A stretch of 64,000 nucleotides of DNA from Microscillaceae bacterium. GTDB lineage: Bacteria; Bacteroidota; Bacteroidia; Cytophagales; Microscillaceae. Of this stretch, positions 1 through 64,000 are shown in pieces. The translations under genes and the position numbers were made by a program. The stretch lies in contig JAABSX010000001.1 in NCBI GenBank assembly GCA_011390205.1, forward strand, positions 62,001-126,000, written 5' to 3'. Positions within the stretch are counted from its first letter, which is position 1. Each line of letters starts with the position of its first letter. The notes beneath the pieces are model-generated. The model worked only from the letters and a program-made list of their open reading frames with translations. It was not told where the DNA came from and made no database searches.

Positions 1-3
1 ATT

Positions 4-2274
4 ATGGAAGGGCGAATCGCTGATTTGGTCAGTGATAACCTAGCCAAACAGCCCGATACACGCCTGCGAGATATGGTCAGAAAAGCAATGGGTGAGGAGT
101 TAAGGCCTTTGAGTTTCTTTGGGGGAGTCTTAGGTACGATTACGGGGGCGGCACTCTTGGGATTACCCGAATTTGGCAGTGCTGGAGCTACTTTGGCAGT
201 GTCAGGAACTGCCTACGGGCTGACAGGCTGGGGCACTAACTGGCTGGCTATCAGGATGTTATTCAAGCCCTACCATCCTGTGAGGCTATTCGGCACTAAG
301 CGGGTATTGCCTTTTACACCTGGAGTCATCGCCAAGCACAAGGGAAGATTTGCACAAAGCATGGGGCGTTTTATTGGGGATAGATTGCTCAACCAAGAGA
401 ATCTACAAGGCAACTTTTCTAAAAACCAAGCCCAGCTAGAAAAGGCCATGAATGAAGTGCTGCTCAAAAATGACTATGCCTTTCTGAACAATCTCTTGAC
501 ACAGCACAAAGACAGCATCAGCCAAGATACAACCGAATATATCCTCAGAATACTGGCACAGCAAGGAGACTTTTTTGATGCCCAAATCAAGCCTTTGCTA
601 GATAAAAATGCAGCAAAAACACTGGCTATTTTAGATTTGAGTGCTGTAGCGAAAACCATAGAAACCTATCTCCAAAAGGAAGAAACTGCAGAGCAAGTGC
701 AATCTTACTTACAAAATCAGGCTGGGATATGGCTCAAAACAGACAAAAATCTACAAGATTTACTCTCAGAAAACCAAAGCAATTCCCTCAAAAAACAAAT
801 CAGTCAGTGGCTTGAAAAGGAAATAAAAGGATTCTCTCAAAAAATGAATCCTGCCCAAATATGGACATGGGTAGATTGGAAACAGGTAGAGCAAAGATCC
901 GAAGGATTCTTACAAAATAGCCTTGCACAGCTGCTCAATGATGCCCAAGAAGACAAACTCAAAGAAGAGGTCTTTCAATTTTTAAACAGTAAAATACAAA
1001 GTGCAGAACTCAAAGACCGTCTGTATCAGTTTATAGACCAAAAACTCAATGCAGAGTTTTCTCCCGAAAAAAATCTCAAAGATTTCTTTGGCGGAAGGAT
1101 GATGGAGCTGCTCGAGCAAAATCTCAATAATATCTTAGAAAGGGTCATAGAAATGGGCATGACTTGGATGAAAGACAACAAACAAGACATCATCACCCGT
1201 GTCTATAATGATGCTTACAAAGAAAATGCACTGGCATGGACTTTCAGGAAACCCATCGAAGGGACTATCGATGATTTGGTAGAAAAAGGTATTCCAGGCT
1301 TTTTTGAGAAAGAATTTGACAGCCTCAAGCTAGAAATCAAGACAAAAGTAGATGAACTCGGAAACTCTCCGCTGCACAATACCAATTTTATAGCTCTAGA
1401 CAATGCAAGCCTCAAAAAAAGAATAGATACCATCTTAGAAAACCCCAAGCTGCTGCGCAAAATCAAACAACTGAGCAATATCATTTTAGAAGAACGGATT
1501 TTTAAGATTCCTCTAGAAAAACTACTCATAGATGATGCATCTGCGCTGATGAAGCACCTCAAAAAAGTACTCGAACCTGAGGTGCAAATCATCCTTGAGC
1601 ATGCAAAACAAAAGTTAGAAAATGATGAAAGCCTCAGTACTATAGCACAGCCTGTGCTTCACCTGGTCTGGGATATTGCCTTGCGCTACTTAGGAAAAGT
1701 GCCACTGAAGCATTTTTTCAAGCATATTAAAGAAACAGACATCAGCCTTTTTGCCGAGCGAGTAAGTGATTTTTTACTCAAAAATCCGCAGCTAGATGCC
1801 GAAAAAAAGCGAATCATCCCCAGTATCCTTGCTACTTTACAGACCCAAGAGCTGCAAGAAATAGCCAATTGGCCCCAGCTTACCCAAGATTTAGAAAAAG
1901 TCTGGAAGCAGCTGCAGCAAGATGAATCTCTAAACCAAAAGCTTAAGCAGACCATTCAGAATACACTCCGAGAAAGCTTGCCACACATCAACGAAGCCCT
2001 CGAAAGTGAAAGCAAAGATTTTGTGATTCAGGCAGCTTCTAAGGCAGTCTTTAAGGCATTGGAGGGCAATATCTTAGATTTGATTAATTCCCTTAATTTT
2101 AAAGAAATTGTAGTGCGTGAGATAGGCAATATGCACGCCCAAGAGCTCGAAAAACTTTTTTATGGCTTTGCCAGCCGTTACTTTAAGTACCTCATCGGTT
2201 ATGGTTTTATCTTTGGGATTATTTTTGGGCTTGCAATAGATGCAGGGCTGCTTAGTTTTCTAAATCTTTTTTAG
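4..2274 (+). CDS. DUF445 family membrane protein, probably 5'-truncated by the window edge
   Basis: A 756-residue reading frame is open from the first base, so the first Met may be internal and the gene probably begins upstream. A hydrophobic, Gly-rich stretch near residues 38-80 ends in the family-typical pattern GWGTNWLAIRMLF, and a final hydrophobic helix lies at about residues 732-753. Between them is a very long, charged, helical region rich in Lys, Glu, Gln and Leu. This fits DUF445 (YjiN/YheB-like), inner-membrane proteins with a long helical domain of unknown function. The next gene runs in the opposite direction and converges on it 14 bases downstream, leaving no room for a separate terminator. 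The family call is firm; the function and the true start are not known. Confidence 0.8.
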   Translation: MEGRIADLVSDNLAKQPDTRLRDMVRKAMGEELRPLSFFGGVLGTITGAALLGLPEFGSAGATLAVSGTAYGLTGWGTNWLAIRMLFKPYHPVRLFGTKRVLPFTPGVIAKHKGRFAQSMGRFIGDRLLNQENLQGNFSKNQAQLEKAMNEVLLKNDYAFLNNLLTQHKDSISQDTTEYILRILAQQGDFFDAQIKPLLDKNAAKTLAILDLSAVAKTIETYLQKEETAEQVQSYLQNQAGIWLKTDKNLQDLLSENQSNSLKKQISQWLEKEIKGFSQKMNPAQIWTWVDWKQVEQRSEGFLQNSLAQLLNDAQEDKLKEEVFQFLNSKIQSAELKDRLYQFIDQKLNAEFSPEKNLKDFFGGRMMELLEQNLNNILERVIEMGMTWMKDNKQDIITRVYNDAYKENALAWTFRKPIEGTIDDLVEKGIPGFFEKEFDSLKLEIKTKVDELGNSPLHNTNFIALDNASLKKRIDTILENPKLLRKIKQLSNIILEERIFKIPLEKLLIDDASALMKHLKKVLEPEVQIILEHAKQKLENDESLSTIAQPVLHLVWDIALRYLGKVPLKHFFKHIKETDISLFAERVSDFLLKNPQLDAEKKRIIPSILATLQTQELQEIANWPQLTQDLEKVWKQLQQDESLNQKLKQTIQNTLRESLPHINEALESESKDFVIQAASKAVFKALEGNILDLINSLNFKEIVVREIGNMHAQELEKLFYGFASRYFKYLIGYGFIFGIIFGLAIDAGLLSFLNLF

Positions 2275-2288
2275 TCTGTTCAAGGCTA

Positions 2289-3566
2289 TTAAGGTGCTAT
2301 TCTTCCTAGCCTTTGAATGATGTCGGCTCTTTTATTTTGTAATTCAATGAGAAGCGTAGCCTCTTTTTTTGCCAGTTTCTTTAAATTTTTCTGCTGTTGC
2401 TGCTGCAAAATCCACTCAGCATAGTGCAGCGTAAAGATGCCAAGCAAAAGCAGCAAAATTACGGCAAGCAGTGCATAAGCAATCCCCAAGATTATCCAAG
2501 TACATACCCACACGGCAAGCTGCAGCAAAAACACAAAACTAAAATGTAAGGCAAAATGCACAGAGGTATAAAACTGCGTATTCTTCGTAGTTTTCTCTGC
2601 CAACTGATGGGCAAGCCTGACAGGCAGTAGGTAAAACAAAAGCCCTAGAGCATATACTGGAAGTGATAAGTATCTGATTGTCTGATAGTTAGACTGAGTA
2701 CTAGCTTGGTTTTTGAGTGTACTGTCTTTTACTTGCTGCTGCAGCAAAGTCTGAAAATACGCTTGAATATCTTGTGCCAATGCAGTATCTATAGAGGGTA
2801 ATTTTTGCAAGATTTCTTGCTCTATTCGAAGCCTATTTTTTGCATCGTTGAGGTCTGTCTGCATTTCATTTCTGCCCAGAGTCAGGACTTGCTCGGCAAG
2901 CTTTTCGGATGATTTTTGTGCGATGATAACCATTCTTTCACTAATTTTTTGCTCTATTTTTTGATTGAAAGCATGTACAGTTTGGGCAGCTTGCTGCTGA
3001 TAATCAGTTTTAAAATCAATGAGGGGGAAGGGAGGGGCAAAATCGATGAGCAGTGTTTTGCGGGCTTTGAGTGGGTGTGTGTAATTAATGCTTGCACAGA
3101 CTACCTGTATGCCTAGCCCGAAATCGTTTTTTTCTTCACTCTGAAAAGCAATTTTGGCAGCACCTTTTTTAAGTTTTCGGAGTCTTTTTTCAGGAATAGA
3201 AAGCCCCTCAGGAAAAATCAACACGACTTCACCAGCCCTGAAAAGTGCTTCACAACGCTCAAAAGTGATTTCATTTTTAGATAGATTTTCTTTGCCCTCT
3301 TGCAGACGATAAATCGGAATCATATGGAGCTTGTTCAAAATCCATTGCTTCCAAGGCTGGTCAAATACATCCGAACGTGCCAAAAAATGCAGGGGGCGTT
3401 GCATCAAAACAGCCAACACTACGGCATCTAAGAATGAATTGGGGTGATTGGCGACCAGCAAAACGGCACCTTTTGAAGGGATGTGTGCTGCGTGTGTAAA
3501 ATGAATCTGCCGAAAATAAATTTTGACGGCTATCCAGACAAGAAATTTAAGCGTTCTGTAAATCAT
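2289..3566 (-). CDS. 1-acyl-sn-glycerol-3-phosphate acyltransferase-like protein (PlsC family)
   Basis: A 425-residue protein with the acyltransferase signature: motif I His41-x4-Asp46 (NHPNSFLD) and motif III FPEG at 118-121. These proteins move an acyl chain onto lysophosphatidate or a related lipid at the inner membrane. The N-terminus carries a hydrophobic anchor, and two or more hydrophobic segments follow at about residues 300-380, with a Lys/Gln-rich tail. The protein is longer than PlsC itself (about 240 residues) and resembles the larger Bacteroidota membrane acyltransferases, so the exact lipid substrate is uncertain. It starts at an ATG and is transcribed away from the next gene, with about 270 bases between them. 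Confidence 0.85.
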   Translation of the reverse strand: MIYRTLKFLVWIAVKIYFRQIHFTHAAHIPSKGAVLLVANHPNSFLDAVVLAVLMQRPLHFLARSDVFDQPWKQWILNKLHMIPIYRLQEGKENLSKNEITFERCEALFRAGEVVLIFPEGLSIPEKRLRKLKKGAAKIAFQSEEKNDFGLGIQVVCASINYTHPLKARKTLLIDFAPPFPLIDFKTDYQQQAAQTVHAFNQKIEQKISERMVIIAQKSSEKLAEQVLTLGRNEMQTDLNDAKNRLRIEQEILQKLPSIDTALAQDIQAYFQTLLQQQVKDSTLKNQASTQSNYQTIRYLSLPVYALGLLFYLLPVRLAHQLAEKTTKNTQFYTSVHFALHFSFVFLLQLAVWVCTWIILGIAYALLAVILLLLLGIFTLHYAEWILQQQQQKNLKKLAKKEATLLIELQNKRADIIQRLGRIAP

Positions 3567-3833
3567 ATAATGTGTAAATGAATTATCGGAGAATTATGTA
3601 ATACATTGATAATCAATGACTTATGTTTAAGTGATGATGTAAGTGAATGTTGATACATATTGACAATCTAAAAGAAATATATGCCAGTGTGAGATGCCTT
3701 GCACCCAGCATTATTTGCTTACTAAGCCCCAAAAATATATAAATTATGACGTTATTTGGAACATAATAGATTAAAAATAGTTAAATGTATATACATATAT
3801 TGTCTAAACATTTTAATATTAAAAAAATATTCT

Positions 3834-4781
3834 ATGAACATCACTTCACTCTTAGAAGGTCTTCATCACGTAACGGCTACAGTCGGTGATGCTCAGGAAG
3901 ACTATGATTTTTATACAGGGCTGTTAGGATTGAGGCTTGTGAAGCAGACCGTAAACTTCGACAACAATCAAGTATATCACTTTTATTATGGCAATAAGCA
4001 AGGCTCTCCAGGTACGATTATGACCACCTTCCCGTACAAAGGGCAAGCAGTCAGAATGGGTACGCATGGCACTGGCCAAGTAAAAGTTACGGGTTTTTCG
4101 GTGTCGAGTCAGTCATTTGATTTTTGGAAGAAGCGCCTGTCAGATTCGGGTGTGTCTTGGCAATCATCTGTCAAGTTTGGCAATCAGGTGCTTGAGTTTA
4201 AAGACCCTGCGGGGCTTTTCTTAGAATTGACAGCTGATGATACTGACCCTAGAGAGCCTTGGGTAACTGAGGAGATTTCAGAGGCAGTAGCCATTCGTGG
4301 GTTTTATTCAGTCAGTCTTTCAATAGAAAAAGTAGCCCCTACTTTTGATTTTTTGCTGAATGTGCTTGGTGCTAAAAAAGAGGCTGAGGAGGGTAGGGTT
4401 ACCCGTTTTGTGATAGGAGAAAAAGGAGAGGCACATTATTTAGACATTCTGAATGATTATGATGCTCCTATCGGCAAGAATGGAATAGGCACAGTGCACC
4501 ATGTGGCTTGGCGAATTGCTGATGAAGAAAAGCTTGAGTTTTTACGCCAGTATTTGGTAGAAAATGTAGGGTTGAAAGTAACAGAGGTAAAAGATAGAAA
4601 CTATTTTAGGTCTATTTATTTTCGTATTCCGGGCAATGTATTGTTTGAAGTAGCCACGGTTCCGCCAGGCTTTGCTATAGATGAAACCGAAGAGGAGCTA
4701 GGGCAATCATTAAAATTGCCTGAGTGGGAAGAGGTAAACAGAAAATCCATTGAGCAGACATTGCCCAAGATGAAATATTGA
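3834..4781 (+). CDS. Ring-cleaving dioxygenase-like protein of the vicinal oxygen chelate (glyoxalase) superfamily
   Basis: A 315-residue protein with two VOC/glyoxalase halves. The first opens with LEGLHHVTATVGD and the second carries GTVHHVAWRIADEEKL and FEVATVPPGF, giving the His and Glu residues that usually bind the metal. The overall layout (LHHVTA, YTGLLGLRLVKQTVNFD, DPREPW) matches MhqO/CatE-like dioxygenases that act on hydroquinones or catechols, a cytosolic detoxification role in Firmicutes. The frame is open further upstream to 3756, but the ATG at 3834 matches where homologues begin, and the extra residues are A/T-rich and unlike the family. The substrate here is inferred only from the family. 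Confidence 0.85.
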   Translation: MNITSLLEGLHHVTATVGDAQEDYDFYTGLLGLRLVKQTVNFDNNQVYHFYYGNKQGSPGTIMTTFPYKGQAVRMGTHGTGQVKVTGFSVSSQSFDFWKKRLSDSGVSWQSSVKFGNQVLEFKDPAGLFLELTADDTDPREPWVTEEISEAVAIRGFYSVSLSIEKVAPTFDFLLNVLGAKKEAEEGRVTRFVIGEKGEAHYLDILNDYDAPIGKNGIGTVHHVAWRIADEEKLEFLRQYLVENVGLKVTEVKDRNYFRSIYFRIPGNVLFEVATVPPGFAIDETEEELGQSLKLPEWEEVNRKSIEQTLPKMKY

Positions 4782-4819
4782 ATACAGAACAGTGTATTTT
4801 GTGGGGAAATACTTTGGAT

Positions 4820-7342
4820 CTAATGTACAATCTGGCTGGGCATCTCTATCACAAAATCAGGGGCGATGATTTCTAGTTTGATGTCTTTGGTATGGGCTTT
4901 TTTCCAGTTACTTACTTTGTTGCTTTCGTTTTCTACCTTGACCTGCCAACTGGTATCTGTGTCAATACTTATTTTTTTACCGTTGTCTAGGGTGATGTAT
5001 CCTGTGGCATTTACACTTGCGGCGTCATCTTCTACAAGCCCATATCGGAGCAGCCCTTGGTTATAGTTGCGCACTCTAAACACAATCTCGTTATCACCCT
5101 CTATCAAGTAATTTTTGATATTGATAAATCTTATTTTCTCTGTCTCGAGCATATTATTTTTGGCATTTCTGACAAAGGACTTATCTACAAACTGCCCATT
5201 GATGTAGAGTTCTGCATAAGTATTGGTGAGGTATTGCAAGATGGCTCTATTAGGAGGAGCATTAAGGTAGAGCAGTGTTCTGAAAGTAGCCGTATTTGCA
5301 CATTGTTTTTCTGTGGGGCAATCACTAATCCATTTGCTTTTGAGCAGTGGGTTAGTAACTTGGCTAAACAATACGCCTTGTTTTAAATCGAAATAATAAG
5401 TAATAAGTGCATCAAATTTGTTCAAGATAAGCTCAAGGTTGTCTCCAGGGGCATAGTACTGTTCCCAGACTTTTCGGTATTCTTCTTTGAGGCTTGCCAA
5501 GTCTATGGTGATATTTTCTATTCTTCCGAGCATTTCAAATATATTTTCCACTTTGTCATTTCGGAGGTCTTGTACTTCCTCTAGCATAGAGATTTTATCG
5601 GCAAAGGTGCTGATGAAATGCTGATGAAGCCTATAAAGTGCTACCTGTTTTTGTACCAATGACATTTCGGAGGAGGTGCTGTCTTGTTCTACAAAGACAA
5701 ACGCCAGTGAATCCAAGAGAGGTTGTGTTTGGCTGAGTGTATGCAACAGAATATTTCTCCTTTCAGCAAGCGAGCTACTATCTGAGATAAAGGTGGGCTG
5801 TGCCTCTAGTGCAGGATGTCGCCAGAATTCATTCCAATAAATCGTATTTTGTGCTTCTGCAAAGTGCTGGTGCAACTGCCTGATTTCTTGTATTTCTTCA
5901 GGGTAAGTATCCTGAAAGTGATTTTTAGATGCCGCTTCCGTCTGTAGGGTATCACTGCTCCAGGCATAGTGCCCTGTCCAGGTATAGGTAGGATATAAAA
6001 ATTCTTTGAAGGCCTGAAAGTCCATTTCTCCTTTGTTATATGTAATGAAGCCTTGTGCTTGTGATTGCTTGGAGAAGCTACTCAACTGTTTGATTTTCAG
6101 AAAACTTTTTGACTCTTGCGGAAAGATACTTTTGGTATTGTAGGCTGGTGCACTGATGAGGTAGGGGATAGTGTCTTTGGCAGGCTCTATTGTTTTCTGA
6201 GAGGGATTTTTGTTATCAGAGGGTTGATACATTACGATGCCATCCTTTTGCAGGGCATCTATATTCTCTGGAAACTCTAGGAGGATATCTCCATAAATGA
6301 TGGTTTGCTTGTTGTATTTTTTACAGATTTGAGTTACTTTTTGGTAGTGGTAGCGGTGTAGTGCTGCGAGCCCTCCGAGTTCTTTTACCAGTGCCTCACT
6401 TTCTCCGAAGCCTGCGTCGTGGCTGTGTGCCATGCCTATGTGTATGTATTGGCTTCGGAATACTTCGGCTATTTCAGAGATGACCAAATCAAGATACACA
6501 TATGTATAGGGGCAAGCAATACAGAGCGTACTTGCTCCAGGGAATTCTGTAATAGACTGGAATTGGTTGATATTGAGGATGTTTTCTTGGTTTCCAAGGG
6601 TCTCAAATATAGGGATAATGTCTATGTATTTTTTTTCTGCATATGCTACCAGTTCCTTTATTTGAGATTTTTGGAGGGCGTTTCTGTCTTTGCCTATGGC
6701 AGTAAAGTTATCAAAGCTAAAGACATCTTCTATGTATAAGAAGTAGGTATTGAGTTTATACCAGGCAAGCTGGTCTATGATTTTTTTAAAATTGGCAATA
6801 TTTGGGATTTGGCTTTGGCTGATGTCTTCTGAGATACCTCTCATTTTGAGGTCTGGCCAATCTGCGATGTATTGCTGATCGATGCTTTTTGTTTTGGATT
6901 GGGAAATAATCTGTGCGAGGGTAATTGCACCATAAAATACACCTCTATCCGTAAAGCCTTCTATGACGATTTTGTCAGGGAAAATGGCAAGGATGTACGC
7001 TTCTCTGATTTGACTTTCTGGAATTTTAAATCTGTTGATTCTGTCATTGATTTCACTTCCTGTAAGTATTTTGAGTAAGATCTGTGATTTGGTGGCTTCA
7101 AACTCTAAGGATGTCTTGATGCCAAACTGTTTGATGAGTGCCTCATTAATGATAGAGGCTGCGGGCAGTGTAGAATTATTGGGGTCATTCAAGAATGAGA
7201 TATTCATGAGTCGGGGCATCTCATAGCTTCCATTTTTAGGAATAATAGTTTTAGGAGTAGGTATAATGTCTGCTTTGACAGTATCTGTGATGACGGTCAT
7301 AAACCATAGGAGGCATACGATGAAGCAAACAAGTTTTTGCAT
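4820..7342 (-). CDS. Secreted GH20 beta-hexosaminidase-like protein lacking the catalytic Asp-Glu pair
   Basis: An 840-residue protein with a signal peptide (about residues 1-24). It has an N-terminal GH20 zincin-like subdomain (about 26-150), then a barrel opened by DWPDLKMRGISED near residues 161-173, the usual entry to GH20 TIM barrels. The catalytic segment normally reads HIGxDE; here residues 301-306 are H-I-G-M-A-H, followed by GFGES as in intact relatives, so Asp-Glu is replaced by Ala305-His306. The rest of the barrel and a helical linker remain, and the C-terminal 200 residues look like a beta-sandwich sugar-binding domain (FRVRNYNQGLLRYGLVEDD). Known GH20 enzymes remove N-acetylhexosamine by substrate-assisted catalysis that needs this pair, so this is probably a binding protein or a pseudoenzyme. 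The frame is intact and long, so it is not simply decayed. Confidence 0.8.
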   Translation of the reverse strand: MQKLVCFIVCLLWFMTVITDTVKADIIPTPKTIIPKNGSYEMPRLMNISFLNDPNNSTLPAASIINEALIKQFGIKTSLEFEATKSQILLKILTGSEINDRINRFKIPESQIREAYILAIFPDKIVIEGFTDRGVFYGAITLAQIISQSKTKSIDQQYIADWPDLKMRGISEDISQSQIPNIANFKKIIDQLAWYKLNTYFLYIEDVFSFDNFTAIGKDRNALQKSQIKELVAYAEKKYIDIIPIFETLGNQENILNINQFQSITEFPGASTLCIACPYTYVYLDLVISEIAEVFRSQYIHIGMAHSHDAGFGESEALVKELGGLAALHRYHYQKVTQICKKYNKQTIIYGDILLEFPENIDALQKDGIVMYQPSDNKNPSQKTIEPAKDTIPYLISAPAYNTKSIFPQESKSFLKIKQLSSFSKQSQAQGFITYNKGEMDFQAFKEFLYPTYTWTGHYAWSSDTLQTEAASKNHFQDTYPEEIQEIRQLHQHFAEAQNTIYWNEFWRHPALEAQPTFISDSSSLAERRNILLHTLSQTQPLLDSLAFVFVEQDSTSSEMSLVQKQVALYRLHQHFISTFADKISMLEEVQDLRNDKVENIFEMLGRIENITIDLASLKEEYRKVWEQYYAPGDNLELILNKFDALITYYFDLKQGVLFSQVTNPLLKSKWISDCPTEKQCANTATFRTLLYLNAPPNRAILQYLTNTYAELYINGQFVDKSFVRNAKNNMLETEKIRFINIKNYLIEGDNEIVFRVRNYNQGLLRYGLVEDDAASVNATGYITLDNGKKISIDTDTSWQVKVENESNKVSNWKKAHTKDIKLEIIAPDFVIEMPSQIVH

Positions 7343-7490
7343 ATATTTTCAGACACATTTTCTGAGCAACAGGACAAGATCAGTCGTTTGTGAGTTGGTT
7401 TTTACGACCCACAGTTATGGGTTTTATGTATTTATCAAAATACAACCCAAAGATGCTAAATTAAAATTAGAATTAAAATATAAAGTATGA

Positions 7491-7530
7491 AAAAAACGCA
7501 AGCCTTGTGTGGTACAGGCTTACGCTTTTT
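7491..7530 (-). terminator. Rho-independent terminator of the thioredoxin gene
   Basis: On the minus strand a 9-base-pair stem (CGTAAGCCT with AGGCTTGCG, one G-U pair) and a 10-base loop are followed by a run of T. It lies 13 bases past the stop codon at 7543. Confidence 0.7.
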
Positions 7531-7542
7531 AGTTTGAATAAT

Positions 7543-8730
7543 TTATTTTTTAACTTTTTCCTGAATCTTTTTGAGCAAATCTTCTGTTTCGGCTGTGTTT
7601 TCTCCCATGTCTTTGCCTATTTGTATTGATTCTTTGGCTATTGGGAGTGCTTCTTTGTATTTGCCTAGTTTGAAGAGGAGGTTTGCTTTTGTATCTGTAT
7701 TGTACCAGTTTTTGTCTATTTCTATGGAGCGTTCTGCCCAGTAGAGTGCAGCATTGAGTTTGGCTTTATCCTCTACATTTCCGAAGTAATCCCAAGCGGC
7801 TTCATTGAGTTCGCTCCAGTCATTGGCATATTTATCAAAGTATATTTTGGCATACCTGAAGCTTTTTTCATCATCTTGTCCGTAGAAAGCATATTCTAGG
7901 CGTGCAATCATCTCATCAGCTTGCTCAGGCATAGCTTCTTTGAGTTTGTTTTTGTATTCTGCAAGGATTTGTTCATCTTGAGAATCTATGACCCCCATCA
8001 TTTCATCTCCCATCATTCTGTTGATGAAATCATCTACGGGATAGTCGCCATATTTTTCACGAAAATCGGCTTGGTGTTCCATCACATATTTGAAAGTTTC
8101 TGAGGAAGTACCTTCCGAAAACTGCTGTATGAATTCCCAGTTTTCTTCATTAATCCATTGCTCTTTGTTTTGGCTATCAAGGTATTTTTTTGCGAGATGA
8201 GGTATCATTTCTTCTTCGTAGGCAGCTTGGAGTGCCATGATGTAGCTTTTTATAAATTCGGGGTCATTGTTGCCTTCTTCATATCTCTTTTGAAGGGTGT
8301 AGAGTTGTTTTTCAGGGTTAAGGGCATCTGTTCCGTACTCGATGAATGCCTCTCCTTCTGCTGCTCCTACGGTCTTGTGTACCATTTCGCCTTCGGGGTT
8401 AAAATAGACGATGGTAGGATATGCCATTATGCCATAGTCAGTCGCGAAAGTAGGGCCTTCGCCTTTTTCCATGTCTAGCTTGTAAGACACATAATTTTGG
8501 TTATAAAATTTACCTACCTCGGGGTCAGTAAATACATTGGCAGACATCCACTTGCAGGGGCCACACCAAGTAGTGTAGGCATCTACCATGATGTGTTTGT
8601 TTTCTTTTTTCGCTTTTTGGCGGACTTCGTCCCAGTTGCCTTTAGCAAACTGAATCTGTGCCATCACTAGAGGGGCGCTAAGGCAAAAGATGAGCAGGAG
8701 TGTTGTTACTTTTTGGATACGATACATCAT
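7543..8730 (-). CDS. Secreted thioredoxin-fold protein with a helical C-terminal region
   Basis: A 395-residue protein with a signal peptide ending near residue 24 (LVMAQ). A thioredoxin domain follows with the active site W55-C-G-P-C59 and the cis-proline motif Tyr104-Pro105-Thr106. This fits the thioredoxin_7/DsbD-gamma-like group, which reduces or rearranges disulfides in the periplasm. From about residue 135 the protein is helical and TPR-like, ending in KANLLFKLGKYKEALPIAKESIQ, which suggests partner binding. A TAnnTTTG element on the minus strand lies 47 bases upstream, and a terminator separates it from the ABC operon, so it is its own transcription unit. The partner proteins are unknown. 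Confidence 0.85.
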   Translation of the reverse strand: MMYRIQKVTTLLLIFCLSAPLVMAQIQFAKGNWDEVRQKAKKENKHIMVDAYTTWCGPCKWMSANVFTDPEVGKFYNQNYVSYKLDMEKGEGPTFATDYGIMAYPTIVYFNPEGEMVHKTVGAAEGEAFIEYGTDALNPEKQLYTLQKRYEEGNNDPEFIKSYIMALQAAYEEEMIPHLAKKYLDSQNKEQWINEENWEFIQQFSEGTSSETFKYVMEHQADFREKYGDYPVDDFINRMMGDEMMGVIDSQDEQILAEYKNKLKEAMPEQADEMIARLEYAFYGQDDEKSFRYAKIYFDKYANDWSELNEAAWDYFGNVEDKAKLNAALYWAERSIEIDKNWYNTDTKANLLFKLGKYKEALPIAKESIQIGKDMGENTAETEDLLKKIQEKVKK

Positions 8731-8776
8731 TTTTTAATGAATTATGTTTATTTGGTATATTAACTTATTTTTACGT

Positions 8777-8784
8777 CAAAAGTA
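8777..8784 (-). promoter_or_regulatory. Candidate -7 element for the thioredoxin gene
   Basis: The minus strand reads TACTTTTG, a match to the Bacteroidota -7 consensus TAnnTTTG, 47 bases before the ATG. No TTG was found at the expected -33 spacing, so this is tentative. Confidence 0.35.
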
Positions 8785-8807
8785 TATAAATGATTTCTTA
8801 AAACAGA

Positions 8808-8844
8808 AAAAATCCTGAGCCTTTATATTCTCAGGATTTTTTTT
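8808..8844 (-). terminator. Terminator of the ABC/HlyD export operon (bidirectional shape)
   Basis: The inverted repeat AAATCCTGAG / CTCAGGATTT is flanked by A and T runs on the two sides. It lies 34 bases past the stop of the HlyD-type gene and so closes the five-gene minus-strand operon. Confidence 0.8.
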
Positions 8845-8877
8845 GTCAAGATAAATGTTTGAACGTTGTTGTGAGAT

Positions 8878-10032
8878 TTAGTTGTTTGCCATGGTGGGTT
8901 TGTCTTCTTCTATATTGACGGGTATTTTGATTTTTTCTGTTTTCTTGATGCCCTCTATAATCTCCACATTGATGCCATCTGAGATACCTGTTTTGATGTA
9001 TCTTTTTTTGAATATTTGCGGGGATGTTTCTATTTCTACATAGACACTGTCTTTGCTTTCTTTTCCTTTTTTGGCAAATTGGAGCATACTTTCTTTGATG
9101 GCGAGCGCTTTTTCTTTTTTATCTAGCACGATGTCGGCATTGGCACTGTATCCTGCCCTGATGAAGTCATCTTCTTTGAGTACGATTTCGGCACGGATAT
9201 CAAACTTGACAGCCCCTTCTTCTACGACACCTTTTGGGGCAATGTATTCTAATTTTGCCAAGAATGTTTTGCCTTCTATAGCCCCTATGTTGAGCTGCAG
9301 CTCCATGCCTTCTTTGAGTTTGCCTACTTCGGATTCATCTATTTTGCCCTCGAAGATGAGGGAGTTCATATCTGCTACAGAGGCGATGGTTGTGCCTTCG
9401 TTGAAGTTATTGCGTTCTATCACCGAAGCACCTACCTTGAGTGGCACATCTAGCACCATGCCTTCTACTGTAGAATATACCTCATTGGTGATTGCGCCTG
9501 AGTTTTGTAAGATACTTTGCCTCACCAAGCCTGTGTTATTTTGGGCAGCCTGTAGGGCTTCTTTGGTTACGTTATAATCCAGCAAAAACTGGTTGTATTC
9601 ACGCTGAGAGATGACTTTTTGCTCGTAGAGTTTTTTCTGTCTTTCTAGCTCCACTTTGGCGTTGTTGTGGTTGATTCTTGCAGTCTCGAGGTTATTTTGA
9701 GCACTGTTCAGGTTAATTTGATCTACATTTTTACCTGCAAGGCTCTGCACAAGCTTAATGCGTGCGATGAGTTGTCCTTTTTTGACACGGTCACCGGGTT
9801 CTACAAAAAGCTCTTCAATGACTCCCGATACTTGGGGCTTGATGGTGATTTCTTTGCGTGGTACTATAGAGCCTGTAGCCACGGTTTTGCGTATGATGTC
9901 TGTGATAAACGGAGTCTGGGTTTTATAGACGATGGGGTCTTGTTTGGATTTTTTGTAAAAGTAAAATCCTAGCCACACAGAGAGGGCTGCCAGTGAGGTT
10001 ACGAATATGCCTAATAATATTTTTCGGAACAT
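8878..10032 (-). CDS. HlyD/MacA-type periplasmic adaptor of an ABC exporter
   Basis: A 384-residue membrane-fusion protein: one N-terminal transmembrane helix (about residues 5-25), a lipoyl-like half (VSGVIEELFVEPGDRVKKGQLIARI, cut here to VEPGDRVKKGQLIA as the key part), a coiled-coil hairpin at about 105-165 rich in Asn and Gln, the second lipoyl half (GMVLDVPLKVGASVIE), and a beta-barrel domain. Such adaptors link an inner-membrane transporter to an outer-membrane channel. It is the last gene of the operon with the ATPase and two FtsX-type permeases, 19 bases after the preceding gene, which supports a MacA-like role. No outer-membrane TolC-type gene is present in the window. The cargo is unknown. 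Confidence 0.88.
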   Translation of the reverse strand: MFRKILLGIFVTSLAALSVWLGFYFYKKSKQDPIVYKTQTPFITDIIRKTVATGSIVPRKEITIKPQVSGVIEELFVEPGDRVKKGQLIARIKLVQSLAGKNVDQINLNSAQNNLETARINHNNAKVELERQKKLYEQKVISQREYNQFLLDYNVTKEALQAAQNNTGLVRQSILQNSGAITNEVYSTVEGMVLDVPLKVGASVIERNNFNEGTTIASVADMNSLIFEGKIDESEVGKLKEGMELQLNIGAIEGKTFLAKLEYIAPKGVVEEGAVKFDIRAEIVLKEDDFIRAGYSANADIVLDKKEKALAIKESMLQFAKKGKESKDSVYVEIETSPQIFKKRYIKTGISDGINVEIIEGIKKTEKIKIPVNIEEDKPTMANN

Positions 10033-10051
10033 GGTTTTTATTTTTTAATGG

Positions 10052-10954
10052 TTAATTTTTGATTTTGCATTTTTTGGGTACATTAAAATCACTTAATTTA
10101 AGATTGCTAAAGTAATTTTTTTCAAGTGTATATTCAGTTTTTAGTTCTAAGTCTTTGTCATCATTCTCGATGCTTAGTTTGATTAAAGTGTGGTTAGGTG
10201 CTATGTCATTGTCTGTATTTTTTAGGATTAGATGTTGGATTTGTTGAAAGATTTCGTCTATTTGAGCGGATTTACCCAAGATTTTAGTCATTTTTTGCTT
10301 ATTTAATTCTGTTTTCTGTTTTGCAATCACATCAGGGGCATACCATTGAATGACTTTGGACTGTGTTCCGTTTTCGTTAGTGCTTATGTTGGTGATTTTG
10401 ATGGCACTCATTCCATTGATGAGGTCTGCGGTTCTGAGGGTTTTTGATTTGCCTTTGCTTTTTTTGCCTGTGTTTCCTAAGATGTCAAATGTTTTCTTTT
10501 CTTTGGAAGTACTGTCTTTTTTTTCTGAATTTTCTTTTCGTATTTGGGCAAATGTCTTTTTCTTGTACTCATTTTTTTTGAGGTCATATTGATACCTTGT
10601 AGAATCTTTGAGGTGTGTGACGATGCCAAAACTTTGGTCTCCTATGATTCCTTTGAGCATAAGCCCAGCAAACTTTATTTCAAACTTTTGGTGTGCATAC
10701 TCTTCGCCCACGATGCTCTCTACTACAATGGTAATTTCGCCTGTTTTATTGGTATTTAGCACAAATTTCTCTAATGTTACGGCTTGTATTTTGCCTTGCT
10801 CAAACTGGATACTGTCAAAAGGAATCCCTTTTGTGCGTGTAGCCTTAGATTCTTGGATAAGTGGGGGTGCATCTCCATAAAATTTAATGGCAGCCCAAGC
10901 AAATATCACCACGACAAGCGCAAAGAACAATACATATTTGAGTATTTTTAGCAT
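10052..10954 (-). CDS. Membrane-anchored hypothetical protein of the ABC export operon
   Basis: A 300-residue protein of no recognised family. It has one N-terminal transmembrane helix (about residues 5-24) followed by a soluble, probably periplasmic part. The middle (about 130-170) is very Lys/Ser-rich and low in complexity, and the C-terminal half contains a charged, helix-poor domain ending PKKCKIKN. Its position between a permease and the adaptor, with short gaps on both sides (19 and 85 bases), suggests it belongs to the transporter, perhaps as an accessory or assembly factor; that is inference from context only. A minus-strand TACTTTTG lies 27 bases upstream and could give extra local transcription. 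Confidence 0.75.
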   Translation of the reverse strand: MLKILKYVLFFALVVVIFAWAAIKFYGDAPPLIQESKATRTKGIPFDSIQFEQGKIQAVTLEKFVLNTNKTGEITIVVESIVGEEYAHQKFEIKFAGLMLKGIIGDQSFGIVTHLKDSTRYQYDLKKNEYKKKTFAQIRKENSEKKDSTSKEKKTFDILGNTGKKSKGKSKTLRTADLINGMSAIKITNISTNENGTQSKVIQWYAPDVIAKQKTELNKQKMTKILGKSAQIDEIFQQIQHLILKNTDNDIAPNHTLIKLSIENDDKDLELKTEYTLEKNYFSNLKLSDFNVPKKCKIKN

Positions 10955-10980
10955 TTGATTTAGGGGTTTAAGTACTTGAG

Positions 10981-10988
10981 CAAAAGTA
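10981..10988 (-). promoter_or_regulatory. Candidate internal -7 element before the hypothetical/HlyD pair
   Basis: The minus strand reads TACTTTTG, matching TAnnTTTG, 27 bases upstream of the ATG at 10954. No matching -33 TTG is visible. It may be an internal promoter of the operon. Confidence 0.3.
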
Positions 10989-11039
10989 GTTTATATTATT
11001 TTTTATTTAATACATTTACTCACACACTTACACATTCAC

Positions 11040-12290
11040 TCACTCACTTTTGAGGGCTATCACAGGGTTTACGCTTGCAGCTTTGAAGGCAGGAATCAGC
11101 CCAGCAAAAGCACCTACAAATATCAGCAAACTCAAAGCAGTAATGGCTACATTCAAATCCACTTCAGGATTGGCGAAAAACTCTCCGTTTGCCTCAAAGG
11201 TATCTAACAGCACATTGATTAACTCTATCAGACCCACCCCAAAAAGCAAACCCAAATAGCCCGCAATGGAGGTAATGACGACCGACTCTTGGATAATCAG
11301 ACTAATGATAGACCAAGGGGTGGCACCCAATGCCTTTCGAACGCCTATTTCTTTGGTTCTTTCTTTGACCACAATGAGCATAATATTGCTCACCCCGATA
11401 ATGCCCGCCAAGATAGTGCCGATGCTCACAAACCAACTAAAGCCTCGTATTCCCATAAACAAGCCTTGGATTTCATTGTATTCTTCCTCAATATTGGCAG
11501 AGCCAAAAGCCTTCAAATCTTGGGGAGATACCTTGTGCCTTTCAGCCAATACCTCTTTGACTCTAGTCTCTATGAATGAGGATTCAACCCCTTCTTTGGG
11601 CAAAAAAGCAAACCAATAGATGCGATTGCCTTGCTTAAAAGCTCTTTGGACAGTCGTATGTGGAAAAAAAATGGTTTTGGCCTCTTCCATGACTTCCTCT
11701 CCTGTTCCTTTGCTTCTAAAAATCCCCACAATCACGAACGGAATCCCGTTGGCATAGATGTACTGCCCGATGGGGTCTTCTCCTTTTTGGAAGAGTATCC
11801 TGACTACTTCCTCGCCCACAACAGCTATTTTGCGGTATTCTCTGATGTCTGCTTCATTGATAAATCTGCCTCTCAGGATGTCCATGGGCTTTACTTTGAT
11901 AAAATCTGGATAATCTCCGTAGGCATTAAAAGAAGCAGATTTGTTATCTCTGGTAACCGTAAAATTATCCCAGACATTGTTTCGGGGACTGATGACATCC
12001 AGCTCAGGAATACCCGCACGCAAGGCAGGCACATCTTCATTGGTAAACTGTATAAACCGTCCAGGCTTGAGCCCTTGATAGGCGATGCTGGTTTTTTGAG
12101 ACCAGACAAACACGGTATTTTTGGCAATGTCTAACTGGCTCATCACCCCATTCTCAAAACCCTTACTGGCACCGAGCATCACTACTAGCATAAAAATACC
12201 CCAAGCTACGCCCAGGCCTGTGAGGAATGTCCGCAGTTTGTGCTTACGGATGGTGCTGAGTATTTCATTCCATTTATCTAAATCAAACAT
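11040..12290 (-). CDS. MacB/FtsX-type ABC transporter permease
   Basis: A 416-residue permease with the standard MacB layout: a first transmembrane helix after a short cytoplasmic start (MFDLDKWNEI...KLRTFLTGLGVAWGIFMLVV), a large periplasmic MacB_PCD domain (about 45-280), and three transmembrane helices in the C-terminal FtsX domain. The coupling region contains VKERTKEIGVRKALGATPWSI, the loop that contacts the ATPase. It is a close paralogue of the permease at 12627-13880, with the same first seven residues but for one. It lies downstream of the ATPase gene and most probably forms a complex with it, the second permease and the adaptor to expel or extract an unknown substrate from the inner membrane. 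Confidence 0.9.
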   Translation of the reverse strand: MFDLDKWNEILSTIRKHKLRTFLTGLGVAWGIFMLVVMLGASKGFENGVMSQLDIAKNTVFVWSQKTSIAYQGLKPGRFIQFTNEDVPALRAGIPELDVISPRNNVWDNFTVTRDNKSASFNAYGDYPDFIKVKPMDILRGRFINEADIREYRKIAVVGEEVVRILFQKGEDPIGQYIYANGIPFVIVGIFRSKGTGEEVMEEAKTIFFPHTTVQRAFKQGNRIYWFAFLPKEGVESSFIETRVKEVLAERHKVSPQDLKAFGSANIEEEYNEIQGLFMGIRGFSWFVSIGTILAGIIGVSNIMLIVVKERTKEIGVRKALGATPWSIISLIIQESVVITSIAGYLGLLFGVGLIELINVLLDTFEANGEFFANPEVDLNVAITALSLLIFVGAFAGLIPAFKAASVNPVIALKSE

Positions 12291-12295
12291 ATTTT

Positions 12296-12321
12296 AAGCC
12301 CTCTAACCCCCAAAGGGGATT
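12296..12321. repeat. Short hairpin repeat, copy 1
   Basis: A 26-base sequence beginning AAGCCCCCT and ending CCCCCAAAGGGGA, able to fold on its CCCC/GGGG ends. Its inverted partner is at 12601-12625 and a third, divergent copy at 13897-13918. It sits just 5' of the permease start. Confidence 0.6.
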
Positions 12322-12344
12322 TTTTTTAATTACAATCATTATTT

Positions 12345-12564
12345 ATTCAATATTCCTTTTAAACTTTCTTAATCTTTGTACTCTCACAGGTATAGATTCA
12401 TTTATTTTGTCTAATGTTTGAAGATTATCAGGGGTTAGCACGCCAAATAGCCCACATATCAGCACTTAATTTCTCTAAGAAAGCAATCCTTTCAGTCTCA
12501 CTCAAACTTTGGCAATAGGCAAGGTAATTTGTTTCTTTTAGTTGGCTTATCTATTTTGTTTAGT
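12345..12564 (-). pseudogene. Remnant of a small gene of about 83 codons, broken by two frameshifts
   Basis: On the minus strand an ATG at 12564 opens MKVIKLNKIDKPTK. The reading then continues only after a one-base shift in an A-rich run as KETNYLAYCQSLSETERIAF..., and after a second shift near 12432 as DNLQTLDKINESIPVRVQRL... before a stop near 12345. The three pieces join into one plausible small soluble protein, charged and helical, while no single frame is open. It resembles no family I can name. It lies between the two paralogous permease genes and inside a pair of inverted repeats, so it may be a decayed passenger gene. A sequencing error cannot be excluded, but two errors in 200 bases is unlikely. 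Confidence 0.5.
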
Positions 12565-12600
12565 TTGATTACTTTCATTGTGCTTAATTTTATAGAAAAC

Positions 12601-12625
12601 TCCCCTTTTGGGAGATAGGGGGCTT
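12601..12625. repeat. Short hairpin repeat, copy 2 (inverted)
   Basis: Starts TCCCCTTTTGGGAG and ends AGGGGGCTT. Read on the minus strand it matches the copy at 12296-12321 at both ends, with a few mismatches and one gap in the middle. Together they bracket the broken small ORF. Confidence 0.55.
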
Positions 12626-12626
12626 T

Positions 12627-13880
12627 TTAATCCGCCTTCAGTGCTTCTATAGGTTTGATGTTGGCAGCTTTCATGGCAGGCATCAGCCCTGCCAAAGCTC
12701 CTGCAATGACCAATACGATGATGGCAATAAACGCCACATCCAAATCTACTTCGGGTTTGTAAAAAAACGGAAGCTGCCCACCCGAAGCCTCCACCATGTC
12801 TATGCCCATTCGCATCAGCTCCAATAGCCCTGCTGCAGTCAATAGACCCAGATAACCAGAGATAGAAGTAATAAAAATAGATTCTTGAATAATCAGACTA
12901 ATGATAGACCAAGGGGTAGCACCGATGGCCTTGCGTACACCGATTTCTTTGGTGCGTTCCTTCACGATGATGAGCATAATGTTGCTTACACCCACTATCC
13001 CAGCGATGAGGGTCATTGTGCCTACTACCCACACAAACATAGCAATGCCCCAAAAGACATTCATGATGCGTTTAAAGTTTTCTTCATTGTTATTAATCCC
13101 GATGGCTTGCACATCTTTGGGGTCTATTCTGTGTTTTTTGGCGAGCGCATTGCGGAGTTTTTCTTCTGCGGCTTTGGTGTCTGTGCCTTCTTTGGTTACG
13201 ACTCGGATATTTCCCACCTTATTTTGCTGCCCAAAGACACTCTGTAGGGTAGAGAACGGGATGTGAACCCTCTCTTCATTGCGTCCGTTGTTGCCTGAGC
13301 TCGTAAACAGCCCCACTACCTGAAAGTGAATCCCTTTAATCTCTACATACTCACCGATGCCTGTGCTGTCTTCTCCAAACAGTACATCTTTGACCTTCAT
13401 GCCCACAATCGCTACTTTGCGTTTTTCTAGGTCATCCAATTGGTTAAAGAATCTTCCTACCTTGAGTTTTTCATCACTATTGACGAAGAAGTCGGCGCTT
13501 GCCCCATAGACCCGATATCCACCTGTTTTGTTTTTGTAATTGACGGTGTATTCACCGCCGAGCCCATTTCTAGGAGCTATGATGTCTAGCTCGGGCACTT
13601 CACGGGCGGCGAGTATGATGTCTTGGTTGTCAAATTGGATTCTTCGCCCAGGCTTGAGCCCATATGCAGGGATGGTCGTTTTATCACTCCATACCCAAAG
13701 GCTGTTGATGGCTTGGTCGCCAAACTGTCTTTTGACACCATTTTCAAGCCCTTTGCCAGCTCCGAGCAGCATCACAAGCATAAAAATACCCCAAAACACC
13801 CCGAAGGCTGTCAAGAAAGTACGCAGCTTGTTTTTGCGCATGGTGCTAAATATCTCTTGCCATTTATCTAAATCAAACAT
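12627..13880 (-). CDS. MacB/FtsX-type ABC transporter permease (paralogue)
   Basis: A 417-residue permease, parallel in every part to the one at 11040-12290: the start MFDLDKWQEIFSTMRKNKLR, a first helix, a periplasmic MacB_PCD domain, the ATPase-contact loop VKERTKEIGVRKAIGATPWS and three C-terminal helices. It lies 109 bases after the ATPase gene. Two related but distinct permeases with a single ATPase suggest a heterodimeric exporter or two alternative homodimers sharing one ATPase. Both retain the loop and the transmembrane segments, so neither looks decayed. The substrate cannot be told from sequence. Confidence 0.9.
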   Translation of the reverse strand: MFDLDKWQEIFSTMRKNKLRTFLTAFGVFWGIFMLVMLLGAGKGLENGVKRQFGDQAINSLWVWSDKTTIPAYGLKPGRRIQFDNQDIILAAREVPELDIIAPRNGLGGEYTVNYKNKTGGYRVYGASADFFVNSDEKLKVGRFFNQLDDLEKRKVAIVGMKVKDVLFGEDSTGIGEYVEIKGIHFQVVGLFTSSGNNGRNEERVHIPFSTLQSVFGQQNKVGNIRVVTKEGTDTKAAEEKLRNALAKKHRIDPKDVQAIGINNNEENFKRIMNVFWGIAMFVWVVGTMTLIAGIVGVSNIMLIIVKERTKEIGVRKAIGATPWSIISLIIQESIFITSISGYLGLLTAAGLLELMRMGIDMVEASGGQLPFFYKPEVDLDVAFIAIIVLVIAGALAGLMPAMKAANIKPIEALKAD

Positions 13881-13896
13881 ATTTTTTAGTTTCCAG

Positions 13897-13918
13897 CTCC
13901 CTGACCCCCAAAGGAGGA
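13897..13918. repeat. Short hairpin repeat, copy 3 (divergent)
   Basis: CTCCCTGACCCCCAAAGGAG resembles the copy at 12296-12321 and occupies the equivalent place, about 17 bases upstream of a permease start. It suggests a dispersed intergenic repeat or duplication of the permease with its upstream region. Confidence 0.45.
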
Positions 13919-13989
13919 ATGGCCATTATTATTATTTTAAATCAATCCAGTAGGTTTTTTCAAAAAAAATAGGCAAATCATTTGATTAC

Positions 13990-14709
13990 CTAAGATTCCT
14001 CTTGAATGCTGATGGCATTTGTATCAACATGAGTAGCTTCCGAATCATTGACAATAAGACCATCTTTCAGCCTGATGATTCTTTGTGTTTGGTCTGCCAC
14101 TTCCTGTTCATGGGTTACTATCACAATCGTAATTCCTTTTTGGTGAATGTCTTTGAGAAGCTGCATGACCTCTTCGGAGGTTTTAGAATCTAATGCACCT
14201 GTGGGCTCATCGGCTAGGATTACTTTGGGCTGAGAAATAAGAGCCCGGGCAAGTGCTACACGCTGTTTTTGTCCACCAGAGAGCTCATTAGGGGCGTGCT
14301 CCGCCCAGTCTTTTAGTCCCACCATGTCTAGGTATTCCATTGCAAGCTTGTTGCGTTTGCGGCGCGGAACTTTCTGATAGTAGAGGGGGAGGGCTACATT
14401 CTCGAGGGCATTTTTGAAAGATAATAAATTAAAAGATTGAAAGACAAAACCTATGAAATGATTTCGGTAGTAGGCAGCTTTTTTTGCACTCAGGTTTTTA
14501 ATCAATGTATTGTTGAGCATATAAGTGCCTGTATCATAGTCATCTAAGATGCCTAAAATATTGAGCATGGTTGATTTTCCTGAGCCTGATGAACCCATAA
14601 TGGATACCAGCTCTCCTTCATGAATATCCACATCCAAGCCTTTTAGTACGTGGAGTTTGTTTTTCTGACCGATGGAATAGTACTTATGAATGTCTTTTAA
14701 ATGGATCAT
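13990..14709 (-). CDS. ABC transporter ATPase (MacB/LolD type)
   Basis: A 239-residue ATPase with Walker [10 protein letters not shown] (residues 39-47), signature LSGGQKQR, and Walker [14 protein letters not shown], followed by the switch His in VIVTHE. The [11 protein letters not shown] and DEPTGALDS wording is typical of the MacB/LolD/FtsE group, which pairs with FtsX-type permeases rather than with channel-forming importers. It is the first gene of the five-gene export operon and is preceded by a well-matched promoter at 14735-14765. It would power the two permeases by ATP hydrolysis on the cytoplasmic face. Confidence 0.92.
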
Positions 14710-14734
14710 AAAAAATGATTATATGGTTTTGATG

Positions 14735-14765
14735 CAAATTTAATGTATTGCCAAGTAATTTGCAA
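14735..14765 (-). promoter_or_regulatory. Promoter of the ABC export operon
   Basis: On the minus strand a TTG (14763-14765) is followed after 20 bases by TAAATTTG (14735-14742), matching the Bacteroidota pattern TTG-N19/20-TAnnTTTG. The ATG of the ATPase gene is 26 bases further on. Confidence 0.65.
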
Positions 14766-15050
14766 TACAAGGTACTATATTTTTATAGTTTTTTCTGTTA
14801 ATGAAAGTTTAATGTTTGTTGCACTGAAAAGCAGTGCATTGCTAAATCAGCAAATCTAACTATGCACTCTAAATGCTCCATTTATTTTGCTTCAGCATAT
14901 TTCTTTTTTTAATAGACAATAAAATACTGTGGGGGGTTGCTTAAGAAAGTGATAGATGATAAAAATATGGGGTTATGTTTTGGAAAGCATCTTGGCTTTT
15001 CTCAAAACAATTTGGCCTTGGGCAAGATTTAGGACAGTAACCAAATCTAA
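14766..15050. other. Intergenic stretch between divergent genes
   Basis: About 285 bases of A/T-rich sequence between the export operon promoter and the CIA30-like gene. No ORF, tRNA or clear hairpin is visible. It should hold the promoter of the CIA30-like gene, but no convincing match was found. Confidence 0.5.
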
Positions 15051-15590
15051 ATGTATATGATGTTTTGTAATATTTTTTATTTGATACTGATGATGAGCAA
15101 TACTTTAATGTTGTTTGATTTTAATGCTGACACCAAGCAAGGCAGTTGGGAAATAGTGGATGATGTGGTCATGGGAGGAAAATCGCAGGGAAGCTTTAGC
15201 CTTAGTGCTGAAGGGCATGGCGTGTTTGAGGGGCGTGTTTCTTTGGAAAATAATGGAGGTTTTTCTTCGCTCAGGCATCAATTTACAGAAAGCAAAAATA
15301 TAGACGGTTTTTCAAATCTGTGTATAAGGGTTAAAGGGGATGGCAAACGCTACCAAATTCGTGTAAAATCAAGCCGCAATGAGTATTACAGCTACATTGC
15401 GTATTTTGAAACGAACGGTGATTGGCAAGACATTGAAATCTCACTTTCAGAGATGTTGCCCACATTTAGGGGCAGGGCAGTAGATTTGCCACCTTATCCT
15501 GCCAAAAAGATGGAAGAAGTCGCTTTTTTGATAGCCAATAAAAAGTCAGAACCCTTCCGAATGATGATTGATAAAATAACATTAAAGTAA
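15051..15590 (+). CDS. CIA30-like protein (NADH:ubiquinone oxidoreductase intermediate-associated 30 family)
   Basis: A 179-residue protein whose core (DTKQGSWEIVDDVVMGGKSQ, then GFSSLRHQF, IRVKGDGKRYQIRVKS and the tail FLIANKKSEPFRMMIDKI) matches the CIA30 domain, a galactose-binding-like beta-sandwich first seen in a mitochondrial complex I assembly factor. In bacteria the role is unproven. The N-terminus is hydrophobic for about 20 residues and could act as a signal peptide, but the start is uncertain because several Met codons lie close together (residues 1, 3, 4). It stands alone between the export operon and a hairpin-bearing spacer. Confidence 0.85.
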   Translation: MYMMFCNIFYLILMMSNTLMLFDFNADTKQGSWEIVDDVVMGGKSQGSFSLSAEGHGVFEGRVSLENNGGFSSLRHQFTESKNIDGFSNLCIRVKGDGKRYQIRVKSSRNEYYSYIAYFETNGDWQDIEISLSEMLPTFRGRAVDLPPYPAKKMEEVAFLIANKKSEPFRMMIDKITLK

Positions 15591-15680
15591 GCCTCTGAAC
15601 AGTATGGATGTTTGCCAAGAAAGGCAAAATACCCATCTTAGAGATAAGGGTCGGGTTATTTTTTAGACTAAATCTGCTGT

Positions 15681-15729
15681 ATATTTTCCACAGCGAAGAG
15701 TTTGCGAAGTCTTCGCTATGGAAAAATAT
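15681..15729. repeat. Imperfect hairpin downstream of the CIA30-like gene
   Basis: A 16-base arm TTTTCCACAGCGAAGA (15684-15699) and its inverted partner at 15710-15725 differ at one position and flank a 10-base loop. There is no T-run directly after the stem. It lies about 95 bases after the stop and could be a weak terminator or a dispersed palindromic element. Confidence 0.5.
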
Positions 15730-15847
15730 TGGCAAGACATTCAAGCTCTCAACAAGGTGCAGCAGTAAATGTGCTTGGATATATTTGGTTAATACATATC
15801 TTGTGTAACACACTGATAGCTAGCACATTTGCGTAGTTAAATGTATT

Positions 15848-16063
15848 TTATTGAGGGCTAATCAGCTCTGCTTCAAATCCAGCTTCCTGCACTATTTTAT
15901 GTATTTCAGTGGCATTGATTTCCCCTCGTACAGTAAGGATTTTGTGGGCATCGCTGGTATCTACTTCCCAATGATCGATGTCGATTTCTTGGTTTAGAAA
16001 AGGGCTTACAGATTTGATGCAGTTACTACAGTTGATGTTTGTTTTAAATTTGAATGTGTTCAT
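15848..16063 (-). CDS. Heavy-metal-associated (HMA) domain protein, copper-chaperone-like
   Basis: A 71-residue protein that is a single HMA fold: FKTNINCSNCIKSVSPFL with Cys12 and Cys15 as the metal-binding pair (usually Cu(I)), and the typical C-terminal half ATEIHKIVQEAGFEAELI. The length is that of a CopZ/Atx1-like chaperone. The loop lacks the usual Met before the first Cys (Ile-Asn-Cys instead of Met-x-Cys), so metal preference is less sure. No copper ATPase is nearby. It is transcribed alone, divergent from the DUF389 gene. Confidence 0.85.
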   Translation of the reverse strand: MNTFKFKTNINCSNCIKSVSPFLNQEIDIDHWEVDTSDAHKILTVRGEINATEIHKIVQEAGFEAELISPQ

Positions 16064-16274
16064 TTCTTTAAAATTCTTAGATTAGGGTAATTAAAAATTT
16101 ATTGTCAGGCTGCCCTGCCTTATTGTTTGGGCTTTGTAGAGTGCACTCAATGCCCTCTAATGGGTAAAAACCACATCATTCTGGATAAGTTTTGTTTTGG
16201 ATTGATTTTATAGATTAAATTTACTTTCTTATATGTGCTTAATATTTGTATAAGATGTATAAATTTGAACTTTA

Positions 16275-17651
16275 TTGTTAAATTATTATCACCAAAAAAC
16301 ATGTGTATCAGTGAGTCTATTAAGTAAGTTTTTTGACTACCTTGACCTTAGGTCGGAGGTAGAGGGCTATGATGTAATCCACAACGAGATAGAAAAAGGG
16401 ATTACTTTTAAGGGCACGAATCTATGGATTTTAGTATTTGCGATAGTGGTGGCATCTGTGGGGCTAAATACCAACTCTACGGCAGTGATTATCGGGGCGA
16501 TGCTTATCTCGCCACTGATGGGACCTATCAACGGGATGGGCTACAGCATTGCCACATATAATTTTGAATTGTTTAGAAAATCAGCACGGAATTTTGGTTT
16601 TTCGGTGGCAGCCAGTCTAGTAGCATCCAGTATTTATTTTTCCATTACACCTGTTTCTACAGCTTATTCTGAGCTGCTTGCCCGTACCAATCCTACGATT
16701 TATGATGTTTTGATAGCACTTTTCGGAGGGCTTTCGGGCATTATAGCCATCAGCAGCAAGCTAAAGGGCAATGTCATACCAGGGGTAGCCATCGCTACGG
16801 CACTGATGCCGCCACTCTGCACGGCAGGCTATGGATTGGCTACTTTTCAGTTAAATTTCTTTTTCGGGGCTTTTTATTTATTTACCATCAATACAGTATT
16901 TATCGGAATATCCTCTTTGGTTATCTCTCGCTTGCTTGAGTTTCCTATCCGTACTGTGATAGATCCTAACCGCAAGACCTTGATTAATAGATACATGTGG
17001 GCGGTTATTTTCATTACATTATTGCCGAGTATTTATTTTGGTTATGTATTAGTCCAGAATGAAAAATTTACTGAGAATGTCAAAAAGTTTACCTCAGAGA
17101 TTACTGTGTTTGAGGGCGTATATCTGATTAACAATGAGATAGATATAGCCACTAAAAGGGTAAAACTCATCTATGGAGGCAATTCACTCACTCGAGAAAA
17201 CAAAAAACAAATCAAAGCAATCGCAGAGAAATTTGATTTACAAGAGGCAAAACTTATCATACAGCAGGGCTTCTCACTCAATGAGGCCAACAAAAACCAA
17301 AGCAACCTCAATACAGAAACGGAGATACTCAAAAGCAAACTCAGTGCTATGAATCTTACTCTCAAGCAGCAAGAATACAGAGCAGACAGCATCGCAAAAC
17401 TGCCCTTGTTAGGAAAGCAGATATTGGCAGAGATTCGTCCCATTTATAAGCAAATAGGGGCTTGCTCGTATTCAGAGACTTACATCTTCACTGACAGCAC
17501 AAAAGCACCTAAAAAAACGGCTTTGGTTACTTTTTCAGTAGAACAAAACTCTATCAAACAGACAGACGTGGAGAATATCAATGAATGGCTCAAGGCAAGG
17601 CTAAGTACCTCAGAAATTAAAACTTACTTTGAGGAGTTGAGTAATAATTAA
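16275..17651 (+). CDS. DUF389 family membrane protein (TIGR00341-like) with no in-frame ATG start
   Basis: A 458-residue reading. Residues from about 30 match DUF389: GTNLWILVFAIVVASVGLN, STAVIIGAMLISPLMGPI and further helices to about residue 270, followed by a soluble C-terminal domain with a coiled-coil part at about 335-375. The family is of unknown function, an inner-membrane protein of some six helices. The first in-frame Met comes only inside the conserved membrane core, so translation must begin at a TTG (16275), a GTG (16311) or another non-ATG codon; an ATG at 16301 is in another frame and hits a stop after eight codons. A one-base indel near the start is possible. The next gene follows after 29 bases. 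Confidence 0.8.
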   Translation: MLNYYHQKTCVSVSLLSKFFDYLDLRSEVEGYDVIHNEIEKGITFKGTNLWILVFAIVVASVGLNTNSTAVIIGAMLISPLMGPINGMGYSIATYNFELFRKSARNFGFSVAASLVASSIYFSITPVSTAYSELLARTNPTIYDVLIALFGGLSGIIAISSKLKGNVIPGVAIATALMPPLCTAGYGLATFQLNFFFGAFYLFTINTVFIGISSLVISRLLEFPIRTVIDPNRKTLINRYMWAVIFITLLPSIYFGYVLVQNEKFTENVKKFTSEITVFEGVYLINNEIDIATKRVKLIYGGNSLTRENKKQIKAIAEKFDLQEAKLIIQQGFSLNEANKNQSNLNTETEILKSKLSAMNLTLKQQEYRADSIAKLPLLGKQILAEIRPIYKQIGACSYSETYIFTDSTKAPKKTALVTFSVEQNSIKQTDVENINEWLKARLSTSEIKTYFEELSNN

Positions 17652-17680
17652 GTGGTTTAGAATATGTTTTCAAAAATAGG

Positions 17681-18088
17681 ATGATGAAGATATTAGAGCA
17701 AAACGAAGTTGTGAAAATAGAATATGATGAGGAACGTAGTCTGTTCAAACACACTTGGAATGATAAAAGCCAAAATTTAGATGATGAGCTTTACAAGGCA
17801 AATGTGCTATTTGTTAATAAATGGTTGCCTAAAATTAAAACAGAACTTCATTTGATAGATACCTCTAACTTCAGGTTTGTCATTCCTCCTGATGTACAAG
17901 AGTGGGCAGCCGCCAAGTCCTTTCCTATTTTAGCAGCCCATAAAGTAAGGAAAATGGCGTTTTTGCTAAGCCATGATTTGTTTGCACAGGTATCTCTTGA
18001 GCAGCTTGTAGGTGAGAATCAGTTTTCGGACATTGAGGTGATGTACTTTGAGACAGAAGACGCTGCTTTAGAATGGCTTTTTAATTGA
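17681..18088 (+). CDS. SpoIIAA/STAS-like small protein
   Basis: A 135-residue soluble protein. The pattern (beta strands at the start, VKIEYDEERSLFKHTW, then LIDTSNFRFVIPPDVQEW, and VMYFETEDAALEWLF at the end) matches the SpoIIAA-like/STAS proteins common in Bacteroidota, which often carry no known partner. It starts 29 bases after the DUF389 gene in the same direction, so the two may be co-transcribed. There are two adjacent Met codons at the start (17681 and 17684). The function is unknown. Confidence 0.7.
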   Translation: MMKILEQNEVVKIEYDEERSLFKHTWNDKSQNLDDELYKANVLFVNKWLPKIKTELHLIDTSNFRFVIPPDVQEWAAAKSFPILAAHKVRKMAFLLSHDLFAQVSLEQLVGENQFSDIEVMYFETEDAALEWLFN

Positions 18089-18110
18089 CCCAAAGCCACT
18101 AAAAATGGTC

Positions 18111-18668
18111 TTAGAATGCTTGCATATCTTCTTGAAATCTTTCGGCGTAGAAGCTTCCTGCTCGAAGCAGCTCAGTTAGTTTTTGATTGTAGCGAGTATC
18201 TTGGGCATCTATGATGACTTGGTCTATGAGAAGATTCACACAAAGCCCCGCCTCAAAGTAGGCGTGTAACTCTCCAAAAGATACATTTTCGGCATCGTTT
18301 TGTTTTTCATAGCAATAAATCAACTCTCCTCGGTTGTCATACAAAAACTCCACATAGTAGTTTTTGTCTGCTACTTTGCTGATGACATTGACCATGCGCA
18401 AGATGGGGGTTGCCTCTCCCAAAAAGCTGTAATAATACTGATGCGTACTGTTAAATACCTGCTCATTAGCCCATAAGAGCTTTCCCGAGTTGATTTTAAA
18501 CTCATTGAGATAGTATTGCTGCTTGTGTACTTTTCCTTTTACATACCTATAAATATCTTTGATGGAGCGTGTGCTGCTGTTCTCCTGAGCCGTATCTTGG
18601 GCTTGGGCGGTGCTTGGGCAAACAAATAGCCAAAGGACAGGTATTAGTATAAATAAATAAACTCGCAT
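18111..18668 (-). CDS. Secreted hypothetical protein
   Basis: A 185-residue protein with a clear signal peptide (MRVYLFILIPVLWLFVCPSTAQAQ is the first stretch, cleavage near AQA). The mature part is a compact domain with several Tyr and Phe residues (YRYVKGKVHKQQYYLNEF, YNQKLTELLRAGSFYAERF) and no motif I can assign. The frame extends upstream to 18764, but that would overlap the divergent gene and push the signal peptide inside, so the ATG at 18668 is preferred. A minus-strand -7 element lies 28 bases upstream. It is probably periplasmic. Confidence 0.75.
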   Translation of the reverse strand: MRVYLFILIPVLWLFVCPSTAQAQDTAQENSSTRSIKDIYRYVKGKVHKQQYYLNEFKINSGKLLWANEQVFNSTHQYYYSFLGEATPILRMVNVISKVADKNYYVEFLYDNRGELIYCYEKQNDAENVSFGELHAYFEAGLCVNLLIDQVIIDAQDTRYNQKLTELLRAGSFYAERFQEDMQAF

Positions 18669-18695
18669 AATTTCTAGTGTGTATATTATTCGTAT

Positions 18696-18712
18696 CAAAA
18701 ATAATAATTTTG
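18696..18712. promoter_or_regulatory. Back-to-back candidate -7 elements for two divergent genes
   Basis: Minus strand TATTTTTG (18696-18703) faces the gene at 18668 and plus strand TAATTTTG (18705-18712) faces the gene at 18717 (or its second Met at 18723). Both match TAnnTTTG and lie one base apart. The plus element is so near the ATG that the transcript would be almost leaderless, which weakens it. Confidence 0.3.
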
Positions 18713-18716
18713 ACTT

Positions 18717-19199
18717 ATGTCCATGATTCTCTTTAAAAACGTGCCAAGCAAGTATTTTATCCAATCTCTTCGCTTTATTTTAAGTTTTCTGATTTTGCTC
18801 ATACTTATACAAGCCCCTCTTATGGCACAATCAAAAGTATCTGCCTGGAAGACACTGGGCAAAGTAAGCATGAAAACTCGCCAAGCGCAAGGCTACAGCA
18901 TAGAATACCCTGTGTTTTCGGCAGAGGTAAAAGCCCTCGAGGGCAAGGTTATTTTGCTGAGAGGTTATATTTTACCACTTGATTTAGACCGTCCCAAGCA
19001 ATTTATTTTCTCGCTTTTCCCCTACAACACTTGCTATTTTTGTGGAGCAGCAGGCCCCGAGACAGTCATACATACACGCTCAAAAGCAGTGATTCCTTAT
19101 GTAGATAGACCTGTATGGATAAGGGGAAGACTGCGCCTCAATGCTGATGACCCTGAGCAGATGATGTACCTTCTAGAAGATGCAGTACTGGATGATTAA
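18717..19199 (+). CDS. Secreted protein with a CxFCG motif (DUF3299-like)
   Basis: A 160-residue protein with a hydrophobic signal or anchor at about residues 17-38. The rest reads like DUF3299-type OB-fold proteins: W...LGKVS, YPVFSAEVKALEGKVILLRGY, IFSLFPYNTCYFCGAAGPE and VWIRGRLRL. The CYFCGAAGPE segment holds two Cys that could bind metal or form a disulfide. The family has no proven function, though relatives are often found beside lipoprotein and metal-related genes. The second Met (18723) is an equally good start. It is divergent from the secreted hypothetical protein at 18111-18668. Confidence 0.7.
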   Translation: MSMILFKNVPSKYFIQSLRFILSFLILLILIQAPLMAQSKVSAWKTLGKVSMKTRQAQGYSIEYPVFSAEVKALEGKVILLRGYILPLDLDRPKQFIFSLFPYNTCYFCGAAGPETVIHTRSKAVIPYVDRPVWIRGRLRLNADDPEQMMYLLEDAVLDD

Positions 19200-19224
19200 T
19201 TTTTCAGAAATGCCCTTTGATACA

Positions 19225-20004
19225 CTATGAAATTGGGATTTCGCCTTGGCTGAGCCATATTTTAATCAAATCTTGGTTGGCAAGCAGGTTTCCGACCACA
19301 TAGATATTAGAGCTTTGGAGTGTAGTAGATTCACTGGCTTTTTCTTTGATTACGCCTATGTGTCGGGGCTTTCGTGAGTGTATAAAATGGATTTCGCCTT
19401 CTATTTTAATTGCCATTCCTACGTGCTTGTCTAACCCTATGATGTAAATTCCTTCTTTCTGCTGATGGAGGTGTGCCATAAGCGCATCAAAATCATTGTG
19501 CCTGATACTGACAATACTCTCAGGCTGGCAAAGTACATGTATGAGTTTGCTAGAAGCTTGGCGGGCAAGGTAATATTTATCCATTTTAAAACCAGCATGG
19601 CGCAAGACAGTCGTTACGAAATACCCACAGGCAATCGCTCCCTCTCGTGGCGTTTCTGTTGTGCCATTAAAATCCCAGGCTGTATCTAGCCAAAAAGGAA
19701 TGATTTCGTGGCTGATATTTTGTAAAATATACTTTTGAGCATCCTCAATGGCCTGTCTTCGGATAGATGTATCTTGGTTTTGCTGAAAATACTCCGCAAG
19801 GCGAAACTGCTGTGTCCTGATTTCTACCTTGAGGCTGTCATATTTTTGTAAATGCTCTCTAAGGTTAAAGAGCCTGTATGAGCCCGCAAGGCTTGTCTGC
19901 AATACATAATGCTCATTGCGAGGGAAGGGAACTCTCACCAAACTAAAAACCAACACAAGCCCCAATAATACGATGCCTGTCAGGTAATAATACAAATGTT
20001 TCAT
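19225..20004 (-). CDS. Membrane-anchored protein with a possible cysteine-peptidase-like core
   Basis: A 259-residue protein. An N-terminal hydrophobic helix (LYYYLTGIVLLGLVLVFSLV) anchors or exports it. The middle region has AIACGYFVTTVLRHAGF, a Cys at the start of a helix as in NlpC/P60 and related papain-like folds, and LDKHVGMAIKIEGEIHFIHS further on, which could give the His. No close family comes to mind, so a peptidase or amidase role is inference. The frame is open upstream to 20043, but the ATG at 20004 places the hydrophobic segment at the N-terminus. A minus-strand TATTTTTG at 20069-20076 is a possible promoter. Confidence 0.65.
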   Translation of the reverse strand: MKHLYYYLTGIVLLGLVLVFSLVRVPFPRNEHYVLQTSLAGSYRLFNLREHLQKYDSLKVEIRTQQFRLAEYFQQNQDTSIRRQAIEDAQKYILQNISHEIIPFWLDTAWDFNGTTETPREGAIACGYFVTTVLRHAGFKMDKYYLARQASSKLIHVLCQPESIVSIRHNDFDALMAHLHQQKEGIYIIGLDKHVGMAIKIEGEIHFIHSRKPRHIGVIKEKASESTTLQSSNIYVVGNLLANQDLIKIWLSQGEIPIS

Positions 20005-20068
20005 GGCACTGGCTTTTATTCTAAACTCAAAATGAACCTCCATTGAAGGTTTTACTTCTAGTACATTG

Positions 20069-20076
20069 CAAAAATA
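20069..20076 (-). promoter_or_regulatory. Candidate -7 element for the membrane-anchored protein
   Basis: The minus strand reads TATTTTTG, matching TAnnTTTG, 65 bases before the ATG at 20004. No TTG is present at -33. Confidence 0.3.
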
Positions 20077-20109
20077 TAACCGTTTTTTAGAATCTACTTG
20101 AATGGACTT

Positions 20110-21099
20110 TTAAGATACTTTTTGCTTACTTTTTTTACCCACAATGTGATGGATGATTTTTTTGGAGTGAATGATAGAGTTTTCTATAAACCACTTGTTC
20201 GTAACCATCCCTCCACAGACCACCCCTGCCAGATAGACCCCCTGCGTGTTGCTTTCTTGGGTTTCAGGGTCATAGCTAGGGGTGCGCATAGCATCTTCAC
20301 TAAGCACGATGTCTAGCATTTGTAACAGTTTAAAATTAGGTTGATAGCCCGTCATAGCCAATACAAAATCGTTTTCAATCGTAACAAGCCCCTCAGGAGT
20401 CTGTATATCTACCTCTTTCTCTCGTATTGCCACCAAATGCGAGTGAAAGTAAGCTGGGATACTTCCTTCTTTGATGCGGTTTTCTATATCAGGTTTTACC
20501 CAATATTTCACATTTTTGGCAATTTCGTTTTCTCTAATTACCATCGTTACGGAGGCATGGGCCTTTCGGTAAGCTTCTAAGGCTGCATCTACGGCAGAGT
20601 TGGCTGCACCCACCACAAGGACTTTTTGGAAGGCATAGGGGTGTGCCTCATCATAATAATGCTTTACTTTGGGCAGGTTTTCACCAGGGATGCCCATCAG
20701 GTTGGGGATGTCATAAAAGCCCGTAGCAATCACAATATTTTTGGCAAGGTACGCCCCTTTGCTGGTATTCACACTAAAATACTCACCTTCTTTTTTGAGT
20801 GATTCTACGGCTTCATAGAGTTTGAGGTCTAAGCCCCAAGCAGCAGCCAAGCGGCGGTAGTAAGTCAAGGCTTCGGAGCGTGTAGGCTTGTCTGTATGTG
20901 TGATAAAAGGAACTCCTCCTATCTCTAAGCGTTCGGAAGTAGAGAAAAACTGCATGTTTTTAGGGTAATTATAGATAGAATTGACCAAGCAGCCTTTTTC
21001 TATGATGCTATAACTCAGCCCTGCTTTTTGGGCTTCTATTCCACAGGCAAGACCGATAGGCCCCGCACCAATGATTAAAATATCGTAAGGCGTATTCAT
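20110..21099 (-). CDS. YpdA-family flavoprotein, putative bacillithiol-disulfide reductase
   Basis: A 329-residue FAD/NAD(P)-binding protein: the Rossmann motif GAGPIGLACGIEA at the start, the family-typical YNYPKNMQFFST and GGVPFITHTDKPTRSEALTYYRRL, a second nucleotide site VLVVGAANSAVDAALEA, and the C-terminal VYLAGVVCGGMVTNKWFIEN. YpdA reduces bacillithiol disulfide with NADPH in Firmicutes and is common in Bacteroidota. The frame is open upstream to 21450, which would overlap ubiE by 168 bases, so the ATG at 21099 (MNTPYDILIIGAG) is chosen. Length agrees with the family (about 320-330). Confidence 0.88.
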   Translation of the reverse strand: MNTPYDILIIGAGPIGLACGIEAQKAGLSYSIIEKGCLVNSIYNYPKNMQFFSTSERLEIGGVPFITHTDKPTRSEALTYYRRLAAAWGLDLKLYEAVESLKKEGEYFSVNTSKGAYLAKNIVIATGFYDIPNLMGIPGENLPKVKHYYDEAHPYAFQKVLVVGAANSAVDAALEAYRKAHASVTMVIRENEIAKNVKYWVKPDIENRIKEGSIPAYFHSHLVAIREKEVDIQTPEGLVTIENDFVLAMTGYQPNFKLLQMLDIVLSEDAMRTPSYDPETQESNTQGVYLAGVVCGGMVTNKWFIENSIIHSKKIIHHIVGKKSKQKVS

Positions 21100-21282
21100 T
21101 ATTTTGTACAATTTATCAAAGAAAAACAACCCCTCAGAGCTAGTAAAGGTTTCGTACTGGGCTGAGATAAGAGAGGGTTTTTGTAGTGGAGTATTGGCAA
21201 GAGATTCTGCAAGCAAAAGCATAACCTTTTGGTGCATTGGGCTGTTTAGAGATAAATTTCTTAATTTTGTAAAAAAATCATC

Positions 21283-22026
21283 ATGAGCAAGCAAGAAACT
21301 GTAGTCCCTTATAAAAATAAAAATAGTACTAAAAAGGCACAAGTAGCCGAAATGTTTGACAATATATCTCCGAAATATGATTTTTTGAATCATTTTTTGA
21401 GCTTGGGCATAGATATTTTGTGGCGTAAAAAAGCCATCAGAATGCTCCAAAAAGAGCAGCCCTCTCCGCAGCTTATTTTAGATGTAGCCACAGGGACAGG
21501 TGATTTTGCCATAGAAGCACTTCGCCTTCAGCCAGAGAAAGTCATAGGTGTAGATATTTCGGAAGGAATGCTTTCTTACGGAAGAGAAAAGCTCCGCAAG
21601 AAGAAACTAGAGCACAAAATAGAGCTACGCACGGGTGATTCGGAGAATCTAGCTTTTTCAGACAATTATTTTGATGCCGTAATCGTTTCTTTTGGAGTAA
21701 GAAATTTTGAAAATCTCTCGGAAGGGATTTCAAGCATTCAGCGGGTCTTAAAGCCTGGAGGCACACTGGTGGTTCTAGAGTTTTCTCGCCCTAAGATGTT
21801 CCCTTTCAAGCAGTTATACAATTTGTATTTTCAAAATATCTTACCACTCATAGGTAAGCTCGTGTCTAAAGACAATGCGGCTTATACTTACCTTCCTGAG
21901 TCTGTCAGGGCATTCCCTGATGGCAAGGACTTTTTAAAAGTTTTAGACACAAACGGATTTCAAGACACAAAATGCAAAACCCTCACACTCGGCATCAGCA
22001 GCATCTACATAGGCAAAAAAGCCTAA
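21283..22026 (+). CDS. ubiE: Demethylmenaquinone methyltransferase
   Basis: A 247-residue class I SAM methyltransferase. Motif I is LDVATGTGDFAIE, and the segments VAEMFDNISPKYDFLNHFLSLGID and DNAAYTYLPESVRAFPDGKDF are hallmarks of the UbiE/MenG family, which adds the final methyl to menaquinone in the cytoplasm or at the membrane surface. As Bacteroidota use menaquinone, MenG activity is the likely one. The PorT-like gene overlaps its end by 55 bases, so the two are co-translated from one transcript. TAATTTTG lies 13 bases before the ATG, perhaps as a promoter of a very short leader. Confidence 0.93.
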   Translation: MSKQETVVPYKNKNSTKKAQVAEMFDNISPKYDFLNHFLSLGIDILWRKKAIRMLQKEQPSPQLILDVATGTGDFAIEALRLQPEKVIGVDISEGMLSYGREKLRKKKLEHKIELRTGDSENLAFSDNYFDAVIVSFGVRNFENLSEGISSIQRVLKPGGTLVVLEFSRPKMFPFKQLYNLYFQNILPLIGKLVSKDNAAYTYLPESVRAFPDGKDFLKVLDTNGFQDTKCKTLTLGISSIYIGKKA

Positions 22027-22766
22027 GATTTCTTTCTGTATTTTTCTTATGTTTTTTCTTTATTTCTTCTGCACAAGCTCAGTTTTTTCGGCAAAGTGGC
22101 AGCAAAAACAGCGGAAAATATACCGAACATGTTTCTTATGAGCTGCAGAGAGATAAAAGAAGGCTGACTCGCCCCGTAAATTTTGGATTTTATCTAGCAG
22201 GCTTGGGCACTCGGTTTAGCGCCAGACATACCCCAGAGTTTGCCCAGAGCAATGACCCCGCAGGCATCATCAACGTAAACCCTAGGGGTTCGGGGGGCTT
22301 TGGAGTAGGCTTTTATAGTAATTTCAGAATCAGTGAGTTCTTTGATTTAAGGATACATTCTCAGGCGTCTTTCTATGAGCATCAGCTAGAATACATCTTT
22401 GCAGATGGTCAGACAGAGTCTAAGCTGGTAGAAGGTTCATCATTTGAAATTCCTATTTTAATCAAATACAGGGCACAGCTTAGAGGTAGCAAAGGCATGT
22501 ATATGATTGCAGGCATCACACCGAGTTTTGCGCTCTCTAGTCAAAAAGAAGAGCGAGATGCAATCTTGACAGCTTCGAGCAATGTATCTATAGAATATGG
22601 CTTTGGCTTAGATGTATTTTTTACTTATTTTAAGTTTGCTCCTGAGATTCGCTTCTCTCATGGCTTGGGCAATGTGCTTAATAAAGATGAACCAAATGCC
22701 TTCAATAACCCTCTTGAAAGGCTTCAGACGCATCGTGTGAGTGTATTTCTGCACTTTGGAGGCTAA
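21972..22766 (+). CDS. porT: PorT-like outer membrane protein of the type IX secretion/gliding system
   Basis: A 264-residue protein. After a short charged stretch comes a signal peptide (KSLRFLSVFFLCFFFISSAQAQ region, cleavage after AQA), then a beta-rich domain with aromatic strand ends (RPVNFGFYLAGLGTRFSA, FGVGFYSNFRISEFFDLRI) ending in HRVSVFLHFGG, as in the PorT/OMP beta-barrel family. PorT is needed for type IX secretion of gingipains in Porphyromonas and for gliding proteins in relatives. Its place after ubiE matches gene order in other members of the phylum. The ATG at 21972 overlaps the ubiE end by 55 bases; a start nearer the signal peptide would need a non-ATG codon. Confidence 0.78.
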   Translation: MQNPHTRHQQHLHRQKSLRFLSVFFLCFFFISSAQAQFFRQSGSKNSGKYTEHVSYELQRDKRRLTRPVNFGFYLAGLGTRFSARHTPEFAQSNDPAGIINVNPRGSGGFGVGFYSNFRISEFFDLRIHSQASFYEHQLEYIFADGQTESKLVEGSSFEIPILIKYRAQLRGSKGMYMIAGITPSFALSSQKEERDAILTASSNVSIEYGFGLDVFFTYFKFAPEIRFSHGLGNVLNKDEPNAFNNPLERLQTHRVSVFLHFGG

Positions 22767-22813
22767 GATTTTTTGATTTGAACAATGTATTTTTTTAAGA
22801 AGTAATTGAGCGT

Positions 22814-22851
22814 AAAAAAACGTAAGCCTTCTCAAAGACTTACGTTTTTTT
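22814..22851. terminator. Bidirectional terminator between porT and the DUF4097-like gene
   Basis: AAAAACGTAAG pairs with CTTACGTTTTT around a loop of about 10 bases. A and T runs on the two sides let it work for both converging genes. Confidence 0.8.
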
Positions 22852-22876
22852 GTGCCGAAGCAAGTCAATAGCAGCA

Positions 22877-23929
22877 TTACTTAAATTTTACATCTCCATA
22901 CTTAGATTCTATCTTTACCATAGCTCTAGCTTGTGTACCCTTATGCCCTGCATAGTGAGCAGAGGTTTTTTGTTCTTCTTTTGAGGTGATGGTATAGAGT
23001 TTTTGGTCTATTTTTAGCTCAGAAAACTTTACATCTACATCAAATTTAAAGCTGGTATTTGCCTCAAAGCCAATAGAGAGCTGGGTAAAGCTTGCCTCTA
23101 GGTCTATTCCACTAAACCCTGCTTTGACTTGTTTTATCTGAAATTCTCCATCGTGCTTGCTATACATTTGGAGTTTGCCTGTGAGCGTACCAATCAAAAA
23201 TTTAGAGAAAGACGAGCTACCCGTGATTTGGTGCACCTTTGTAATCTCACAGTTTCCGTATTTTCCCGAAAAATCGATGGATTTTCCTTCTTGGAGTTTC
23301 AAATCAGAGTAAGAGACCTCTACATTGGCATTTTCTAAGAAGTCAATATTGGCAGAGCCAAAACTTACTTGTATATTTTTTTGCTCTTCTCCCGAGAGTT
23401 TTTCAGCTTTTAAACTTCCATAGCCCAGATTTATATTTAGGGCTGCACGGTGATTGGCAAGGTAAATACTCCCAAATTTATTTTCTAAATCTAGTGCAAT
23501 ATTCTCAGGCATTGTGATGAGGTAATTTACTTCAAATGACTCATTATTATTCATTTTCGTATTGTTACTATTTGTGTTTCCGCCTTGTGTAAAAGAGGGA
23601 ATCAATACTTTAGGGCTATTGGTGTTTCCTTGTGTAGTTTTTAGGCGAATGATACTGCCCTGCTCTATTTCTACATTGAGCGTATTGAGTAATTTTTCGG
23701 CACGCTCAGTGTTTTTGGCCTTTGCGATGAGCGTAACTTTCATCTGGATCTGTGATACATTGCCTGTATTGATATGTATTGTTCCGAATTTACTATCTAT
23801 GCTCAAAGTTCTAACCCCTTGTAGTGGGAAATTTTTCTGTATAGTCTTTTCTTTGCTTACTTGGGCAAAGGCGGGTGTCATTAACCCTATGAGGACTGCA
23901 ATCAGTAGTAATTTAGATATTTGTTTCAT
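22877..23929 (-). CDS. Secreted DUF4097-like beta-strand repeat protein
   Basis: A 350-residue protein with a signal peptide (cleavage near AFAQ, residue 22). The body has repeated short strands of the type LEAKFGSIYLANHRA, IQVSFGSANIDFLENA and VEVSYSDLKLQEG, the pattern of DUF4097/DUF4098 putative adhesins that form a right-handed beta-helix-like stack. A Gly/Asn-rich insertion lies at about residues 105-125. It follows the anti-sigma gene with a 17-base overlap, so it is part of a sigma/anti-sigma/adhesin operon and may be a cell-envelope target or sensor of that regulator. Its exact role is unknown. Confidence 0.78.
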   Translation of the reverse strand: MKQISKLLLIAVLIGLMTPAFAQVSKEKTIQKNFPLQGVRTLSIDSKFGTIHINTGNVSQIQMKVTLIAKAKNTERAEKLLNTLNVEIEQGSIIRLKTTQGNTNSPKVLIPSFTQGGNTNSNNTKMNNNESFEVNYLITMPENIALDLENKFGSIYLANHRAALNINLGYGSLKAEKLSGEEQKNIQVSFGSANIDFLENANVEVSYSDLKLQEGKSIDFSGKYGNCEITKVHQITGSSSFSKFLIGTLTGKLQMYSKHDGEFQIKQVKAGFSGIDLEASFTQLSIGFEANTSFKFDVDVKFSELKIDQKLYTITSKEEQKTSAHYAGHKGTQARAMVKIESKYGDVKFK

Positions 23930-24551
23930 TATTTTGGGTATTTGTATCTTGACTTTGTAATTTTTTTAATATTTCTAATTGTCTGTTGAGTACATTGATG
24001 CGCATTTGCAGATTTTGAATCATGGCATCCATAATTTGCTCTTGTGTGGGTGTTCCTTTGAGTTCATCCTTGAGCTGTTCATACATTTCATTAAGTTCTT
24101 TGAGGTCGTTTTTAAATATTGCACTAAGCTCAGGGTCATCTAGTGAGTAATTTTCTATCTCCTTTCTTTTTTGGCTGATGAGGGCAGTATAGTAGCTTTC
24201 TGCCTCTGCCAGCTCAGGGTTGATTTGTTTTAAATCTAGAGCAAAAGCATCTTCTGTACGGACTCCTTGGCCTTGCTGAGATGCCAGCTTCCAGACTCCC
24301 CAAGTACTCCCGACAAGTATCAGAATCACAGCAGCTATGCGGAGTGTGGAGTATCTGATGGTGATTACTTTAGACTCTTTCTTGATTTTTCGGACAGGAA
24401 TTTCCTTGATTTCAGATTCTTCTTCACCATCAAGTTCAGCCTCTATTTTATCCCAAAGCCCTTTTGGAGGTGTAAACTGCCCCTTGAGTGCTGTTTTATT
24501 CTCTTGAATAAATTGCTCTAATCGGTTTTGTTTATTTTGTGAGTGATTCAT
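23913..24551 (-). CDS. Anti-sigma-factor-like single-pass membrane protein
   Basis: A 212-residue protein with a cytoplasmic N-terminal part (about residues 1-75), one transmembrane helix (about 77-96, IRYSTLRIAAVILILVGST region), and a helical, Glu/Gln/Leu-rich C-terminal part (about 120-205) likely to form a coiled coil in the periplasm. It lies directly after an ECF sigma gene (23 bases) and overlaps the DUF4097-like gene by 17 bases, the usual place of an anti-sigma factor in Bacteroidota. No known zinc (HxxxCxxC) anti-sigma motif is present, so the assignment rests on layout and context. Confidence 0.72.
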   Translation of the reverse strand: MNHSQNKQNRLEQFIQENKTALKGQFTPPKGLWDKIEAELDGEEESEIKEIPVRKIKKESKVITIRYSTLRIAAVILILVGSTWGVWKLASQQGQGVRTEDAFALDLKQINPELAEAESYYTALISQKRKEIENYSLDDPELSAIFKNDLKELNEMYEQLKDELKGTPTQEQIMDAMIQNLQMRINVLNRQLEILKKLQSQDTNTQNNETNI

Positions 24552-24574
24552 TTTTTTAATGATTTATGATAATT

Positions 24575-25141
24575 TTATCTTGTGGATATTTCGGCTAATA
24601 TTTGGTGTAATTTTTTCTTGGCTCTATTAAATTGAGATTTAGAAGTAGACTCACTAATCTCTAATATTTCTGCAATCTCCCTATGGTCATATCCTTCTAA
24701 AAGGTATAGCGTAAGCACTGACCTAAATCCGTCAGGTAGCAATTGTATGGCTTGGTGTACTTGCTTGACTTGGTACTGTACCTCTCTCTCAGTCTGTGGA
24801 GGAGCATTTTCTTCAAAGTCAAGATTATCTACAGATACCCAAGTCATTCTTTGTCCTTTTTTGAGGTGATTAATGGTTTTATTCACCACAATTCTTTTAA
24901 GCCAAGCCCCAAAAGTAGCCTCTCCCTTGAATGTATCTATCTTTCGGAATGCATCTACAAAAGCCTCTTGGAGGATATCTTCTGCTTCTGCATCATGGTT
25001 TGTCATTCTACGGCATATATGATACATCGCAGCGGCATACTGTTGGTAGAGTGCTTGTTGTGCTTTGCGTTCACCTTTTTTGCAGGCTTCTATGAGTGCC
25101 GTTTGTTGAGGAGGAGAATCGTAATTCAAAATCTTTAGCAT
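24575..25141 (-). CDS. ECF RNA polymerase sigma factor
   Basis: A 188-residue sigma-70 family protein with only regions 2 and 4: ALYQQYAAAMYHICRRMTNHDAEAEDILQEAFVDAFRKI (region 2, shown here in part as AEDILQEAF) and the region 4 helix-turn-helix DHREIAEILEISESTSKSQF. Such factors direct RNA polymerase to stress or envelope genes and are usually held by a membrane anti-sigma factor, here the next gene. An upstream TTG would extend the frame to 25156, but the ATG at 25141 gives MLKILNYDSP and is preferred. The operon also contains the DUF4097-like protein. Confidence 0.9.
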   Translation of the reverse strand: MLKILNYDSPPQQTALIEACKKGERKAQQALYQQYAAAMYHICRRMTNHDAEAEDILQEAFVDAFRKIDTFKGEATFGAWLKRIVVNKTINHLKKGQRMTWVSVDNLDFEENAPPQTEREVQYQVKQVHQAIQLLPDGFRSVLTLYLLEGYDHREIAEILEISESTSKSQFNRAKKKLHQILAEISTR

Positions 25142-25271
25142 TTTATTCAGACCCAAATGTGCTTTTCTTTAGCAATATTCCTAAGTGAATTCAGGTTAAA
25201 GACCAACTTCGCCTGAGAGGGTTGCATGGTGAGGTGATTTTTTTAAAAAGGAGGTGCTTGGGCGTTTTGAT

Positions 25272-25351
25272 GGGGAGTAGCCTAAAACTCACCAAGTCTA
25301 GATTAAAAATCCAGACTAGTGTAACTTGACACAGTACAAGCTCCCCTTTTT
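25272..25351 (+). ncRNA. Possible structured RNA or leader element upstream of galE
   Basis: GGGGAG (25272-25277) can pair with CTCCCC (25341-25346), which is followed by TTTTT (25347-25351). Inside, AGTCTAGAT (25295-25303) pairs with ATCCAGACT (25309-25317) save one position. Together this makes a nested fold ending like a terminator. No family can be named and it may simply terminate an unseen short transcript. Confidence 0.3.
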
Positions 25352-25408
25352 ATTTGATACGATTCACGCTAATTCGTGGCAGAGTAGCTGATATTTTGAG
25401 ATAATGAT

Positions 25409-25416
25409 TATTTTTG
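25409..25416 (+). promoter_or_regulatory. Candidate -7 element of galE
   Basis: TATTTTTG matches TAnnTTTG and lies 28 bases before the galE ATG. No TTG was found at -33. Confidence 0.4.
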
Positions 25417-25443
25417 TGCCAAAGCTAAAAAATACAGTTACTC

Positions 25444-26499
25444 ATGAAATCAACAACACAAAAAAAGAAGATACTCGTAACAGGTGGTACAGGTTATATT
25501 GGCTCACATACCTGCGTAGAGTTGATACAATCAGGCTACGATGTGGTCATTATAGATGACCAATCTAACTCTACTTCTGCCAGTCTTAAAGGAATTGAGA
25601 AAATAACAGGGACACGCCCAGAGTTTCACCCATTTAACCTCTGCGAAAGCAGCCATTTAGATAGTTTTTTTAAAAGCCATCAGACACTGCAGGGAGTCAT
25701 TCATTTTGCAGCCTTCAAAGCCGTGGGGGAGTCTGTAGAAAAGCCTTTGGCATATTACCGCAATAACCTTATCTCGCTCATGAATCTCTTAGAGATGATG
25801 ACAAAATACGAAGTGCCTCACTTGGTGTTTTCATCTTCTTGTACGGTATATGGGCAGCCTGATGAGCTGCCCGTTACGGAGCAAGCGCCCATCAAAAAAG
25901 CAGCATCACCTTATGGCAATACCAAGCAAATCTGTGAAGAAATCATAGAAGATACCCTCAATGCCAATCCAGGTCTTCAGGGGATTTCTTTGAGATATTT
26001 TAACCCAATCGGTGCACACGAGTCTGGGTTAATCGGTGAGCTGCCCGCAGGCACTCCTAATAATTTAATGCCTTTTATTACACAGACTGCCATAGGCTTG
26101 CGGTCTTCGCTTAAGGTTTTCGGGAATGATTATGATACGCCTGATGGGACTTGTATCAGAGATTATATCCACGTGGTAGATTTGGCAAAAGCACACGTAC
26201 GAGCCATAGAAAGGCTTCTAGAGAAGCAAAACAAGACAGAATACGAGTATTTTAATTTGGGCACAGGCAAAGGCTCTTCAGTCATGGAGATTATTCAATC
26301 TTTTGAGCGTACCTCAGGGCAAAAACTAAACTACGAAATAGTAGCTCGCCGCTCAGGAGATGTGGTCAAAATCTATGCAGATACCCAATACGCCAATCAA
26401 GAGCTCGGCTGGAAAGCACACAAAGGGCTAGACGAGATGACCGAATCAGCTTGGAACTGGGAGAAAAAATACAGAGAACGGCAGAGTACAAGTAAATAA
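25444..26499 (+). CDS. galE: UDP-glucose 4-epimerase
   Basis: A 351-residue short-chain dehydrogenase of the extended type. It has the NAD site VTGGTGYIGSHT at the N-terminus, the active-site Ser-rich strand HLVFSSSCTVYGQP, the catalytic pair Y-x3-K in SPYGNTKQICEE, and the GalE-typical LRYFNPIGAHESGLIGE and TGKGSSVMEIIQSF. It interconverts UDP-glucose and UDP-galactose in the cytoplasm for polysaccharide and lipid-sugar synthesis. The length is that of the family (about 340). It stands as a single gene with its own -7 element and is not in a sugar operon here. Confidence 0.93.
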   Translation: MKSTTQKKKILVTGGTGYIGSHTCVELIQSGYDVVIIDDQSNSTSASLKGIEKITGTRPEFHPFNLCESSHLDSFFKSHQTLQGVIHFAAFKAVGESVEKPLAYYRNNLISLMNLLEMMTKYEVPHLVFSSSCTVYGQPDELPVTEQAPIKKAASPYGNTKQICEEIIEDTLNANPGLQGISLRYFNPIGAHESGLIGELPAGTPNNLMPFITQTAIGLRSSLKVFGNDYDTPDGTCIRDYIHVVDLAKAHVRAIERLLEKQNKTEYEYFNLGTGKGSSVMEIIQSFERTSGQKLNYEIVARRSGDVVKIYADTQYANQELGWKAHKGLDEMTESAWNWEKKYRERQSTSK

Positions 26500-26586
26500 A
26501 GTAAAATAAGCCAAAGCAGCAAGCCAATATAGAGAAGTCTCAGAATAATTTTTGAAATATTTAGGTGCAGAATCTTAAAAAATCAC

Positions 26587-26594
26587 TATTTTTG
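26587..26594 (+). promoter_or_regulatory. Candidate -7 element of the glutamate-synthase-like gene
   Basis: TATTTTTG matches TAnnTTTG and lies 47 bases before the ATG at 26642. There is no TTG at -33. Confidence 0.4.
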
Positions 26595-26641
26595 ATAAGA
26601 TAAATTCTATATGCAATTATCTTTTATCAAAAAAATCATTT

Positions 26642-28270
26642 ATGAATACCTTCAATGATTTTATAGAAGCATTTGCCACAGGCGAAGCAGAGATTATACA
26701 CTACTTCTTCGTGTTGTTGCCCCTTGTTTTGTTGGTGATGTTTATCCAAGATATTAACAACAAAAAGCAAACTATCAAGCATAACTTCCCTTTGGTGGGC
26801 CGCCTGAGATACCTTTTGGAGTCTATTGGCCCTGAACTCAGGCAGTATATCGTGGCAAGCAACCGTGAGGAGCTTCCTTTTAATCGCAGCCAACGCTCAT
26901 GGATTTATGCCTCTTCTAAAAAAGAAAATAACTATGAGGGCTTTGGCACAGACAAGGATATTTATGCACCTGGGCATGTATTTATCAATCCCGATATGTT
27001 TCCCTACCGCCTGACCGAAGGACACCCCAACCTCAAAAATGAGGCTTTTGTGCCTTGTGCAAAGGTGATGGGCTTGGCCAATGGACGCAAAAGACCCTAC
27101 AGACCTTATTCTATTGGAAATATTTCAGCAATGAGTTTTGGTTCACTCTCTAAAAATGCTGTATTGGCACTCAATAGGGGCGCTTTGAGCAGTGGCTGCT
27201 ATCACAATACAGGAGAAGGAGGGCTTTCACCTTACCATCAAAATGGGGCAGATATCATGTTTCACTTTGGCACAGGTTATTTTGGGGTGAGAGATGAAAA
27301 AGGAAACTTTTCTATGGATAAAATGGTAGAATTGACTCAAAAACACGCCTACATCAGAGCCATCGAAATCAAACTTTCGCAAGGGGCTAAGCCTGGCAAA
27401 GGAGGGATCTTACCAGCCAAAAAAATCACTAAAGAAATCTCCGAAATCAGGGGCGTGCCGATGGGACAAGATGTGCTTTCACCTGCTTCACATACAGCAT
27501 TTACCAATGTACCTGAGATGCTTGATTTTATAGAAGAAATAGCCGATAAAACAGGGCTGCCCGTCGGCTTTAAATCAGCAGTAGGAAAGCTCGATATGTG
27601 GATACAACTGGCCGACCTCATGGTGCAGAGAGGCACAGGGCCTGATTTTATCAGCATAGATGGGGGAGAGGGAGGCACAGGGGCTGCTCCACACTCATTT
27701 GCAGACCACGTATCTTTGCCGATTGCTTTTGCTTTTCCGAGTATTTATAAAATATTCTTGGACAGAGGATTGACCGACCGCATCGTGTTCATAGCTTCGG
27801 GAAGGCTGGGTTTCCCTTCTAAAACCATCATGGCAATGGCTATGGGGGCTGATATGATTCATATGGCAAGAGAATCTATGATGTCTATTGGCTGTATTCA
27901 AGCTCAAAAATGCCATGACAATCACTGCCCCGTAGGCATCGCTACCCAAAATAAATGGCTGCAAAGCGGCTTAGACCCTACCAACAAGGCAGTCAGATTT
28001 CATAACTTTATGACGGCATACCGCAAAGAAGTTTTGCAGATTACCCATGCATGTGGTTATGAGCATCCCTGCCAGATGACGATGAGCGATGTAGAAATGG
28101 GCATGGCTGATACCAAATCTACTCAGACACTGGCAGACAATTATGGCTATCAAAAAAAGGCTGTAGATTTTCAGGGCATGAAGCATCTTCATGAGTGTAT
28201 GTACTTAGGTGGCTTAGGCAAAGATCCTATCAATCCTGCCAAATACCTTTCCGAAAAGAGCAAAATCTAA
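26642..28270 (+). CDS. FMN-binding glutamate synthase family protein with a membrane segment
   Basis: A 542-residue protein. A hydrophobic helix at about 20-36 precedes a TIM-barrel glutamate-synthase central/FMN domain: SIGNISAMSFGSLSKNAV, EGGLSPYHQNGADIMFHFG, the substrate/FMN segments GFKSAVGKLD and ISIDGGEGGTGAAPHSFADHV, and the 3Fe-4S-type cluster motif IQAQKCHDNHCPVGIATQ. It has no glutamine amidotransferase domain, so it is not a complete GltB. Members of this stand-alone family are common but their reaction is not settled; they may take electrons or ammonia from an unknown donor. It is monocistronic with a good terminator at 28308. Confidence 0.88.
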   Translation: MNTFNDFIEAFATGEAEIIHYFFVLLPLVLLVMFIQDINNKKQTIKHNFPLVGRLRYLLESIGPELRQYIVASNREELPFNRSQRSWIYASSKKENNYEGFGTDKDIYAPGHVFINPDMFPYRLTEGHPNLKNEAFVPCAKVMGLANGRKRPYRPYSIGNISAMSFGSLSKNAVLALNRGALSSGCYHNTGEGGLSPYHQNGADIMFHFGTGYFGVRDEKGNFSMDKMVELTQKHAYIRAIEIKLSQGAKPGKGGILPAKKITKEISEIRGVPMGQDVLSPASHTAFTNVPEMLDFIEEIADKTGLPVGFKSAVGKLDMWIQLADLMVQRGTGPDFISIDGGEGGTGAAPHSFADHVSLPIAFAFPSIYKIFLDRGLTDRIVFIASGRLGFPSKTIMAMAMGADMIHMARESMMSIGCIQAQKCHDNHCPVGIATQNKWLQSGLDPTNKAVRFHNFMTAYRKEVLQITHACGYEHPCQMTMSDVEMGMADTKSTQTLADNYGYQKKAVDFQGMKHLHECMYLGGLGKDPINPAKYLSEKSKI

Positions 28271-28307
28271 CCATAGCAAACAATGCACAACAATGAAGTT
28301 TATGTTG

Positions 28308-28352
28308 CATCAATGTATCTCTCTATAAACAAGATACATTGATGTTTTTTTT
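28308..28352 (+). terminator. Terminator of the glutamate-synthase-like gene
   Basis: CATCAATGTATCT pairs perfectly with AGATACATTGATG around an 11-base loop and is followed by TTTTTTTT. It lies 37 bases after the stop codon. Confidence 0.88.
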
Positions 28353-28371
28353 GTTTTAGAATACTTATTTC

Positions 28372-29487
28372 ATGGATTTTTTTCTGGTATTTTTTTTAAT
28401 AGTAACCTTCATACAGTTGGCTTTTCACTGCTTTGTTTTTGCTTCTTTGCTTCTTTACAAAAGCCCTGTGAGCAAAAGCAGGCACAGCGTCTCCATCATC
28501 GTCTGTGCCCACAACGAGCTAGAAAATCTCTCCGAATTATTGCCTATACTTATAAGACAAAATTATCCTGATTTTGAGATTATCATCATAGATGACCGCT
28601 CTCTAGATGGCACTTCAGACTGGCTCTTAACACAGTCTGAGCAACACAAAAAACTCCGATATGCCGCTATCTTGAAAACCCCAACAGGCTACAATGCTAA
28701 AAAATACGCCCTTGAGCAAGGCATCCTGATGGCCAACAATGAAATTATATTGCTTACAGATGCAGACTGCCGCCCACAAACCGATGCATGGATAAAACAA
28801 ATGCAAGCACATTTTGAGCCACACACAGAGATAGTACTGGGCGTATCTCCTTATTTTAAAGAAAAAACACTGCTCAATGCCTTTATACAGTTTGAAACTT
28901 TTTATACAGCCTTGCAATACTTAGGATTTGCCCAAATCAGACTTCCTTACATGGGTGTGGGGAGAAATTTAGCCTATCGTAAGGCAATTTTTGAAGATAA
29001 AAAACAGTTTTTTGAGCAAATAAAACATATCACAGGAGGAGATGATGACCTTTGGATAGGTAAAATAGCCAATTCAAAGAATACGAAGATTTGTTTGAAC
29101 CCTGATTCTTTTGTATATTCAGTTCCGAAAAAAAAAATAAAGGCTTGGTTTCATCAAAAAAAAAGGCACTTATCCGTAGGAACACATTATTCTTTCAATA
29201 CAAAAATGTATCTAGGGCTCTTACACGCCTCACACACATTGTTTTGGTGTATCTATCTCGCTTCGTTTGCTGCGTATTGTTTATCTTTGCTTACAAATTT
29301 TGATATTTATACTTGGGCATTCATTTTGAGAGAGTTAAGTTTACTCATCATATGGAGCAAGGTAAGGCACAAACACCAACTTCCAGTCCGTCTTGCGAGT
29401 ATATTGTTTTTTGATTTATTGTATATATTTTATATCTTTATTACTGGATTTACGGCATTTAGCAAAAAAACTATTTCATGGAATTAG
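28372..29487 (+). CDS. Family 2 glycosyltransferase, membrane-bound
   Basis: A 371-residue protein with an N-terminal transmembrane helix (about 3-27), a GT-A domain (VSIIVCAHNELENLSEL, IIIIDDRSLDGTSDWLL, the metal-binding TDADCRPQT, GGDDDLW), and two or three C-terminal transmembrane helices (about 285-365). These enzymes transfer a sugar from a nucleotide-sugar onto a lipid or polysaccharide at the cytoplasmic face. The processive motif QxxRW is missing, so a single-addition enzyme is more likely. It overlaps the sigma-factor gene by 10 bases, so the two form one operon. Confidence 0.88.
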   Translation: MDFFLVFFLIVTFIQLAFHCFVFASLLLYKSPVSKSRHSVSIIVCAHNELENLSELLPILIRQNYPDFEIIIIDDRSLDGTSDWLLTQSEQHKKLRYAAILKTPTGYNAKKYALEQGILMANNEIILLTDADCRPQTDAWIKQMQAHFEPHTEIVLGVSPYFKEKTLLNAFIQFETFYTALQYLGFAQIRLPYMGVGRNLAYRKAIFEDKKQFFEQIKHITGGDDDLWIGKIANSKNTKICLNPDSFVYSVPKKKIKAWFHQKKRHLSVGTHYSFNTKMYLGLLHASHTLFWCIYLASFAAYCLSLLTNFDIYTWAFILRELSLLIIWSKVRHKHQLPVRLASILFFDLLYIFYIFITGFTAFSKKTISWN

Positions 29488-30095
29488 ACAATAGCAAAAA
29501 AAAGTTTTCGGAAAAAGCACTTCAAGATTTTAACTTGATAGACTTGGCACGCAATGATGGTGACCAAAAGGCTTATGCCGAGCTCATGGATAGGTACAGA
29601 AAACCACTCTACCATACCATGCTCAAAATGGTCAAGAATACAGACGATGCCGAAGACCTCACCATAGAAGCTTTCGCAAAGGCTTTTAAAGGCTTGGGTA
29701 AGTTTAAAAAAGAATATACATTCAGTACTTGGCTCTTTAGAATAGCTACCAATAACTGCATTGATTTTATCCGTAAGAAAAAACTAGATACCATGAGCAT
29801 CAGCGGAGTCTTCAAAGATGACAATGGAGATGAAGTAGGCATGGAAATCAGAGATGGCAACTTAGACCCACAGGAAAGAGCCATCAAAGGGCAGAAAATA
29901 GAATTGATGCGCATCATCGTGGATAGGCTGCCAAATAAATACCGTAGATTGGTAGATTTGAGGTATTTTAAAGAATATTCCTATGATGAAATCGCCAAGG
30001 AAATAGACATCCCCCTTGGCACGGTCAAGGCACAGTTGCACAGGGCCAAAGAATTGCTTTTTGATTTAATCAAAGATAAAAGAGAAATTATATAG
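29478..30095 (+). CDS. ECF RNA polymerase sigma factor (second copy)
   Basis: A 205-residue sigma factor with region 2 (ELMDRYRKPLYHTMLKMV, DAEDLTIEAFAKAFKG) and region 4 (YRRLVDLRYFKEYSYDEIAKE, then IPLGTVKAQLHRAKELL). It is separate from the ECF factor at 24575-25141 and differs in sequence, so the window carries two. The operator partner is the glycosyltransferase gene, which it overlaps by 10 bases, and no anti-sigma gene follows. The Bacteroidota group of such stand-alone ECF factors is known to act in surface or stress programs. Which genes it controls cannot be told. Confidence 0.9.
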   Translation: MELDNSKKKFSEKALQDFNLIDLARNDGDQKAYAELMDRYRKPLYHTMLKMVKNTDDAEDLTIEAFAKAFKGLGKFKKEYTFSTWLFRIATNNCIDFIRKKKLDTMSISGVFKDDNGDEVGMEIRDGNLDPQERAIKGQKIELMRIIVDRLPNKYRRLVDLRYFKEYSYDEIAKEIDIPLGTVKAQLHRAKELLFDLIKDKREII

Positions 30096-30225
30096 CAAAA
30101 AAATTACTGTCACTACTTTTACGAATCATTACTATTTATCTGATAATACTGTAAAACCTGATAGGTTTGAGTAGGTAGGGTTTCATCATAATTTATTCTA
30201 AAAAGATACAGCACAACAAAAAGAA

Positions 30226-31173
30226 ATGGCAATTTTTGAAATAGATAAAGGAAAGGCAAAACGAGTTCGACTGAGTGATTTTAAACTTGAAAAAGACTTA
30301 CAAAGACTTATTGAAGATAATCTAGAAACAATTTTCAACTGCCGTTTCATTGCAACCGAGTTCTCTACTGGTAATATTCACTCAGGACGAATTGATACCT
30401 TAGCACTTTCAGAAGACAATAATCCAGTAATAATAGAATACAAAAAAGTTGCATCTTCTGACTTGATAAATCAAAGCCTTTACTATTTGCATTGGATTAA
30501 AGACCATAAAGGTGACTTTCAAATTGCTGCAAATAAAGCGTTAGGGAGAAATATTGATATTGATTGGTCAGGCATAAGAGTTATTTGTTTAGCTCCTGAG
30601 TATAAAAAATACGATTTACATGCAGTACAAGTGATGGGAGCAAACATTGAACTTTGGCAATATAAGACTTACGAGAATGGAATTCTAAATATCGAAGAAG
30701 TTTATAAACGAACCGCAATATCAACACCTTCAAATCAAGAAACCAATGATTTTAATGGTAAGAATCCTGTGATGGTTGAAGCAGGAAGGAAGGCCGCTCT
30801 GACAAGAAAAACAGCATCTTATACAATTGAAGAGCATTTTGAAGGATTGAGTGACGATATAAAGGAACTTTTTGAATCAATTCGTGACTACATAATTGAC
30901 TTAGATGGTTCAATAGAGGAAGCGCCCAAAAAGAAGTATGTAGCATATAAGACAAGTCAAAATTTTGCTTGTCTACAAGCATCTAAAAATAGAATAATTA
31001 TTTATTTAAAACTTAATCCAAACCAAATAAACCCTATTCCTAAACAAGGGCGTGATGTTAGAGAAGTTGGACACTTCGGAACTGGTGATTTTGAATTGAC
31101 AATTAAAGATTTGAAAGATCTCGAAGAAACGAAATATTTGATAAATGAGGCATATAAAAACATAGGTGGGTAA
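30226..31173 (+). CDS. DUF91/NucS-like plus DUF5655 protein, putative nuclease
   Basis: A 315-residue protein. The N-terminal half has a PD-(D/E)xK-like core: IFNCRFIATEFSTGNIHSGRIDTL followed by NPVIIEYKK, with Asp in GRID and E-x-K in IIEYKK (the second Lys as catalytic), as in NucS/DUF91 endonucleases. The C-terminal half matches the DUF5655 domain (EEHFEGLSDDIKELFESIRD, RDVREVGHFGTGDFELTI). DUF5655 is often fused to such nuclease domains in accessory or defence loci. No methylase is directly attached; the nearest is the DpnII cluster 1.7 kb away. The A/T-richer sequence suggests transfer. Nuclease activity is inferred. Confidence 0.72.
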   Translation: MAIFEIDKGKAKRVRLSDFKLEKDLQRLIEDNLETIFNCRFIATEFSTGNIHSGRIDTLALSEDNNPVIIEYKKVASSDLINQSLYYLHWIKDHKGDFQIAANKALGRNIDIDWSGIRVICLAPEYKKYDLHAVQVMGANIELWQYKTYENGILNIEEVYKRTAISTPSNQETNDFNGKNPVMVEAGRKAALTRKTASYTIEEHFEGLSDDIKELFESIRDYIIDLDGSIEEAPKKKYVAYKTSQNFACLQASKNRIIIYLKLNPNQINPIPKQGRDVREVGHFGTGDFELTIKDLKDLEETKYLINEAYKNIGG

Positions 31174-31257
31174 TGAGAAGAACGAGCCATATTACTTCCT
31201 GTGTTTTCTTTTGGTCTATACACCTTCTTTAATATAACATCTCTACCTTACTAACTT

Positions 31258-31950
31258 ATGAATGAATCACGCCCCGCCGCACAGCTTTATCTTGTGCCTA
31301 CTCCTATCGGTAATTTAGAGGATATTACACTGAGAGCCATCCGTATTCTTAGTCAGGTAGATACCATTTTGGCAGAGGATACTCGGCAGACAGGCATTCT
31401 CCTCAAGCATTTAGAGATACAAAAACCTTTGCAAAGCTATCATATTTTTAATGAGCACAAAGTGCTTACAGGGCTGATACAGCGCCTGGAGAAAGGCGAG
31501 CAAATGGCTTTGGTCTCTGATGCAGGTACGCCTGCCATCTCTGACCCAGGCTTTCTGCTTGTGCGTGAAGCCTTGCAACACGGCATCCGTCTGGAGTGCT
31601 TGCCCGGCCCCACGGCACTCGTGCCTGCACTTGTCAATTCTGGATTTCCTACAGATAAGTTTGTGTTTGAGGGCTTTCTCCCACACAAAAAAGGCAAACA
31701 AACCAGGCTTAAATTTTTGGCAGAGGAGACTCGTAGTATCATATTGTATGAGTCTCCGCACAGAGTCATCAAAACTTTGCAGGGCTTGGCGGAGTTTATG
31801 GGCGGGGAGCGGCTAGCATCTGTTTCTAGAGAGCTGACCAAGATGCACGAAGAAACACAAACTGACACACTCGATGCTTTAATTACTTATTTTCAAAACC
31901 AAAAGATTAGAGGGGAGTTTGTGATAGTAATCAAAGGAAAAGAAGCTTAA
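31258..31950 (+). CDS. rsmI: 16S rRNA (cytidine(1402)-2'-O)-methyltransferase
   Basis: A 230-residue tetrapyrrole-methylase-fold enzyme of the RsmI family: LYLVPTPIGNLEDITLRAIR, ILAEDTRQTGILLKH, ALVSDAGTPAISDPG, and SVSRELTKMHEE near the end. RsmI methylates the ribose of C1402 in the decoding centre of 16S rRNA, using SAM in the cytoplasm. The length and order of motifs are normal. A small conserved hypothetical protein follows 9 bases downstream and is probably co-transcribed. Confidence 0.93.
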   Translation: MNESRPAAQLYLVPTPIGNLEDITLRAIRILSQVDTILAEDTRQTGILLKHLEIQKPLQSYHIFNEHKVLTGLIQRLEKGEQMALVSDAGTPAISDPGFLLVREALQHGIRLECLPGPTALVPALVNSGFPTDKFVFEGFLPHKKGKQTRLKFLAEETRSIILYESPHRVIKTLQGLAEFMGGERLASVSRELTKMHEETQTDTLDALITYFQNQKIRGEFVIVIKGKEA

Positions 31951-31959
31951 AAATCAGAA

Positions 31960-32337
31960 ATGAACTCACATACACAAAACCTTCTGGGCATCAGGCCTAG
32001 CTTGCCTGTAGAGCCTACAGATGACAGCGAGATGGCTCATTTTCAGGTCAATACACTGAGACCTATCCTCAAAATGCAGCATGATTTAATCCTCAAGATA
32101 TTCAAAAGCTACCTCCAAGAAGTAAAGACAGACCTGAGCCACCGCTCCGAAAAGCAGCAGAGAGATTTTATAGAGCAAGCACTCGTGAAGCAGGCTTCTC
32201 TTAAATTTACTTTGCTTGGCGTAATCGTGGGGCACTTTACAGCAGAAGAATACGCAGTCTATCAACATCACCAGAAAGATATTCTCAAAAGACTCGTGAG
32301 GTTTCTCTCCAAAAGGATTTTTGACGGGCTACAGTAA
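31960..32337 (+). CDS. Conserved hypothetical protein after rsmI
   Basis: A 125-residue, mostly helical, soluble protein with the pattern AHFQVNTLRPILKMQHDLIL and KFTLLGVIVGHFTAEEYAVY. I recognise a Bacteroidota-wide small family, sometimes wrongly called glyoxalase, but no function. It begins 9 bases after rsmI and so shares its operon. It is the last gene before the 560-base spacer and the A/T-rich restriction island. Confidence 0.7.
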   Translation: MNSHTQNLLGIRPSLPVEPTDDSEMAHFQVNTLRPILKMQHDLILKIFKSYLQEVKTDLSHRSEKQQRDFIEQALVKQASLKFTLLGVIVGHFTAEEYAVYQHHQKDILKRLVRFLSKRIFDGLQ

Positions 32338-32896
32338 TTTTGCTACTTTTCTTTAAATTTTGTGTAATCTTATTCTGGTGAGCGTCTTGCTGCACCACAG
32401 TAAACTGGCCAGATGCGTTTCGCTCAGATTTGTGGTGGTATTGGGGGGAGATTTTGGTTTATTTGGTACTTTAGTAACTCAGAGTCTTTCGCCTACGGCG
32501 TAAAGCAGATGCCTTCAGAAATTGGCAGCACAAGCTTTGCTAATGTTTGATACAGAAGGGAGATGTGTTTTAGATTTTTTATCCTTTTATTCACCCTAAT
32601 ACGAAAATAAACGCAAGTGAATCAGGTGATTATAAACTTCAACAAGTAAGATTCTGGTGAAAACCTTGGATATTGATTATTATTTTTTTATCTTAATCTA
32701 TGAAAGGCTATATTAAGTAGATACAAAGGCAAGTTTTAATATATCAACATAAAGTTGTGTTTATATAGATGTTAGCCGACACCCTAAAAACGACTGTACA
32801 AGCAAAGACAGTTGACAATTCGGACGGCAAAACGGAACGAGAAAGGTTTAAAAACCGTAAATTTGCTTGACTTAAAATTTTAATATAAATAGAGTA
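32338..32896. other. Intergenic spacer at the left edge of the restriction island
   Basis: A 559-base stretch without a convincing ORF. CTTTCGCCTACGGCGTAAAG near 32489 folds as a small hairpin. The last 130 bases before dpnM change to a different, A/T-rich composition. No direct repeat or tRNA boundary was found. Confidence 0.5.
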
Positions 32897-33820
32897 ATGA
32901 CAGACAAAATAGCAAAACCGTTTTTGAAGTGGGCAGGTGGTAAAACCCAACTCATTAACGACATTAAAAAAGCTTTGCCTAAAGACATTTTGGGAAATAA
33001 ATTCACATATATTGAACCATTTGTTGGAAGTGGTGCCATTTTATTTTGGATGTTGAACAATTTTCCAAAACTTGAAAAAGCGGTAATCAACGACATCAAT
33101 GAAGACTTAATAAATACCTATAAAACTATTGCATCAAGGCCGACAGAATTAATTTCAATTCTTGAAATATTTCAAAATGAATTTCATGCTTTAGAAGGTA
33201 GCGAGGACAACAAAAAGCTCTATTACTACCAAAAAAGAGAACTCTATAACATAAGAAAAGAAGAACAAAGTGGACAAGCTGCTTTGTTTATTTTTCTCAA
33301 TCGCACTTGCTTTAATGGTCTATATCGAGTTAATAATAAAAACTTATATAATGTGCCAATGGGCGGTTATAAACGTCCGACAATTTGCGACAAGGAAAAT
33401 ATTTTGGCAGTAAGTAACGCTTTGCAAAAAGTAGAAATTTTGTGCGGAGATTTTGAGCAAACCCTTAATTACATAAGTGAAAATTCTTTGTTCTATTTCG
33501 ATCCACCATACAAACCATTGAGCGAAACATCAAGTTTCAATTCATATGCTAAAGGCGATTTTAACGACAGCGAACAAATACGCTTGAAAGATTTTTGTTC
33601 AAAATTGGACACACTAAATCATACTTGGATTTTGAGTAATTCAGATGTGAAAGGAAAAAATGTAAACGACAACTTTTTTGACGAATTATATTCTGATTTT
33701 ACTATTCAAAGAGTTGATGCAAGACGAAGCATTAACGCTAATCCAGAGAAAAGAGGTTCATTGAAAGAACTACTAATTACAAACCAGACGAACAATAAAG
33801 AATATGTCAGAGCAATTTAA
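32897..33820 (+). CDS. dpnM: DpnM/Dam-type DNA adenine-N6 methyltransferase (GATC)
   Basis: A 307-residue class alpha amino-methyltransferase. The Dam/DpnM hallmarks are in order: KPFLKWAGGKTQL (residues 8-20), the SAM-binding motif IEPFVGSGAI (39-48), LNRTCFNGLYRVN, and the catalytic DPPY at about 202-205. It would methylate adenine in GATC in double-stranded DNA and so protect the chromosome from the partner nuclease. The nuclease gene overlaps it by 17 bases. It is more A/T-rich than nearby housekeeping genes, which suggests acquisition by transfer. The GATC specificity is inferred from family and from the partner nuclease. Confidence 0.92.
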   Translation: MTDKIAKPFLKWAGGKTQLINDIKKALPKDILGNKFTYIEPFVGSGAILFWMLNNFPKLEKAVINDINEDLINTYKTIASRPTELISILEIFQNEFHALEGSEDNKKLYYYQKRELYNIRKEEQSGQAALFIFLNRTCFNGLYRVNNKNLYNVPMGGYKRPTICDKENILAVSNALQKVEILCGDFEQTLNYISENSLFYFDPPYKPLSETSSFNSYAKGDFNDSEQIRLKDFCSKLDTLNHTWILSNSDVKGKNVNDNFFDELYSDFTIQRVDARRSINANPEKRGSLKELLITNQTNNKEYVRAI

Positions 33821-34643
33821 AAACTTCCTTTCGCAATTTTCAGAAACAAACGCCACGCTTGACTATTTCACCGATTTTAAGAAAATAAAAAGCAACGTAA
33901 ATAAAATTTCAATCAAACTCAATCAATTAAATTATCTGATTGGGAAAGAGAACTTGAAAGAAGCAATTAGTGAACTTTACCAAGAAAATTCAAATGTTTT
34001 TGAGGTTTTGGATATTTTGATTGCTATCCGTAAAAACAAAAAGGCAAAAACATTCAACAATAATGGAAAAGTTGTTTTACTTGACACTTATTTTGCTTCG
34101 CCTGAAGGCATTTTAGAATACATAGACGAAACTGGTTTGGCAGAACTTTTCAGAAATAAAGATGTAACAAATCTTGTTGATTACGTTTTTGGAATTGAAG
34201 TTGGTTTAGACACAAACGCAAGAAAAAATAGAGGTGGCGACAATATGTCGAAAGCCGTTTCACTTATTTTTGACAAAGCTGGATTTTTTTACAAAAAAGA
34301 AGTAAATAATACAATCTTTCCTGAAATCATAAGTTTAGGTGCAGATGTAAAACGCTTTGATTTTGTAATCAAAACTAAAAAGAAAACCTATTTAATTGAA
34401 ACCAATTATTACAATAGTGGTGGTTCAAAGTTAAACGAAACAGCAAGGTCTTATTCTGATGTAGCACCTAAAATCAATCAATATGACGATTACGAATTTG
34501 TTTGGATAACTGATGGACAAGGTTGGTTTACTGCAAAAAACAAATTGGAAGAAGCGTATAATATAATACCGAGTTTGTATAATTTGACAACGCTTGAAGA
34601 TTTTATCAAGAAAATTCAAGAAGAAGAAGTTTTAAATTTTTAA
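33804..34643 (+). CDS. DpnII/MboI-type restriction endonuclease (GATC)
   Basis: A 279-residue type II nuclease. The DpnII family signature is clear: KNRGGDNMSKAVSLIFDKAG (about residues 140-160), then the PD-(D/E)xK-like core RFDFVIKTKKKTYLIETNYY, with Asp in FDF and Glu in IETN, and SDVAPKINQYDDYEFVWITDGQ. These enzymes cut unmethylated GATC. Length is usual for the family (about 280-290). It overlaps the methylase by 17 bases, which couples nuclease translation to prior methylase synthesis. The next small gene begins 11 bases downstream. Confidence 0.92.
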   Translation: MSEQFKNFLSQFSETNATLDYFTDFKKIKSNVNKISIKLNQLNYLIGKENLKEAISELYQENSNVFEVLDILIAIRKNKKAKTFNNNGKVVLLDTYFASPEGILEYIDETGLAELFRNKDVTNLVDYVFGIEVGLDTNARKNRGGDNMSKAVSLIFDKAGFFYKKEVNNTIFPEIISLGADVKRFDFVIKTKKKTYLIETNYYNSGGSKLNETARSYSDVAPKINQYDDYEFVWITDGQGWFTAKNKLEEAYNIIPSLYNLTTLEDFIKKIQEEEVLNF

Positions 34644-34654
34644 AAATCAAAAAT

Positions 34655-34915
34655 ATGGCTTGTAATAAGAACCACGATAATACAGATAGCATAGTTAGAG
34701 ATTTACCAATTGGACAAGAAGGTGTTGGGAGACATAAATGTGCGTCTTGTGCATACGAAATTGGCTACCAACACGGTTTGCAAAAAGCCGAAAACATTAA
34801 TTTAGCAAATGTTTTAGATGGATTAGAAGAAAGTCAAAAAGGCGATAGAAGACATAGAAGTCCACACGCTGCGTATTCTTTAGGTTATTATAACGGTGTT
34901 GTAGATAGTTACTAA
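34655..34915 (+). CDS. Small protein of two copies of one motif, within the DpnII operon
   Basis: An 86-residue soluble protein not belonging to any family I know. Residues 14-41 and 54-81 align without gaps at an offset of exactly 40, sharing L17/57, Q21/61, G23/63, R26/66, H27/67, A33/73, Y34/74, G37/77, Y38/78 and G41/81, so the motif L-x3-Q-x-G-x2-R-H-x5-A-Y-x2-G-Y-x2-G occurs twice. Copy one also has Cys29 and Cys32 (KCASCAY), with two more metal-ligand candidates, His7 and His27. It starts 11 bases after the nuclease, and its stop overlaps the ATG of the second methylase by a single A, so it is truly part of the operon. A role as controller, inhibitor or assembly factor is possible but unproven. 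Confidence 0.72.
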   Translation: MACNKNHDNTDSIVRDLPIGQEGVGRHKCASCAYEIGYQHGLQKAENINLANVLDGLEESQKGDRRHRSPHAAYSLGYYNGVVDSY

Positions 34916-35739
34916 TGATTAGTCCATTTTTCAAATCTAACGACAAAGACTTTTATCTTCTTCACGGAGATACAATGGATATTTTGCCTCAATTTGACCA
35001 CAAATTTGACATGATCTTTGCAGATCCACCATATTTTTTGTCAAATAACGGACTTTCAATTCAAAGTGGAAAAATTGTAAGCGTAAATAAAGGAAAATGG
35101 GACAAATCCGGAGGATTTGAATTTATAAACGACTTCAACCGCAAATGGCTTTCATTAGTTCGTGACAAAATGAAGGATGATGCGACAATTTGGATTAGTG
35201 GTACAATGCACAACATTTTTTCAGTTGGACAAATTCTGAATGAATTAGGATTTAAAATTCTAAACGTAATAACTTGGGAAAAATCAAATCCACCACCTAA
35301 TTTTTCTTGTCGCTATTTTACATATTCGACAGAGCAAATAATTTGGGCAAGAAAAAGCGAAAAAGTTCCGCATTACTTCAATTATGAATTAATGAAACAA
35401 CTTAATGGCGACAAACAGATGAAAGACGTTTGGAAATTGCCAGCAATTGCACCTTGGGAAAAATCTTGTGGAAAACATCCAACACAAAAACCTTTGTCGG
35501 TTTTGACAAGACTTATTTTGGCCTCGACAAAGCCAAATGCTTGGATTTTAGATCCATTTGCAGGCAGTTCAACAACGGGAATTGCAGCTAATTTGGCAAA
35601 CAGATGGTTTTTAGGAATTGACCAAGAAGAAGAATTTTTGATAATAAGCAAAAACAGAAAACTTGAAATTGAAAATCCAAAAACAGCAGCTACTTACAGA
35701 CAAAAAATTGGTGGTTTCAAGGGTGTGATCTCAGGTTGA
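34915..35739 (+). CDS. dpnA: DpnA-like second DNA adenine methyltransferase, C-terminus rewritten by an IS remnant
   Basis: A 274-residue class beta N6-adenine methyltransferase: the catalytic motif ADPPY at residues 36-40 near the start and the SAM motif ILDPFAGSSTTGIAA near 210-224, followed by RWFLGIDQEEEF. The order (catalytic motif before SAM motif) is that of DpnA, which in the pneumococcal DpnII system methylates GATC in single-stranded DNA taken up during transformation. The last codons, ending VISG then stop, lie in the left end of an inserted IS remnant: the stop TGA (35737-35739) is inside its inverted repeat. Read across the right flank, the original end would have been KGMISI. 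The enzyme core is not harmed. Confidence 0.88.
   Translation: MISPFFKSNDKDFYLLHGDTMDILPQFDHKFDMIFADPPYFLSNNGLSIQSGKIVSVNKGKWDKSGGFEFINDFNRKWLSLVRDKMKDDATIWISGTMHNIFSVGQILNELGFKILNVITWEKSNPPPNFSCRYFTYSTEQIIWARKSEKVPHYFNYELMKQLNGDKQMKDVWKLPAIAPWEKSCGKHPTQKPLSVLTRLILASTKPNAWILDPFAGSSTTGIAANLANRWFLGIDQEEEFLIISKNRKLEIENPKTAATYRQKIGGFKGVISG
35723..35731. repeat. Left target-site duplication of the IS remnant
   Basis: GTGTGATCT, matched by GTATGATCT at 35990-35998 (8 of 9), immediately flanks the element. This is the 8-10 base size expected for ISAs1-family insertions. Confidence 0.7.
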
Positions 35740-35989
35740 ACGCACTATTAGAGGCTAAAATAGCAGATTTCATTAATTTTACAGAAAGATAAGAATATCC
35801 GAAGTGTTTAAAGCCCCGCCCAAGAATGGTGCAGAAAATAGAAACATACTCAGAAAACTTGCCTTACAGCTCTTGAAACAAGACACACTCAAAAAAGTAT
35901 CGCCATTAAAAGAAAAAAGGCTGCTTAGGATAATCAGTATCTACTAGGGGTAATCAGCCAATACGTTACACAATAGTGCGTTTAACCTG
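35732..35989 (+). mobile_element. Internally deleted ISAs1-like insertion sequence (MITE-like), 258 bp
   Basis: The ends are inverted repeats of 18 bases, CAGGTTGAACGCACTATT on the left (35732-35749) and its inverse at 35972-35989, with one mismatch. Inside, the left part encodes the start of a transposase (LEAKIADFINFTER then stop) and the right part encodes a transposase tail in frame, GAENRNILRKLALQLLKQD (near 35830-35890) followed by LKEKRLLRIIS and stop. This wording is that of ISAs1/H-repeat transposase C-termini. About 1 kb of transposase between them is missing, so it cannot move by itself but might be moved by a full copy elsewhere. Matching 9-base duplications flank it, which shows that it moved here as a unit after or during deletion. 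Confidence 0.8.
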
Positions 35990-35998
35990 GTATGATCT
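35990..35998. repeat. Right target-site duplication of the IS remnant
   Basis: GTATGATCT, the partner of 35723-35731 with one mismatch. It keeps the original end of the dpnA reading frame (…ATG ATC TCG ATA TGA). Confidence 0.7.
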
Positions 35999-36138
35999 CG
36001 ATATGATGTAGATTTTTAAATTCAATGTGTATTTTTGAGTGATAGAGGCACTACCAAAATTTTGAGTCGGAATATTTAGCCATGTTCTAAATCTATTTTA
36101 CTTAAAATGACTTATTTAGGTATCTTTTTAAAGATTAA

Positions 36139-36336
36139 ATGGGCTTAAAAGCCTTGAAAAGGCTATTTCATTTACAACATACTGAAATCACACCCAGTCT
36201 CAACGACAAAAAAGAACTTGAATTATTTTTAGTTGAAGAACTAAAGGAAGAATACAAAACAGAGCTAAACTTGACGAAGAAGAAGAGCGTTTGGCTCAAT
36301 AGTGGTTCTGCAAAATGGCGGGTTCAGTGCTTCTAA
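36139..36336 (+). CDS. Doubtful small ORF, possibly a gene remnant
   Basis: A 65-codon frame. The first 48 residues (MGLKALKRLFHLQHTEITPS, KELELFLVEELKEEYKTEL) look protein-like, charged and helical, but the last 17 run into a palindromic intergenic repeat (36317-36398), so the natural end is probably lost. No family is recognised. It may be the front part of a gene cut by the repeat, or a chance frame. Confidence 0.3.
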   Translation: MGLKALKRLFHLQHTEITPSLNDKKELELFLVEELKEEYKTELNLTKKKSVWLNSGSAKWRVQCF

Positions 36337-36398
36337 GACAGTTTAGTGCTAAATAAAAGTGAAGTGCTTCGACTAAACTTTTGTCCTGAAAATCCGCC
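36317..36398. repeat. Nested palindrome, probable dispersed intergenic repeat
   Basis: Outer arms GGCGGGTTCAG (36317-36327) and CTGAAAATCCGCC (36386-36398) and inner arms AGTTTAGT (36340-36347) and ACTAAACT (36372-36379) are inverted pairs. The fold is 82 bases long. It looks like the structured repeats that punctuate accessory regions in Bacteroidota, but only this copy is in the window. Confidence 0.5.
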
Positions 36399-36642
36399 AC
36401 TTCGCAAACATCTTTCCGTTGTGCTTCATTATAACAAACCGCTAACCAAGGATAAAATTCTTTAGAAAAATTAGACGGAAATTGCTGACTGAAAACAAAT
36501 TCGGCAAGTACCTACTTAAAAAATTTATATCTTAGAATTGAAACTTTTGCCCAAATATGCTGGTAAATTCACTTATTTTTAGATGTATGATTACTGAAAC
36601 CCGGTATCTACGGTTTTTTGAGGAAGCCCTAAGTAATTTTGT
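36399..36642. other. Spacer at the right edge of the restriction island
   Basis: About 240 bases of A/T-rich sequence after the palindrome, with no convincing ORF or terminator. The composition returns to that of the chromosome core near 36600. Confidence 0.4.
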
Positions 36643-36873
36643 CTATTTTTCTTCAAATTCTATATATTCGCCTCCCTTAAATTCTCTGCGTTTGTTGTCA
36701 GATGATTCAGGGTAAATGATGGTCAGGTTATCCTTGTGCACTACTTTAGTCTTGGGTTTTTTCTGCACCTCACGCACATCTTGAATGATTTTCTTGAAGC
36801 GCTGCCAAGCCCTATTGACACGGTAAGCAATAAAAGCAATGATGGCGAGAAATAGAAGTATTTTGAATGACAT
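36643..36873 (-). CDS. DUF4834 family small membrane protein
   Basis: A 76-residue protein with one N-terminal transmembrane helix (MSFKILLFLAIIAFIAYRV) and a basic cytoplasmic stretch, ending in KGGEYIEFEEK. The pattern agrees with DUF4834, a Bacteroidota-only family of unknown function. The frame extends to a TTG at 36882, but the ATG at 36873 is preferred. It lies downstream of the PhoH gene on the same strand, with a hairpin between them. Confidence 0.75.
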   Translation of the reverse strand: MSFKILLFLAIIAFIAYRVNRAWQRFKKIIQDVREVQKKPKTKVVHKDNLTIIYPESSDNKRREFKGGEYIEFEEK

Positions 36874-36904
36874 AATAAACAATCAATAATGAATAATCAT
36901 AAGA

Positions 36905-36926
36905 AGGGCATCAGAGATGATGCCCT
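36905..36926 (-). terminator. Hairpin after the PhoH gene
   Basis: AGGGCATCA pairs perfectly with TGATGCCCT around a four-base loop, 42 bases past the stop. It has no long T-run, so it may be a weak terminator or processing site before the DUF4834 gene. Confidence 0.55.
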
Positions 36927-36967
36927 GTCTTTATATTTAAAATCTCAACAGTCTAGTACCCAAAAAG

Positions 36968-38041
36968 TTATGCTTTGGGTGGAGTCTCGTCTTTGTTGTC
37001 CTTTTTATTTGTCTCCTCAGATTTAGTTTCATTTTGAGGCTTTAAATTTCTGTTTTTTGACTGAAACTGTCTGTTTCCTTCCTCTTGTTGCTCTTCATAC
37101 TTGGTGTACGCATCTATGATGAGCCTCACCAATTTATGCCTGACCACATCTTGGGCTTGCAGTTCCACAAAACCGATGCCTGGCACACCTTTTAAAATCT
37201 TGAGTGTCTCCACAAGTCCAGATTTTTGTTTGTGTGGCAAGTCAATCTGAGATTGGTCACCCGTAACGATGGCTTTAGAATCAGGCCCCATACGTGTCAA
37301 AAACATTTTAATCTGCATAGGGGTCGTATTTTGGGCTTCATCAAGCAAGATAAAGGCATTTTGCAAGGTTCGCCCACGCATGTAGGCGAGTGGAGCTATT
37401 TCTATGACCCTGTTTTCTTGGTAATACTTGAGCTTTTCTGCCGGAATCATATCATCCAACGCATCATAGATGGGTCTGAGGTAAGGATCTACTTTTTCCT
37501 TCAAATCACCTGGCAAAAAACCAAGGTTTTCGCCTGCTTCTACGGCTGGGCGTGTGATGATGATTTTTTTGACGACTTTGTTTTTAAGTGCCCTTACAGC
37601 AAGTGCCACAGAGATATAGGTTTTACCCGTTCCTGCGGGGCCGATGGCAAATACAAGGTCGTTTTTTTGGCTGGCACGTACAAGCTCGAGTTGGTTGGCA
37701 GTTTTTGCTTTGATTCCTACGCCTTTGGTGCCATAGACCAGTACTTCATTGTTGGCAATTTCCTTGTCTTCCTTGGGTGTTTTTGCAGTCTCATCTTGCA
37801 GATACGAAGTAACTTCATCCCTGGTGATTCTTCCAAATTTATGGTAGTGAAGTAAGAGGGAGTTGATTATTTCATTAATCTTGATGATTTCAGGGGTAGC
37901 GCCTTGTATCCTGAGTTCGTTGCCACGGGATACGATTTTGCTTTGCGGAAAAGCTGCAGCTACTTCGTTGATGTTATCGTTTCCTACACCTAGAAAATCT
38001 ACTAAGGATACATCATCTAATTGGATTACTTTTTCTATCAA
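36968..38041 (-). CDS. PhoH family ATPase
   Basis: A 357-residue protein with Walker A GPAGTGKTYIS (about residues 138-148), the PhoH segment IITRPAVEAGENLGFLPGDL, and Walker B FILLDEAQNT, followed by SKAIVTGDQSQIDLP. PhoH-like ATPases are cytoplasmic and thought to act in RNA metabolism or stress. The N-terminal 115 residues are the usual PhoH-like front domain, and the C-terminal 30 are low-complexity and charged. There is no ATG at the start: the frame opens with TTG at 38041, which matches where relatives begin (V/M-E-K-V), so a non-ATG start is likely. Confidence 0.88.
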   Translation of the reverse strand: MIEKVIQLDDVSLVDFLGVGNDNINEVAAAFPQSKIVSRGNELRIQGATPEIIKINEIINSLLLHYHKFGRITRDEVTSYLQDETAKTPKEDKEIANNEVLVYGTKGVGIKAKTANQLELVRASQKNDLVFAIGPAGTGKTYISVALAVRALKNKVVKKIIITRPAVEAGENLGFLPGDLKEKVDPYLRPIYDALDDMIPAEKLKYYQENRVIEIAPLAYMRGRTLQNAFILLDEAQNTTPMQIKMFLTRMGPDSKAIVTGDQSQIDLPHKQKSGLVETLKILKGVPGIGFVELQAQDVVRHKLVRLIIDAYTKYEEQQEEGNRQFQSKNRNLKPQNETKSEETNKKDNKDETPPKA

Positions 38042-38274
38042 ATGTTTGTTTGTTGATTTAGGGTGAAAATTAGTACAAATCAGTATAAAAACAAATTAAA
38101 TAACCTACTAAAATGTTTTTCGATTGTTTTGGGAGGGTATTTATTTTGTATGAGTCTGAGAGAGCAAGAAAAAGACACGTGTTTGTGTAGTAGATGTTTG
38201 TATCTTGTAAGTGCTTACACATATTCAGTTTAGGTTGTTTATTTTTTTAGAGCAGCCACTAACATATTGGCTTG

Positions 38275-38649
38275 TCATTTTTTGTTTTTACCAATGAGTA
38301 ATTTTCTGACAAGGAGTGCCGTGGTGAAGCCTGTGAGGAATATTTGCGTCCATTTTTTCCAATCTTCAGCAGGCACAAAACGTGTACTGTTTTTGGTGAT
38401 TTCCATCACCCCCAAAGGCGTGATGACTGCCCCCGCACCACCTCCAGCACCTGTTTGCTGTCTGCCCTCATGGTCACTGCCCTCTTCGTGCTGGGCTAGG
38501 TTACCGACGCCTGCCCCATACCCGAAGGTAACTTTTGCCACGGGGATGAGTGTCTTGCCTTGGGCTTCTATGGGCTCGCCAAAGACTTTGCCTACACCTG
38601 CTTGACCTTGTATCTTTTCACTGATGGATTGGAAGAATCTTGTAATCAT
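38275..38649 (-). CDS. GerW/YtfJ family protein
   Basis: A 124-residue protein matching the Spore_YtfJ (GerW) domain: GVGKVFGEPIEAQGKTLIPVAKVTFGYGAG, of which the core is TLIPVAKVTFGYGAG, then a Gly-rich loop and GAVITPLGVMEI. A C-terminal hydrophobic helix (about 103-117) follows, so it may be membrane-attached. In spore formers GerW is linked to germination, but members also occur in non-sporing bacteria with unknown role. It stands alone between the PhoH and SufS genes. Confidence 0.82.
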   Translation of the reverse strand: MITRFFQSISEKIQGQAGVGKVFGEPIEAQGKTLIPVAKVTFGYGAGVGNLAQHEEGSDHEGRQQTGAGGGAGAVITPLGVMEITKNSTRFVPAEDWKKWTQIFLTGFTTALLVRKLLIGKNKK

Positions 38650-38886
38650 GGGGTTTTGTGTTTTGTGTAAAATAAATAATCCTACTCATTGTGCTTTTAC
38701 TCTCATACAAATATACACATTAAAATTTAAAAAGAACTTCTCACAAAAGCGTTTGTTGCTTGCCTTGCTCTTTTTGCTTTGTATGGCAACAAGGAGCTTT
38801 TTTGGCTTGCATTGTGGAAGAATCTCTTACCTTGTATAAGGTTTTGATTCCTCCAGAGCAGGGCATAAAAAGAAAGTGCCTTTGTA

Positions 38887-40128
38887 TCAAAGCAGCATCT
38901 TGAGTACTTTTTTGAGGGCAATGACAAAAGCATCTACTTCTTCATGGGTGTTATACATCGCAAAAGAAACCCGAGAAGTACCAGGCACTTGGTAGCGTTT
39001 CATGAGTGGCTGTGTGCAGTGATGCCCCGTGCGGATGGCAATGCCTTGGGCATCCAAGAGTGTGCCTATATCACTGTGATGCGCACCCTCCACTACGAAA
39101 GAAATTACGCTTACTTTTTGGGCTGCCGTGCCGATGATTCTTAGCCCAGTGATTGCCTGCATTTGCTCCGTGGCATAGCTCAAAAGGCTGTCTTCGTAGG
39201 CTGCGATATTTTTTTTACCAAAACGATTGACATATTCTAGGGCATATTTAAAAGCAATGCCGTCTGCGATGTTGGGCGTGCCAGCTTCAAATCTATGAGG
39301 AGGTACATTATAAGTGGATTTTTCAAAACTGACCTCTTTAATCATTTCTCCGCCGCCATGGTAGGGAGGCATAGCGCTGAGCAAATCTATCTTGCCATAC
39401 AAAGCACCGATGCCTGTGGGGGCATAGACCTTATGCCCCGAAAAAGCATAAAAATCACAATCTAGGTCTTGCACATCTATCTCAAGGTGTACACTCGCCT
39501 GAGCACCATCCACAAATACGACCGCTCCTTGCTGGTGTGCTTTTTTGATAATCTCTTTGACAGGATTGACCGTGCCAAGGGCATTGGAGGCATGTACGAT
39601 AGATACCAATTTGGTGCGAGGAGAGAGGAGTTTTTCAAACTCATCTAGGATAAGTTCTCCTTCATCAGTAATAGGAATTACCTTGATTTTTGCTCCTTTT
39701 TCTTCGGCAAGAAGCTGCCAAGGTACAATATTAGAGTGGTGCTCCATCTCTGAGAGGATGATTTCATCTCCTTCGCCGATATTGGCACGCCCCCAAGTAG
39801 CCGCTACGAGATTGACAGCCTCGGTTACCCCCCTCACAAAGATAATTTCTTCGACGTTTTTTGCATTTAAAAATGCTTGGATGGCACTGCGTGTTTCTTC
39901 ATAATCTTCTGTAGATTTTGCAGCAAGGTAGTGTGCCCCTCGGTGAATATTGGCGTTATTTTTTAGGTAATAAGTATCTAAGGCATCTATGACTACTTGT
40001 GGTTTTTGGGAGGTAGCCGCATTGTCAAAATAAATGAGTGGTTTTCCATTGACTTCTTGGTGAAGTATCGGGAAATCTTTTCTTACTGTATATACATCAA
40101 AAGCCTGTGCTTCTAGGGTCTTTTCCAT
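38887..40128 (-). CDS. sufS: Cysteine desulfurase (SufS type)
   Basis: A 413-residue PLP enzyme of the class V aminotransferase group II: IYFDNAATSQKPQVVIDAL, HRGAHYLAAKSTEDYE, the Lys-bearing FSGHKVYAPTGIGALYG (PLP Schiff base) and the active-site Cys in RTGHHCTQPLMKR. It takes sulfur from cysteine for iron-sulfur cluster assembly by the SUF system, in the cytoplasm. No other suf gene is within the window on this side, though SufBCD usually lie next to SufS. A -7 element is found 41 bases upstream. Confidence 0.92.
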   Translation of the reverse strand: MEKTLEAQAFDVYTVRKDFPILHQEVNGKPLIYFDNAATSQKPQVVIDALDTYYLKNNANIHRGAHYLAAKSTEDYEETRSAIQAFLNAKNVEEIIFVRGVTEAVNLVAATWGRANIGEGDEIILSEMEHHSNIVPWQLLAEEKGAKIKVIPITDEGELILDEFEKLLSPRTKLVSIVHASNALGTVNPVKEIIKKAHQQGAVVFVDGAQASVHLEIDVQDLDCDFYAFSGHKVYAPTGIGALYGKIDLLSAMPPYHGGGEMIKEVSFEKSTYNVPPHRFEAGTPNIADGIAFKYALEYVNRFGKKNIAAYEDSLLSYATEQMQAITGLRIIGTAAQKVSVISFVVEGAHHSDIGTLLDAQGIAIRTGHHCTQPLMKRYQVPGTSRVSFAMYNTHEEVDAFVIALKKVLKMLL

Positions 40129-40430
40129 TTAATTTTTTGTTTTAAGCGTACTATTTACTCTTGCCTAACAAAGATATGTACTTTTGGGTTTTGGGCTTGT
40201 TTATATTTGCTGCTTGGCAGTAGCTTTTTATCTAAATTTGAGGTGTTTTTGAGAATTTGTATTAAATTTAAGCACTCATAATTTACCCAAGTTGCTAGTG
40301 ATGCTTTTTAGCACAGTGATTTTTGCAGATGACACTGATTTACAGGGAGATGATTTAAAAAGACCTACATACATCTGTCAATCATTTGTGTTTTATAAAA
40401 GCAGCATTGGCTCGGATTAATTCTAAAAAC
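40129..40430. other. Divergent intergenic region between sufS and the lipoprotein gene
   Basis: About 300 bases, A/T-rich, with a candidate sufS promoter element at 40169-40176. No ORF or RNA gene is visible. Confidence 0.5.
40169..40176 (-). promoter_or_regulatory. Candidate -7 element of sufS
   Basis: The minus strand reads TATCTTTG, a match to TAnnTTTG, 41 bases before the ATG. No TTG is seen at -33. Confidence 0.4.
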
Positions 40431-41018
40431 ATGAAATTTTACCATCAAAAAATCACCTATTTTAGCCTTCGGTTGTTCGCCTTGGCTTTGCTGTTTTCTG
40501 CCTGCTCTGATGGGTCAGAAGAAAACCCCGAGGAGATAATAAGGGCAAAACTCACAGCCCATGAGTGGAAAGGTGAGCGATTTGATACACAGATAGGCGT
40601 AAGTCCTGCTTTGGTTTTGGTAGTACTTGGTCTGAGTCAGAACGATTTGCAGTTTGGAGAGTCTATTCCTTTGCTGGGTGTTAAATTTGAGAGTGATGGC
40701 ACTTTCACAGGCACAGATGTATCAGGAGAAGATGTCAGTGGGCTTTGGAGCTTGGCAGAAGGAGGGCAGCGCCTGCGGCTTACAGGTTTTGATTTGGGCG
40801 TACCCGAAGATTTTATTCCTCCAGCACTGCTTGCTATTATTCCCGAAGGGACAGATTTATCTAGTATATTACCTTCTGAATATGACATTGTAGAATTGAC
40901 AGATACAAAACTGACCTTGGGCTCTAATACTTCGACAGAAATCTCGCAAGTTACGGAGACAGGTATCCCGATTAATGTAACGATTAGCCCACAGCTAAGT
41001 ATTTATTTGATACAGTAG
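40431..41018 (+). CDS. Lipoprotein of unknown function
   Basis: A 195-residue protein whose first 25 residues are a lipoprotein signal with lipobox LLFSAC, the Cys being followed by SDGSEENP as in surface lipoproteins of Bacteroidota. The rest is a beta-rich domain (HEWKGERFDTQIG, VKFESDGTFTGTDVSGEDVSG, LWSLAEGGQRLRLTG) in the style of lipocalin-like or DUF5004-type domains, though I cannot name the family. The frame extends to 40386, but the ATG at 40431 starts the signal. It converges with dnaG, 9 bases away. Confidence 0.75.
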   Translation: MKFYHQKITYFSLRLFALALLFSACSDGSEENPEEIIRAKLTAHEWKGERFDTQIGVSPALVLVVLGLSQNDLQFGESIPLLGVKFESDGTFTGTDVSGEDVSGLWSLAEGGQRLRLTGFDLGVPEDFIPPALLAIIPEGTDLSSILPSEYDIVELTDTKLTLGSNTSTEISQVTETGIPINVTISPQLSIYLIQ

Positions 41019-41027
41019 CTTTCAAGT

Positions 41028-42950
41028 TTAGGTTTTTAGAATGGTATTGTTCAGATGTCCAGCGATTTGCTGTAAGATTTGTTTGAGCCTGAGCCCTATG
41101 CTCATCGCTTTGATTTGTTCTTCTTCAGTCTTTGCTTCTTGAAGCTGTCTTGTATTTTCTTTGATTAATTTCTGTAGGTGGTTCATTTTCATACGCAATA
41201 CATGCTCTCTGACACTATTGCCGAGGGTTTCTCTTTCGGTAGGGATATGAATCAGGTGTTTTTCTTTCCATTGGGGGCTTAGCTCAAATCTTTCACTCAT
41301 CAAATCTACCAGCAATCCTTTCCAAGAAGCGGCGGCATTTTGTATAAATACTTGGCTCTGAAAGCCTGGTGCATCTTTTTGTGCTTTATAAAGTGCTTCA
41401 AATACCTCTCTAAACAGGTCATTTTCAAACTGAATGTCTTTGAGTTCTTGATAAAAAAAATCTCCTATTTTCGTAGATGTATCCTCTAGCACAAAATCAG
41501 GGTAGCGCATCATCAGTCTGATGATGGCTTTTTCTTGGGCATAGACGGGGCTGAGTTTTTCCTCTTCGGCATACTGTGTATCTTCTTGTGCATCTTCTGT
41601 GGGTTGTTTTTGTGGGAGAATGGGCTGTGGCGCAGCAAATTTTTCTTGGCGCAGCAAGTTATTTCCTTCGGTGAGGAGGGTTTGCTCATCAATGCCGAGT
41701 AGCTGGCTACATTCCTGAAAAAAAACCCTTCTTTTGATTTCATCAGGAATTTTGATGATGCTTTGCACTACTTCTTTAATCATTTCAGCCCTTTTGAGTG
41801 GGTCTTTTTTGGCTTCATTTTGATAAAGATTGGCTTTGAAAGTAATAAAATCTTGGTTTTCTTCTTGGAGGTATTTTTGAAATGATGTGGTTCCTACTTT
41901 TTTGAGGTAGCTATCAGGGTCTTCTCCATCAGGAAAAATGACGACTTTGACATTGAGCCCTTGTGCCAAAATGAGGTCAATTCCCCTCAAAGAAGCCTTG
42001 ATGCCTGCATTGTCGCCGTCATAAAGTACGGTTACATTTTCTGTAAACCTTCTAATAAGCTGTATTTGCTCTACGGTGAGCGATGTGCCAGAAGAAGCTA
42101 CTACATTCTCAATGCTTGCTTGGTGCAGTGATACCACATCAGTATAGCCCTCCACGAGGTAGCAGTTGTCCAGTTCTCGGATACTTTTTTTGGCTTGAAA
42201 AATCCCGTACAGCACACGGCTTTTGTGATAGACCGCTGTCTCTGGTGAGTTAAGGTATTTGGGTTGTTTGGGGTCATTTTTAAGAATTCTTGCCCCAAAG
42301 GCGATGGGCTTTCCTGATACATTGTGAATCGGGAACATGACCCGCTCACGGAAGCGGTCATAGGCTTTGTTTTCTCTCTGAAGGATAAGTCCAGCTTTTT
42401 CAAGAATATCTCTGCTAAAGCCCTTGTTTTCGGCAGTTTTTAGCAGTCCATCCCATTCAGCAAGGCTGTATCCTAGCTGAAACTTCTCGATGACAGGCAT
42501 TTTAAAGCCTCGCTCTTTGAAGTAACTCAGCCCGATGGCTTGCCCCATTTCGGAGTGCGTCAGCAGGTCTTTAAAATAATTCTGGGCAAACTCCATCGCA
42601 ATGTGTATGCTTTCTCTTTCTTTTTGCTCTGCAAGCTCTTCGTCCGTCTGGTTTTCGTCTGTCTTTAGCTCAATGTTGTATTTTTTTGCAAGATATTTTA
42701 GTGCCTCTACATAGCTGTAATTTTCTATGTCCATCACAAAGCCAATAGAATCTCCCCCCTTGCCACAGCCAAAGCATTTATAAATCCCCTTGCTGGGTGA
42801 TACAGAAAAAGAGGGTGTTTTTTCATTGTGAAAAGGGCAGCAAGCCGTGTAGTTCGTCCCCTTTTTTTTGAGTGAAACAAAGTCTTGGACAACTTCTATA
42901 ATGTCTGCTTGCTGGTTGATAAGGGCTACTGTTTCAGGGGCTATACGCAT
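41028..42950 (-). CDS. dnaG: DNA primase
   Basis: A 640-residue primase in the order expected: CHC2 zinc finger (ACCPFHNEKTPSFSV with CFGCGKGGD, residues about 37-66), DnaG core (residues about 115-250), Toprim domain (CYLVEGYTDVVSLHQ, VLYDGDNAGI, DPDSYL) and a C-terminal helicase-binding domain. It makes the short RNA primers for replication. It starts 35 bases after a hairpin with T-run on the same strand, which has the shape of a terminator in its leader. Confidence 0.95.
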   Translation of the reverse strand: MRIAPETVALINQQADIIEVVQDFVSLKKKGTNYTACCPFHNEKTPSFSVSPSKGIYKCFGCGKGGDSIGFVMDIENYSYVEALKYLAKKYNIELKTDENQTDEELAEQKERESIHIAMEFAQNYFKDLLTHSEMGQAIGLSYFKERGFKMPVIEKFQLGYSLAEWDGLLKTAENKGFSRDILEKAGLILQRENKAYDRFRERVMFPIHNVSGKPIAFGARILKNDPKQPKYLNSPETAVYHKSRVLYGIFQAKKSIRELDNCYLVEGYTDVVSLHQASIENVVASSGTSLTVEQIQLIRRFTENVTVLYDGDNAGIKASLRGIDLILAQGLNVKVVIFPDGEDPDSYLKKVGTTSFQKYLQEENQDFITFKANLYQNEAKKDPLKRAEMIKEVVQSIIKIPDEIKRRVFFQECSQLLGIDEQTLLTEGNNLLRQEKFAAPQPILPQKQPTEDAQEDTQYAEEEKLSPVYAQEKAIIRLMMRYPDFVLEDTSTKIGDFFYQELKDIQFENDLFREVFEALYKAQKDAPGFQSQVFIQNAAASWKGLLVDLMSERFELSPQWKEKHLIHIPTERETLGNSVREHVLRMKMNHLQKLIKENTRQLQEAKTEEEQIKAMSIGLRLKQILQQIAGHLNNTILKT

Positions 42951-43651
42951 AATGAAAGGGAGAAAGCAAGGTTTATTTTTTAAAAAAGCACTTCACCAAC
43001 TTGGTAAAGTGCTTATAAAATAAGATTTTTCAAGCAAATTCACACAAAAATTTCATTTGATGACTTGCTATTAAGAATTGGTATCATTCTTGTTTTTATG
43101 AGTTTAATTTGGTGTCATTTTTGGTGAAATAGGTTATTCATTCATACGGAGTGGATGCCTATTTCCTTTTTATACTGATTCAACTGTGCAAAATAGTATA
43201 AAAACACGACAAAATCAACTCATTTCTTCATAATTTTTACTCCTCCGATTTTTACTCCTTAGGTTGTTTTATTTTTTATAAAAAATAAAGGCAGCACATC
43301 ATCAAATCAATGAATAGGGATGTTTCTCATCACAAATAACTTATTATATTTATAGGAGATTCGGCAAATCTCTCACAAGACACCGAAGGAGCAAAGCATC
43401 TGTGCACTTTGTTTCATTCCTCTGCAACTCAGGTTTGGGCATATCGATTTTTTCTACAAAGATGAAAGTTCTCTGAGGCATAAAAGGTGCATTAAAAAGA
43501 CATCTATTGCTATTATTTTTAAGGCAAATTTTAGCAGCAAGCCCTTTCTTGAGTTTCCAAAAGGTTCACTATTTTTTTTATTTTCTAAAAGCATCTTTCT
43601 TTTTGCTTGCCACGTCTAGTGATTTGTTAATTTTAAACTTAAACACATTTT
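42951..43651. other. Long intergenic region upstream of dnaG and of the outer membrane protein
   Basis: A 701-base region between divergent genes. It holds the hairpin at 42980-43014. A direct repeat ATTTTTACTCCT occurs twice near 43235-43255. No protein frame is convincing. A short RNA read leftward toward the hairpin would fit, but no promoter is clear. Confidence 0.45.
42980..43014 (-). terminator. Terminator-like hairpin just upstream of dnaG
   Basis: On the minus strand AAGCACTTTACCAA folds on TTGGTGAAGTGCTT, followed by TTTTTT. It lies 29 bases before the dnaG ATG. No coding gene precedes it on that strand for over 600 bases, so it could be an attenuator in the dnaG leader or the end of a small RNA. 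Confidence 0.65.
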
Positions 43652-44281
43652 ATGAACACAAAATCAATCTTCATCATTTTATGCTTGATGAGTATGGTAC
43701 TTTTGGTGAGTAACCATCAAGTTTTTTCACAAGACAAAGAGGTGATGTCTTATGACAAAAAGAACTTTATCAAGCTAAACCTCATAAGCCCAATTTTGAG
43801 TAGCTTCTCAATGGCTTATGAAAGGGTAACGAGCCCCAATCAAAGTTTTCAGATGACCTTTTTCTTGCAAGACCAACGCATGGACTATACCTATCAAGAT
43901 AGGCTCAAAAGCTTTGGGATGGTGTCAGAGTATCGTTTTTATCTTTCGGAATATAAAGAAGCACCTGCGGGTATTTTTATAGCCCCTTTTTTATCTTACC
44001 GTCATTATGAGGCTGATTATGAAGATTACAACTATGATACACAAACGGTTACCCAAAAAAATGACACTTATGACAACATAGGTTTGGGTGTAACAATTGG
44101 TGCACAGTGGGTTTTTAAACAAAAAATCAGTTTAGATGTATGGGGAGGAACAGGCTATGGCATAGGGATGAGCAGTGAAGACACAAATCCCGATTCTTAC
44201 AATTATTTTGGCAGCTTTCCATACCAAAAGGGTGGGGGATTTTTGGGTAGAGTTGGTGCTACAGTAGGCATTGCTTTTTAA
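43652..44281 (+). CDS. Outer membrane beta-barrel protein (DUF3575-like)
   Basis: A 209-residue protein with a signal peptide (about residues 1-26, cleavage near VFSQ). The rest alternates polar and aromatic residues in strands (FIKLNLISPILSSFSMAYE, QSFQMTFFLQDQRMDY, GIFIAPFLSYRHYEADY, ISLDVWGGTGYGIGMS), and it ends in VGATVGIAF, a terminal aromatic as in outer-membrane barrels. It resembles DUF3575-type proteins of unknown role. It is followed at once by a perfect bidirectional terminator and so is monocistronic. Confidence 0.75.
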   Translation: MNTKSIFIILCLMSMVLLVSNHQVFSQDKEVMSYDKKNFIKLNLISPILSSFSMAYERVTSPNQSFQMTFFLQDQRMDYTYQDRLKSFGMVSEYRFYLSEYKEAPAGIFIAPFLSYRHYEADYEDYNYDTQTVTQKNDTYDNIGLGVTIGAQWVFKQKISLDVWGGTGYGIGMSSEDTNPDSYNYFGSFPYQKGGGFLGRVGATVGIAF

Positions 44282-44303
44282 ATTCTATTGCTGAAACCAT
44301 ATC

Positions 44304-44351
44304 AAAAAGCCTGAGTAAAAATCCTTGTCTGGAGATTTACTCAGGCTTTTT
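44304..44351. terminator. Bidirectional terminator of the OMP and alcohol dehydrogenase genes
   Basis: AAAAAGCCTGAGTAAA pairs perfectly with TTTACTCAGGCTTTTT around a 16-base loop. It lies between two converging genes, 22 and 11 bases from their stops. Confidence 0.9.
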
Positions 44352-44362
44352 GATTAGAACAA

Positions 44363-45406
44363 TTAGATAGTTGCCAAATCTATTACAAAACGATAATGCA
44401 CATCCCCCTTAAGCATACGCTCATAGGCTTCATTGATTTGCTCCATTTTGATGATTTCTATGTCTGACATGATGTTGTGCTCAGCACAGTAGTCTAGCAT
44501 TTCTTGTGTTTCGGGCAATCCTCCGATGAGCGAACCCGCCAATCTTCTGCGCTTGCCTATGAGGTTAAACACCTGAATCTGAGGGGCTTCTGGTGGCACA
44601 CCTACCAGCACCATCGTGCCATCTAAGCGAAGGAGGGCAAGGTAAGGGTTTAAATCAATGGGGGCAGAGACTGTATTTAAGATAAAATCAAAATAATTAG
44701 AAGATGCTTTCATCTGGCTTTTGTCTTTGCTCACGATGAAGCGATGTGCACCCAAAGATTTTGCATCTGCTTCTTTGTTTGCTGAAGTACTGATGACTGT
44801 TACTTCTGCACCCATTGCTGCGGCAAACTTTACGCCCATATGTCCTAGCCCGCCCAAGCCCACAATCGCTACTCTGTCTCCTTTTTTAATGTTCCATTGC
44901 TTTAAGGGTGAGTAAGTAGTGATGCCTGCACAAAGCAGCGGAGCCACACGAGCAAGGTCTAGCTTCTCAGATACTTTTAGCACAAAATCTTGTGTAGTAA
45001 CGATGTGCTTAGAATATCCGCCGTAGGTAGGGGTTTTTTTATCCATTTCTACGCTGTTGTAAGTGCCTACAGAGTGAACTTCACAGTATTGCTCTAGCCC
45101 CTCTTCACAGCTTGAACAGGTGCGGCAAGAATCGACAAGGCAGCCTACACCTGCAAGGTCTCCCACCTTAAATTTTTGCACATTGCTTCCCACAGCACTC
45201 ACACGCCCTACTATCTCGTGGCCAGGCACCATCGGATACATTGCGCCGCCCCACTCATTGCGGACTTGGTGAATGTCAGAGTGGCACACGCCACAAAACA
45301 AAATATCAATCGAGACATCATCAGGGTTGAGTGCTCTTCTCTCAAATTCAAATTCGGTGAGGGGTGCTGTCGCTGATTGTGCAGCATATCCTTTGGTCTG
45401 TGTCAT
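44363..45406 (-). CDS. Zinc-dependent NAD(P) alcohol dehydrogenase (YahK/cinnamyl-alcohol type)
   Basis: A 347-residue medium-chain dehydrogenase. The catalytic zinc site is CGVCHSDIHQ with MVPGHEIVG, the structural zinc site is CRTCSSCEEGLEQYC, and the nucleotide fold is VAIVGLGGLGHMGVKFA. The wording is that of YahK and the CAD group, which reduce aldehydes with NADPH in the cytoplasm. The natural substrate is unknown. It is a single gene with a shared terminator at its end. Confidence 0.92.
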   Translation of the reverse strand: MTQTKGYAAQSATAPLTEFEFERRALNPDDVSIDILFCGVCHSDIHQVRNEWGGAMYPMVPGHEIVGRVSAVGSNVQKFKVGDLAGVGCLVDSCRTCSSCEEGLEQYCEVHSVGTYNSVEMDKKTPTYGGYSKHIVTTQDFVLKVSEKLDLARVAPLLCAGITTYSPLKQWNIKKGDRVAIVGLGGLGHMGVKFAAAMGAEVTVISTSANKEADAKSLGAHRFIVSKDKSQMKASSNYFDFILNTVSAPIDLNPYLALLRLDGTMVLVGVPPEAPQIQVFNLIGKRRRLAGSLIGGLPETQEMLDYCAEHNIMSDIEIIKMEQINEAYERMLKGDVHYRFVIDLATI

Positions 45407-45599
45407 TGTATTATTTTTTTAGTAAAAAAGTATAAATTAGAAAGTTAGATAACCAAATTAAGCCAAAGTAGTTCGCTCATCGGGAGAATCTTTGTGTTTC
45501 TGTGAAATGAAGGCAAAACAAAAATGAGCTACTACAGATTATCTGTAAGGTTGCAAAAACAAATCACGACTTCCCTCTTTATTTTCTTCTTGATTTGAT

Positions 45600-45607
45600 T
45601 AATTTTG
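45600..45607 (+). promoter_or_regulatory. Candidate -7 element of gcvT
   Basis: TAATTTTG matches TAnnTTTG and lies 25 bases before the ATG at 45633. No TTG is at the right -33 spacing. Confidence 0.4.
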
Positions 45608-45632
45608 AGCTTTTATAAAAAAACGATAAACA

Positions 45633-46718
45633 ATGACAGAATTTAAAAAGACCGCCTTGCATAGCTGGCATGCAGCCGCAGGTGCAAAAATGGTAGAATT
45701 TGCTGGATATGATATGCCTGTGCGTTATACCTCTGACAAAGAGGAGCATTTTGCGGTGCGTCAGGGGGTGGGTATCTTTGATGTATCACACATGGGTGAG
45801 TTTATGCTGCGTGGGCCTCAGGCATTGGCACTTATTCAGAAGGTGATTTCTAATGATGCAGCCAAGCTTTTTGATGGAAAGGCAATGTATGCCTATTTGC
45901 CCAATGAGGAGGGTGGGGTAGTAGATGATTTGCTTGTGTATAGAATCAATTCAGAAGAGTACCTTTTGGTAGTCAATGCTTCTAACATAGAAAAAGATTG
46001 GAACTGGATTAGCCAGCACAATACTATGCAGGCTACTCTAGAAAATATTTCTGAGCAGACTTCTCTTTTTGCAGTGCAGGGCCCTCAAGCAGCTCAGGTA
46101 TTACAGCGGCTCACAGAAGTGCCCCTTGCCGAGATGGCATATTATACTTTTACAAAGGGTAAACTCGCAGGGGTAGAAGATGTAATTATTTCTGCCACAG
46201 GCTATACAGGCTCTGGAGGCTTTGAGCTATACCTCCCCAATGAAGCCGCTCCCGCAGTCTGGGAAGCCATCTTAGAGGCAGGCAAGCCCGAAGGCATTCA
46301 GCCCATAGGCTTGGGGGCTAGAGATACCCTCAGGCTAGAAAAAGGCTTTTGTCTTTATGGAAATGACATAGACGACAGCACCAACCCTCTTGAGGCAGGC
46401 TTGGGCTGGGTTACGAAGTTTAACAAAGAATTCATCAATTCGGAAGCCCTCAAAGCTTCTAAAGAAGCAGGACTGAAACGCAAACTTGTGGCTTTTAAGA
46501 TGCTAGACAAAGGAATCCCGAGAGGGCATTATGCCATCTTGGATGCACAAGGAGAAAAAATAGGAGAAGTAACTTCTGGCACGATGTCACCCTCATTGAA
46601 CCTAGGCATCGGGTTGGGGTATGTGCCTGTAGAGTTGAGTGAATTGGGTACAGAAATATTCATAGAAGTCCGAAATAAAAGCCTTAAAGCCGAAGTAGTA
46701 AAACTTCCTTTTTTGTAA
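45633..46718 (+). CDS. gcvT: Aminomethyltransferase, glycine cleavage system T protein
   Basis: A 361-residue folate-dependent enzyme: [38 protein letters not shown], the folate-binding Asp in a [10 protein letters not shown] strand, and [14 protein letters not shown]; the C-terminal domain has [22 protein letters not shown]. It transfers the methylene of aminomethyl-lipoyl-GcvH to tetrahydrofolate, releasing ammonia. The length is normal. GcvH and GcvP are not in the window. A hairpin separates it from comB. Confidence 0.95.
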
Positions 46719-46749
46719 AATTATAAATTAATTGATTATCATCACCATC

Positions 46750-46792
46750 ATCTTGAGTAGCTTGTTTTTAATCTTGAAAGGCTACTCAAGAT
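46750..46792 (+). terminator. Hairpin between gcvT and comB
   Basis: ATCTTGAGTAGC pairs perfectly with GCTACTCAAGAT around a 19-base loop, but there is no T-run, and the comB ATG follows after 18 bases. It may be a weak terminator or an RNA-processing site within one transcript. Confidence 0.55.
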
Positions 46793-46810
46793 ACATTTAA
46801 CAAATATACT

Positions 46811-47524
46811 ATGAAAAATATCGAAGTGTGTCTTAGCCCTGAGTTGTTGCCTTTTTATGAAGTCAATGACAAAATCGTCATTGTGATAGATATATTTAGG
46901 GCTACCTCTTGTATCGTAACGGCACTCGCTTGTGGGGTAGAGAGCATCACCCCTGTAGCTGAGATTGATGAGTGCAAGGCACTACAGGCAAAGGGATATC
47001 TGGCAGCTGCTGAGCGTGAAGGAGACCAAGTAGAGGGTTTTGATTTTGGAAATTCGCCACTTGCTTACCTTGCAGCAGACATAAAAGGCAAGAAACTCGC
47101 CATGACTACCTCAAACGGTACTAAAGCCATAGACATGGCAAAGAAAATGGGTGCTAAAGAGATTATCATCGGGGCATTTTTAAACAAGACTGCCATCGTC
47201 AAATATATCCTCGAAAAGCAAGAAAATGTCCTTTTATTGTGTGCAGGTTGGAAAGGGCGTGTAAACTTAGAAGATTCCATCTTTGCGGGCAATATCTTGG
47301 ATGAATTGCTCATTCATTTTAATTTTAGCAATGATGCCTGTGGCTTGGCCCGCTCTGCCTATCACTTGGGCAAAAACAATCCCACCCGTTTTTTGACGGA
47401 CTCATCTCATTTTCAAAGATTGAAAAATAGAGGAAGGATGGATGATGTTGTCTTTTGTTTGGAGCTAGATAAATATGACTTTATTCCTGTATTGAAGGGT
47501 GATATCCTGACCATCAAAGACTAA
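46811..47524 (+). CDS. comB: 2-phosphosulfolactate phosphatase family protein (ComB)
   Basis: A 237-residue protein of the ComB family: VIVIDIFRATSCIVTAL, then GYLAAAEREGDQVEGFDFGNSP, LAMTTSNGTKAIDMAK and LLCAGWKGRVNLEDSIFAGNIL. In methanogens ComB removes phosphate from 2-phosphosulfolactate on the way to coenzyme M. Bacteroidota do not make coenzyme M, so here it may feed sulfolactate or sulfonolipid-related metabolism; this is inference. No other com gene is adjacent. Its stop overlaps the end of the opposite OmpA-like gene by 4 bases. Confidence 0.85.
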   Translation: MKNIEVCLSPELLPFYEVNDKIVIVIDIFRATSCIVTALACGVESITPVAEIDECKALQAKGYLAAAEREGDQVEGFDFGNSPLAYLAADIKGKKLAMTTSNGTKAIDMAKKMGAKEIIIGAFLNKTAIVKYILEKQENVLLLCAGWKGRVNLEDSIFAGNILDELLIHFNFSNDACGLARSAYHLGKNNPTRFLTDSSHFQRLKNRGRMDDVVFCLELDKYDFIPVLKGDILTIKD

Positions 47525-48087
47525 AACCAGTAAGGGATTTTTTCTGACTCAAGCACAAGCTCTAAGTTGATGTTGTCATCTACATTTTCAGGAGTGAGCT
47601 GCAATAGAATACGGGCATTTTTTTGGTAGCTATATTTTGATTCTTGGAGTACAAAGCTGTTTTTAGGGTCTTTTTGATTGAATACAAACGGAGACCCTGC
47701 TCCTTTGCCTACTGCCGTGATTTTATTTTCTGAAACGCCGAGTGATTCCAGAAAATCTTGGACATTCTTTGCAAGGTCTTCTGAGCGGCTTTGGCTCTCG
47801 TTCTTGCTGATTTTTTTGTCTTTTACAAAATCAAATCCGCTGTCATGCACTTCTATGTGTAGGCGTATATTGGGAAATTGCTGAATGATACGGACTATTT
47901 TTTTGATTTTTTTTTGTGTATTCAGAGGGATTTCAGGAGAGTTGAGATAGGGCAGTAGCTGAATCATGAATGTCTTCTTTGTGTCATAGTTTGCGGGTTC
48001 TTTTTTTTGAGCTAAAGCCACATCGTTGAAATACAGAAAAGCAAATAGCAAAAAAGACATAAATTGAGATATTCTTGGAATTGTCAT
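47521..48087 (-). CDS. OmpA-like domain protein, secreted
   Basis: A 188-residue protein with a signal peptide (about 1-26, cleavage near ALAQ). The domain is of the OmpA/MotB C-terminal type: IKKIVRIIQQFPNIRLHIEVH, SQSRSEDLAKNVQDFLESLGV and ITAVGKGAG, which match the peptidoglycan-binding fold's helix, SxxRA-like segment and strand. The usual Asp and Arg pair that binds diaminopimelate is only partly kept (SRSEDLA). It is probably anchored to the envelope by other parts or acts alone. It converges with comB. Confidence 0.75.
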   Translation of the reverse strand: MTIPRISQFMSFLLFAFLYFNDVALAQKKEPANYDTKKTFMIQLLPYLNSPEIPLNTQKKIKKIVRIIQQFPNIRLHIEVHDSGFDFVKDKKISKNESQSRSEDLAKNVQDFLESLGVSENKITAVGKGAGSPFVFNQKDPKNSFVLQESKYSYQKNARILLQLTPENVDDNINLELVLESEKIPYWF

Positions 48088-48202
48088 AGGGCTTTTTATG
48101 CCATTTTATTATTTTAAAGGTAGTTCATGCATATTACAGACAACGAAGCAAGGCATTTTAATCATCTAAATACAAAGAATCTGTATTTTCTGTGTTCAAT
48201 TA

Positions 48203-48240
48203 TTAAAAAATAGCACAAGCAATTTTGTGTTGCTTGTGCT
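48203..48240 (-). terminator. Terminator of the FabG-type reductase gene
   Basis: On the minus strand AGCACAAGCAA pairs with TTGCTTGTGCT around a seven-base loop and is followed by a T-run (plus-strand A-run at 48205-48210). Confidence 0.85.
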
Positions 48241-48265
48241 TTCAGAAAATTCTCATCAAGAGGGA

Positions 48266-49015
48266 TTAGCCCAGTGTAGAGCCGCCATCTACCACGATGG
48301 TTTGCCCTGTGATAAAGCTTGCTTCCTCAGTACACAAGAAAAAAGCGGCATTGGCGATGTCTTCAGGCTTACCGATTCGGCGGACAGGGATGCGGTTTTT
48401 GAGTTGGGTAATCATCTCATCAGGCACAGTAGCAAGCATGTCAGTATCTATAGCACCAGGGGCGATGGCATTGACATTAATATTGTATTTTCCTAACTCT
48501 CGCCCCCAAGTTTTAGTCATTCCTACTACTCCAGCTTTGGCAGCTACGTAGTTTGTTTGGCCAAAATTACCAAAAATACCAACTACTGAAGATAAATTGA
48601 CGATTTTGCCATATTGTTTTTCTACCATATGAGGGATGACTCCTTTGGCACAAGTAAACACACCTGTGAGGTTTACATTAATGACCTGGTCCCATTGTTC
48701 TACAGTCATTTTTAGGAAAGAGGCATCCCGCACGATTCCTGCATTGTTAATTAAAATATCAATCTGTCCGTGCGTGTCTATGATATTTTTGGCAGCAGCT
48801 TCTACAGATTCTAACTTTGTGATGTCTATGTCAGATGTTACTTCTACCTTAAGCCCTTGAGCCTTGAGGGTGTGTGCTACGGTTTCTGCTTTTTCTCTCT
48901 GCACATCCCAGATGATGACTTTTGCTCCGTTTTTGGCAAGTTTTTCTACGATTCCTTTGCCAATGCCTTGTGCACCACCCGTAACGATGGCTACTTTATT
49001 TTCTAATACTTTCAT
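48266..49015 (-). CDS. SDR-family 3-oxoacyl-[ACP] reductase-like protein (FabG type)
   Basis: A 249-residue classical short-chain dehydrogenase: the cofactor site VTGGAQGIGKGIVEK, NNAG at about 88-91, Ser in NLSSVVGIF, and the catalytic Y-x3-K (TNYVAAKAGVVGM), with the C-terminal SFITGQTIVVDGGSTLG. This arrangement is that of FabG and FabG-like acetoacetyl-CoA reductases, which reduce 3-oxoacyl groups with NADPH. It is a single gene here, away from other fab genes, so its substrate may differ from FabG itself. Confidence 0.9.
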   Translation of the reverse strand: MKVLENKVAIVTGGAQGIGKGIVEKLAKNGAKVIIWDVQREKAETVAHTLKAQGLKVEVTSDIDITKLESVEAAAKNIIDTHGQIDILINNAGIVRDASFLKMTVEQWDQVINVNLTGVFTCAKGVIPHMVEKQYGKIVNLSSVVGIFGNFGQTNYVAAKAGVVGMTKTWGRELGKYNINVNAIAPGAIDTDMLATVPDEMITQLKNRIPVRRIGKPEDIANAAFFLCTEEASFITGQTIVVDGGSTLG

Positions 49016-49136
49016 AAGTTTAATGAAATGTTTTGATGTATAAAATGAATTTTTCTAGCTTATGCAGCCAGGGTTTGATTAACTAACAAAAATATACTAT
49101 ACAATCTCAAAATTTGAATAATTGCATCGAAAAAAA

Positions 49137-49583
49137 TCAGATAGACGCATTTTTTTTTGTGAATAACTTATTCCTAAACTGTATAATACATTCTTTTTGG
49201 CTGTTTTCTTCTAAACCATGTTGCACTGTATCACTCGGGAATCTATTTAAAACTTTGCCAATCAACGTGTTATGGTTTTCAGTGAAGAAGATGCAAGGCA
49301 TTTTATCTCTGAGGAGCTGCCCCAAGAAGCCAATAACGCTTTGTATTTTGGCGCTTTCTTTGTTCTTGATAAATACCACAAGCCCTGAAAATTGAGGAAG
49401 AAGTCTTTGAATGTTTGCAATAGTCCATGAGTCTGAGTGATTGTCAAAGTCTAAAAGTACAAACTCTTTGTTTTCTTTCACCAAATCAGAAAATATTGTT
49501 TTTTGTGCATATTCATAGTTCTGTGCTATATTCTTACATTCGTTTTCTGAAATGATGTTGATACATAAAATAGCAATCTGCAT
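49137..49583 (-). CDS. Hypothetical protein, alpha/beta fold
   Basis: A 148-residue soluble protein without a known motif. The alternation of strands and helices (MQIAILCINIISE, FVLLDFDNHSDSWTIANIQ, GLVVFIKNKESAKIQSVIGFLG, MPCIFFTENHN) suggests a Rossmann-like or flavodoxin-like fold. Relatives are not known to me. It stands alone, in its own direction beside the FabG-type gene. Codon use looks like its neighbours, so it is probably a real gene. Confidence 0.55.
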   Translation of the reverse strand: MQIAILCINIISENECKNIAQNYEYAQKTIFSDLVKENKEFVLLDFDNHSDSWTIANIQRLLPQFSGLVVFIKNKESAKIQSVIGFLGQLLRDKMPCIFFTENHNTLIGKVLNRFPSDTVQHGLEENSQKECIIQFRNKLFTKKNASI

Positions 49584-49755
49584 TGAGGATAGTATTTGTA
49601 GGTGTCTTTATGGGTATAATTGCTTGTATTTTTCTAATTATTACTAGCTAGTAAGTAACCAAAAATAAGCTATAGAGTTTAACTTTTGAGTGTATTATTA
49701 CGTGAAGTATGCAAGAGGGCAAATACTGATTTATGATAATTAAGTATCTATCTAG

Positions 49756-49763
49756 TATCTTTG
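49756..49763 (+). promoter_or_regulatory. Candidate -7 element of the small TPR-like gene
   Basis: TATCTTTG matches TAnnTTTG and lies 50 bases before the ATG at 49814. No TTG is found at -33. Confidence 0.35.
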
Positions 49764-49813
49764 TAGGGATATGATATCACCAAGAAAGATTGAAACACCA
49801 AACCAATAAGATT

Positions 49814-50071
49814 ATGCGAAGTAACAAAACCGAAAATTTGGCCATTCAATATGCCGAAAAAGCCATCAAAGCCAATAGCAAAAACAGTTTTGCGTACAGT
49901 ACTTTGGCAGAAACCTACGCATTAATGGGTGATGACGAGAATTTTTATAAAAATGCCGAACTTGCTCTAAAGTACGGTTTTCCTGTCTGGGAGCAGCTTG
50001 ACGAGATTCCTTACGAAAAGTATGCTGTGCAGGAGCGTTTTATTAGATTATTGAAGCAATACCACGGATAA
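49814..50071 (+). CDS. Small TPR-like protein
   Basis: An 85-residue protein with a TPR-like helical pair (AIQYAEKAIKANSKNSFAY, then TLAETYALMGDDENFYKNAE) and a short C-terminal part. Tetratricopeptide repeats bind other proteins. The frame is open a little upstream to a TTG at 49790, but the ATG at 49814 fits the first helix. It is preceded by a candidate -7 element and followed by a hairpin near 50176. The partner is unknown. Confidence 0.65.
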   Translation: MRSNKTENLAIQYAEKAIKANSKNSFAYSTLAETYALMGDDENFYKNAELALKYGFPVWEQLDEIPYEKYAVQERFIRLLKQYHG

Positions 50072-50175
50072 GTAGTTATGAGTGATTTAGTGTAAGCTAT
50101 TGATAATCAAGCCATTGGTTGATTAATAATCCTTAGGTTTACATAATATCCGTATTTAAGCAAATTACAGAACAC

Positions 50176-50205
50176 GTACTTTGTGAGCAATCATTCACAA
50201 AGTAC
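50176..50205. terminator. Hairpin between converging small TPR and RNase H genes
   Basis: GTACTTTGTGA pairs perfectly with TCACAAAGTAC around an eight-base loop. There is no strong T-run on either side, so the strength is doubtful. Confidence 0.55.
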
Positions 50206-50222
50206 AATTATTTCATACCGTT

Positions 50223-50855
50223 CTATTTTCTCCCAAAGTCAGCTGGAATTTCTCCCCAATTTTCTGTATCCCATTTTTTGATAGGCATTTTCCATTGATT
50301 TTCTTGAAGCCATTTTTCTGCCCTTTGGATATGCTCATAGAGTGTCTGATTAAGGGGAGAAGGCTCTAGTTTGGTCTTACATTTTTTTTGTTTTATCCAA
50401 CTCATCGCAATTTTAGAATCCGAATAAATCTCTGCATAAGTAAGTTGTTCTTTTTTGATAAGGGCAAGTGCATGCACGATTGCCAAGAACTCCCCGATAT
50501 TGTTGGTGCCTTGCGGGTACTTCATATGGAAGGTTTCTTTGCCTGTGAGCAGCTCCACCCCACGGTATTCCATTCTGCCAGGGTTGCCACTGCAGGCAGC
50601 ATCTACACAAAGGGCAGCAGTGCGAGGGACAGGCTTTTTGGGGTTGATAGATTTTTGAGGAGATTTTCCCGAAGATTTTAGCGGGCTTAGGTCATAGCCA
50701 GCATCATAGGCAGCTTGGGCGAGTTGTTGGCTAGCATAGCCCTTAAACTTAGCTCCCTGAAATCCTTCTACTTGAGCCTTGCACTGTGCCCAATCGGTAT
50801 AAACCCCTGTTTTTCGTCCTTGCCAGACCACATAGAATTTGTTTTTTTTTGCCAT
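50223..50855 (-). CDS. Viroplasmin-RNase H fusion protein
   Basis: A 210-residue protein in two parts. The N-terminal 50 residues are a viroplasmin/caulimovirus-type domain (FYVVWQGRKTGVYTDWAQC, GFQGAKFKGYASQQLAQAAY), which binds RNA-DNA hybrids. The C-terminal RNase HI domain keeps all four catalytic acids: Asp85 (CVDAACSGNPG), Glu122 (NIGEFLAI), Asp146 (IYSDSKIA) and Asp196 (KKWDTENW). It should therefore cut RNA in RNA-DNA hybrids, such as R-loops or Okazaki primers. A Ser/Lys/Pro-rich linker joins the halves. It is monocistronic. Confidence 0.9.
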   Translation of the reverse strand: MAKKNKFYVVWQGRKTGVYTDWAQCKAQVEGFQGAKFKGYASQQLAQAAYDAGYDLSPLKSSGKSPQKSINPKKPVPRTAALCVDAACSGNPGRMEYRGVELLTGKETFHMKYPQGTNNIGEFLAIVHALALIKKEQLTYAEIYSDSKIAMSWIKQKKCKTKLEPSPLNQTLYEHIQRAEKWLQENQWKMPIKKWDTENWGEIPADFGRK

Positions 50856-50953
50856 CTGCTTGCCCTCCAGAGTGTATTCTTTAATGTAAATTACGGATAA
50901 TCAAGATTTTACGAGCAATCATACACATGCTCAATGTTGATTTACTTGTGTTG

Positions 50954-51502
50954 TTATTCTTTCTCCCAAGAAGCCCTGCTATAGACTCCTGGGTTCATGT
51001 GGTCTCCTACCTCAAAATCATAGGCTACATAGCGTATTTTTTTGATTTCGGTAAAAGAGTAAGTAGCTGCCACCATAAACTCTCTAGCACCTGCACTGCC
51101 CATTTGCTGTGTAAGTGCTTGGCTATCAGGTATTTTTATATATACCGTATCATTTGATACCCTGACAAATTGTATTTGTACTTTTTCCCAGTTTTGGTTC
51201 ATAATTTTAGCAATCCATTGCGGGCTGAGGGTATCACTTTGTATGGTTTTGAGCTGAGTAGGTTTGAAATTTTGCTTGAGAGAATCAAACTGATAAGTCC
51301 ATAAGGGCTCGAGGGCAGCATTTGTCTGCGCATGCTGGTGTTTTTGAGGTTTTTTCTTTTTTTGTCTGGGGGCATTTGTTGCTTGTGCATCAGATTTTGT
51401 CCCTGTTGTTTGTGATACAGGTGCTTTATTTTCAGTACAATTTGAGAAGATAAACACCAAGAAAATCCAGAGGTAAGAAGCGATTTTGAGTTGATTAGGC
51501 AT
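50954..51502 (-). CDS. Lipoprotein of unknown function in the glycosyltransferase cluster
   Basis: A 182-residue lipoprotein: the signal ends in the lipobox FSNC (Cys near residue 22), followed by a Thr/Gln/Lys-rich low-complexity linker with KKKKPQKHQHAQ at about 47-60. The remaining domain (WTYQFDSLKQNFKPTQLK, KVQIQFVRVSNDTVYIKIPDSQ, REFMVAATYSFTEI) is not in a family I know. It starts 13 bases before the GT9 gene's stop on the same strand, so the two may be co-transcribed. Confidence 0.7.
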   Translation of the reverse strand: MPNQLKIASYLWIFLVFIFSNCTENKAPVSQTTGTKSDAQATNAPRQKKKKPQKHQHAQTNAALEPLWTYQFDSLKQNFKPTQLKTIQSDTLSPQWIAKIMNQNWEKVQIQFVRVSNDTVYIKIPDSQALTQQMGSAGAREFMVAATYSFTEIKKIRYVAYDFEVGDHMNPGVYSRASWEKE

Positions 51503-51515
51503 AATTGATGTAGGT

Positions 51516-52622
51516 TTATGGGTTTGCTAGGTTGAGTGTGTCTTGTATTTTTTGGGCTACACTTGAGGCCGAGATTTGCACCATACAGGCTTTATCTTTG
51601 CGTAGGCAGGGTTTTTTGCCGTATGCCGAGCATGGTCTGCAGGGCATTTGTTCTGTCGTTAATTGTATAAAATGATTGCTTGGCTGGTAGAGTGGCGCAA
51701 AGCCGATATCAGGGTGTGTAGCACCCCAGATAGAGATGACAGGCGTGCCAGCTACTGAGGCGAGGTGCATATTAGAAGAATCCATGGCAAGCATCAGGTT
51801 GAGTTTTTGGATGAGGTTTATTTCATCTTCAAGTTGGAGCTGCCCAGCCACACAAAATACTTGTGTGGGGTGTGCTTGTGCAATGCCTTGGAGCTGCTCA
51901 GTCTCGGATTTGCCACCTCCAAATAAAAACACACGAAGCTGTGTATCTTCAGATAATTCTTGGAGGAGTTCTTTCACCTTATGGATTCCCCAGATTTTGT
52001 TTTCGTGCTGTGCAAAAGGTGCGATTCCTATCCAAGCCTCTTGTGTAGGTTTAGGAAGTTTTAAGTGATGTTTTTCTAAGAAGTCTTTTAATCGGGGGCC
52101 TTCTGTCTGCCGCTGCTCAAAAAACTGGGGCGTATCAAGGCTGATATGCAGCCCTATTTTACCAAAGACCTCTATGTATCTTTGTGTGGTATGCGGAAGC
52201 TGTCTTCTTATTTTTTGTTTTTCTCGGGTGATTTCCTTTTTGGCAGCCCTGTTTTTTTGATAAGTAAGGCATTTGAGCCCTGACAGTCTAAAAAAAACCT
52301 GTAAGATACGTGAGCGTAGGCTTTGGTGTAGGTCTAAAAAATATTCAAAGCGATGCCCTCTGAGTGAGCGGTAAAGTTTGAAAAGCCCTGGTAAGCCTTT
52401 GTAATCTTTGTTAAAATCTACGGCGTGTATATTCAGTCGGGGCAAGTCTTGAAAAAAAACAGCATAGCTTGCCCTTGTCAAAAGTGTCATGCGTATTTCA
52501 GGGTAAGCAAGCAGCACCGCTTTGAGCACAGGATATACCAAAATAACATCTCCCATTGCCGAAAACCTGCAGATGAGAAGATGTTTTTCTTTTTTAGAAC
52601 CCTGTGCGCTTTCACTTTTCAT
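51516..52622 (-). CDS. Family 9 glycosyltransferase (heptosyltransferase-like)
   Basis: A 368-residue GT-B enzyme: ICRFSAMGDVILVYPVLKAVL at the N-terminus, then the acceptor half, and in the C-terminal nucleotide-sugar half WIGIAPFAQHENKIW, MLAMDSSNMHLASVAGTPVIS and the ADP-heptose-type SIWGATHPDIGFAPL. The Cys-rich segment near the end (CRPCSAYGKKPCLRKDKAC) is common in heptosyltransferases. It adds a sugar to lipopolysaccharide core or similar glycan. It overlaps the DUF4254 gene by 4 bases, a pairing seen in other Bacteroidota. Confidence 0.88.
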   Translation of the reverse strand: MKSESAQGSKKEKHLLICRFSAMGDVILVYPVLKAVLLAYPEIRMTLLTRASYAVFFQDLPRLNIHAVDFNKDYKGLPGLFKLYRSLRGHRFEYFLDLHQSLRSRILQVFFRLSGLKCLTYQKNRAAKKEITREKQKIRRQLPHTTQRYIEVFGKIGLHISLDTPQFFEQRQTEGPRLKDFLEKHHLKLPKPTQEAWIGIAPFAQHENKIWGIHKVKELLQELSEDTQLRVFLFGGGKSETEQLQGIAQAHPTQVFCVAGQLQLEDEINLIQKLNLMLAMDSSNMHLASVAGTPVISIWGATHPDIGFAPLYQPSNHFIQLTTEQMPCRPCSAYGKKPCLRKDKACMVQISASSVAQKIQDTLNLANP

Positions 52623-53266
52623 TTATTTTGGTACAGTTGCGGGTTCAGACTTTGGTCATTATACATTTTAATTTGTCTATATACCTTTACGTATCTAATA
52701 CCCGCCTTGACATCATGTATGAGCTCATCAAAGGCAGTCGCAAGGTCTTGTTTTTGTACCAAGAGAATGTCTAATTTGGTTTGGCATTTTTGAATGTGGG
52801 CTTGGTCAGCATCTGTTCTCTCGGTTTGCTCTTTCATATGGTATATTTTGAGCGTTAGGATAGACATACGGTCTATGAGCCAAGCGATGCTTTCAGAATT
52901 AATCTTTGCATTTGGCTCTTGGGTGATGTTTTGGGCATCAAAGTAAGCCATAAACCAGTCATCGATTTGCTCCACCATGTCAGTGCGTTCTTGGTTAGAT
53001 TGGTCTATGCGTCTTTTGGTTTCTATGAATAATTCGTTGGAGATGTCTGTTCGGCGTATAATGTCTTCTAAATGCCACTGTACGGTATCTATCCAGTTTT
53101 TTTGGTAGAGAAGCCCTGAGAGGCTTTTGGGTACATAGGGGCTTTGTATAGTGGCGTTTATATCATCTTTTTGATGGTACTGTGCGATGCTTTCGCCGAA
53201 GACTTTGTATAAATCATTTGCAAACAAGGTGGTTTGTAAATCTTCGAAGGATAGTGTGTTGCTCAT
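52619..53266 (-). CDS. DUF4254 family protein paired with the glycosyltransferase
   Basis: A 215-residue helical, soluble protein with the DUF4254 order: IAQYHQKDDINATIQSPY, LSGLLYQKNWIDTVQWHLED and IDQSNQERTDMVEQIDDWF, and a C-terminal helix pair with TERTDADQAH. It precedes the GT9 gene with a 4-base overlap. DUF4254 is of unknown function; the fixed pairing with GT9 suggests a part in LPS or glycan assembly. A strong promoter lies 23 bases upstream. Confidence 0.82.
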   Translation of the reverse strand: MSNTLSFEDLQTTLFANDLYKVFGESIAQYHQKDDINATIQSPYVPKSLSGLLYQKNWIDTVQWHLEDIIRRTDISNELFIETKRRIDQSNQERTDMVEQIDDWFMAYFDAQNITQEPNAKINSESIAWLIDRMSILTLKIYHMKEQTERTDADQAHIQKCQTKLDILLVQKQDLATAFDELIHDVKAGIRYVKVYRQIKMYNDQSLNPQLYQNK

Positions 53267-53288
53267 ATATTTTTGGATACTTAATGGG

Positions 53289-53319
53289 CAAAATTACAAA
53301 TAGCCTTGCCAAATAGCAA
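53289..53319 (-). promoter_or_regulatory. Promoter of the DUF4254/GT9 operon
   Basis: On the minus strand a TTG (53317-53319) precedes TAATTTTG (53289-53296) by 20 bases, matching TTG-N19/20-TAnnTTTG. The ATG at 53266 follows after 22 bases. Confidence 0.65.
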
Positions 53320-53398
53320 ATAAGTGAGTGTGATTAAGCATTTGTTTGTGTTGCTGCTTTATCTAAAGGTGCAGTGTCGCACTTTCTTTTCACAATAA

Positions 53399-53428
53399 GA
53401 TTGAGACTGGGAAACCAGTATCTCAATC
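53399..53428 (-). terminator. Hairpin after the MerR/B12 regulator gene
   Basis: GATTGAGA-CTGG pairs with CCAGTATCTCAATC, one base bulged, 37 bases past the stop. The T-run is weak. Confidence 0.5.
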
Positions 53429-53464
53429 TCAATTTCATCACTTAGTCAGGGCTGTTTTATTAGG

Positions 53465-54346
53465 TTACTTACTATCTATGAAAGTGATAAGGTCTTCTAT
53501 CTTATTGATAATCATCCCGTTGCTAGGCACTTTGAGGTCTTGCCCTACTACTTGGTAGCCACTCAGAAGGATTTTAGAGTCAGGAAATTTATCACAAAGT
53601 TTGCTCACATATTCTTGGATACTGTCTTGTCCAGGGGTAGAGGTGATGATGCTCAGCACATACTCAGGCTGGTGTATTTTGTGCGCTTCTATCAGGTCTT
53701 GGAAAGGCAGGCTTTGCCCCAGATAGACCACCTTGTTGTTGCGAGATTTGATGATAAAACAAGCAAAAAGTAATGCCAGCTCGTGGGTTTCTCCTTCGGG
53801 CAGATAGAGCAAATATTTTTGTGAGTCAGGATTTTGGCTATAGACTTGTCCATCTATTGCGACGATGATTTTTTGTCGGATAAGATGACTGATAAAATGC
53901 TCTTGTGCGGGGTTAATCGCTCCTGTTTGCCACAAAAACCCTATTCTGACCAAGAAAGGATAGATAATCTGTGTCATAGTGCGTTCAAAACCGATTTGGA
54001 GGGTGTTGGTAGAAATGATTTTCTCGAACCTGTCTTCATCTAGGTCTATCATTGCCAGTGTAAGGGCTTGTATCTGCTCAGGAGATTTAGAACTTTGCTC
54101 AGTAATTTCAATGACCCTTTCTCGGAGGTCTTGCTCTGACATTTCGGCTATTTTAGAGATTTTAAAGCCATTTTCTTTCAGAAGAGAGACATTCAGGATG
54201 AGTTTAAGGTCTGTGTCATCATAATATCTAATATTGGTATCTGTGCGTTTGGGCTGCACAAGGTTATATCTTTGCTCCCACACACGCAGTGTATGTGCTT
54301 TGATGCCAGATAAATGCTCTAAATCACGAATTGAATACACGCTCAT
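53465..54346 (-). CDS. MerR-family regulator with a B12-binding domain (CarH/LitR-like)
   Basis: A 293-residue protein. The N-terminal MerR domain (YSIRDLEHLSGIKAHTLRVWEQRYNL is the helix-turn-helix; core LSGIKAHTLRVWEQRY) is followed by a helical cobalamin-binding domain with the photoreceptor motif W139-x9-E149-H150 and a Rossmann-like half holding E-x-H (E186-T-H188-E-L-A), His188 being the expected lower cobalt ligand. The usual Gly in ExHxxG is Ala. Such proteins bind adenosyl-B12 in the dark, repress carotenoid genes and let go in light. A carotenoid gene (cruF-like) lies upstream, 209 bases away. The TTG at 54382 would add 12 residues; the ATG at 54346 fits the domain. Confidence 0.88.
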   Translation of the reverse strand: MSVYSIRDLEHLSGIKAHTLRVWEQRYNLVQPKRTDTNIRYYDDTDLKLILNVSLLKENGFKISKIAEMSEQDLRERVIEITEQSSKSPEQIQALTLAMIDLDEDRFEKIISTNTLQIGFERTMTQIIYPFLVRIGFLWQTGAINPAQEHFISHLIRQKIIVAIDGQVYSQNPDSQKYLLYLPEGETHELALLFACFIIKSRNNKVVYLGQSLPFQDLIEAHKIHQPEYVLSIITSTPGQDSIQEYVSKLCDKFPDSKILLSGYQVVGQDLKVPSNGMIINKIEDLITFIDSK

Positions 54347-54554
54347 ATTTTTGTCTTTATTAGAATTTAATACATTAATCAAGTGTCGCTTGGCTTTGAT
54401 GCACCAAACGAAAATTTTAGGCTAAAAAAATAAAAGATGAAAAAGTGAACAGATGAGGGCATTTGACACATATTGAAGAGTATTCTGTACTATTCTTTAG
54501 CTTCAAAAGCCTATTCATTTATTTGATTAATTAACTTTGAGAAAAGTAGATTGT

Positions 54555-55265
54555 TTAAAAAAAATGAAAGAAATAGGCTATATTGTGAAACAAAAAGAAA
54601 AAAAACTGAGCGACATATAGCCAAGCTGCGATGATGTTTTGCTTGTTAAATTGCAGCTTAAAAAAAATAAAAAGTAAAAAAGCTGCCACTACAAACCACG
54701 CCACGTAATTTTGGAGGGGCACGGCAGCGGTGTTCCAGTTCCACATCCCGTGTTTGATGGCCACGGGTTCTATCAAAATATCTATCCATACCATGAGTGT
54801 AGCACCTAGGATGATTCGTAGCCCATTATTTTTTGATAATCTCATAGCAATATTGCCCGTGGCATAGATAAGCACCAGCCAGTTAAGCCCTATCAAAAGC
54901 GGAATCTCGTCTAGTTTATATCCTAAATTAGGGCCATATTGATAGCTTCCGAAGATAAGCCCTGTATGCACGCCGAGCCACTCCACCGAAAAGCCCACCA
55001 AAAAACTACAAAGCATAAATACGTAAAAAGAGGCTCGCCAATCTTGATGAAAATAAAGCAAAATAAAAGTACTACTCAGCAGGTTAAAAGGGATGAGCAT
55101 CTCAAAAAACGCCCTCGAGACAGACCACTGTAGCCCCACAAAGCCGGCCGTGTGCATGGCGATTATCAGTGAAACAGCCCAAAAATATAACTTGGAGGGG
55201 TTGTTAGAAGGTGTAACTTGTTGGATGTTTTGTTGCATAAATCTTTCAGAACCCATCATAAACAT
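54555..55265 (-). CDS. cruF: CruF-like carotenoid biosynthesis membrane protein
   Basis: A 236-residue membrane protein with about seven hydrophobic helices. Family patterns include FSVEWLGVHTGLIFGSYQYG, LDEIPLLIGLNWLVLIY and MVWIDILIEPVAIKHGMWNW, which match the CruF/DUF422 carotenoid 1',2'-hydratase group. In Bacteroidota and cyanobacteria it hydrates the end of gamma-carotene-type pigments (to deoxymyxol or flexixanthin-like products). The B12-binding MerR regulator directly downstream on the same strand supports this. Several in-frame Met codons at the start (residues 1, 3, 4, 10) leave the exact start open. Confidence 0.82.
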   Translation of the reverse strand: MFMMGSERFMQQNIQQVTPSNNPSKLYFWAVSLIIAMHTAGFVGLQWSVSRAFFEMLIPFNLLSSTFILLYFHQDWRASFYVFMLCSFLVGFSVEWLGVHTGLIFGSYQYGPNLGYKLDEIPLLIGLNWLVLIYATGNIAMRLSKNNGLRIILGATLMVWIDILIEPVAIKHGMWNWNTAAVPLQNYVAWFVVAAFLLFIFFKLQFNKQNIIAAWLYVAQFFFFLFHNIAYFFHFF

Positions 55266-55491
55266 GAAGCGTAATTATCTAATGTTTTATATCTTTGAGA
55301 ATGCATGAATTGTTTTGAATACAGTTGCGAAATTATAAATTTTGTGCTAAAATCATTTCATCCATTTATTTTAAGTCAAAGACTTTACTATACATTCAGC
55401 ATACATTGTGTGATTTATTGAGCTAAGATGTTGGTAAACAGTGGCTTACAAAAAATCATTCAATGTTCAAAATTAAAAATGAATTATCTCT

Positions 55492-56976
55492 ATGCCTGCT
55501 TTGCCAGAGTTTGTATATTTAGAAGACATTCAGCTTGCTCCTCAGCCCATAGGGCAAGGGGCGGAGGGTAGTGTATTTGAGCTGACCGCCCCAGCACATC
55601 TTCGGGGGTATGTAGCCAAAATTTATCATCAAGCCCAAAGAAAACCTGAGCGTGCCAAAAAAATCAGCTTTATGATGGCTCACCCTCCTGCACTGAGTGA
55701 TGCCCTCGCTGTGATATGGCCCGAAAAACTACTGACAAAAGACGGCAAGTTTGTGGGGTTTTTGATGAAAAAAGCCCGTGGACTTTTTGACCTTACTGTG
55801 CTGAGCAGTCTGCATACAGCCCAAAAAATAGGGAAAGATTGGGAAAAGACTTTTAATAGAAGCAGCCAAGAGGGGCTGGCAATGCGTGCCAAGATTTGTT
55901 TTAACCTTGCCAATGCCATCAAAGAGCTCCACGAAAGCAGGCAATATGTCATCACTGATATCAAACCTGAGAATATCAAAGTGAATATACAGGGCTTGGT
56001 GTCGCTCATAGATATGGATTCTATAGAAATAATAGATACAGAGACAGAGACCGTCCGATTTTCTGCCGAAAAGTGCAGCCCTGAATATGCCCCACCTGAG
56101 TTAAAAAATTTGGATTTTAAGGAAGACATCATTCCCGAAACTTGGGATAGATTCTCTCTGGCAGTGGTCTGTTACAAGGTTTTGCTGGGCTTGCATCCTT
56201 TCTCAGGCACGGGGCAGGGAGATTACGAAAAACTCGTAACACTCCAAGCCAAGATACAGGCAGGGCTTTTTCCGAATGGCGAGCGAAGGGTAGATTTTAG
56301 AGTCATTCCGAAACCTCACGAAAATTTTGAGGCACTCCCCCTAAACATACAGAACTTGTTTAGGATGGCTTTTGAGAAGGGGATTTTCAAGGCTTCTGCC
56401 CGCCCAAGAGCTGCCGAATGGGCCAAACAGCTCCAAGATTTTAGACTTGTCAAACCTTTTTACCAATCTCTTTTGCCTGCCAAACAGGCTGTGCAGACGG
56501 CTGCATTGGCACAAGAAAATGCTTTCGATATACCAGAGGTTTGGGGAGTGTACAGATGGAGCAGTGATGCTTTTTACTGGCTTGTGTTTTATACCTATCT
56601 CACCAATTCTACCATACTGGGGTATTCTCACATGGCTTATTGGGTGATGTTGGTGCCGGTTTTCTCCCTTGTTTTGGCGAACAAGCCCGTAGAACTGGGT
56701 TTTGATATAGAGAATCAGAAGCTTCGCTACAGGCTAAGATATTTGCTGGGCATGTATCAGCGCCAATCCATCAGTTTTGAGAAATTACTCTGTGAGCAAG
56801 AAGAAAACACAAAGAGATACAAAATAAAGTTTTATAAAAAGACTTTTTACAAAGGCAAAAAGCTGCTTTTTTCTGTAAAATTCAGCAAAACAGATACCCA
56901 GCAAAAGGCTGATTATCATTCATTGATTTATTTTCTTAGAAAGTGGAGTCTTATCAGTAGAGAAGTGCTTATCTGA
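55492..56976 (+). CDS. YegI-like protein kinase with transmembrane segments
   Basis: A 494-residue protein with an Hanks-type kinase fold: Gly-loop IGQGAEGSVF (20-29), Lys43 in YVAKIYH, catalytic loop VITDIKPENIKV (Asp156, Lys158, Asn161), Asp174 in IDMDSIE as the magnesium Asp, and APPEL, HPFSG further on. The HRD triad is changed to I-T-D, as in YegI relatives. After about residue 325 come two hydrophobic helices (about 365-400) and a basic cytoplasmic tail. In other bacteria YegI lies with a phosphatase and a vWA protein, which are absent here. It probably phosphorylates Ser/Thr on unknown targets. It converges with the next gene. Confidence 0.82.
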   Translation: MPALPEFVYLEDIQLAPQPIGQGAEGSVFELTAPAHLRGYVAKIYHQAQRKPERAKKISFMMAHPPALSDALAVIWPEKLLTKDGKFVGFLMKKARGLFDLTVLSSLHTAQKIGKDWEKTFNRSSQEGLAMRAKICFNLANAIKELHESRQYVITDIKPENIKVNIQGLVSLIDMDSIEIIDTETETVRFSAEKCSPEYAPPELKNLDFKEDIIPETWDRFSLAVVCYKVLLGLHPFSGTGQGDYEKLVTLQAKIQAGLFPNGERRVDFRVIPKPHENFEALPLNIQNLFRMAFEKGIFKASARPRAAEWAKQLQDFRLVKPFYQSLLPAKQAVQTAALAQENAFDIPEVWGVYRWSSDAFYWLVFYTYLTNSTILGYSHMAYWVMLVPVFSLVLANKPVELGFDIENQKLRYRLRYLLGMYQRQSISFEKLLCEQEENTKRYKIKFYKKTFYKGKKLLFSVKFSKTDTQQKADYHSLIYFLRKWSLISREVLI

Positions 56977-56981
56977 AAGAC

Positions 56982-57683
56982 TTACTCATCTTCTTCTTCT
57001 AGCAAGTCCAAATCTTGGTAGGGCATTTGTGAGAGGTCAGTCCAGTTTCCTTTCCAATCATAATACTCTGTACCCTTAAATTTTTTTTTGTAATCATAGT
57101 GGGAGGCTTCACGGAAGGCGTAGCCTGTGTAGAGGTATTTTTTACCCAATTTTTTGCTGTGTTTGATTTCTTCCAAGAGGGTATGTAAGCCAGGGCTAAG
57201 GTGCTGGTAATCAGGGTTAAACATAGCATAAATGCTAGAAGTGCTCCTAGAGGCTATGTCTAAAAAGCTGGCAGCATAGAGTATCCCCTTTGTATCATAA
57301 AGGCAGCATTCTAAGGTATGGCAAGGCACAAAAGCAGGTTCGGGAGCTAAGAAATCATAGATAGATTCGGGCACATTGCTTCTAAAACGTTGGCTGTGGC
57401 TTCGGAATATGCGTTGCTTTTGTTCGTCTATGTAAGCATTTCTAAAAACAACTTGTGTGTTAGAGGTTTTTCTCAATACTTTTCTTTGGCTTTTGCTGAG
57501 TTCAAATTTATCTAGGTTAATCCTGAGTGGCACTATTTGGCTGAGGGTGTCACCATTCCAGCTGAGTGTATCTCTAAAAAAAAAGCTTCCAAAATGCCTC
57601 CATCCATCTGCAAGTAGGAGGTCTAGCTCATCGGCGCTGACCTGCTGCTGCTCCATGTAGTTCCAGTATTGATTTTCTTCCAT
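56982..57683 (-). CDS. Arginyl/leucyl-tRNA-protein transferase-like protein lacking the N-terminal cysteines
   Basis: A 233-residue protein close to the C-terminal domain of Ate1/Bpt transferases: DGWRHFGSFFF at 27-37, QIVPLRINLDKFELSKSQRK at 49-68, SSIYAMFNPDYQHLSPGLH, KKYLYTGYAFREASHYDYKKKF and FKGTEYYDWKGNW. These enzymes add Arg or Leu to N-termini as a degradation signal. The normal N-terminal Cys-rich domain and the CxxC before VPLR are missing: the stretch reads WNGDTLSQIVPLR instead. The remaining fold is a GNAT-type acyltransferase, so activity on tRNA-bound amino acid is plausible but not certain. It converges with the kinase, 5 bases apart. Confidence 0.8.
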   Translation of the reverse strand: MEENQYWNYMEQQQVSADELDLLLADGWRHFGSFFFRDTLSWNGDTLSQIVPLRINLDKFELSKSQRKVLRKTSNTQVVFRNAYIDEQKQRIFRSHSQRFRSNVPESIYDFLAPEPAFVPCHTLECCLYDTKGILYAASFLDIASRSTSSIYAMFNPDYQHLSPGLHTLLEEIKHSKKLGKKYLYTGYAFREASHYDYKKKFKGTEYYDWKGNWTDLSQMPYQDLDLLEEEDE

Positions 57684-57828
57684 GTTGTGTTGTGAATAAA
57701 TATGCCAATTTGTTGATTTGCCAATGTGCTAATTATCAGCACATTCTATGAAAAACAATATAAACTAAATATGTGTAAGCAAATATATCTAGGAAGTTTA
57801 GATCAAGTATATGTTTAAGTTTTATTTT

Positions 57829-59880
57829 TCACGCCTTCAAATTAGGGATTTCTACCATCACTTGCAAGCCTTTTCCAATCCCCTCGCTATGAATTTTGAT
57901 AGATCCATTTAATTTATCTATGGTTTGCTTCACGATGTATAGCCCTAGCCCTGAGCCTTCGGATGATTCTGTGGCTCTAAAAAACATTTTATAGATATTT
58001 TGTAGATATTCAGGGGCGATACCGATGCCATTGTCTTTGATAGAAAGTTGCATTTTTTCTTCATTTACCTGAACATGGACATGAATGTGCCTTTCATTTT
58101 TATTAAAATCTTGGTATTTGATGGCATTAGAGATCAGGTTTGCAAATATAATTTTGATGCGCAGCGGGTCACTTTCAAATGCATCTGCTGCCCCTGTGAT
58201 GGTTGAGATAACCTGAATTTGTTCAAAATTTTTATAGAATTTGAGGTCTTCTAGGCATTCTTCTAGCAGTTCTTTGAGGTCTATTACTTGTATTTTGACC
58301 TCTGCCCTGTTGTTTCGGGAGTAGTAAAGCATAGATTGGATAAAATCATCCAAGCGCAAGATTCTACCCTCTATTTTTTGGATATATTCAGGGATTCTGG
58401 AGGCATCGGGTTCTATATTGAGTAGATGAATAATGCCTAGCACAGAGCTGAGAGGTGAGCGCAAATCGTGAGAGGTTTTATAGACAAACTGGTCTAGCTC
58501 AAAGTTTCTTTCTTCTAGGGTTTTGAGTGTGTCTTTGAGTTGGTTTTGAGAAGACAAGAGTTCATTTTTGGCTTTTTCTAGGCTTCGGTTTTGCTCTGTC
58601 AGGTATTGGTTAATCTGGGCAAGCTCCTCCTCTTGCTGGGCGAGCATTTCATTTTTTATTTCTAAATTTTCATTTAGTTTTTGAGATTCTTTGAGTAGTT
58701 CTTTTATTTTTCTTTCTTCTTCTCGGCGCTGGGTGATATCACGCGCAATGCCCAGTATTTTATCTTCTCCACTTTTGACGAATCTTGTCTCGAGCAAGTG
58801 GCTTTGGCGGAAGAAGGGGATTTCTACCTCATAAAAAGCAGTGTCTTTGCTGTTTTTGAGCTGTTGTACGAGTTGGATAAACCGTGTTTTGATTTTTTTG
58901 GGAAGTGGCAGTTGAAATAAATTTTTGCCTATGATCTTAAGGTTAGGATAAGGGATGATGGCACTGTTGTCATTGATTTCTAGGATATTTCCAGAGAAAT
59001 CTACTTGAAAGATAGCATCAGGAAAAGCCTGAATGAGGGCTGATTTTTGGGCTTCACTTTCTTTAAGTTTTTGCTGTGCTTTTACGGATTGAGTCATGTC
59101 TCTAGCGATGAGTGAGCCGCCAAGTATTTCTCCCTCTTGATTTTTGACAAGGTTAAAGTTGGCATCCAGATACTTGACTTCATTGTCAATCAATTCTTTA
59201 TACATAATCTGTATGTTCCCTTCTCCATTAAAGACTTCTTGCCAAGTGGCTTCTATTTTTTCTTGCTCTTTGGGCATTTCTTCAAAAAGATTTAAGAAAT
59301 GCACTCCGATATGAATGGTTTCACCTGTTTTTTGGTAGATATATCTTTTAAAATGCTCATTGTAAAGTGTCACCCTAAACTGTGTATCTATGGCAAGTAT
59401 CAGCTCATCACAGCTATTGATGATGTATTTGAGGCGTTCGTTGCCAAGGTCAAAGGCTTTGAGTGCATCTTTGAGCCTTTTTTTGGTGATAGACTGTGTC
59501 TTGTAGATGGTATCGCTGATGTCTTTCACAATCATGACCCCTAGCTGCTGTTGCTGAGGAGTGTCAGTAGGGGCTTGGGCAGGGTAAGGGCTGAGGTTAA
59601 ACTTAAAATAGGTTTTTAAGTGTCCCTTAGATTTGCGGAAGCTTTGCTGTTTTATCTGAATATTTTTTCCATGAATTACTTGCTGAAACACAGGGATAAG
59701 CTCAGGGTTGAGAGGCAATACCTCAAAAATGGGCTGCTCAAAAGCTACTGTATTTTCTAAAAAAAATATTTTTTTTGCAGCATCATTGATGGCAGTGAGC
59801 TGTAGGTTTTGGTCAAAGATAATGACCCCATCAAAACTATTCTCAAGTAAAATATGAAGAGAATCAGGCGTATAAAACAT
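57829..59880 (-). CDS. Soluble PAS-domain sensor histidine kinase
   Basis: A 683-residue cytoplasmic kinase without transmembrane segments. Three PAS regions (about 5-120, 145-265 and 280-395) are joined by a coiled coil (about 395-465, rich in Glu, Gln and Leu). A HisKA H-box follows (VYKTSHDLRSPLSSVLGI, the His near residue 474), then HATPase with N box NLISNAIKYQ, G1 DNGIGIAPE and G2 GSGLGLYIVK. It should phosphorylate a response regulator that is not in the window. Direct neighbour: the large GAF/PAS sensor, transcribed away from it on the other strand. The signals may be redox or small ligands, as in other PAS kinases. Confidence 0.9.
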   Translation of the reverse strand: MFYTPDSLHILLENSFDGVIIFDQNLQLTAINDAAKKIFFLENTVAFEQPIFEVLPLNPELIPVFQQVIHGKNIQIKQQSFRKSKGHLKTYFKFNLSPYPAQAPTDTPQQQQLGVMIVKDISDTIYKTQSITKKRLKDALKAFDLGNERLKYIINSCDELILAIDTQFRVTLYNEHFKRYIYQKTGETIHIGVHFLNLFEEMPKEQEKIEATWQEVFNGEGNIQIMYKELIDNEVKYLDANFNLVKNQEGEILGGSLIARDMTQSVKAQQKLKESEAQKSALIQAFPDAIFQVDFSGNILEINDNSAIIPYPNLKIIGKNLFQLPLPKKIKTRFIQLVQQLKNSKDTAFYEVEIPFFRQSHLLETRFVKSGEDKILGIARDITQRREEERKIKELLKESQKLNENLEIKNEMLAQQEEELAQINQYLTEQNRSLEKAKNELLSSQNQLKDTLKTLEERNFELDQFVYKTSHDLRSPLSSVLGIIHLLNIEPDASRIPEYIQKIEGRILRLDDFIQSMLYYSRNNRAEVKIQVIDLKELLEECLEDLKFYKNFEQIQVISTITGAADAFESDPLRIKIIFANLISNAIKYQDFNKNERHIHVHVQVNEEKMQLSIKDNGIGIAPEYLQNIYKMFFRATESSEGSGLGLYIVKQTIDKLNGSIKIHSEGIGKGLQVMVEIPNLKA

Positions 59881-60284
59881 ATCTTTGTGGGCTTAGGCGT
59901 AAAAATCGTGTATATTTTAAATACTAAAATCTAATTATACTAAGTATAGGATGATACAGGGTTAAAAATACATGATTTATAATGGTTTTTAATGGTGTTA
60001 GACTTAATTTTATCAAGGCAAGTTGTAAGCCAAGTTATTGATTTTAAGAATATTTTTGTTCAAACTTCTTTTTAGTAAGATACAAAGCACAAAAACTTAA
60101 TCTGAGCATCGAAAGGCTTTGGCATGATTTTTCCGTATGATTTAGTTTTTAGAGAAATCTTTGCAATTAAACAAAATTTAATAGATTTTTACAGAAAATA
60201 AGTCAAATAAAGCGAGGCTTTTGTTTTATTTGCTCTATTCCATTCTTTTCGTAGGCTTTTTATAAACTGATTTTTAGATAGCAC
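59881..60284. other. Divergent region between the two sensor genes
   Basis: A 404-base A/T-rich region. TATTTTTG at 60051-60058 is a possible plus-strand -7 element, but it lies 226 bases before the ATG and lacks a well-spaced TTG. No ORF or hairpin was seen. Confidence 0.4.
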
Positions 60285-63200
60285 ATGAGTTCTAATCAAA
60301 ACTTTATCCAGAAAAATATCCTGAATAGCATTCAAGGCCGCTTGATACTTTTTGCCACTGTCTTTGTGAGTGCTTTGATTGCCCTGAATATTCTTTCTTA
60401 TGTGCAAGGCAATCGTGATTTTGAGCGCATCAAAAAAATAAGAGAAGTCAAGCTTCCTTTGTCTTTGCTGACCTCCCGATTGCTGAGTGAGGCAAATAAC
60501 ACCAGCTCGGCACAGCGGGCATATATCATCACCAAAAATTCTTCCTTCAAAATAGAGCGACTAGAAACTTGGGAATATACCATCCACCCACTGCTAGACA
60601 GCCTAAATACTTATAAAGACAAGCCCGAAACCAAAAATATCAAGGATGATCTCGAGAAGGCAATGCTGCTTATCAAAAAATATGAGGATACGCAAAATAA
60701 AATAGACAAGTATTTTGAAGATAATTTTGATGCATTTAATCTTAATATCAATGCAAATGACAGTGCTTTCGCCACGAGGGTCATCACTGCCATACAGCTA
60801 CAAAGCAAAGTAAACAGAGAACTCAACCAATGGATTAACCAAGACGCCCGAGCACTTGTGCAGGATATACAAGATGTCTTGTTACCCATCATTGACACAC
60901 AAGAAAATGAATTACAGATTCAAATATCAGAGGTAGTGCAGAGTGCAAGGTTATCCATCATTATTGGACTATTTGTGAGTATGCTGCTCGTTTTTGGCAT
61001 TATTATCTTCTCTTATTTTATTATCAAAAGCCTCCAGCAGTCTATCTTGAAGCCCATTTCTTTGCTCAATAAACTGGCACAAGGCAAAATCGTCAAAAGT
61101 GAAGACCTTGTTAATAATGAATTAGATGAAGTCATTTTGGCAAGTAACAAACTAAGCCAAAATTTACAAAAAGCCTCCGAATTTGCAAAGAGCATCGGAA
61201 AAGGAGATTTTGATACAAACTTTCAGCCTGATAATGAAGAGGACGTACTCGGAAACGCCCTCGTGCAGATGCGCCAAAGACTCAAAGAAGTAGCCGAAGA
61301 TGACCGCAGAAGAAGCTGGGTAAGTGAAGGGCTTACCAAGTTTGGAGACCTTATCCGCACCAACAGTGATAGTCTTCACAGGCTTTCAGATATATTTTTG
61401 TCCGAACTCATAGAATACCTCGGAGCGAACCAAGGAGGTGTGTTTATCTCTCGTCTAGAAGATGAAAGAAGTGAATACATAGCCAGTCTTGACCTCATCG
61501 CCTACTATGCCTATGACCGAAAAAAATATCAAAACAAAGTTACAAAAGTACACCCACACTATGCAGGTGATTTGGTGGGGCAGACATTCTTAGAAAAAGA
61601 AAAAATATATCTTAAAGAAATTCCTGATAACTACATCAACATCACCTCAGGGCTAGGAGATGCACCACCTTCATATCTCTTGCTGATTCCGCTTAAAGTG
61701 AACGAAAAAGTAGAAGGGGTCTTAGAACTGGCTTCTTTTCAGGCTTTTGAGCCGCATCAAGTCCTTTTTATAGAAACCATAGGAGAGACCTTCGCAGCTT
61801 CTATCACTGCCGTAAAAGTAGCAGAACATACACAGGTTATCCTCAATGACTTGCAAGAAAAAACGGAAAGCCTGCAAGCCCAAGAAGAAGAAATGAGGCA
61901 AAACATGGAGGAACTGACAGTGACTCAAGAGCAAATGAAACTCAAACAGACCGAGCTAGAGACCCTCAAAGCCAACTTAGAAATAGAGGTGAATCACCGA
62001 ACCAAAGAACTCAATGAATCTCTCACACGCTTTAATCTCATCAACCGTGCATCAAGTGAAGGACTCTGGGATATGACCATGCCTCATGATGGCATCGTAA
62101 GTCAAAGCACATATTTTTACTGGTCTCCGCAGTTAAAAAATATACTTGGATACACCGAGCAGGAGTTCCCCAATAAACTATCAAGTTGGTTTGGTATATT
62201 GCACTCTGATGATACTGAGCGAGTGTCACGGGCTTTTATTGAATTTATCAAAGATACAAGTGACAGCATTGAGTTTAGAGAAGAACATAGGTTGAGGCTG
62301 AAAAGCGGAGACTATGCCTGGTTTATAGCCTCAGCACAAGCCATCAGAAATCGGAAAGGCAAAGCCATCAGAGTCGCAGGATATATTAATAACATTACTG
62401 ATTCTAAAGATTTGGAAATAGTACTCGAAGAACTCAAAGAACAAAAAGAAGTATTAGAAAAAAAACAAATCGAGCTAGAAACCACCAATAAAAAAATGAA
62501 GGGCAATGAACTTATCCTCAAAAAAGCCCTAGAAAAAAACAGAGAAAAAGAAAAAGAAATAGCCCAAAATAATCAGTTACTCTCTGATACCAAAAAACGC
62601 TTTGAAAGACTCATGGAAAATACACCAGGGGTATTGTATCAATATGAAATGAACCTTGAGAGCAAAAAAGGAAAATATATCTTCATTACACAATACATAG
62701 AAGATGTTTTGGGATACTCACCAAAAGAATTTTTAGAGATTCAAGAAGATGAGCTGGATGAAATCATTCACGGAGCAGAAAAAAAAGAATTTTACCGAAA
62801 ATTTAATGAAGCCACAAAGTTTAACAAACGCTTCGAGTGGGAGGGGAGAATGCTCTCCAAAGACAAAATCTGGAAATGGGTCAAAGTAAATGCCACTCCA
62901 CACCAAGAAGGCAGCACCGTTTTATTTAATGGATTGCTGACAGATGTAACCCTCAGAAGACAACAAGAGGAAAGACTCAAGAAACTCAATGATAACCTCA
63001 AAAAAAGTGAAGAAGAACTCCGAAGCAACCTTATAGAACTGCACAAAACACAGCAGGAGATGGAGCATAAAAACACTCAACTGGCAGAAATGAACCAAAG
63101 GGTGCAAAGCAATGAAAAAATTCTCATCAAAGCATTCCAAAAAGTCAAAGAAAAAGAAGAGCAAATTAAGTATAAGAATCAAGAAATGCAGGCAGTACTG

Positions 63201-63533
63201 GATGCTTCCCTAGATTCTATCTTTACCATTGATAGACAAGGACTTATACAAAATGTCAATCAAATGGCAGAGAAAATATTTGGCTATACCAAAGAGGAAA
63301 TGCTAGGCAAAAATATCTCTATGATGATGCCTGAGCCTGACCACTCGCAGCACGACCAATATCTCAAAAACTACCAAGAGACAGGAATCAAAAAAATACT
63401 CAATAGCACACGAGTAACCAAAGCAAAGCACAAAGATGGTTCAGTATTCGATGTTACCTTGTCTATCTTAGAAGTGAAAGTTTTAGACAAACTTCTCTAT
63501 ACTGGCTTTATCCGAAAGCATGAGGGTAACTAA
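60285..63533 (+). CDS. Transmembrane HAMP-GAF-PAS sensor protein without output domain
   Basis: A 1082-residue protein. Order: transmembrane helix 1 (about 19-41), periplasmic four-helix-bundle-like domain (to about 225), transmembrane helix 2 (about 226-250), HAMP (to about 305), a GAF domain (about 350-515), a long coiled coil (about 520-585), three PAS domains (about 590-705, 775-890, 965-1075) with coiled coils between. No HisKA, HATPase, GGDEF or methyl-accepting motif is seen. The C-terminal PAS ends in KVLDKLLYTGFIRKHEGN. It may pass a signal by contact, perhaps to the adjacent cytoplasmic histidine kinase. Opening reading frame and stop look intact. Confidence 0.88.
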   Translation: MSSNQNFIQKNILNSIQGRLILFATVFVSALIALNILSYVQGNRDFERIKKIREVKLPLSLLTSRLLSEANNTSSAQRAYIITKNSSFKIERLETWEYTIHPLLDSLNTYKDKPETKNIKDDLEKAMLLIKKYEDTQNKIDKYFEDNFDAFNLNINANDSAFATRVITAIQLQSKVNRELNQWINQDARALVQDIQDVLLPIIDTQENELQIQISEVVQSARLSIIIGLFVSMLLVFGIIIFSYFIIKSLQQSILKPISLLNKLAQGKIVKSEDLVNNELDEVILASNKLSQNLQKASEFAKSIGKGDFDTNFQPDNEEDVLGNALVQMRQRLKEVAEDDRRRSWVSEGLTKFGDLIRTNSDSLHRLSDIFLSELIEYLGANQGGVFISRLEDERSEYIASLDLIAYYAYDRKKYQNKVTKVHPHYAGDLVGQTFLEKEKIYLKEIPDNYINITSGLGDAPPSYLLLIPLKVNEKVEGVLELASFQAFEPHQVLFIETIGETFAASITAVKVAEHTQVILNDLQEKTESLQAQEEEMRQNMEELTVTQEQMKLKQTELETLKANLEIEVNHRTKELNESLTRFNLINRASSEGLWDMTMPHDGIVSQSTYFYWSPQLKNILGYTEQEFPNKLSSWFGILHSDDTERVSRAFIEFIKDTSDSIEFREEHRLRLKSGDYAWFIASAQAIRNRKGKAIRVAGYINNITDSKDLEIVLEELKEQKEVLEKKQIELETTNKKMKGNELILKKALEKNREKEKEIAQNNQLLSDTKKRFERLMENTPGVLYQYEMNLESKKGKYIFITQYIEDVLGYSPKEFLEIQEDELDEIIHGAEKKEFYRKFNEATKFNKRFEWEGRMLSKDKIWKWVKVNATPHQEGSTVLFNGLLTDVTLRRQQEERLKKLNDNLKKSEEELRSNLIELHKTQQEMEHKNTQLAEMNQRVQSNEKILIKAFQKVKEKEEQIKYKNQEMQAVLDASLDSIFTIDRQGLIQNVNQMAEKIFGYTKEEMLGKNISMMMPEPDHSQHDQYLKNYQETGIKKILNSTRVTKAKHKDGSVFDVTLSILEVKVLDKLLYTGFIRKHEGN

Positions 63534-63550
63534 AAAGAAAAGATTGCAAG

Positions 63551-63922
63551 CTATCTTCTCAGCGAGCGAAGTCGGCGCTTTTCTGATTTTCGCTGTGCTT
63601 TGGCCACTTTGGTGAGTTTTTGCGCTCCTTTGCGGTTTTTTGCTCTTGTGCGGCTTACTTTCAGCCCTTCACCAGATAGCCCTTGGGCTGCTTTGGTGAT
63701 TTGTGCCTTGTCTTTGCTTTTTAATTTTTTCTTTTTGCCTTTTCCACTTGATTTATCACCCTTTCGCTCTTCTTTCTGTGTCTTTTTTTTGAGCTTGTAG
63801 CGGCGTTTTTCTTCTTTGAGCCTTAGTTTCTCAGTTTCATTCATAGATTGCTGTGCATAGCTAGGCAGGGCAATCACAAGCAAAAATCCCATTAATGCAT
63901 AAATACGAAATAATTTTGACAT
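63551..63922 (-). CDS. Secreted Lys/Arg-rich small protein
   Basis: A 123-residue protein with a signal peptide (about 1-23, LLVIALPSYAQ). The mature part is extremely basic (Lys and Arg near half of residues), with low-complexity stretches such as KGKKKKLKSKDK, and ends in KSEKRRLRSLRR. No family is recognised. It might bind nucleic acid or acidic polymer outside the cell. It runs opposite to the sensor gene, with which it converges 17 bases apart. Confidence 0.65.
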   Translation of the reverse strand: MSKLFRIYALMGFLLVIALPSYAQQSMNETEKLRLKEEKRRYKLKKKTQKEERKGDKSSGKGKKKKLKSKDKAQITKAAQGLSGEGLKVSRTRAKNRKGAQKLTKVAKAQRKSEKRRLRSLRR

Positions 63923-64000
63923 AATTTGGAAGGTTATTTTTGTATGCCTAACGGTCTAATGCTGAGATTATTTTGATACATGGTGCGGCAAAAGATGTTT

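Follow-up and report, generated by a model that had tools for sequence, protein, structure and literature searches.

A duplicated mini-protein with a predicted zinc site in a DpnII operon, and the association of its family with GATC methylases

GATC methylation is the best-known DNA mark of bacteria and, to our knowledge, few proteins that read it have been described: SeqA, MutH and DpnI-type domains. In the DpnII (MboI-type) restriction-modification system the gene order is dpnM, nuclease, dpnA. Homologues of all three lie in this same order in the DNA studied here, with a fourth gene inserted between the nuclease gene and dpnA. The fourth gene encodes an 86-residue protein, and we use FAM as the name for this protein and its relatives.

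BrxR (PMC9122589) is a WYL-domain DNA-binding protein, larger than FAM. CapW is likewise a larger WYL-domain DNA-binding protein. Like these two small regulators, FAM is a small accessory gene beside many unrelated defence systems. We saw no sequence relation between them, and BrxR and CapW are not known to have a GATC link. DpnI and HhiV4I are winged-helix readers of methylated GATC (PMC11037411). FAM would likewise read adenine methylation near GATC while fused or linked to nucleases, but as a 40-residue zinc/helix repeat in place of a winged helix.

An optional fourth gene in a DpnII operon

The window, that is, the whole stretch of DNA that was analysed (positions 1-64000), contains the following operon.

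32897-33820, + strand: DpnM, Dam-family GATC adenine methyltransferase (PF02086, 4e-65; TIGR00571, 297 bits; closest solved-structure relative 2dpm, M.DpnII 1, 2e-54)
33804-34643, + strand: DpnII restriction endonuclease, which cuts unmethylated GATC (PF04556, 2e-96)
34626-34913, + strand: optional cassette, missing in the homologous operon L199 (blastn blocks stop at 34625 and restart at 34914)
34655-34915, + strand: 86-residue duplicated, predicted-zinc mini-protein of the PHROG 3941 family, FAM (PHROG match; dN/dS far below 1)
34915-35739, + strand: DpnA, second GATC methyltransferase, overlapping the 86-residue ORF by one base (PF01555, 1e-57)

With a Dam-family methylase, a PF04556 nuclease and a DpnA methylase all found, the host operon is a DpnII system. 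The FAM ORF is intact, running from an ATG to a TAA between the nuclease gene and dpnA as the original prediction had it, and the proposed one-base overlap was found as well, the ORF ending at position 34915, where the ATG of dpnA begins. The gene had also been called an extra part of the operon, and we agree that it is extra and optional: the sister operon L199 lacks 34626-34913, its nuclease TAA being followed directly by the dpnA ATG, and among five more full-length DpnII systems, found in a sample of 295 Bacteroidia genomes, only one carries FAM. Presence in the window and in one of those five, with absence from L199, does not bear FAM out as a standard DpnII component. Across 96 genomes of the window's order, FAM occurs in the window's own genome alone. 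GATC is strongly depleted in the window, with 25 sites where trinucleotide frequencies predict 233, and CCGG (9 against 72) and CGCG (3 against 32) are depleted too. That 5 of the 25 GATC sites fall within the 2.8-kb restriction operon suggests that this operon is a recent arrival.

The FAM gene is under strong purifying selection, with a dN of 0.01 and a dS of 0.41 between the window and L016. In Parapedobacter (L020), the DpnII operon has been reduced to FAM and a few bases of dpnA; FAM there has kept 86% identity and a dN much lower than its dS, and a Dam-family gene lies elsewhere in the genome. Because this copy outlives its operon under purifying selection, FAM is useful apart from the nuclease.

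Repeats, predicted zinc site and fold

The following features were located within the ORF, with conservation counted in an alignment of 89 diverse FAM relatives (identity down to 32%).

34661-34675, + strand: first half of the predicted zinc site, C3-x3-H7 (C3 in 89/89, H7 in 88/89)
34703-34777, + strand: repeat 1, residues 17-41, L...Q.G..RH.....AY..GY..G (offset-40 self-match; Q21, R26, H27 and A33 invariant)
34739-34750, + strand: second half of the predicted zinc site, C29-x2-C32 (C29 in 88/89, C32 in 87/89)
34823-34897, + strand: repeat 2, residues 57-81, without cysteines (Q61 and R66 invariant; H67 in 88/89)

Two gap-free copies of one motif at an offset of 40 had been described, and self-comparison recovered them, the best 30-residue self-match having 10/30 identities, a score reached by 2 of 2000 shuffles. 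Seven residues are invariant in the 89 relatives (C3, Q21, R26, H27, A33, Q61 and R66) and five nearly so (H7, C29, C32, S60 and H67). Of the residue pairs at equivalent positions of the two repeats, Q21/Q61 and R26/R66 never vary, and H27/H67, A33/A73 and G37/G77 never or hardly ever do. The C-x2-C pair noted originally in the first copy is C29/C32; C3 and H7, which had been missed, complete the set. These four ligands have a spacing suitable for zinc and are kept at 98-100%, and C3-x3-H7...C29-x2-C32 is likely a zinc site, a predicted metal site of the kind that had been suggested. The second repeat has lost its cysteines. On a 266-kb phage contig, a 93-residue protein (L210:3998-4279) has one zinc-repeat copy (C-x3-H...QAGVSRHKCAICAYESGY), and because it carries a single copy the zinc half-unit also exists alone.

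The protein had been said to belong to no described family. This stands for Pfam, NCBIfam and PADLOC, where the window protein has no family match, but not for PHROG 3941 (function unknown), which it matches at E 3e-21 over residues 1-82 and profile positions 3-83 of 86, nearly the whole profile. Beyond that phage library, FAM is also found in GATC restriction operons of cellular genomes and as a domain of fusion proteins. Helix-turn-helix domains mark one type of restriction-control (C) protein, and no helix-turn-helix family in Pfam or NCBIfam matched the window protein at E 10, and we found no description of the FAM family in the literature.

An AlphaFold2 model of the 86-residue protein (pLDDT 91) has two units, each made of a short helix, a loop and a long helix. 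Foldseek gave no significant match for the model and no DNA-binding fold was recognised; the best weak structural matches were chains of the rRNA-binding ribosome modulation factor (RMF), at ranks 1, 2 and 7 (Z 3.9, 3.8 and 2.7). RMF (PF04957) is also the sole Pfam family hit by many members, weakly matching 24 of 89 (best E 0.0012), and has in common with FAM two helices with A-x3-G-[YW]-x2-G motifs. FAM could on these grounds be an RMF-like protein that binds RNA or ribosomes and tunes translation, with a secondary link to GATC methylases, and the conserved, strongly folded leader RNA of prophage copies (below) would suit such a role. We consider this improbable, as the Z scores stay below 4, the profile comparison aligned just 15 columns at 10.7% probability, the zinc ligands and the invariant Q and R-H of Q-x4-R-H lack a counterpart in the RMF alignment, and the methylase link would be left unexplained. 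The genomic company of the two also differs, and the window protein did not match PF04957 even at E 10. RMF is possibly a distant fold relative of FAM, as far as the model can indicate, without family membership.

A leader of about 200 nt is conserved upstream of lambdoid-prophage FAM genes (L076:9783-9958, L081:9786-9961, L113:9781-9956 and about 20 other loci). It forms three to four hairpins, with folding z of -2.7 to -6.9 in 14 sequences, and has a promoter-like TTGA..TATAAT with GATC at the -35 side; its last hairpin appears to cover the ribosome-binding site. Rfam holds no family for this leader, and RNAalifold predicted no pairs on the leader alignment because the alignment is gappy. 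A first pass upstream of FAM found 79 GATC sites against 34 expected between -300 and -150. We ruled this enrichment out as general evidence on FAM promoters, its source being this one shared leader: the other unlinked FAM loci had no upstream enrichment (42 seen, 51 expected), and the GATC pair at -75/-45 is in part explained by an RNA stem, of which it forms both arms. There was likewise no GATC cluster upstream of DpnM operons (5 seen, 12 expected), and we set aside autoregulation of these operons via promoter GATC sites as unsupported.

Constant methylases and changing nucleases

Conjugative plasmids, lambdoid and P2-like prophages and cellular genomes all carry FAM relatives. Homologues mainly away from restriction systems had been named at the outset as a finding that would refute the original idea, and many do sit in prophages and plasmids without nearby restriction genes; for most of these mobile copies a nearby methylase is absent too. 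A genome scan with degenerate patterns from 13 sequences gave 91 confirmed loci, of which 80 were kept. Of the 80, 35 fall in Dam-bearing gammaproteobacterial groups (Enterobacterales, Vibrio, Aeromonas- and Alteromonas-like), and a Dam-family gene was present in every such genome searched (the search left out 8 of the 80 loci, all from these groups); these 35 carry little weight because Dam presence is the expected state there. The other 45 come from Bacteroidota, Spirochaetota, Bacillota, single members of other phyla, Neisseria, Methylophaga, Pseudoxanthomonas and MAGs, and 37 of them adjoin GATC-type restriction genes, with a DpnM or DpnA relative at the locus in 34 and just a nuclease remnant in three. 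Two of these three, L023 and L026, start where the contig end falls inside the partner nuclease gene, and the third, L049, is a FAM pseudogene beside a restriction-gene remnant. In the remaining eight the methylase is unlinked: five genomes (L020, L033, L036, L055 and L094) have a Dam-family enzyme, and three Pseudoxanthomonas genomes have a DpnA relative (53-55% identical) and no Dam-family enzyme. Three loci (L023, L049 and L082) are incomplete or at contig ends, yet have GATC-system genes or remnants. Among the 80, apart from the 8 Dam-group loci outside the search, no fully assessable locus was found without a Dam- or DpnA-type enzyme.

Neighbour clustering placed DpnM (34 loci), DpnA (24), the DpnII nuclease (20) and a 425-residue DUF6996-6997-7226 protein (11) as the commonest neighbours of FAM outside prophage synteny. 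All 10 linked methylases scanned lie above the NCBIfam cut-off of TIGR00571 by a wide margin and are thus of the Dam family. As a base rate, 29 of 96 genomes in the window's order have a Dam-family gene over the cut-off, and a rough gene-density estimate for that order puts chance adjacency to such a gene within 6 kb at about 0.1%. Among 149 Xanthomonadaceae genomes, the two with a strong FAM are two of just three with a DpnA relative; as close kin, they count as one or two events. With methylase specificity taken from homology, it is well supported that the work of FAM is tied to GATC adenine methylation.

The arrangement of the genes varies widely. FAM lies between the nuclease gene and dpnA in the window and in L016-L019, L021 and L022, after dpnA in L027, L028, L030 and L047, and after a DUF6997 nuclease in L014, L041, L044-L046, L048 and L050. 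It precedes dam in L035 and L053, where a PDDEXK_11 nuclease follows, and in L064, where the nuclease would lie past the end of the contig, and is on the opposite strand in L058, L061 and L065. DpnII and DUF6997 partners alternate within well-supported (starred) clades of the FAM tree; linkage on this tree, built on few columns and with many of its forks left open, needs nine changes, at least two of them forced by well-supported branches. We therefore ruled FAM out as a DpnII-specific partner, since the nuclease varies and the methylase type stays. The original idea that FAM controls the DpnII nuclease proved too narrow, for FAM also accompanies DUF6996-6997-7226 and PDDEXK_11 putative nucleases. 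As the partner nuclease changes among DpnII, DUF6997 and PDDEXK_11 and the methylase keeps to the Dam family, FAM follows the methylase, not the nuclease, and what is constant across FAM is a GATC-type methylase, either at the locus or elsewhere in the host genome.

Small zinc proteins often act as adaptors between proteins, and a FAM that tracks Dam-family enzymes whatever the nuclease might bind the Dam/DpnM methylase or its mRNA and adjust the methylation level, acting on host Dam when encoded by mobile elements. This is unlikely in our view: the three Pseudoxanthomonas genomes without a Dam-family enzyme have the DpnA type, an unrelated class, and one docking surface would not fit both; a fusion to an HNH nuclease (below) also suits a DNA reader better. 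Varied defence genes adjoin gammaproteobacterial copies, with Septu (L042), HsdR (L037), Hp1-Hp2 (L040), PDC-M18 (L052), PDC-S31 (L032) and a reverse transcriptase (L101) as examples, not a counted enrichment, from the Dam-bearing groups. Such neighbours would be expected if FAM were a passenger of defence islands that owed its GATC association to co-transfer. That explanation is disfavoured, being already at odds with the distribution, and seems very unlikely given recruitment in several positions with several nucleases, the linkage changes forced on the tree, unlinked co-occurrence in Xanthomonadaceae and five other genomes, and the strong purifying selection on FAM.

Two further genes were seen in these operons. 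The DUF6996-DUF6997-DUF7226 protein lies directly 3' of a Dam-family methylase in at least 10 loci (for example L044:8703-9980 and L025:8709-9998) and is a candidate GATC restriction nuclease. In Bacteroidales, DpnII operons contain an additional 178-residue gene between the nuclease gene and dpnA (L027:8481-9017, L028:8481-9017, L047:7869-8405), with weak PDDEXK likeness (E 0.003).

Fusions and a possible reader of GATC

FAM also occurs as part of larger proteins. It forms the C-terminus of a DndB/DGQHR protein (PF14072) in four DpnII operons; operons with this fusion have one more gene, of about 165 residues (L077:8320-8826, L091:2431-2961, L095:8302-8790), which has weak matches alone, to membrane-protein families. 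At four other loci, FAM is joined at its C-terminal side to a domain that has a conserved RN-x3-H motif; L024 and L025 carry this fusion intact, L023 and L026 as fragments. In L036 the domain has a gene of its own, which starts 3 bp downstream of FAM. From its R-x4-H motif alone we read the domain as HEPN-like and a putative RNase; it matched nothing in Pfam or among solved structures, and the confidence of its structure model (pLDDT 45) is too low for use. HEPN RNases are second-line partners of restriction systems (PMC3710099). In one Xanthomonadaceae genome, a single gene (L218:5211-5894) encodes an HNH nuclease (PF01844, 1e-6) preceded by two FAM repeats, both complete and with their cysteines. 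It lies 275 bp from a convergent dam (6170-7045), with genes that read as McrBC-like on its other side. This fusion was seen once, and no further example was found in 369 genomes of the class, phage contigs or plasmids: matches in plasmids to its FAM part are FAM proteins only, and apparent HNH matches in plasmids were ruled out as fusions, the common part being the nuclease only. The arrangement suggests that FAM takes the place of the target-recognition part in a nuclease beside dam, and is the single most telling case.

Our preferred explanation, held tentatively and a little short of even confidence, is that FAM is a zinc-stabilised duplicated module that reads GATC, or the methylation state of this site, on behalf of different defence effectors. 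Most likely FAM would bind DNA directly, and its two Q-x4-R-H repeats would recognise GATC or its methylation state; the invariant Q, R and H of each repeat may contact one half of the GATC palindrome, a contact that methylation would affect. Different lineages would attach this reader to different outputs, namely an HNH nuclease, a DndB-like protein, a putative HEPN RNase or a neighbouring defence operon, and in the window's operon FAM would read GATC as an accessory part, tuning the DpnII system or backing it up. Of the original interpretation this keeps the extra, optional operon part, the predicted metal site and a plausible DNA binding, and gives up specificity for DpnII or its nuclease.

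The same DNA recognition could instead serve to shield GATC, FAM being an antidote to the operon's own nuclease in restriction systems and to foreign GATC-directed nucleases in prophages and plasmids, in line with its presence in restriction operons and mobile elements alike. Elements in Dam-bearing hosts, however, have DNA that is already methylated, most DpnII operons do without FAM, and fusions to nuclease-like effectors do not fit a pure shield, which leaves this role a rather slim prospect. A wider form of the GATC-reader explanation holds that FAM is a portable reader of GATC methylation, a 40-residue zinc repeat used in pairs that couples varied effectors to Dam-type methylation as a self mark in bacteria and prophages; in this full scope it is possible, though on balance we doubt it.

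FAM accompanies the mark in unrelated phyla and in one genome is fused to a nuclease beside dam. If the GATC-reader explanation is true, FAM would be a compact new tool for GATC recognition and would suggest that defence outside classical restriction also uses Dam methylation as a self mark. On a more modest reading, these results provide a lead to the function of an uncharacterised protein family of phages and plasmids.
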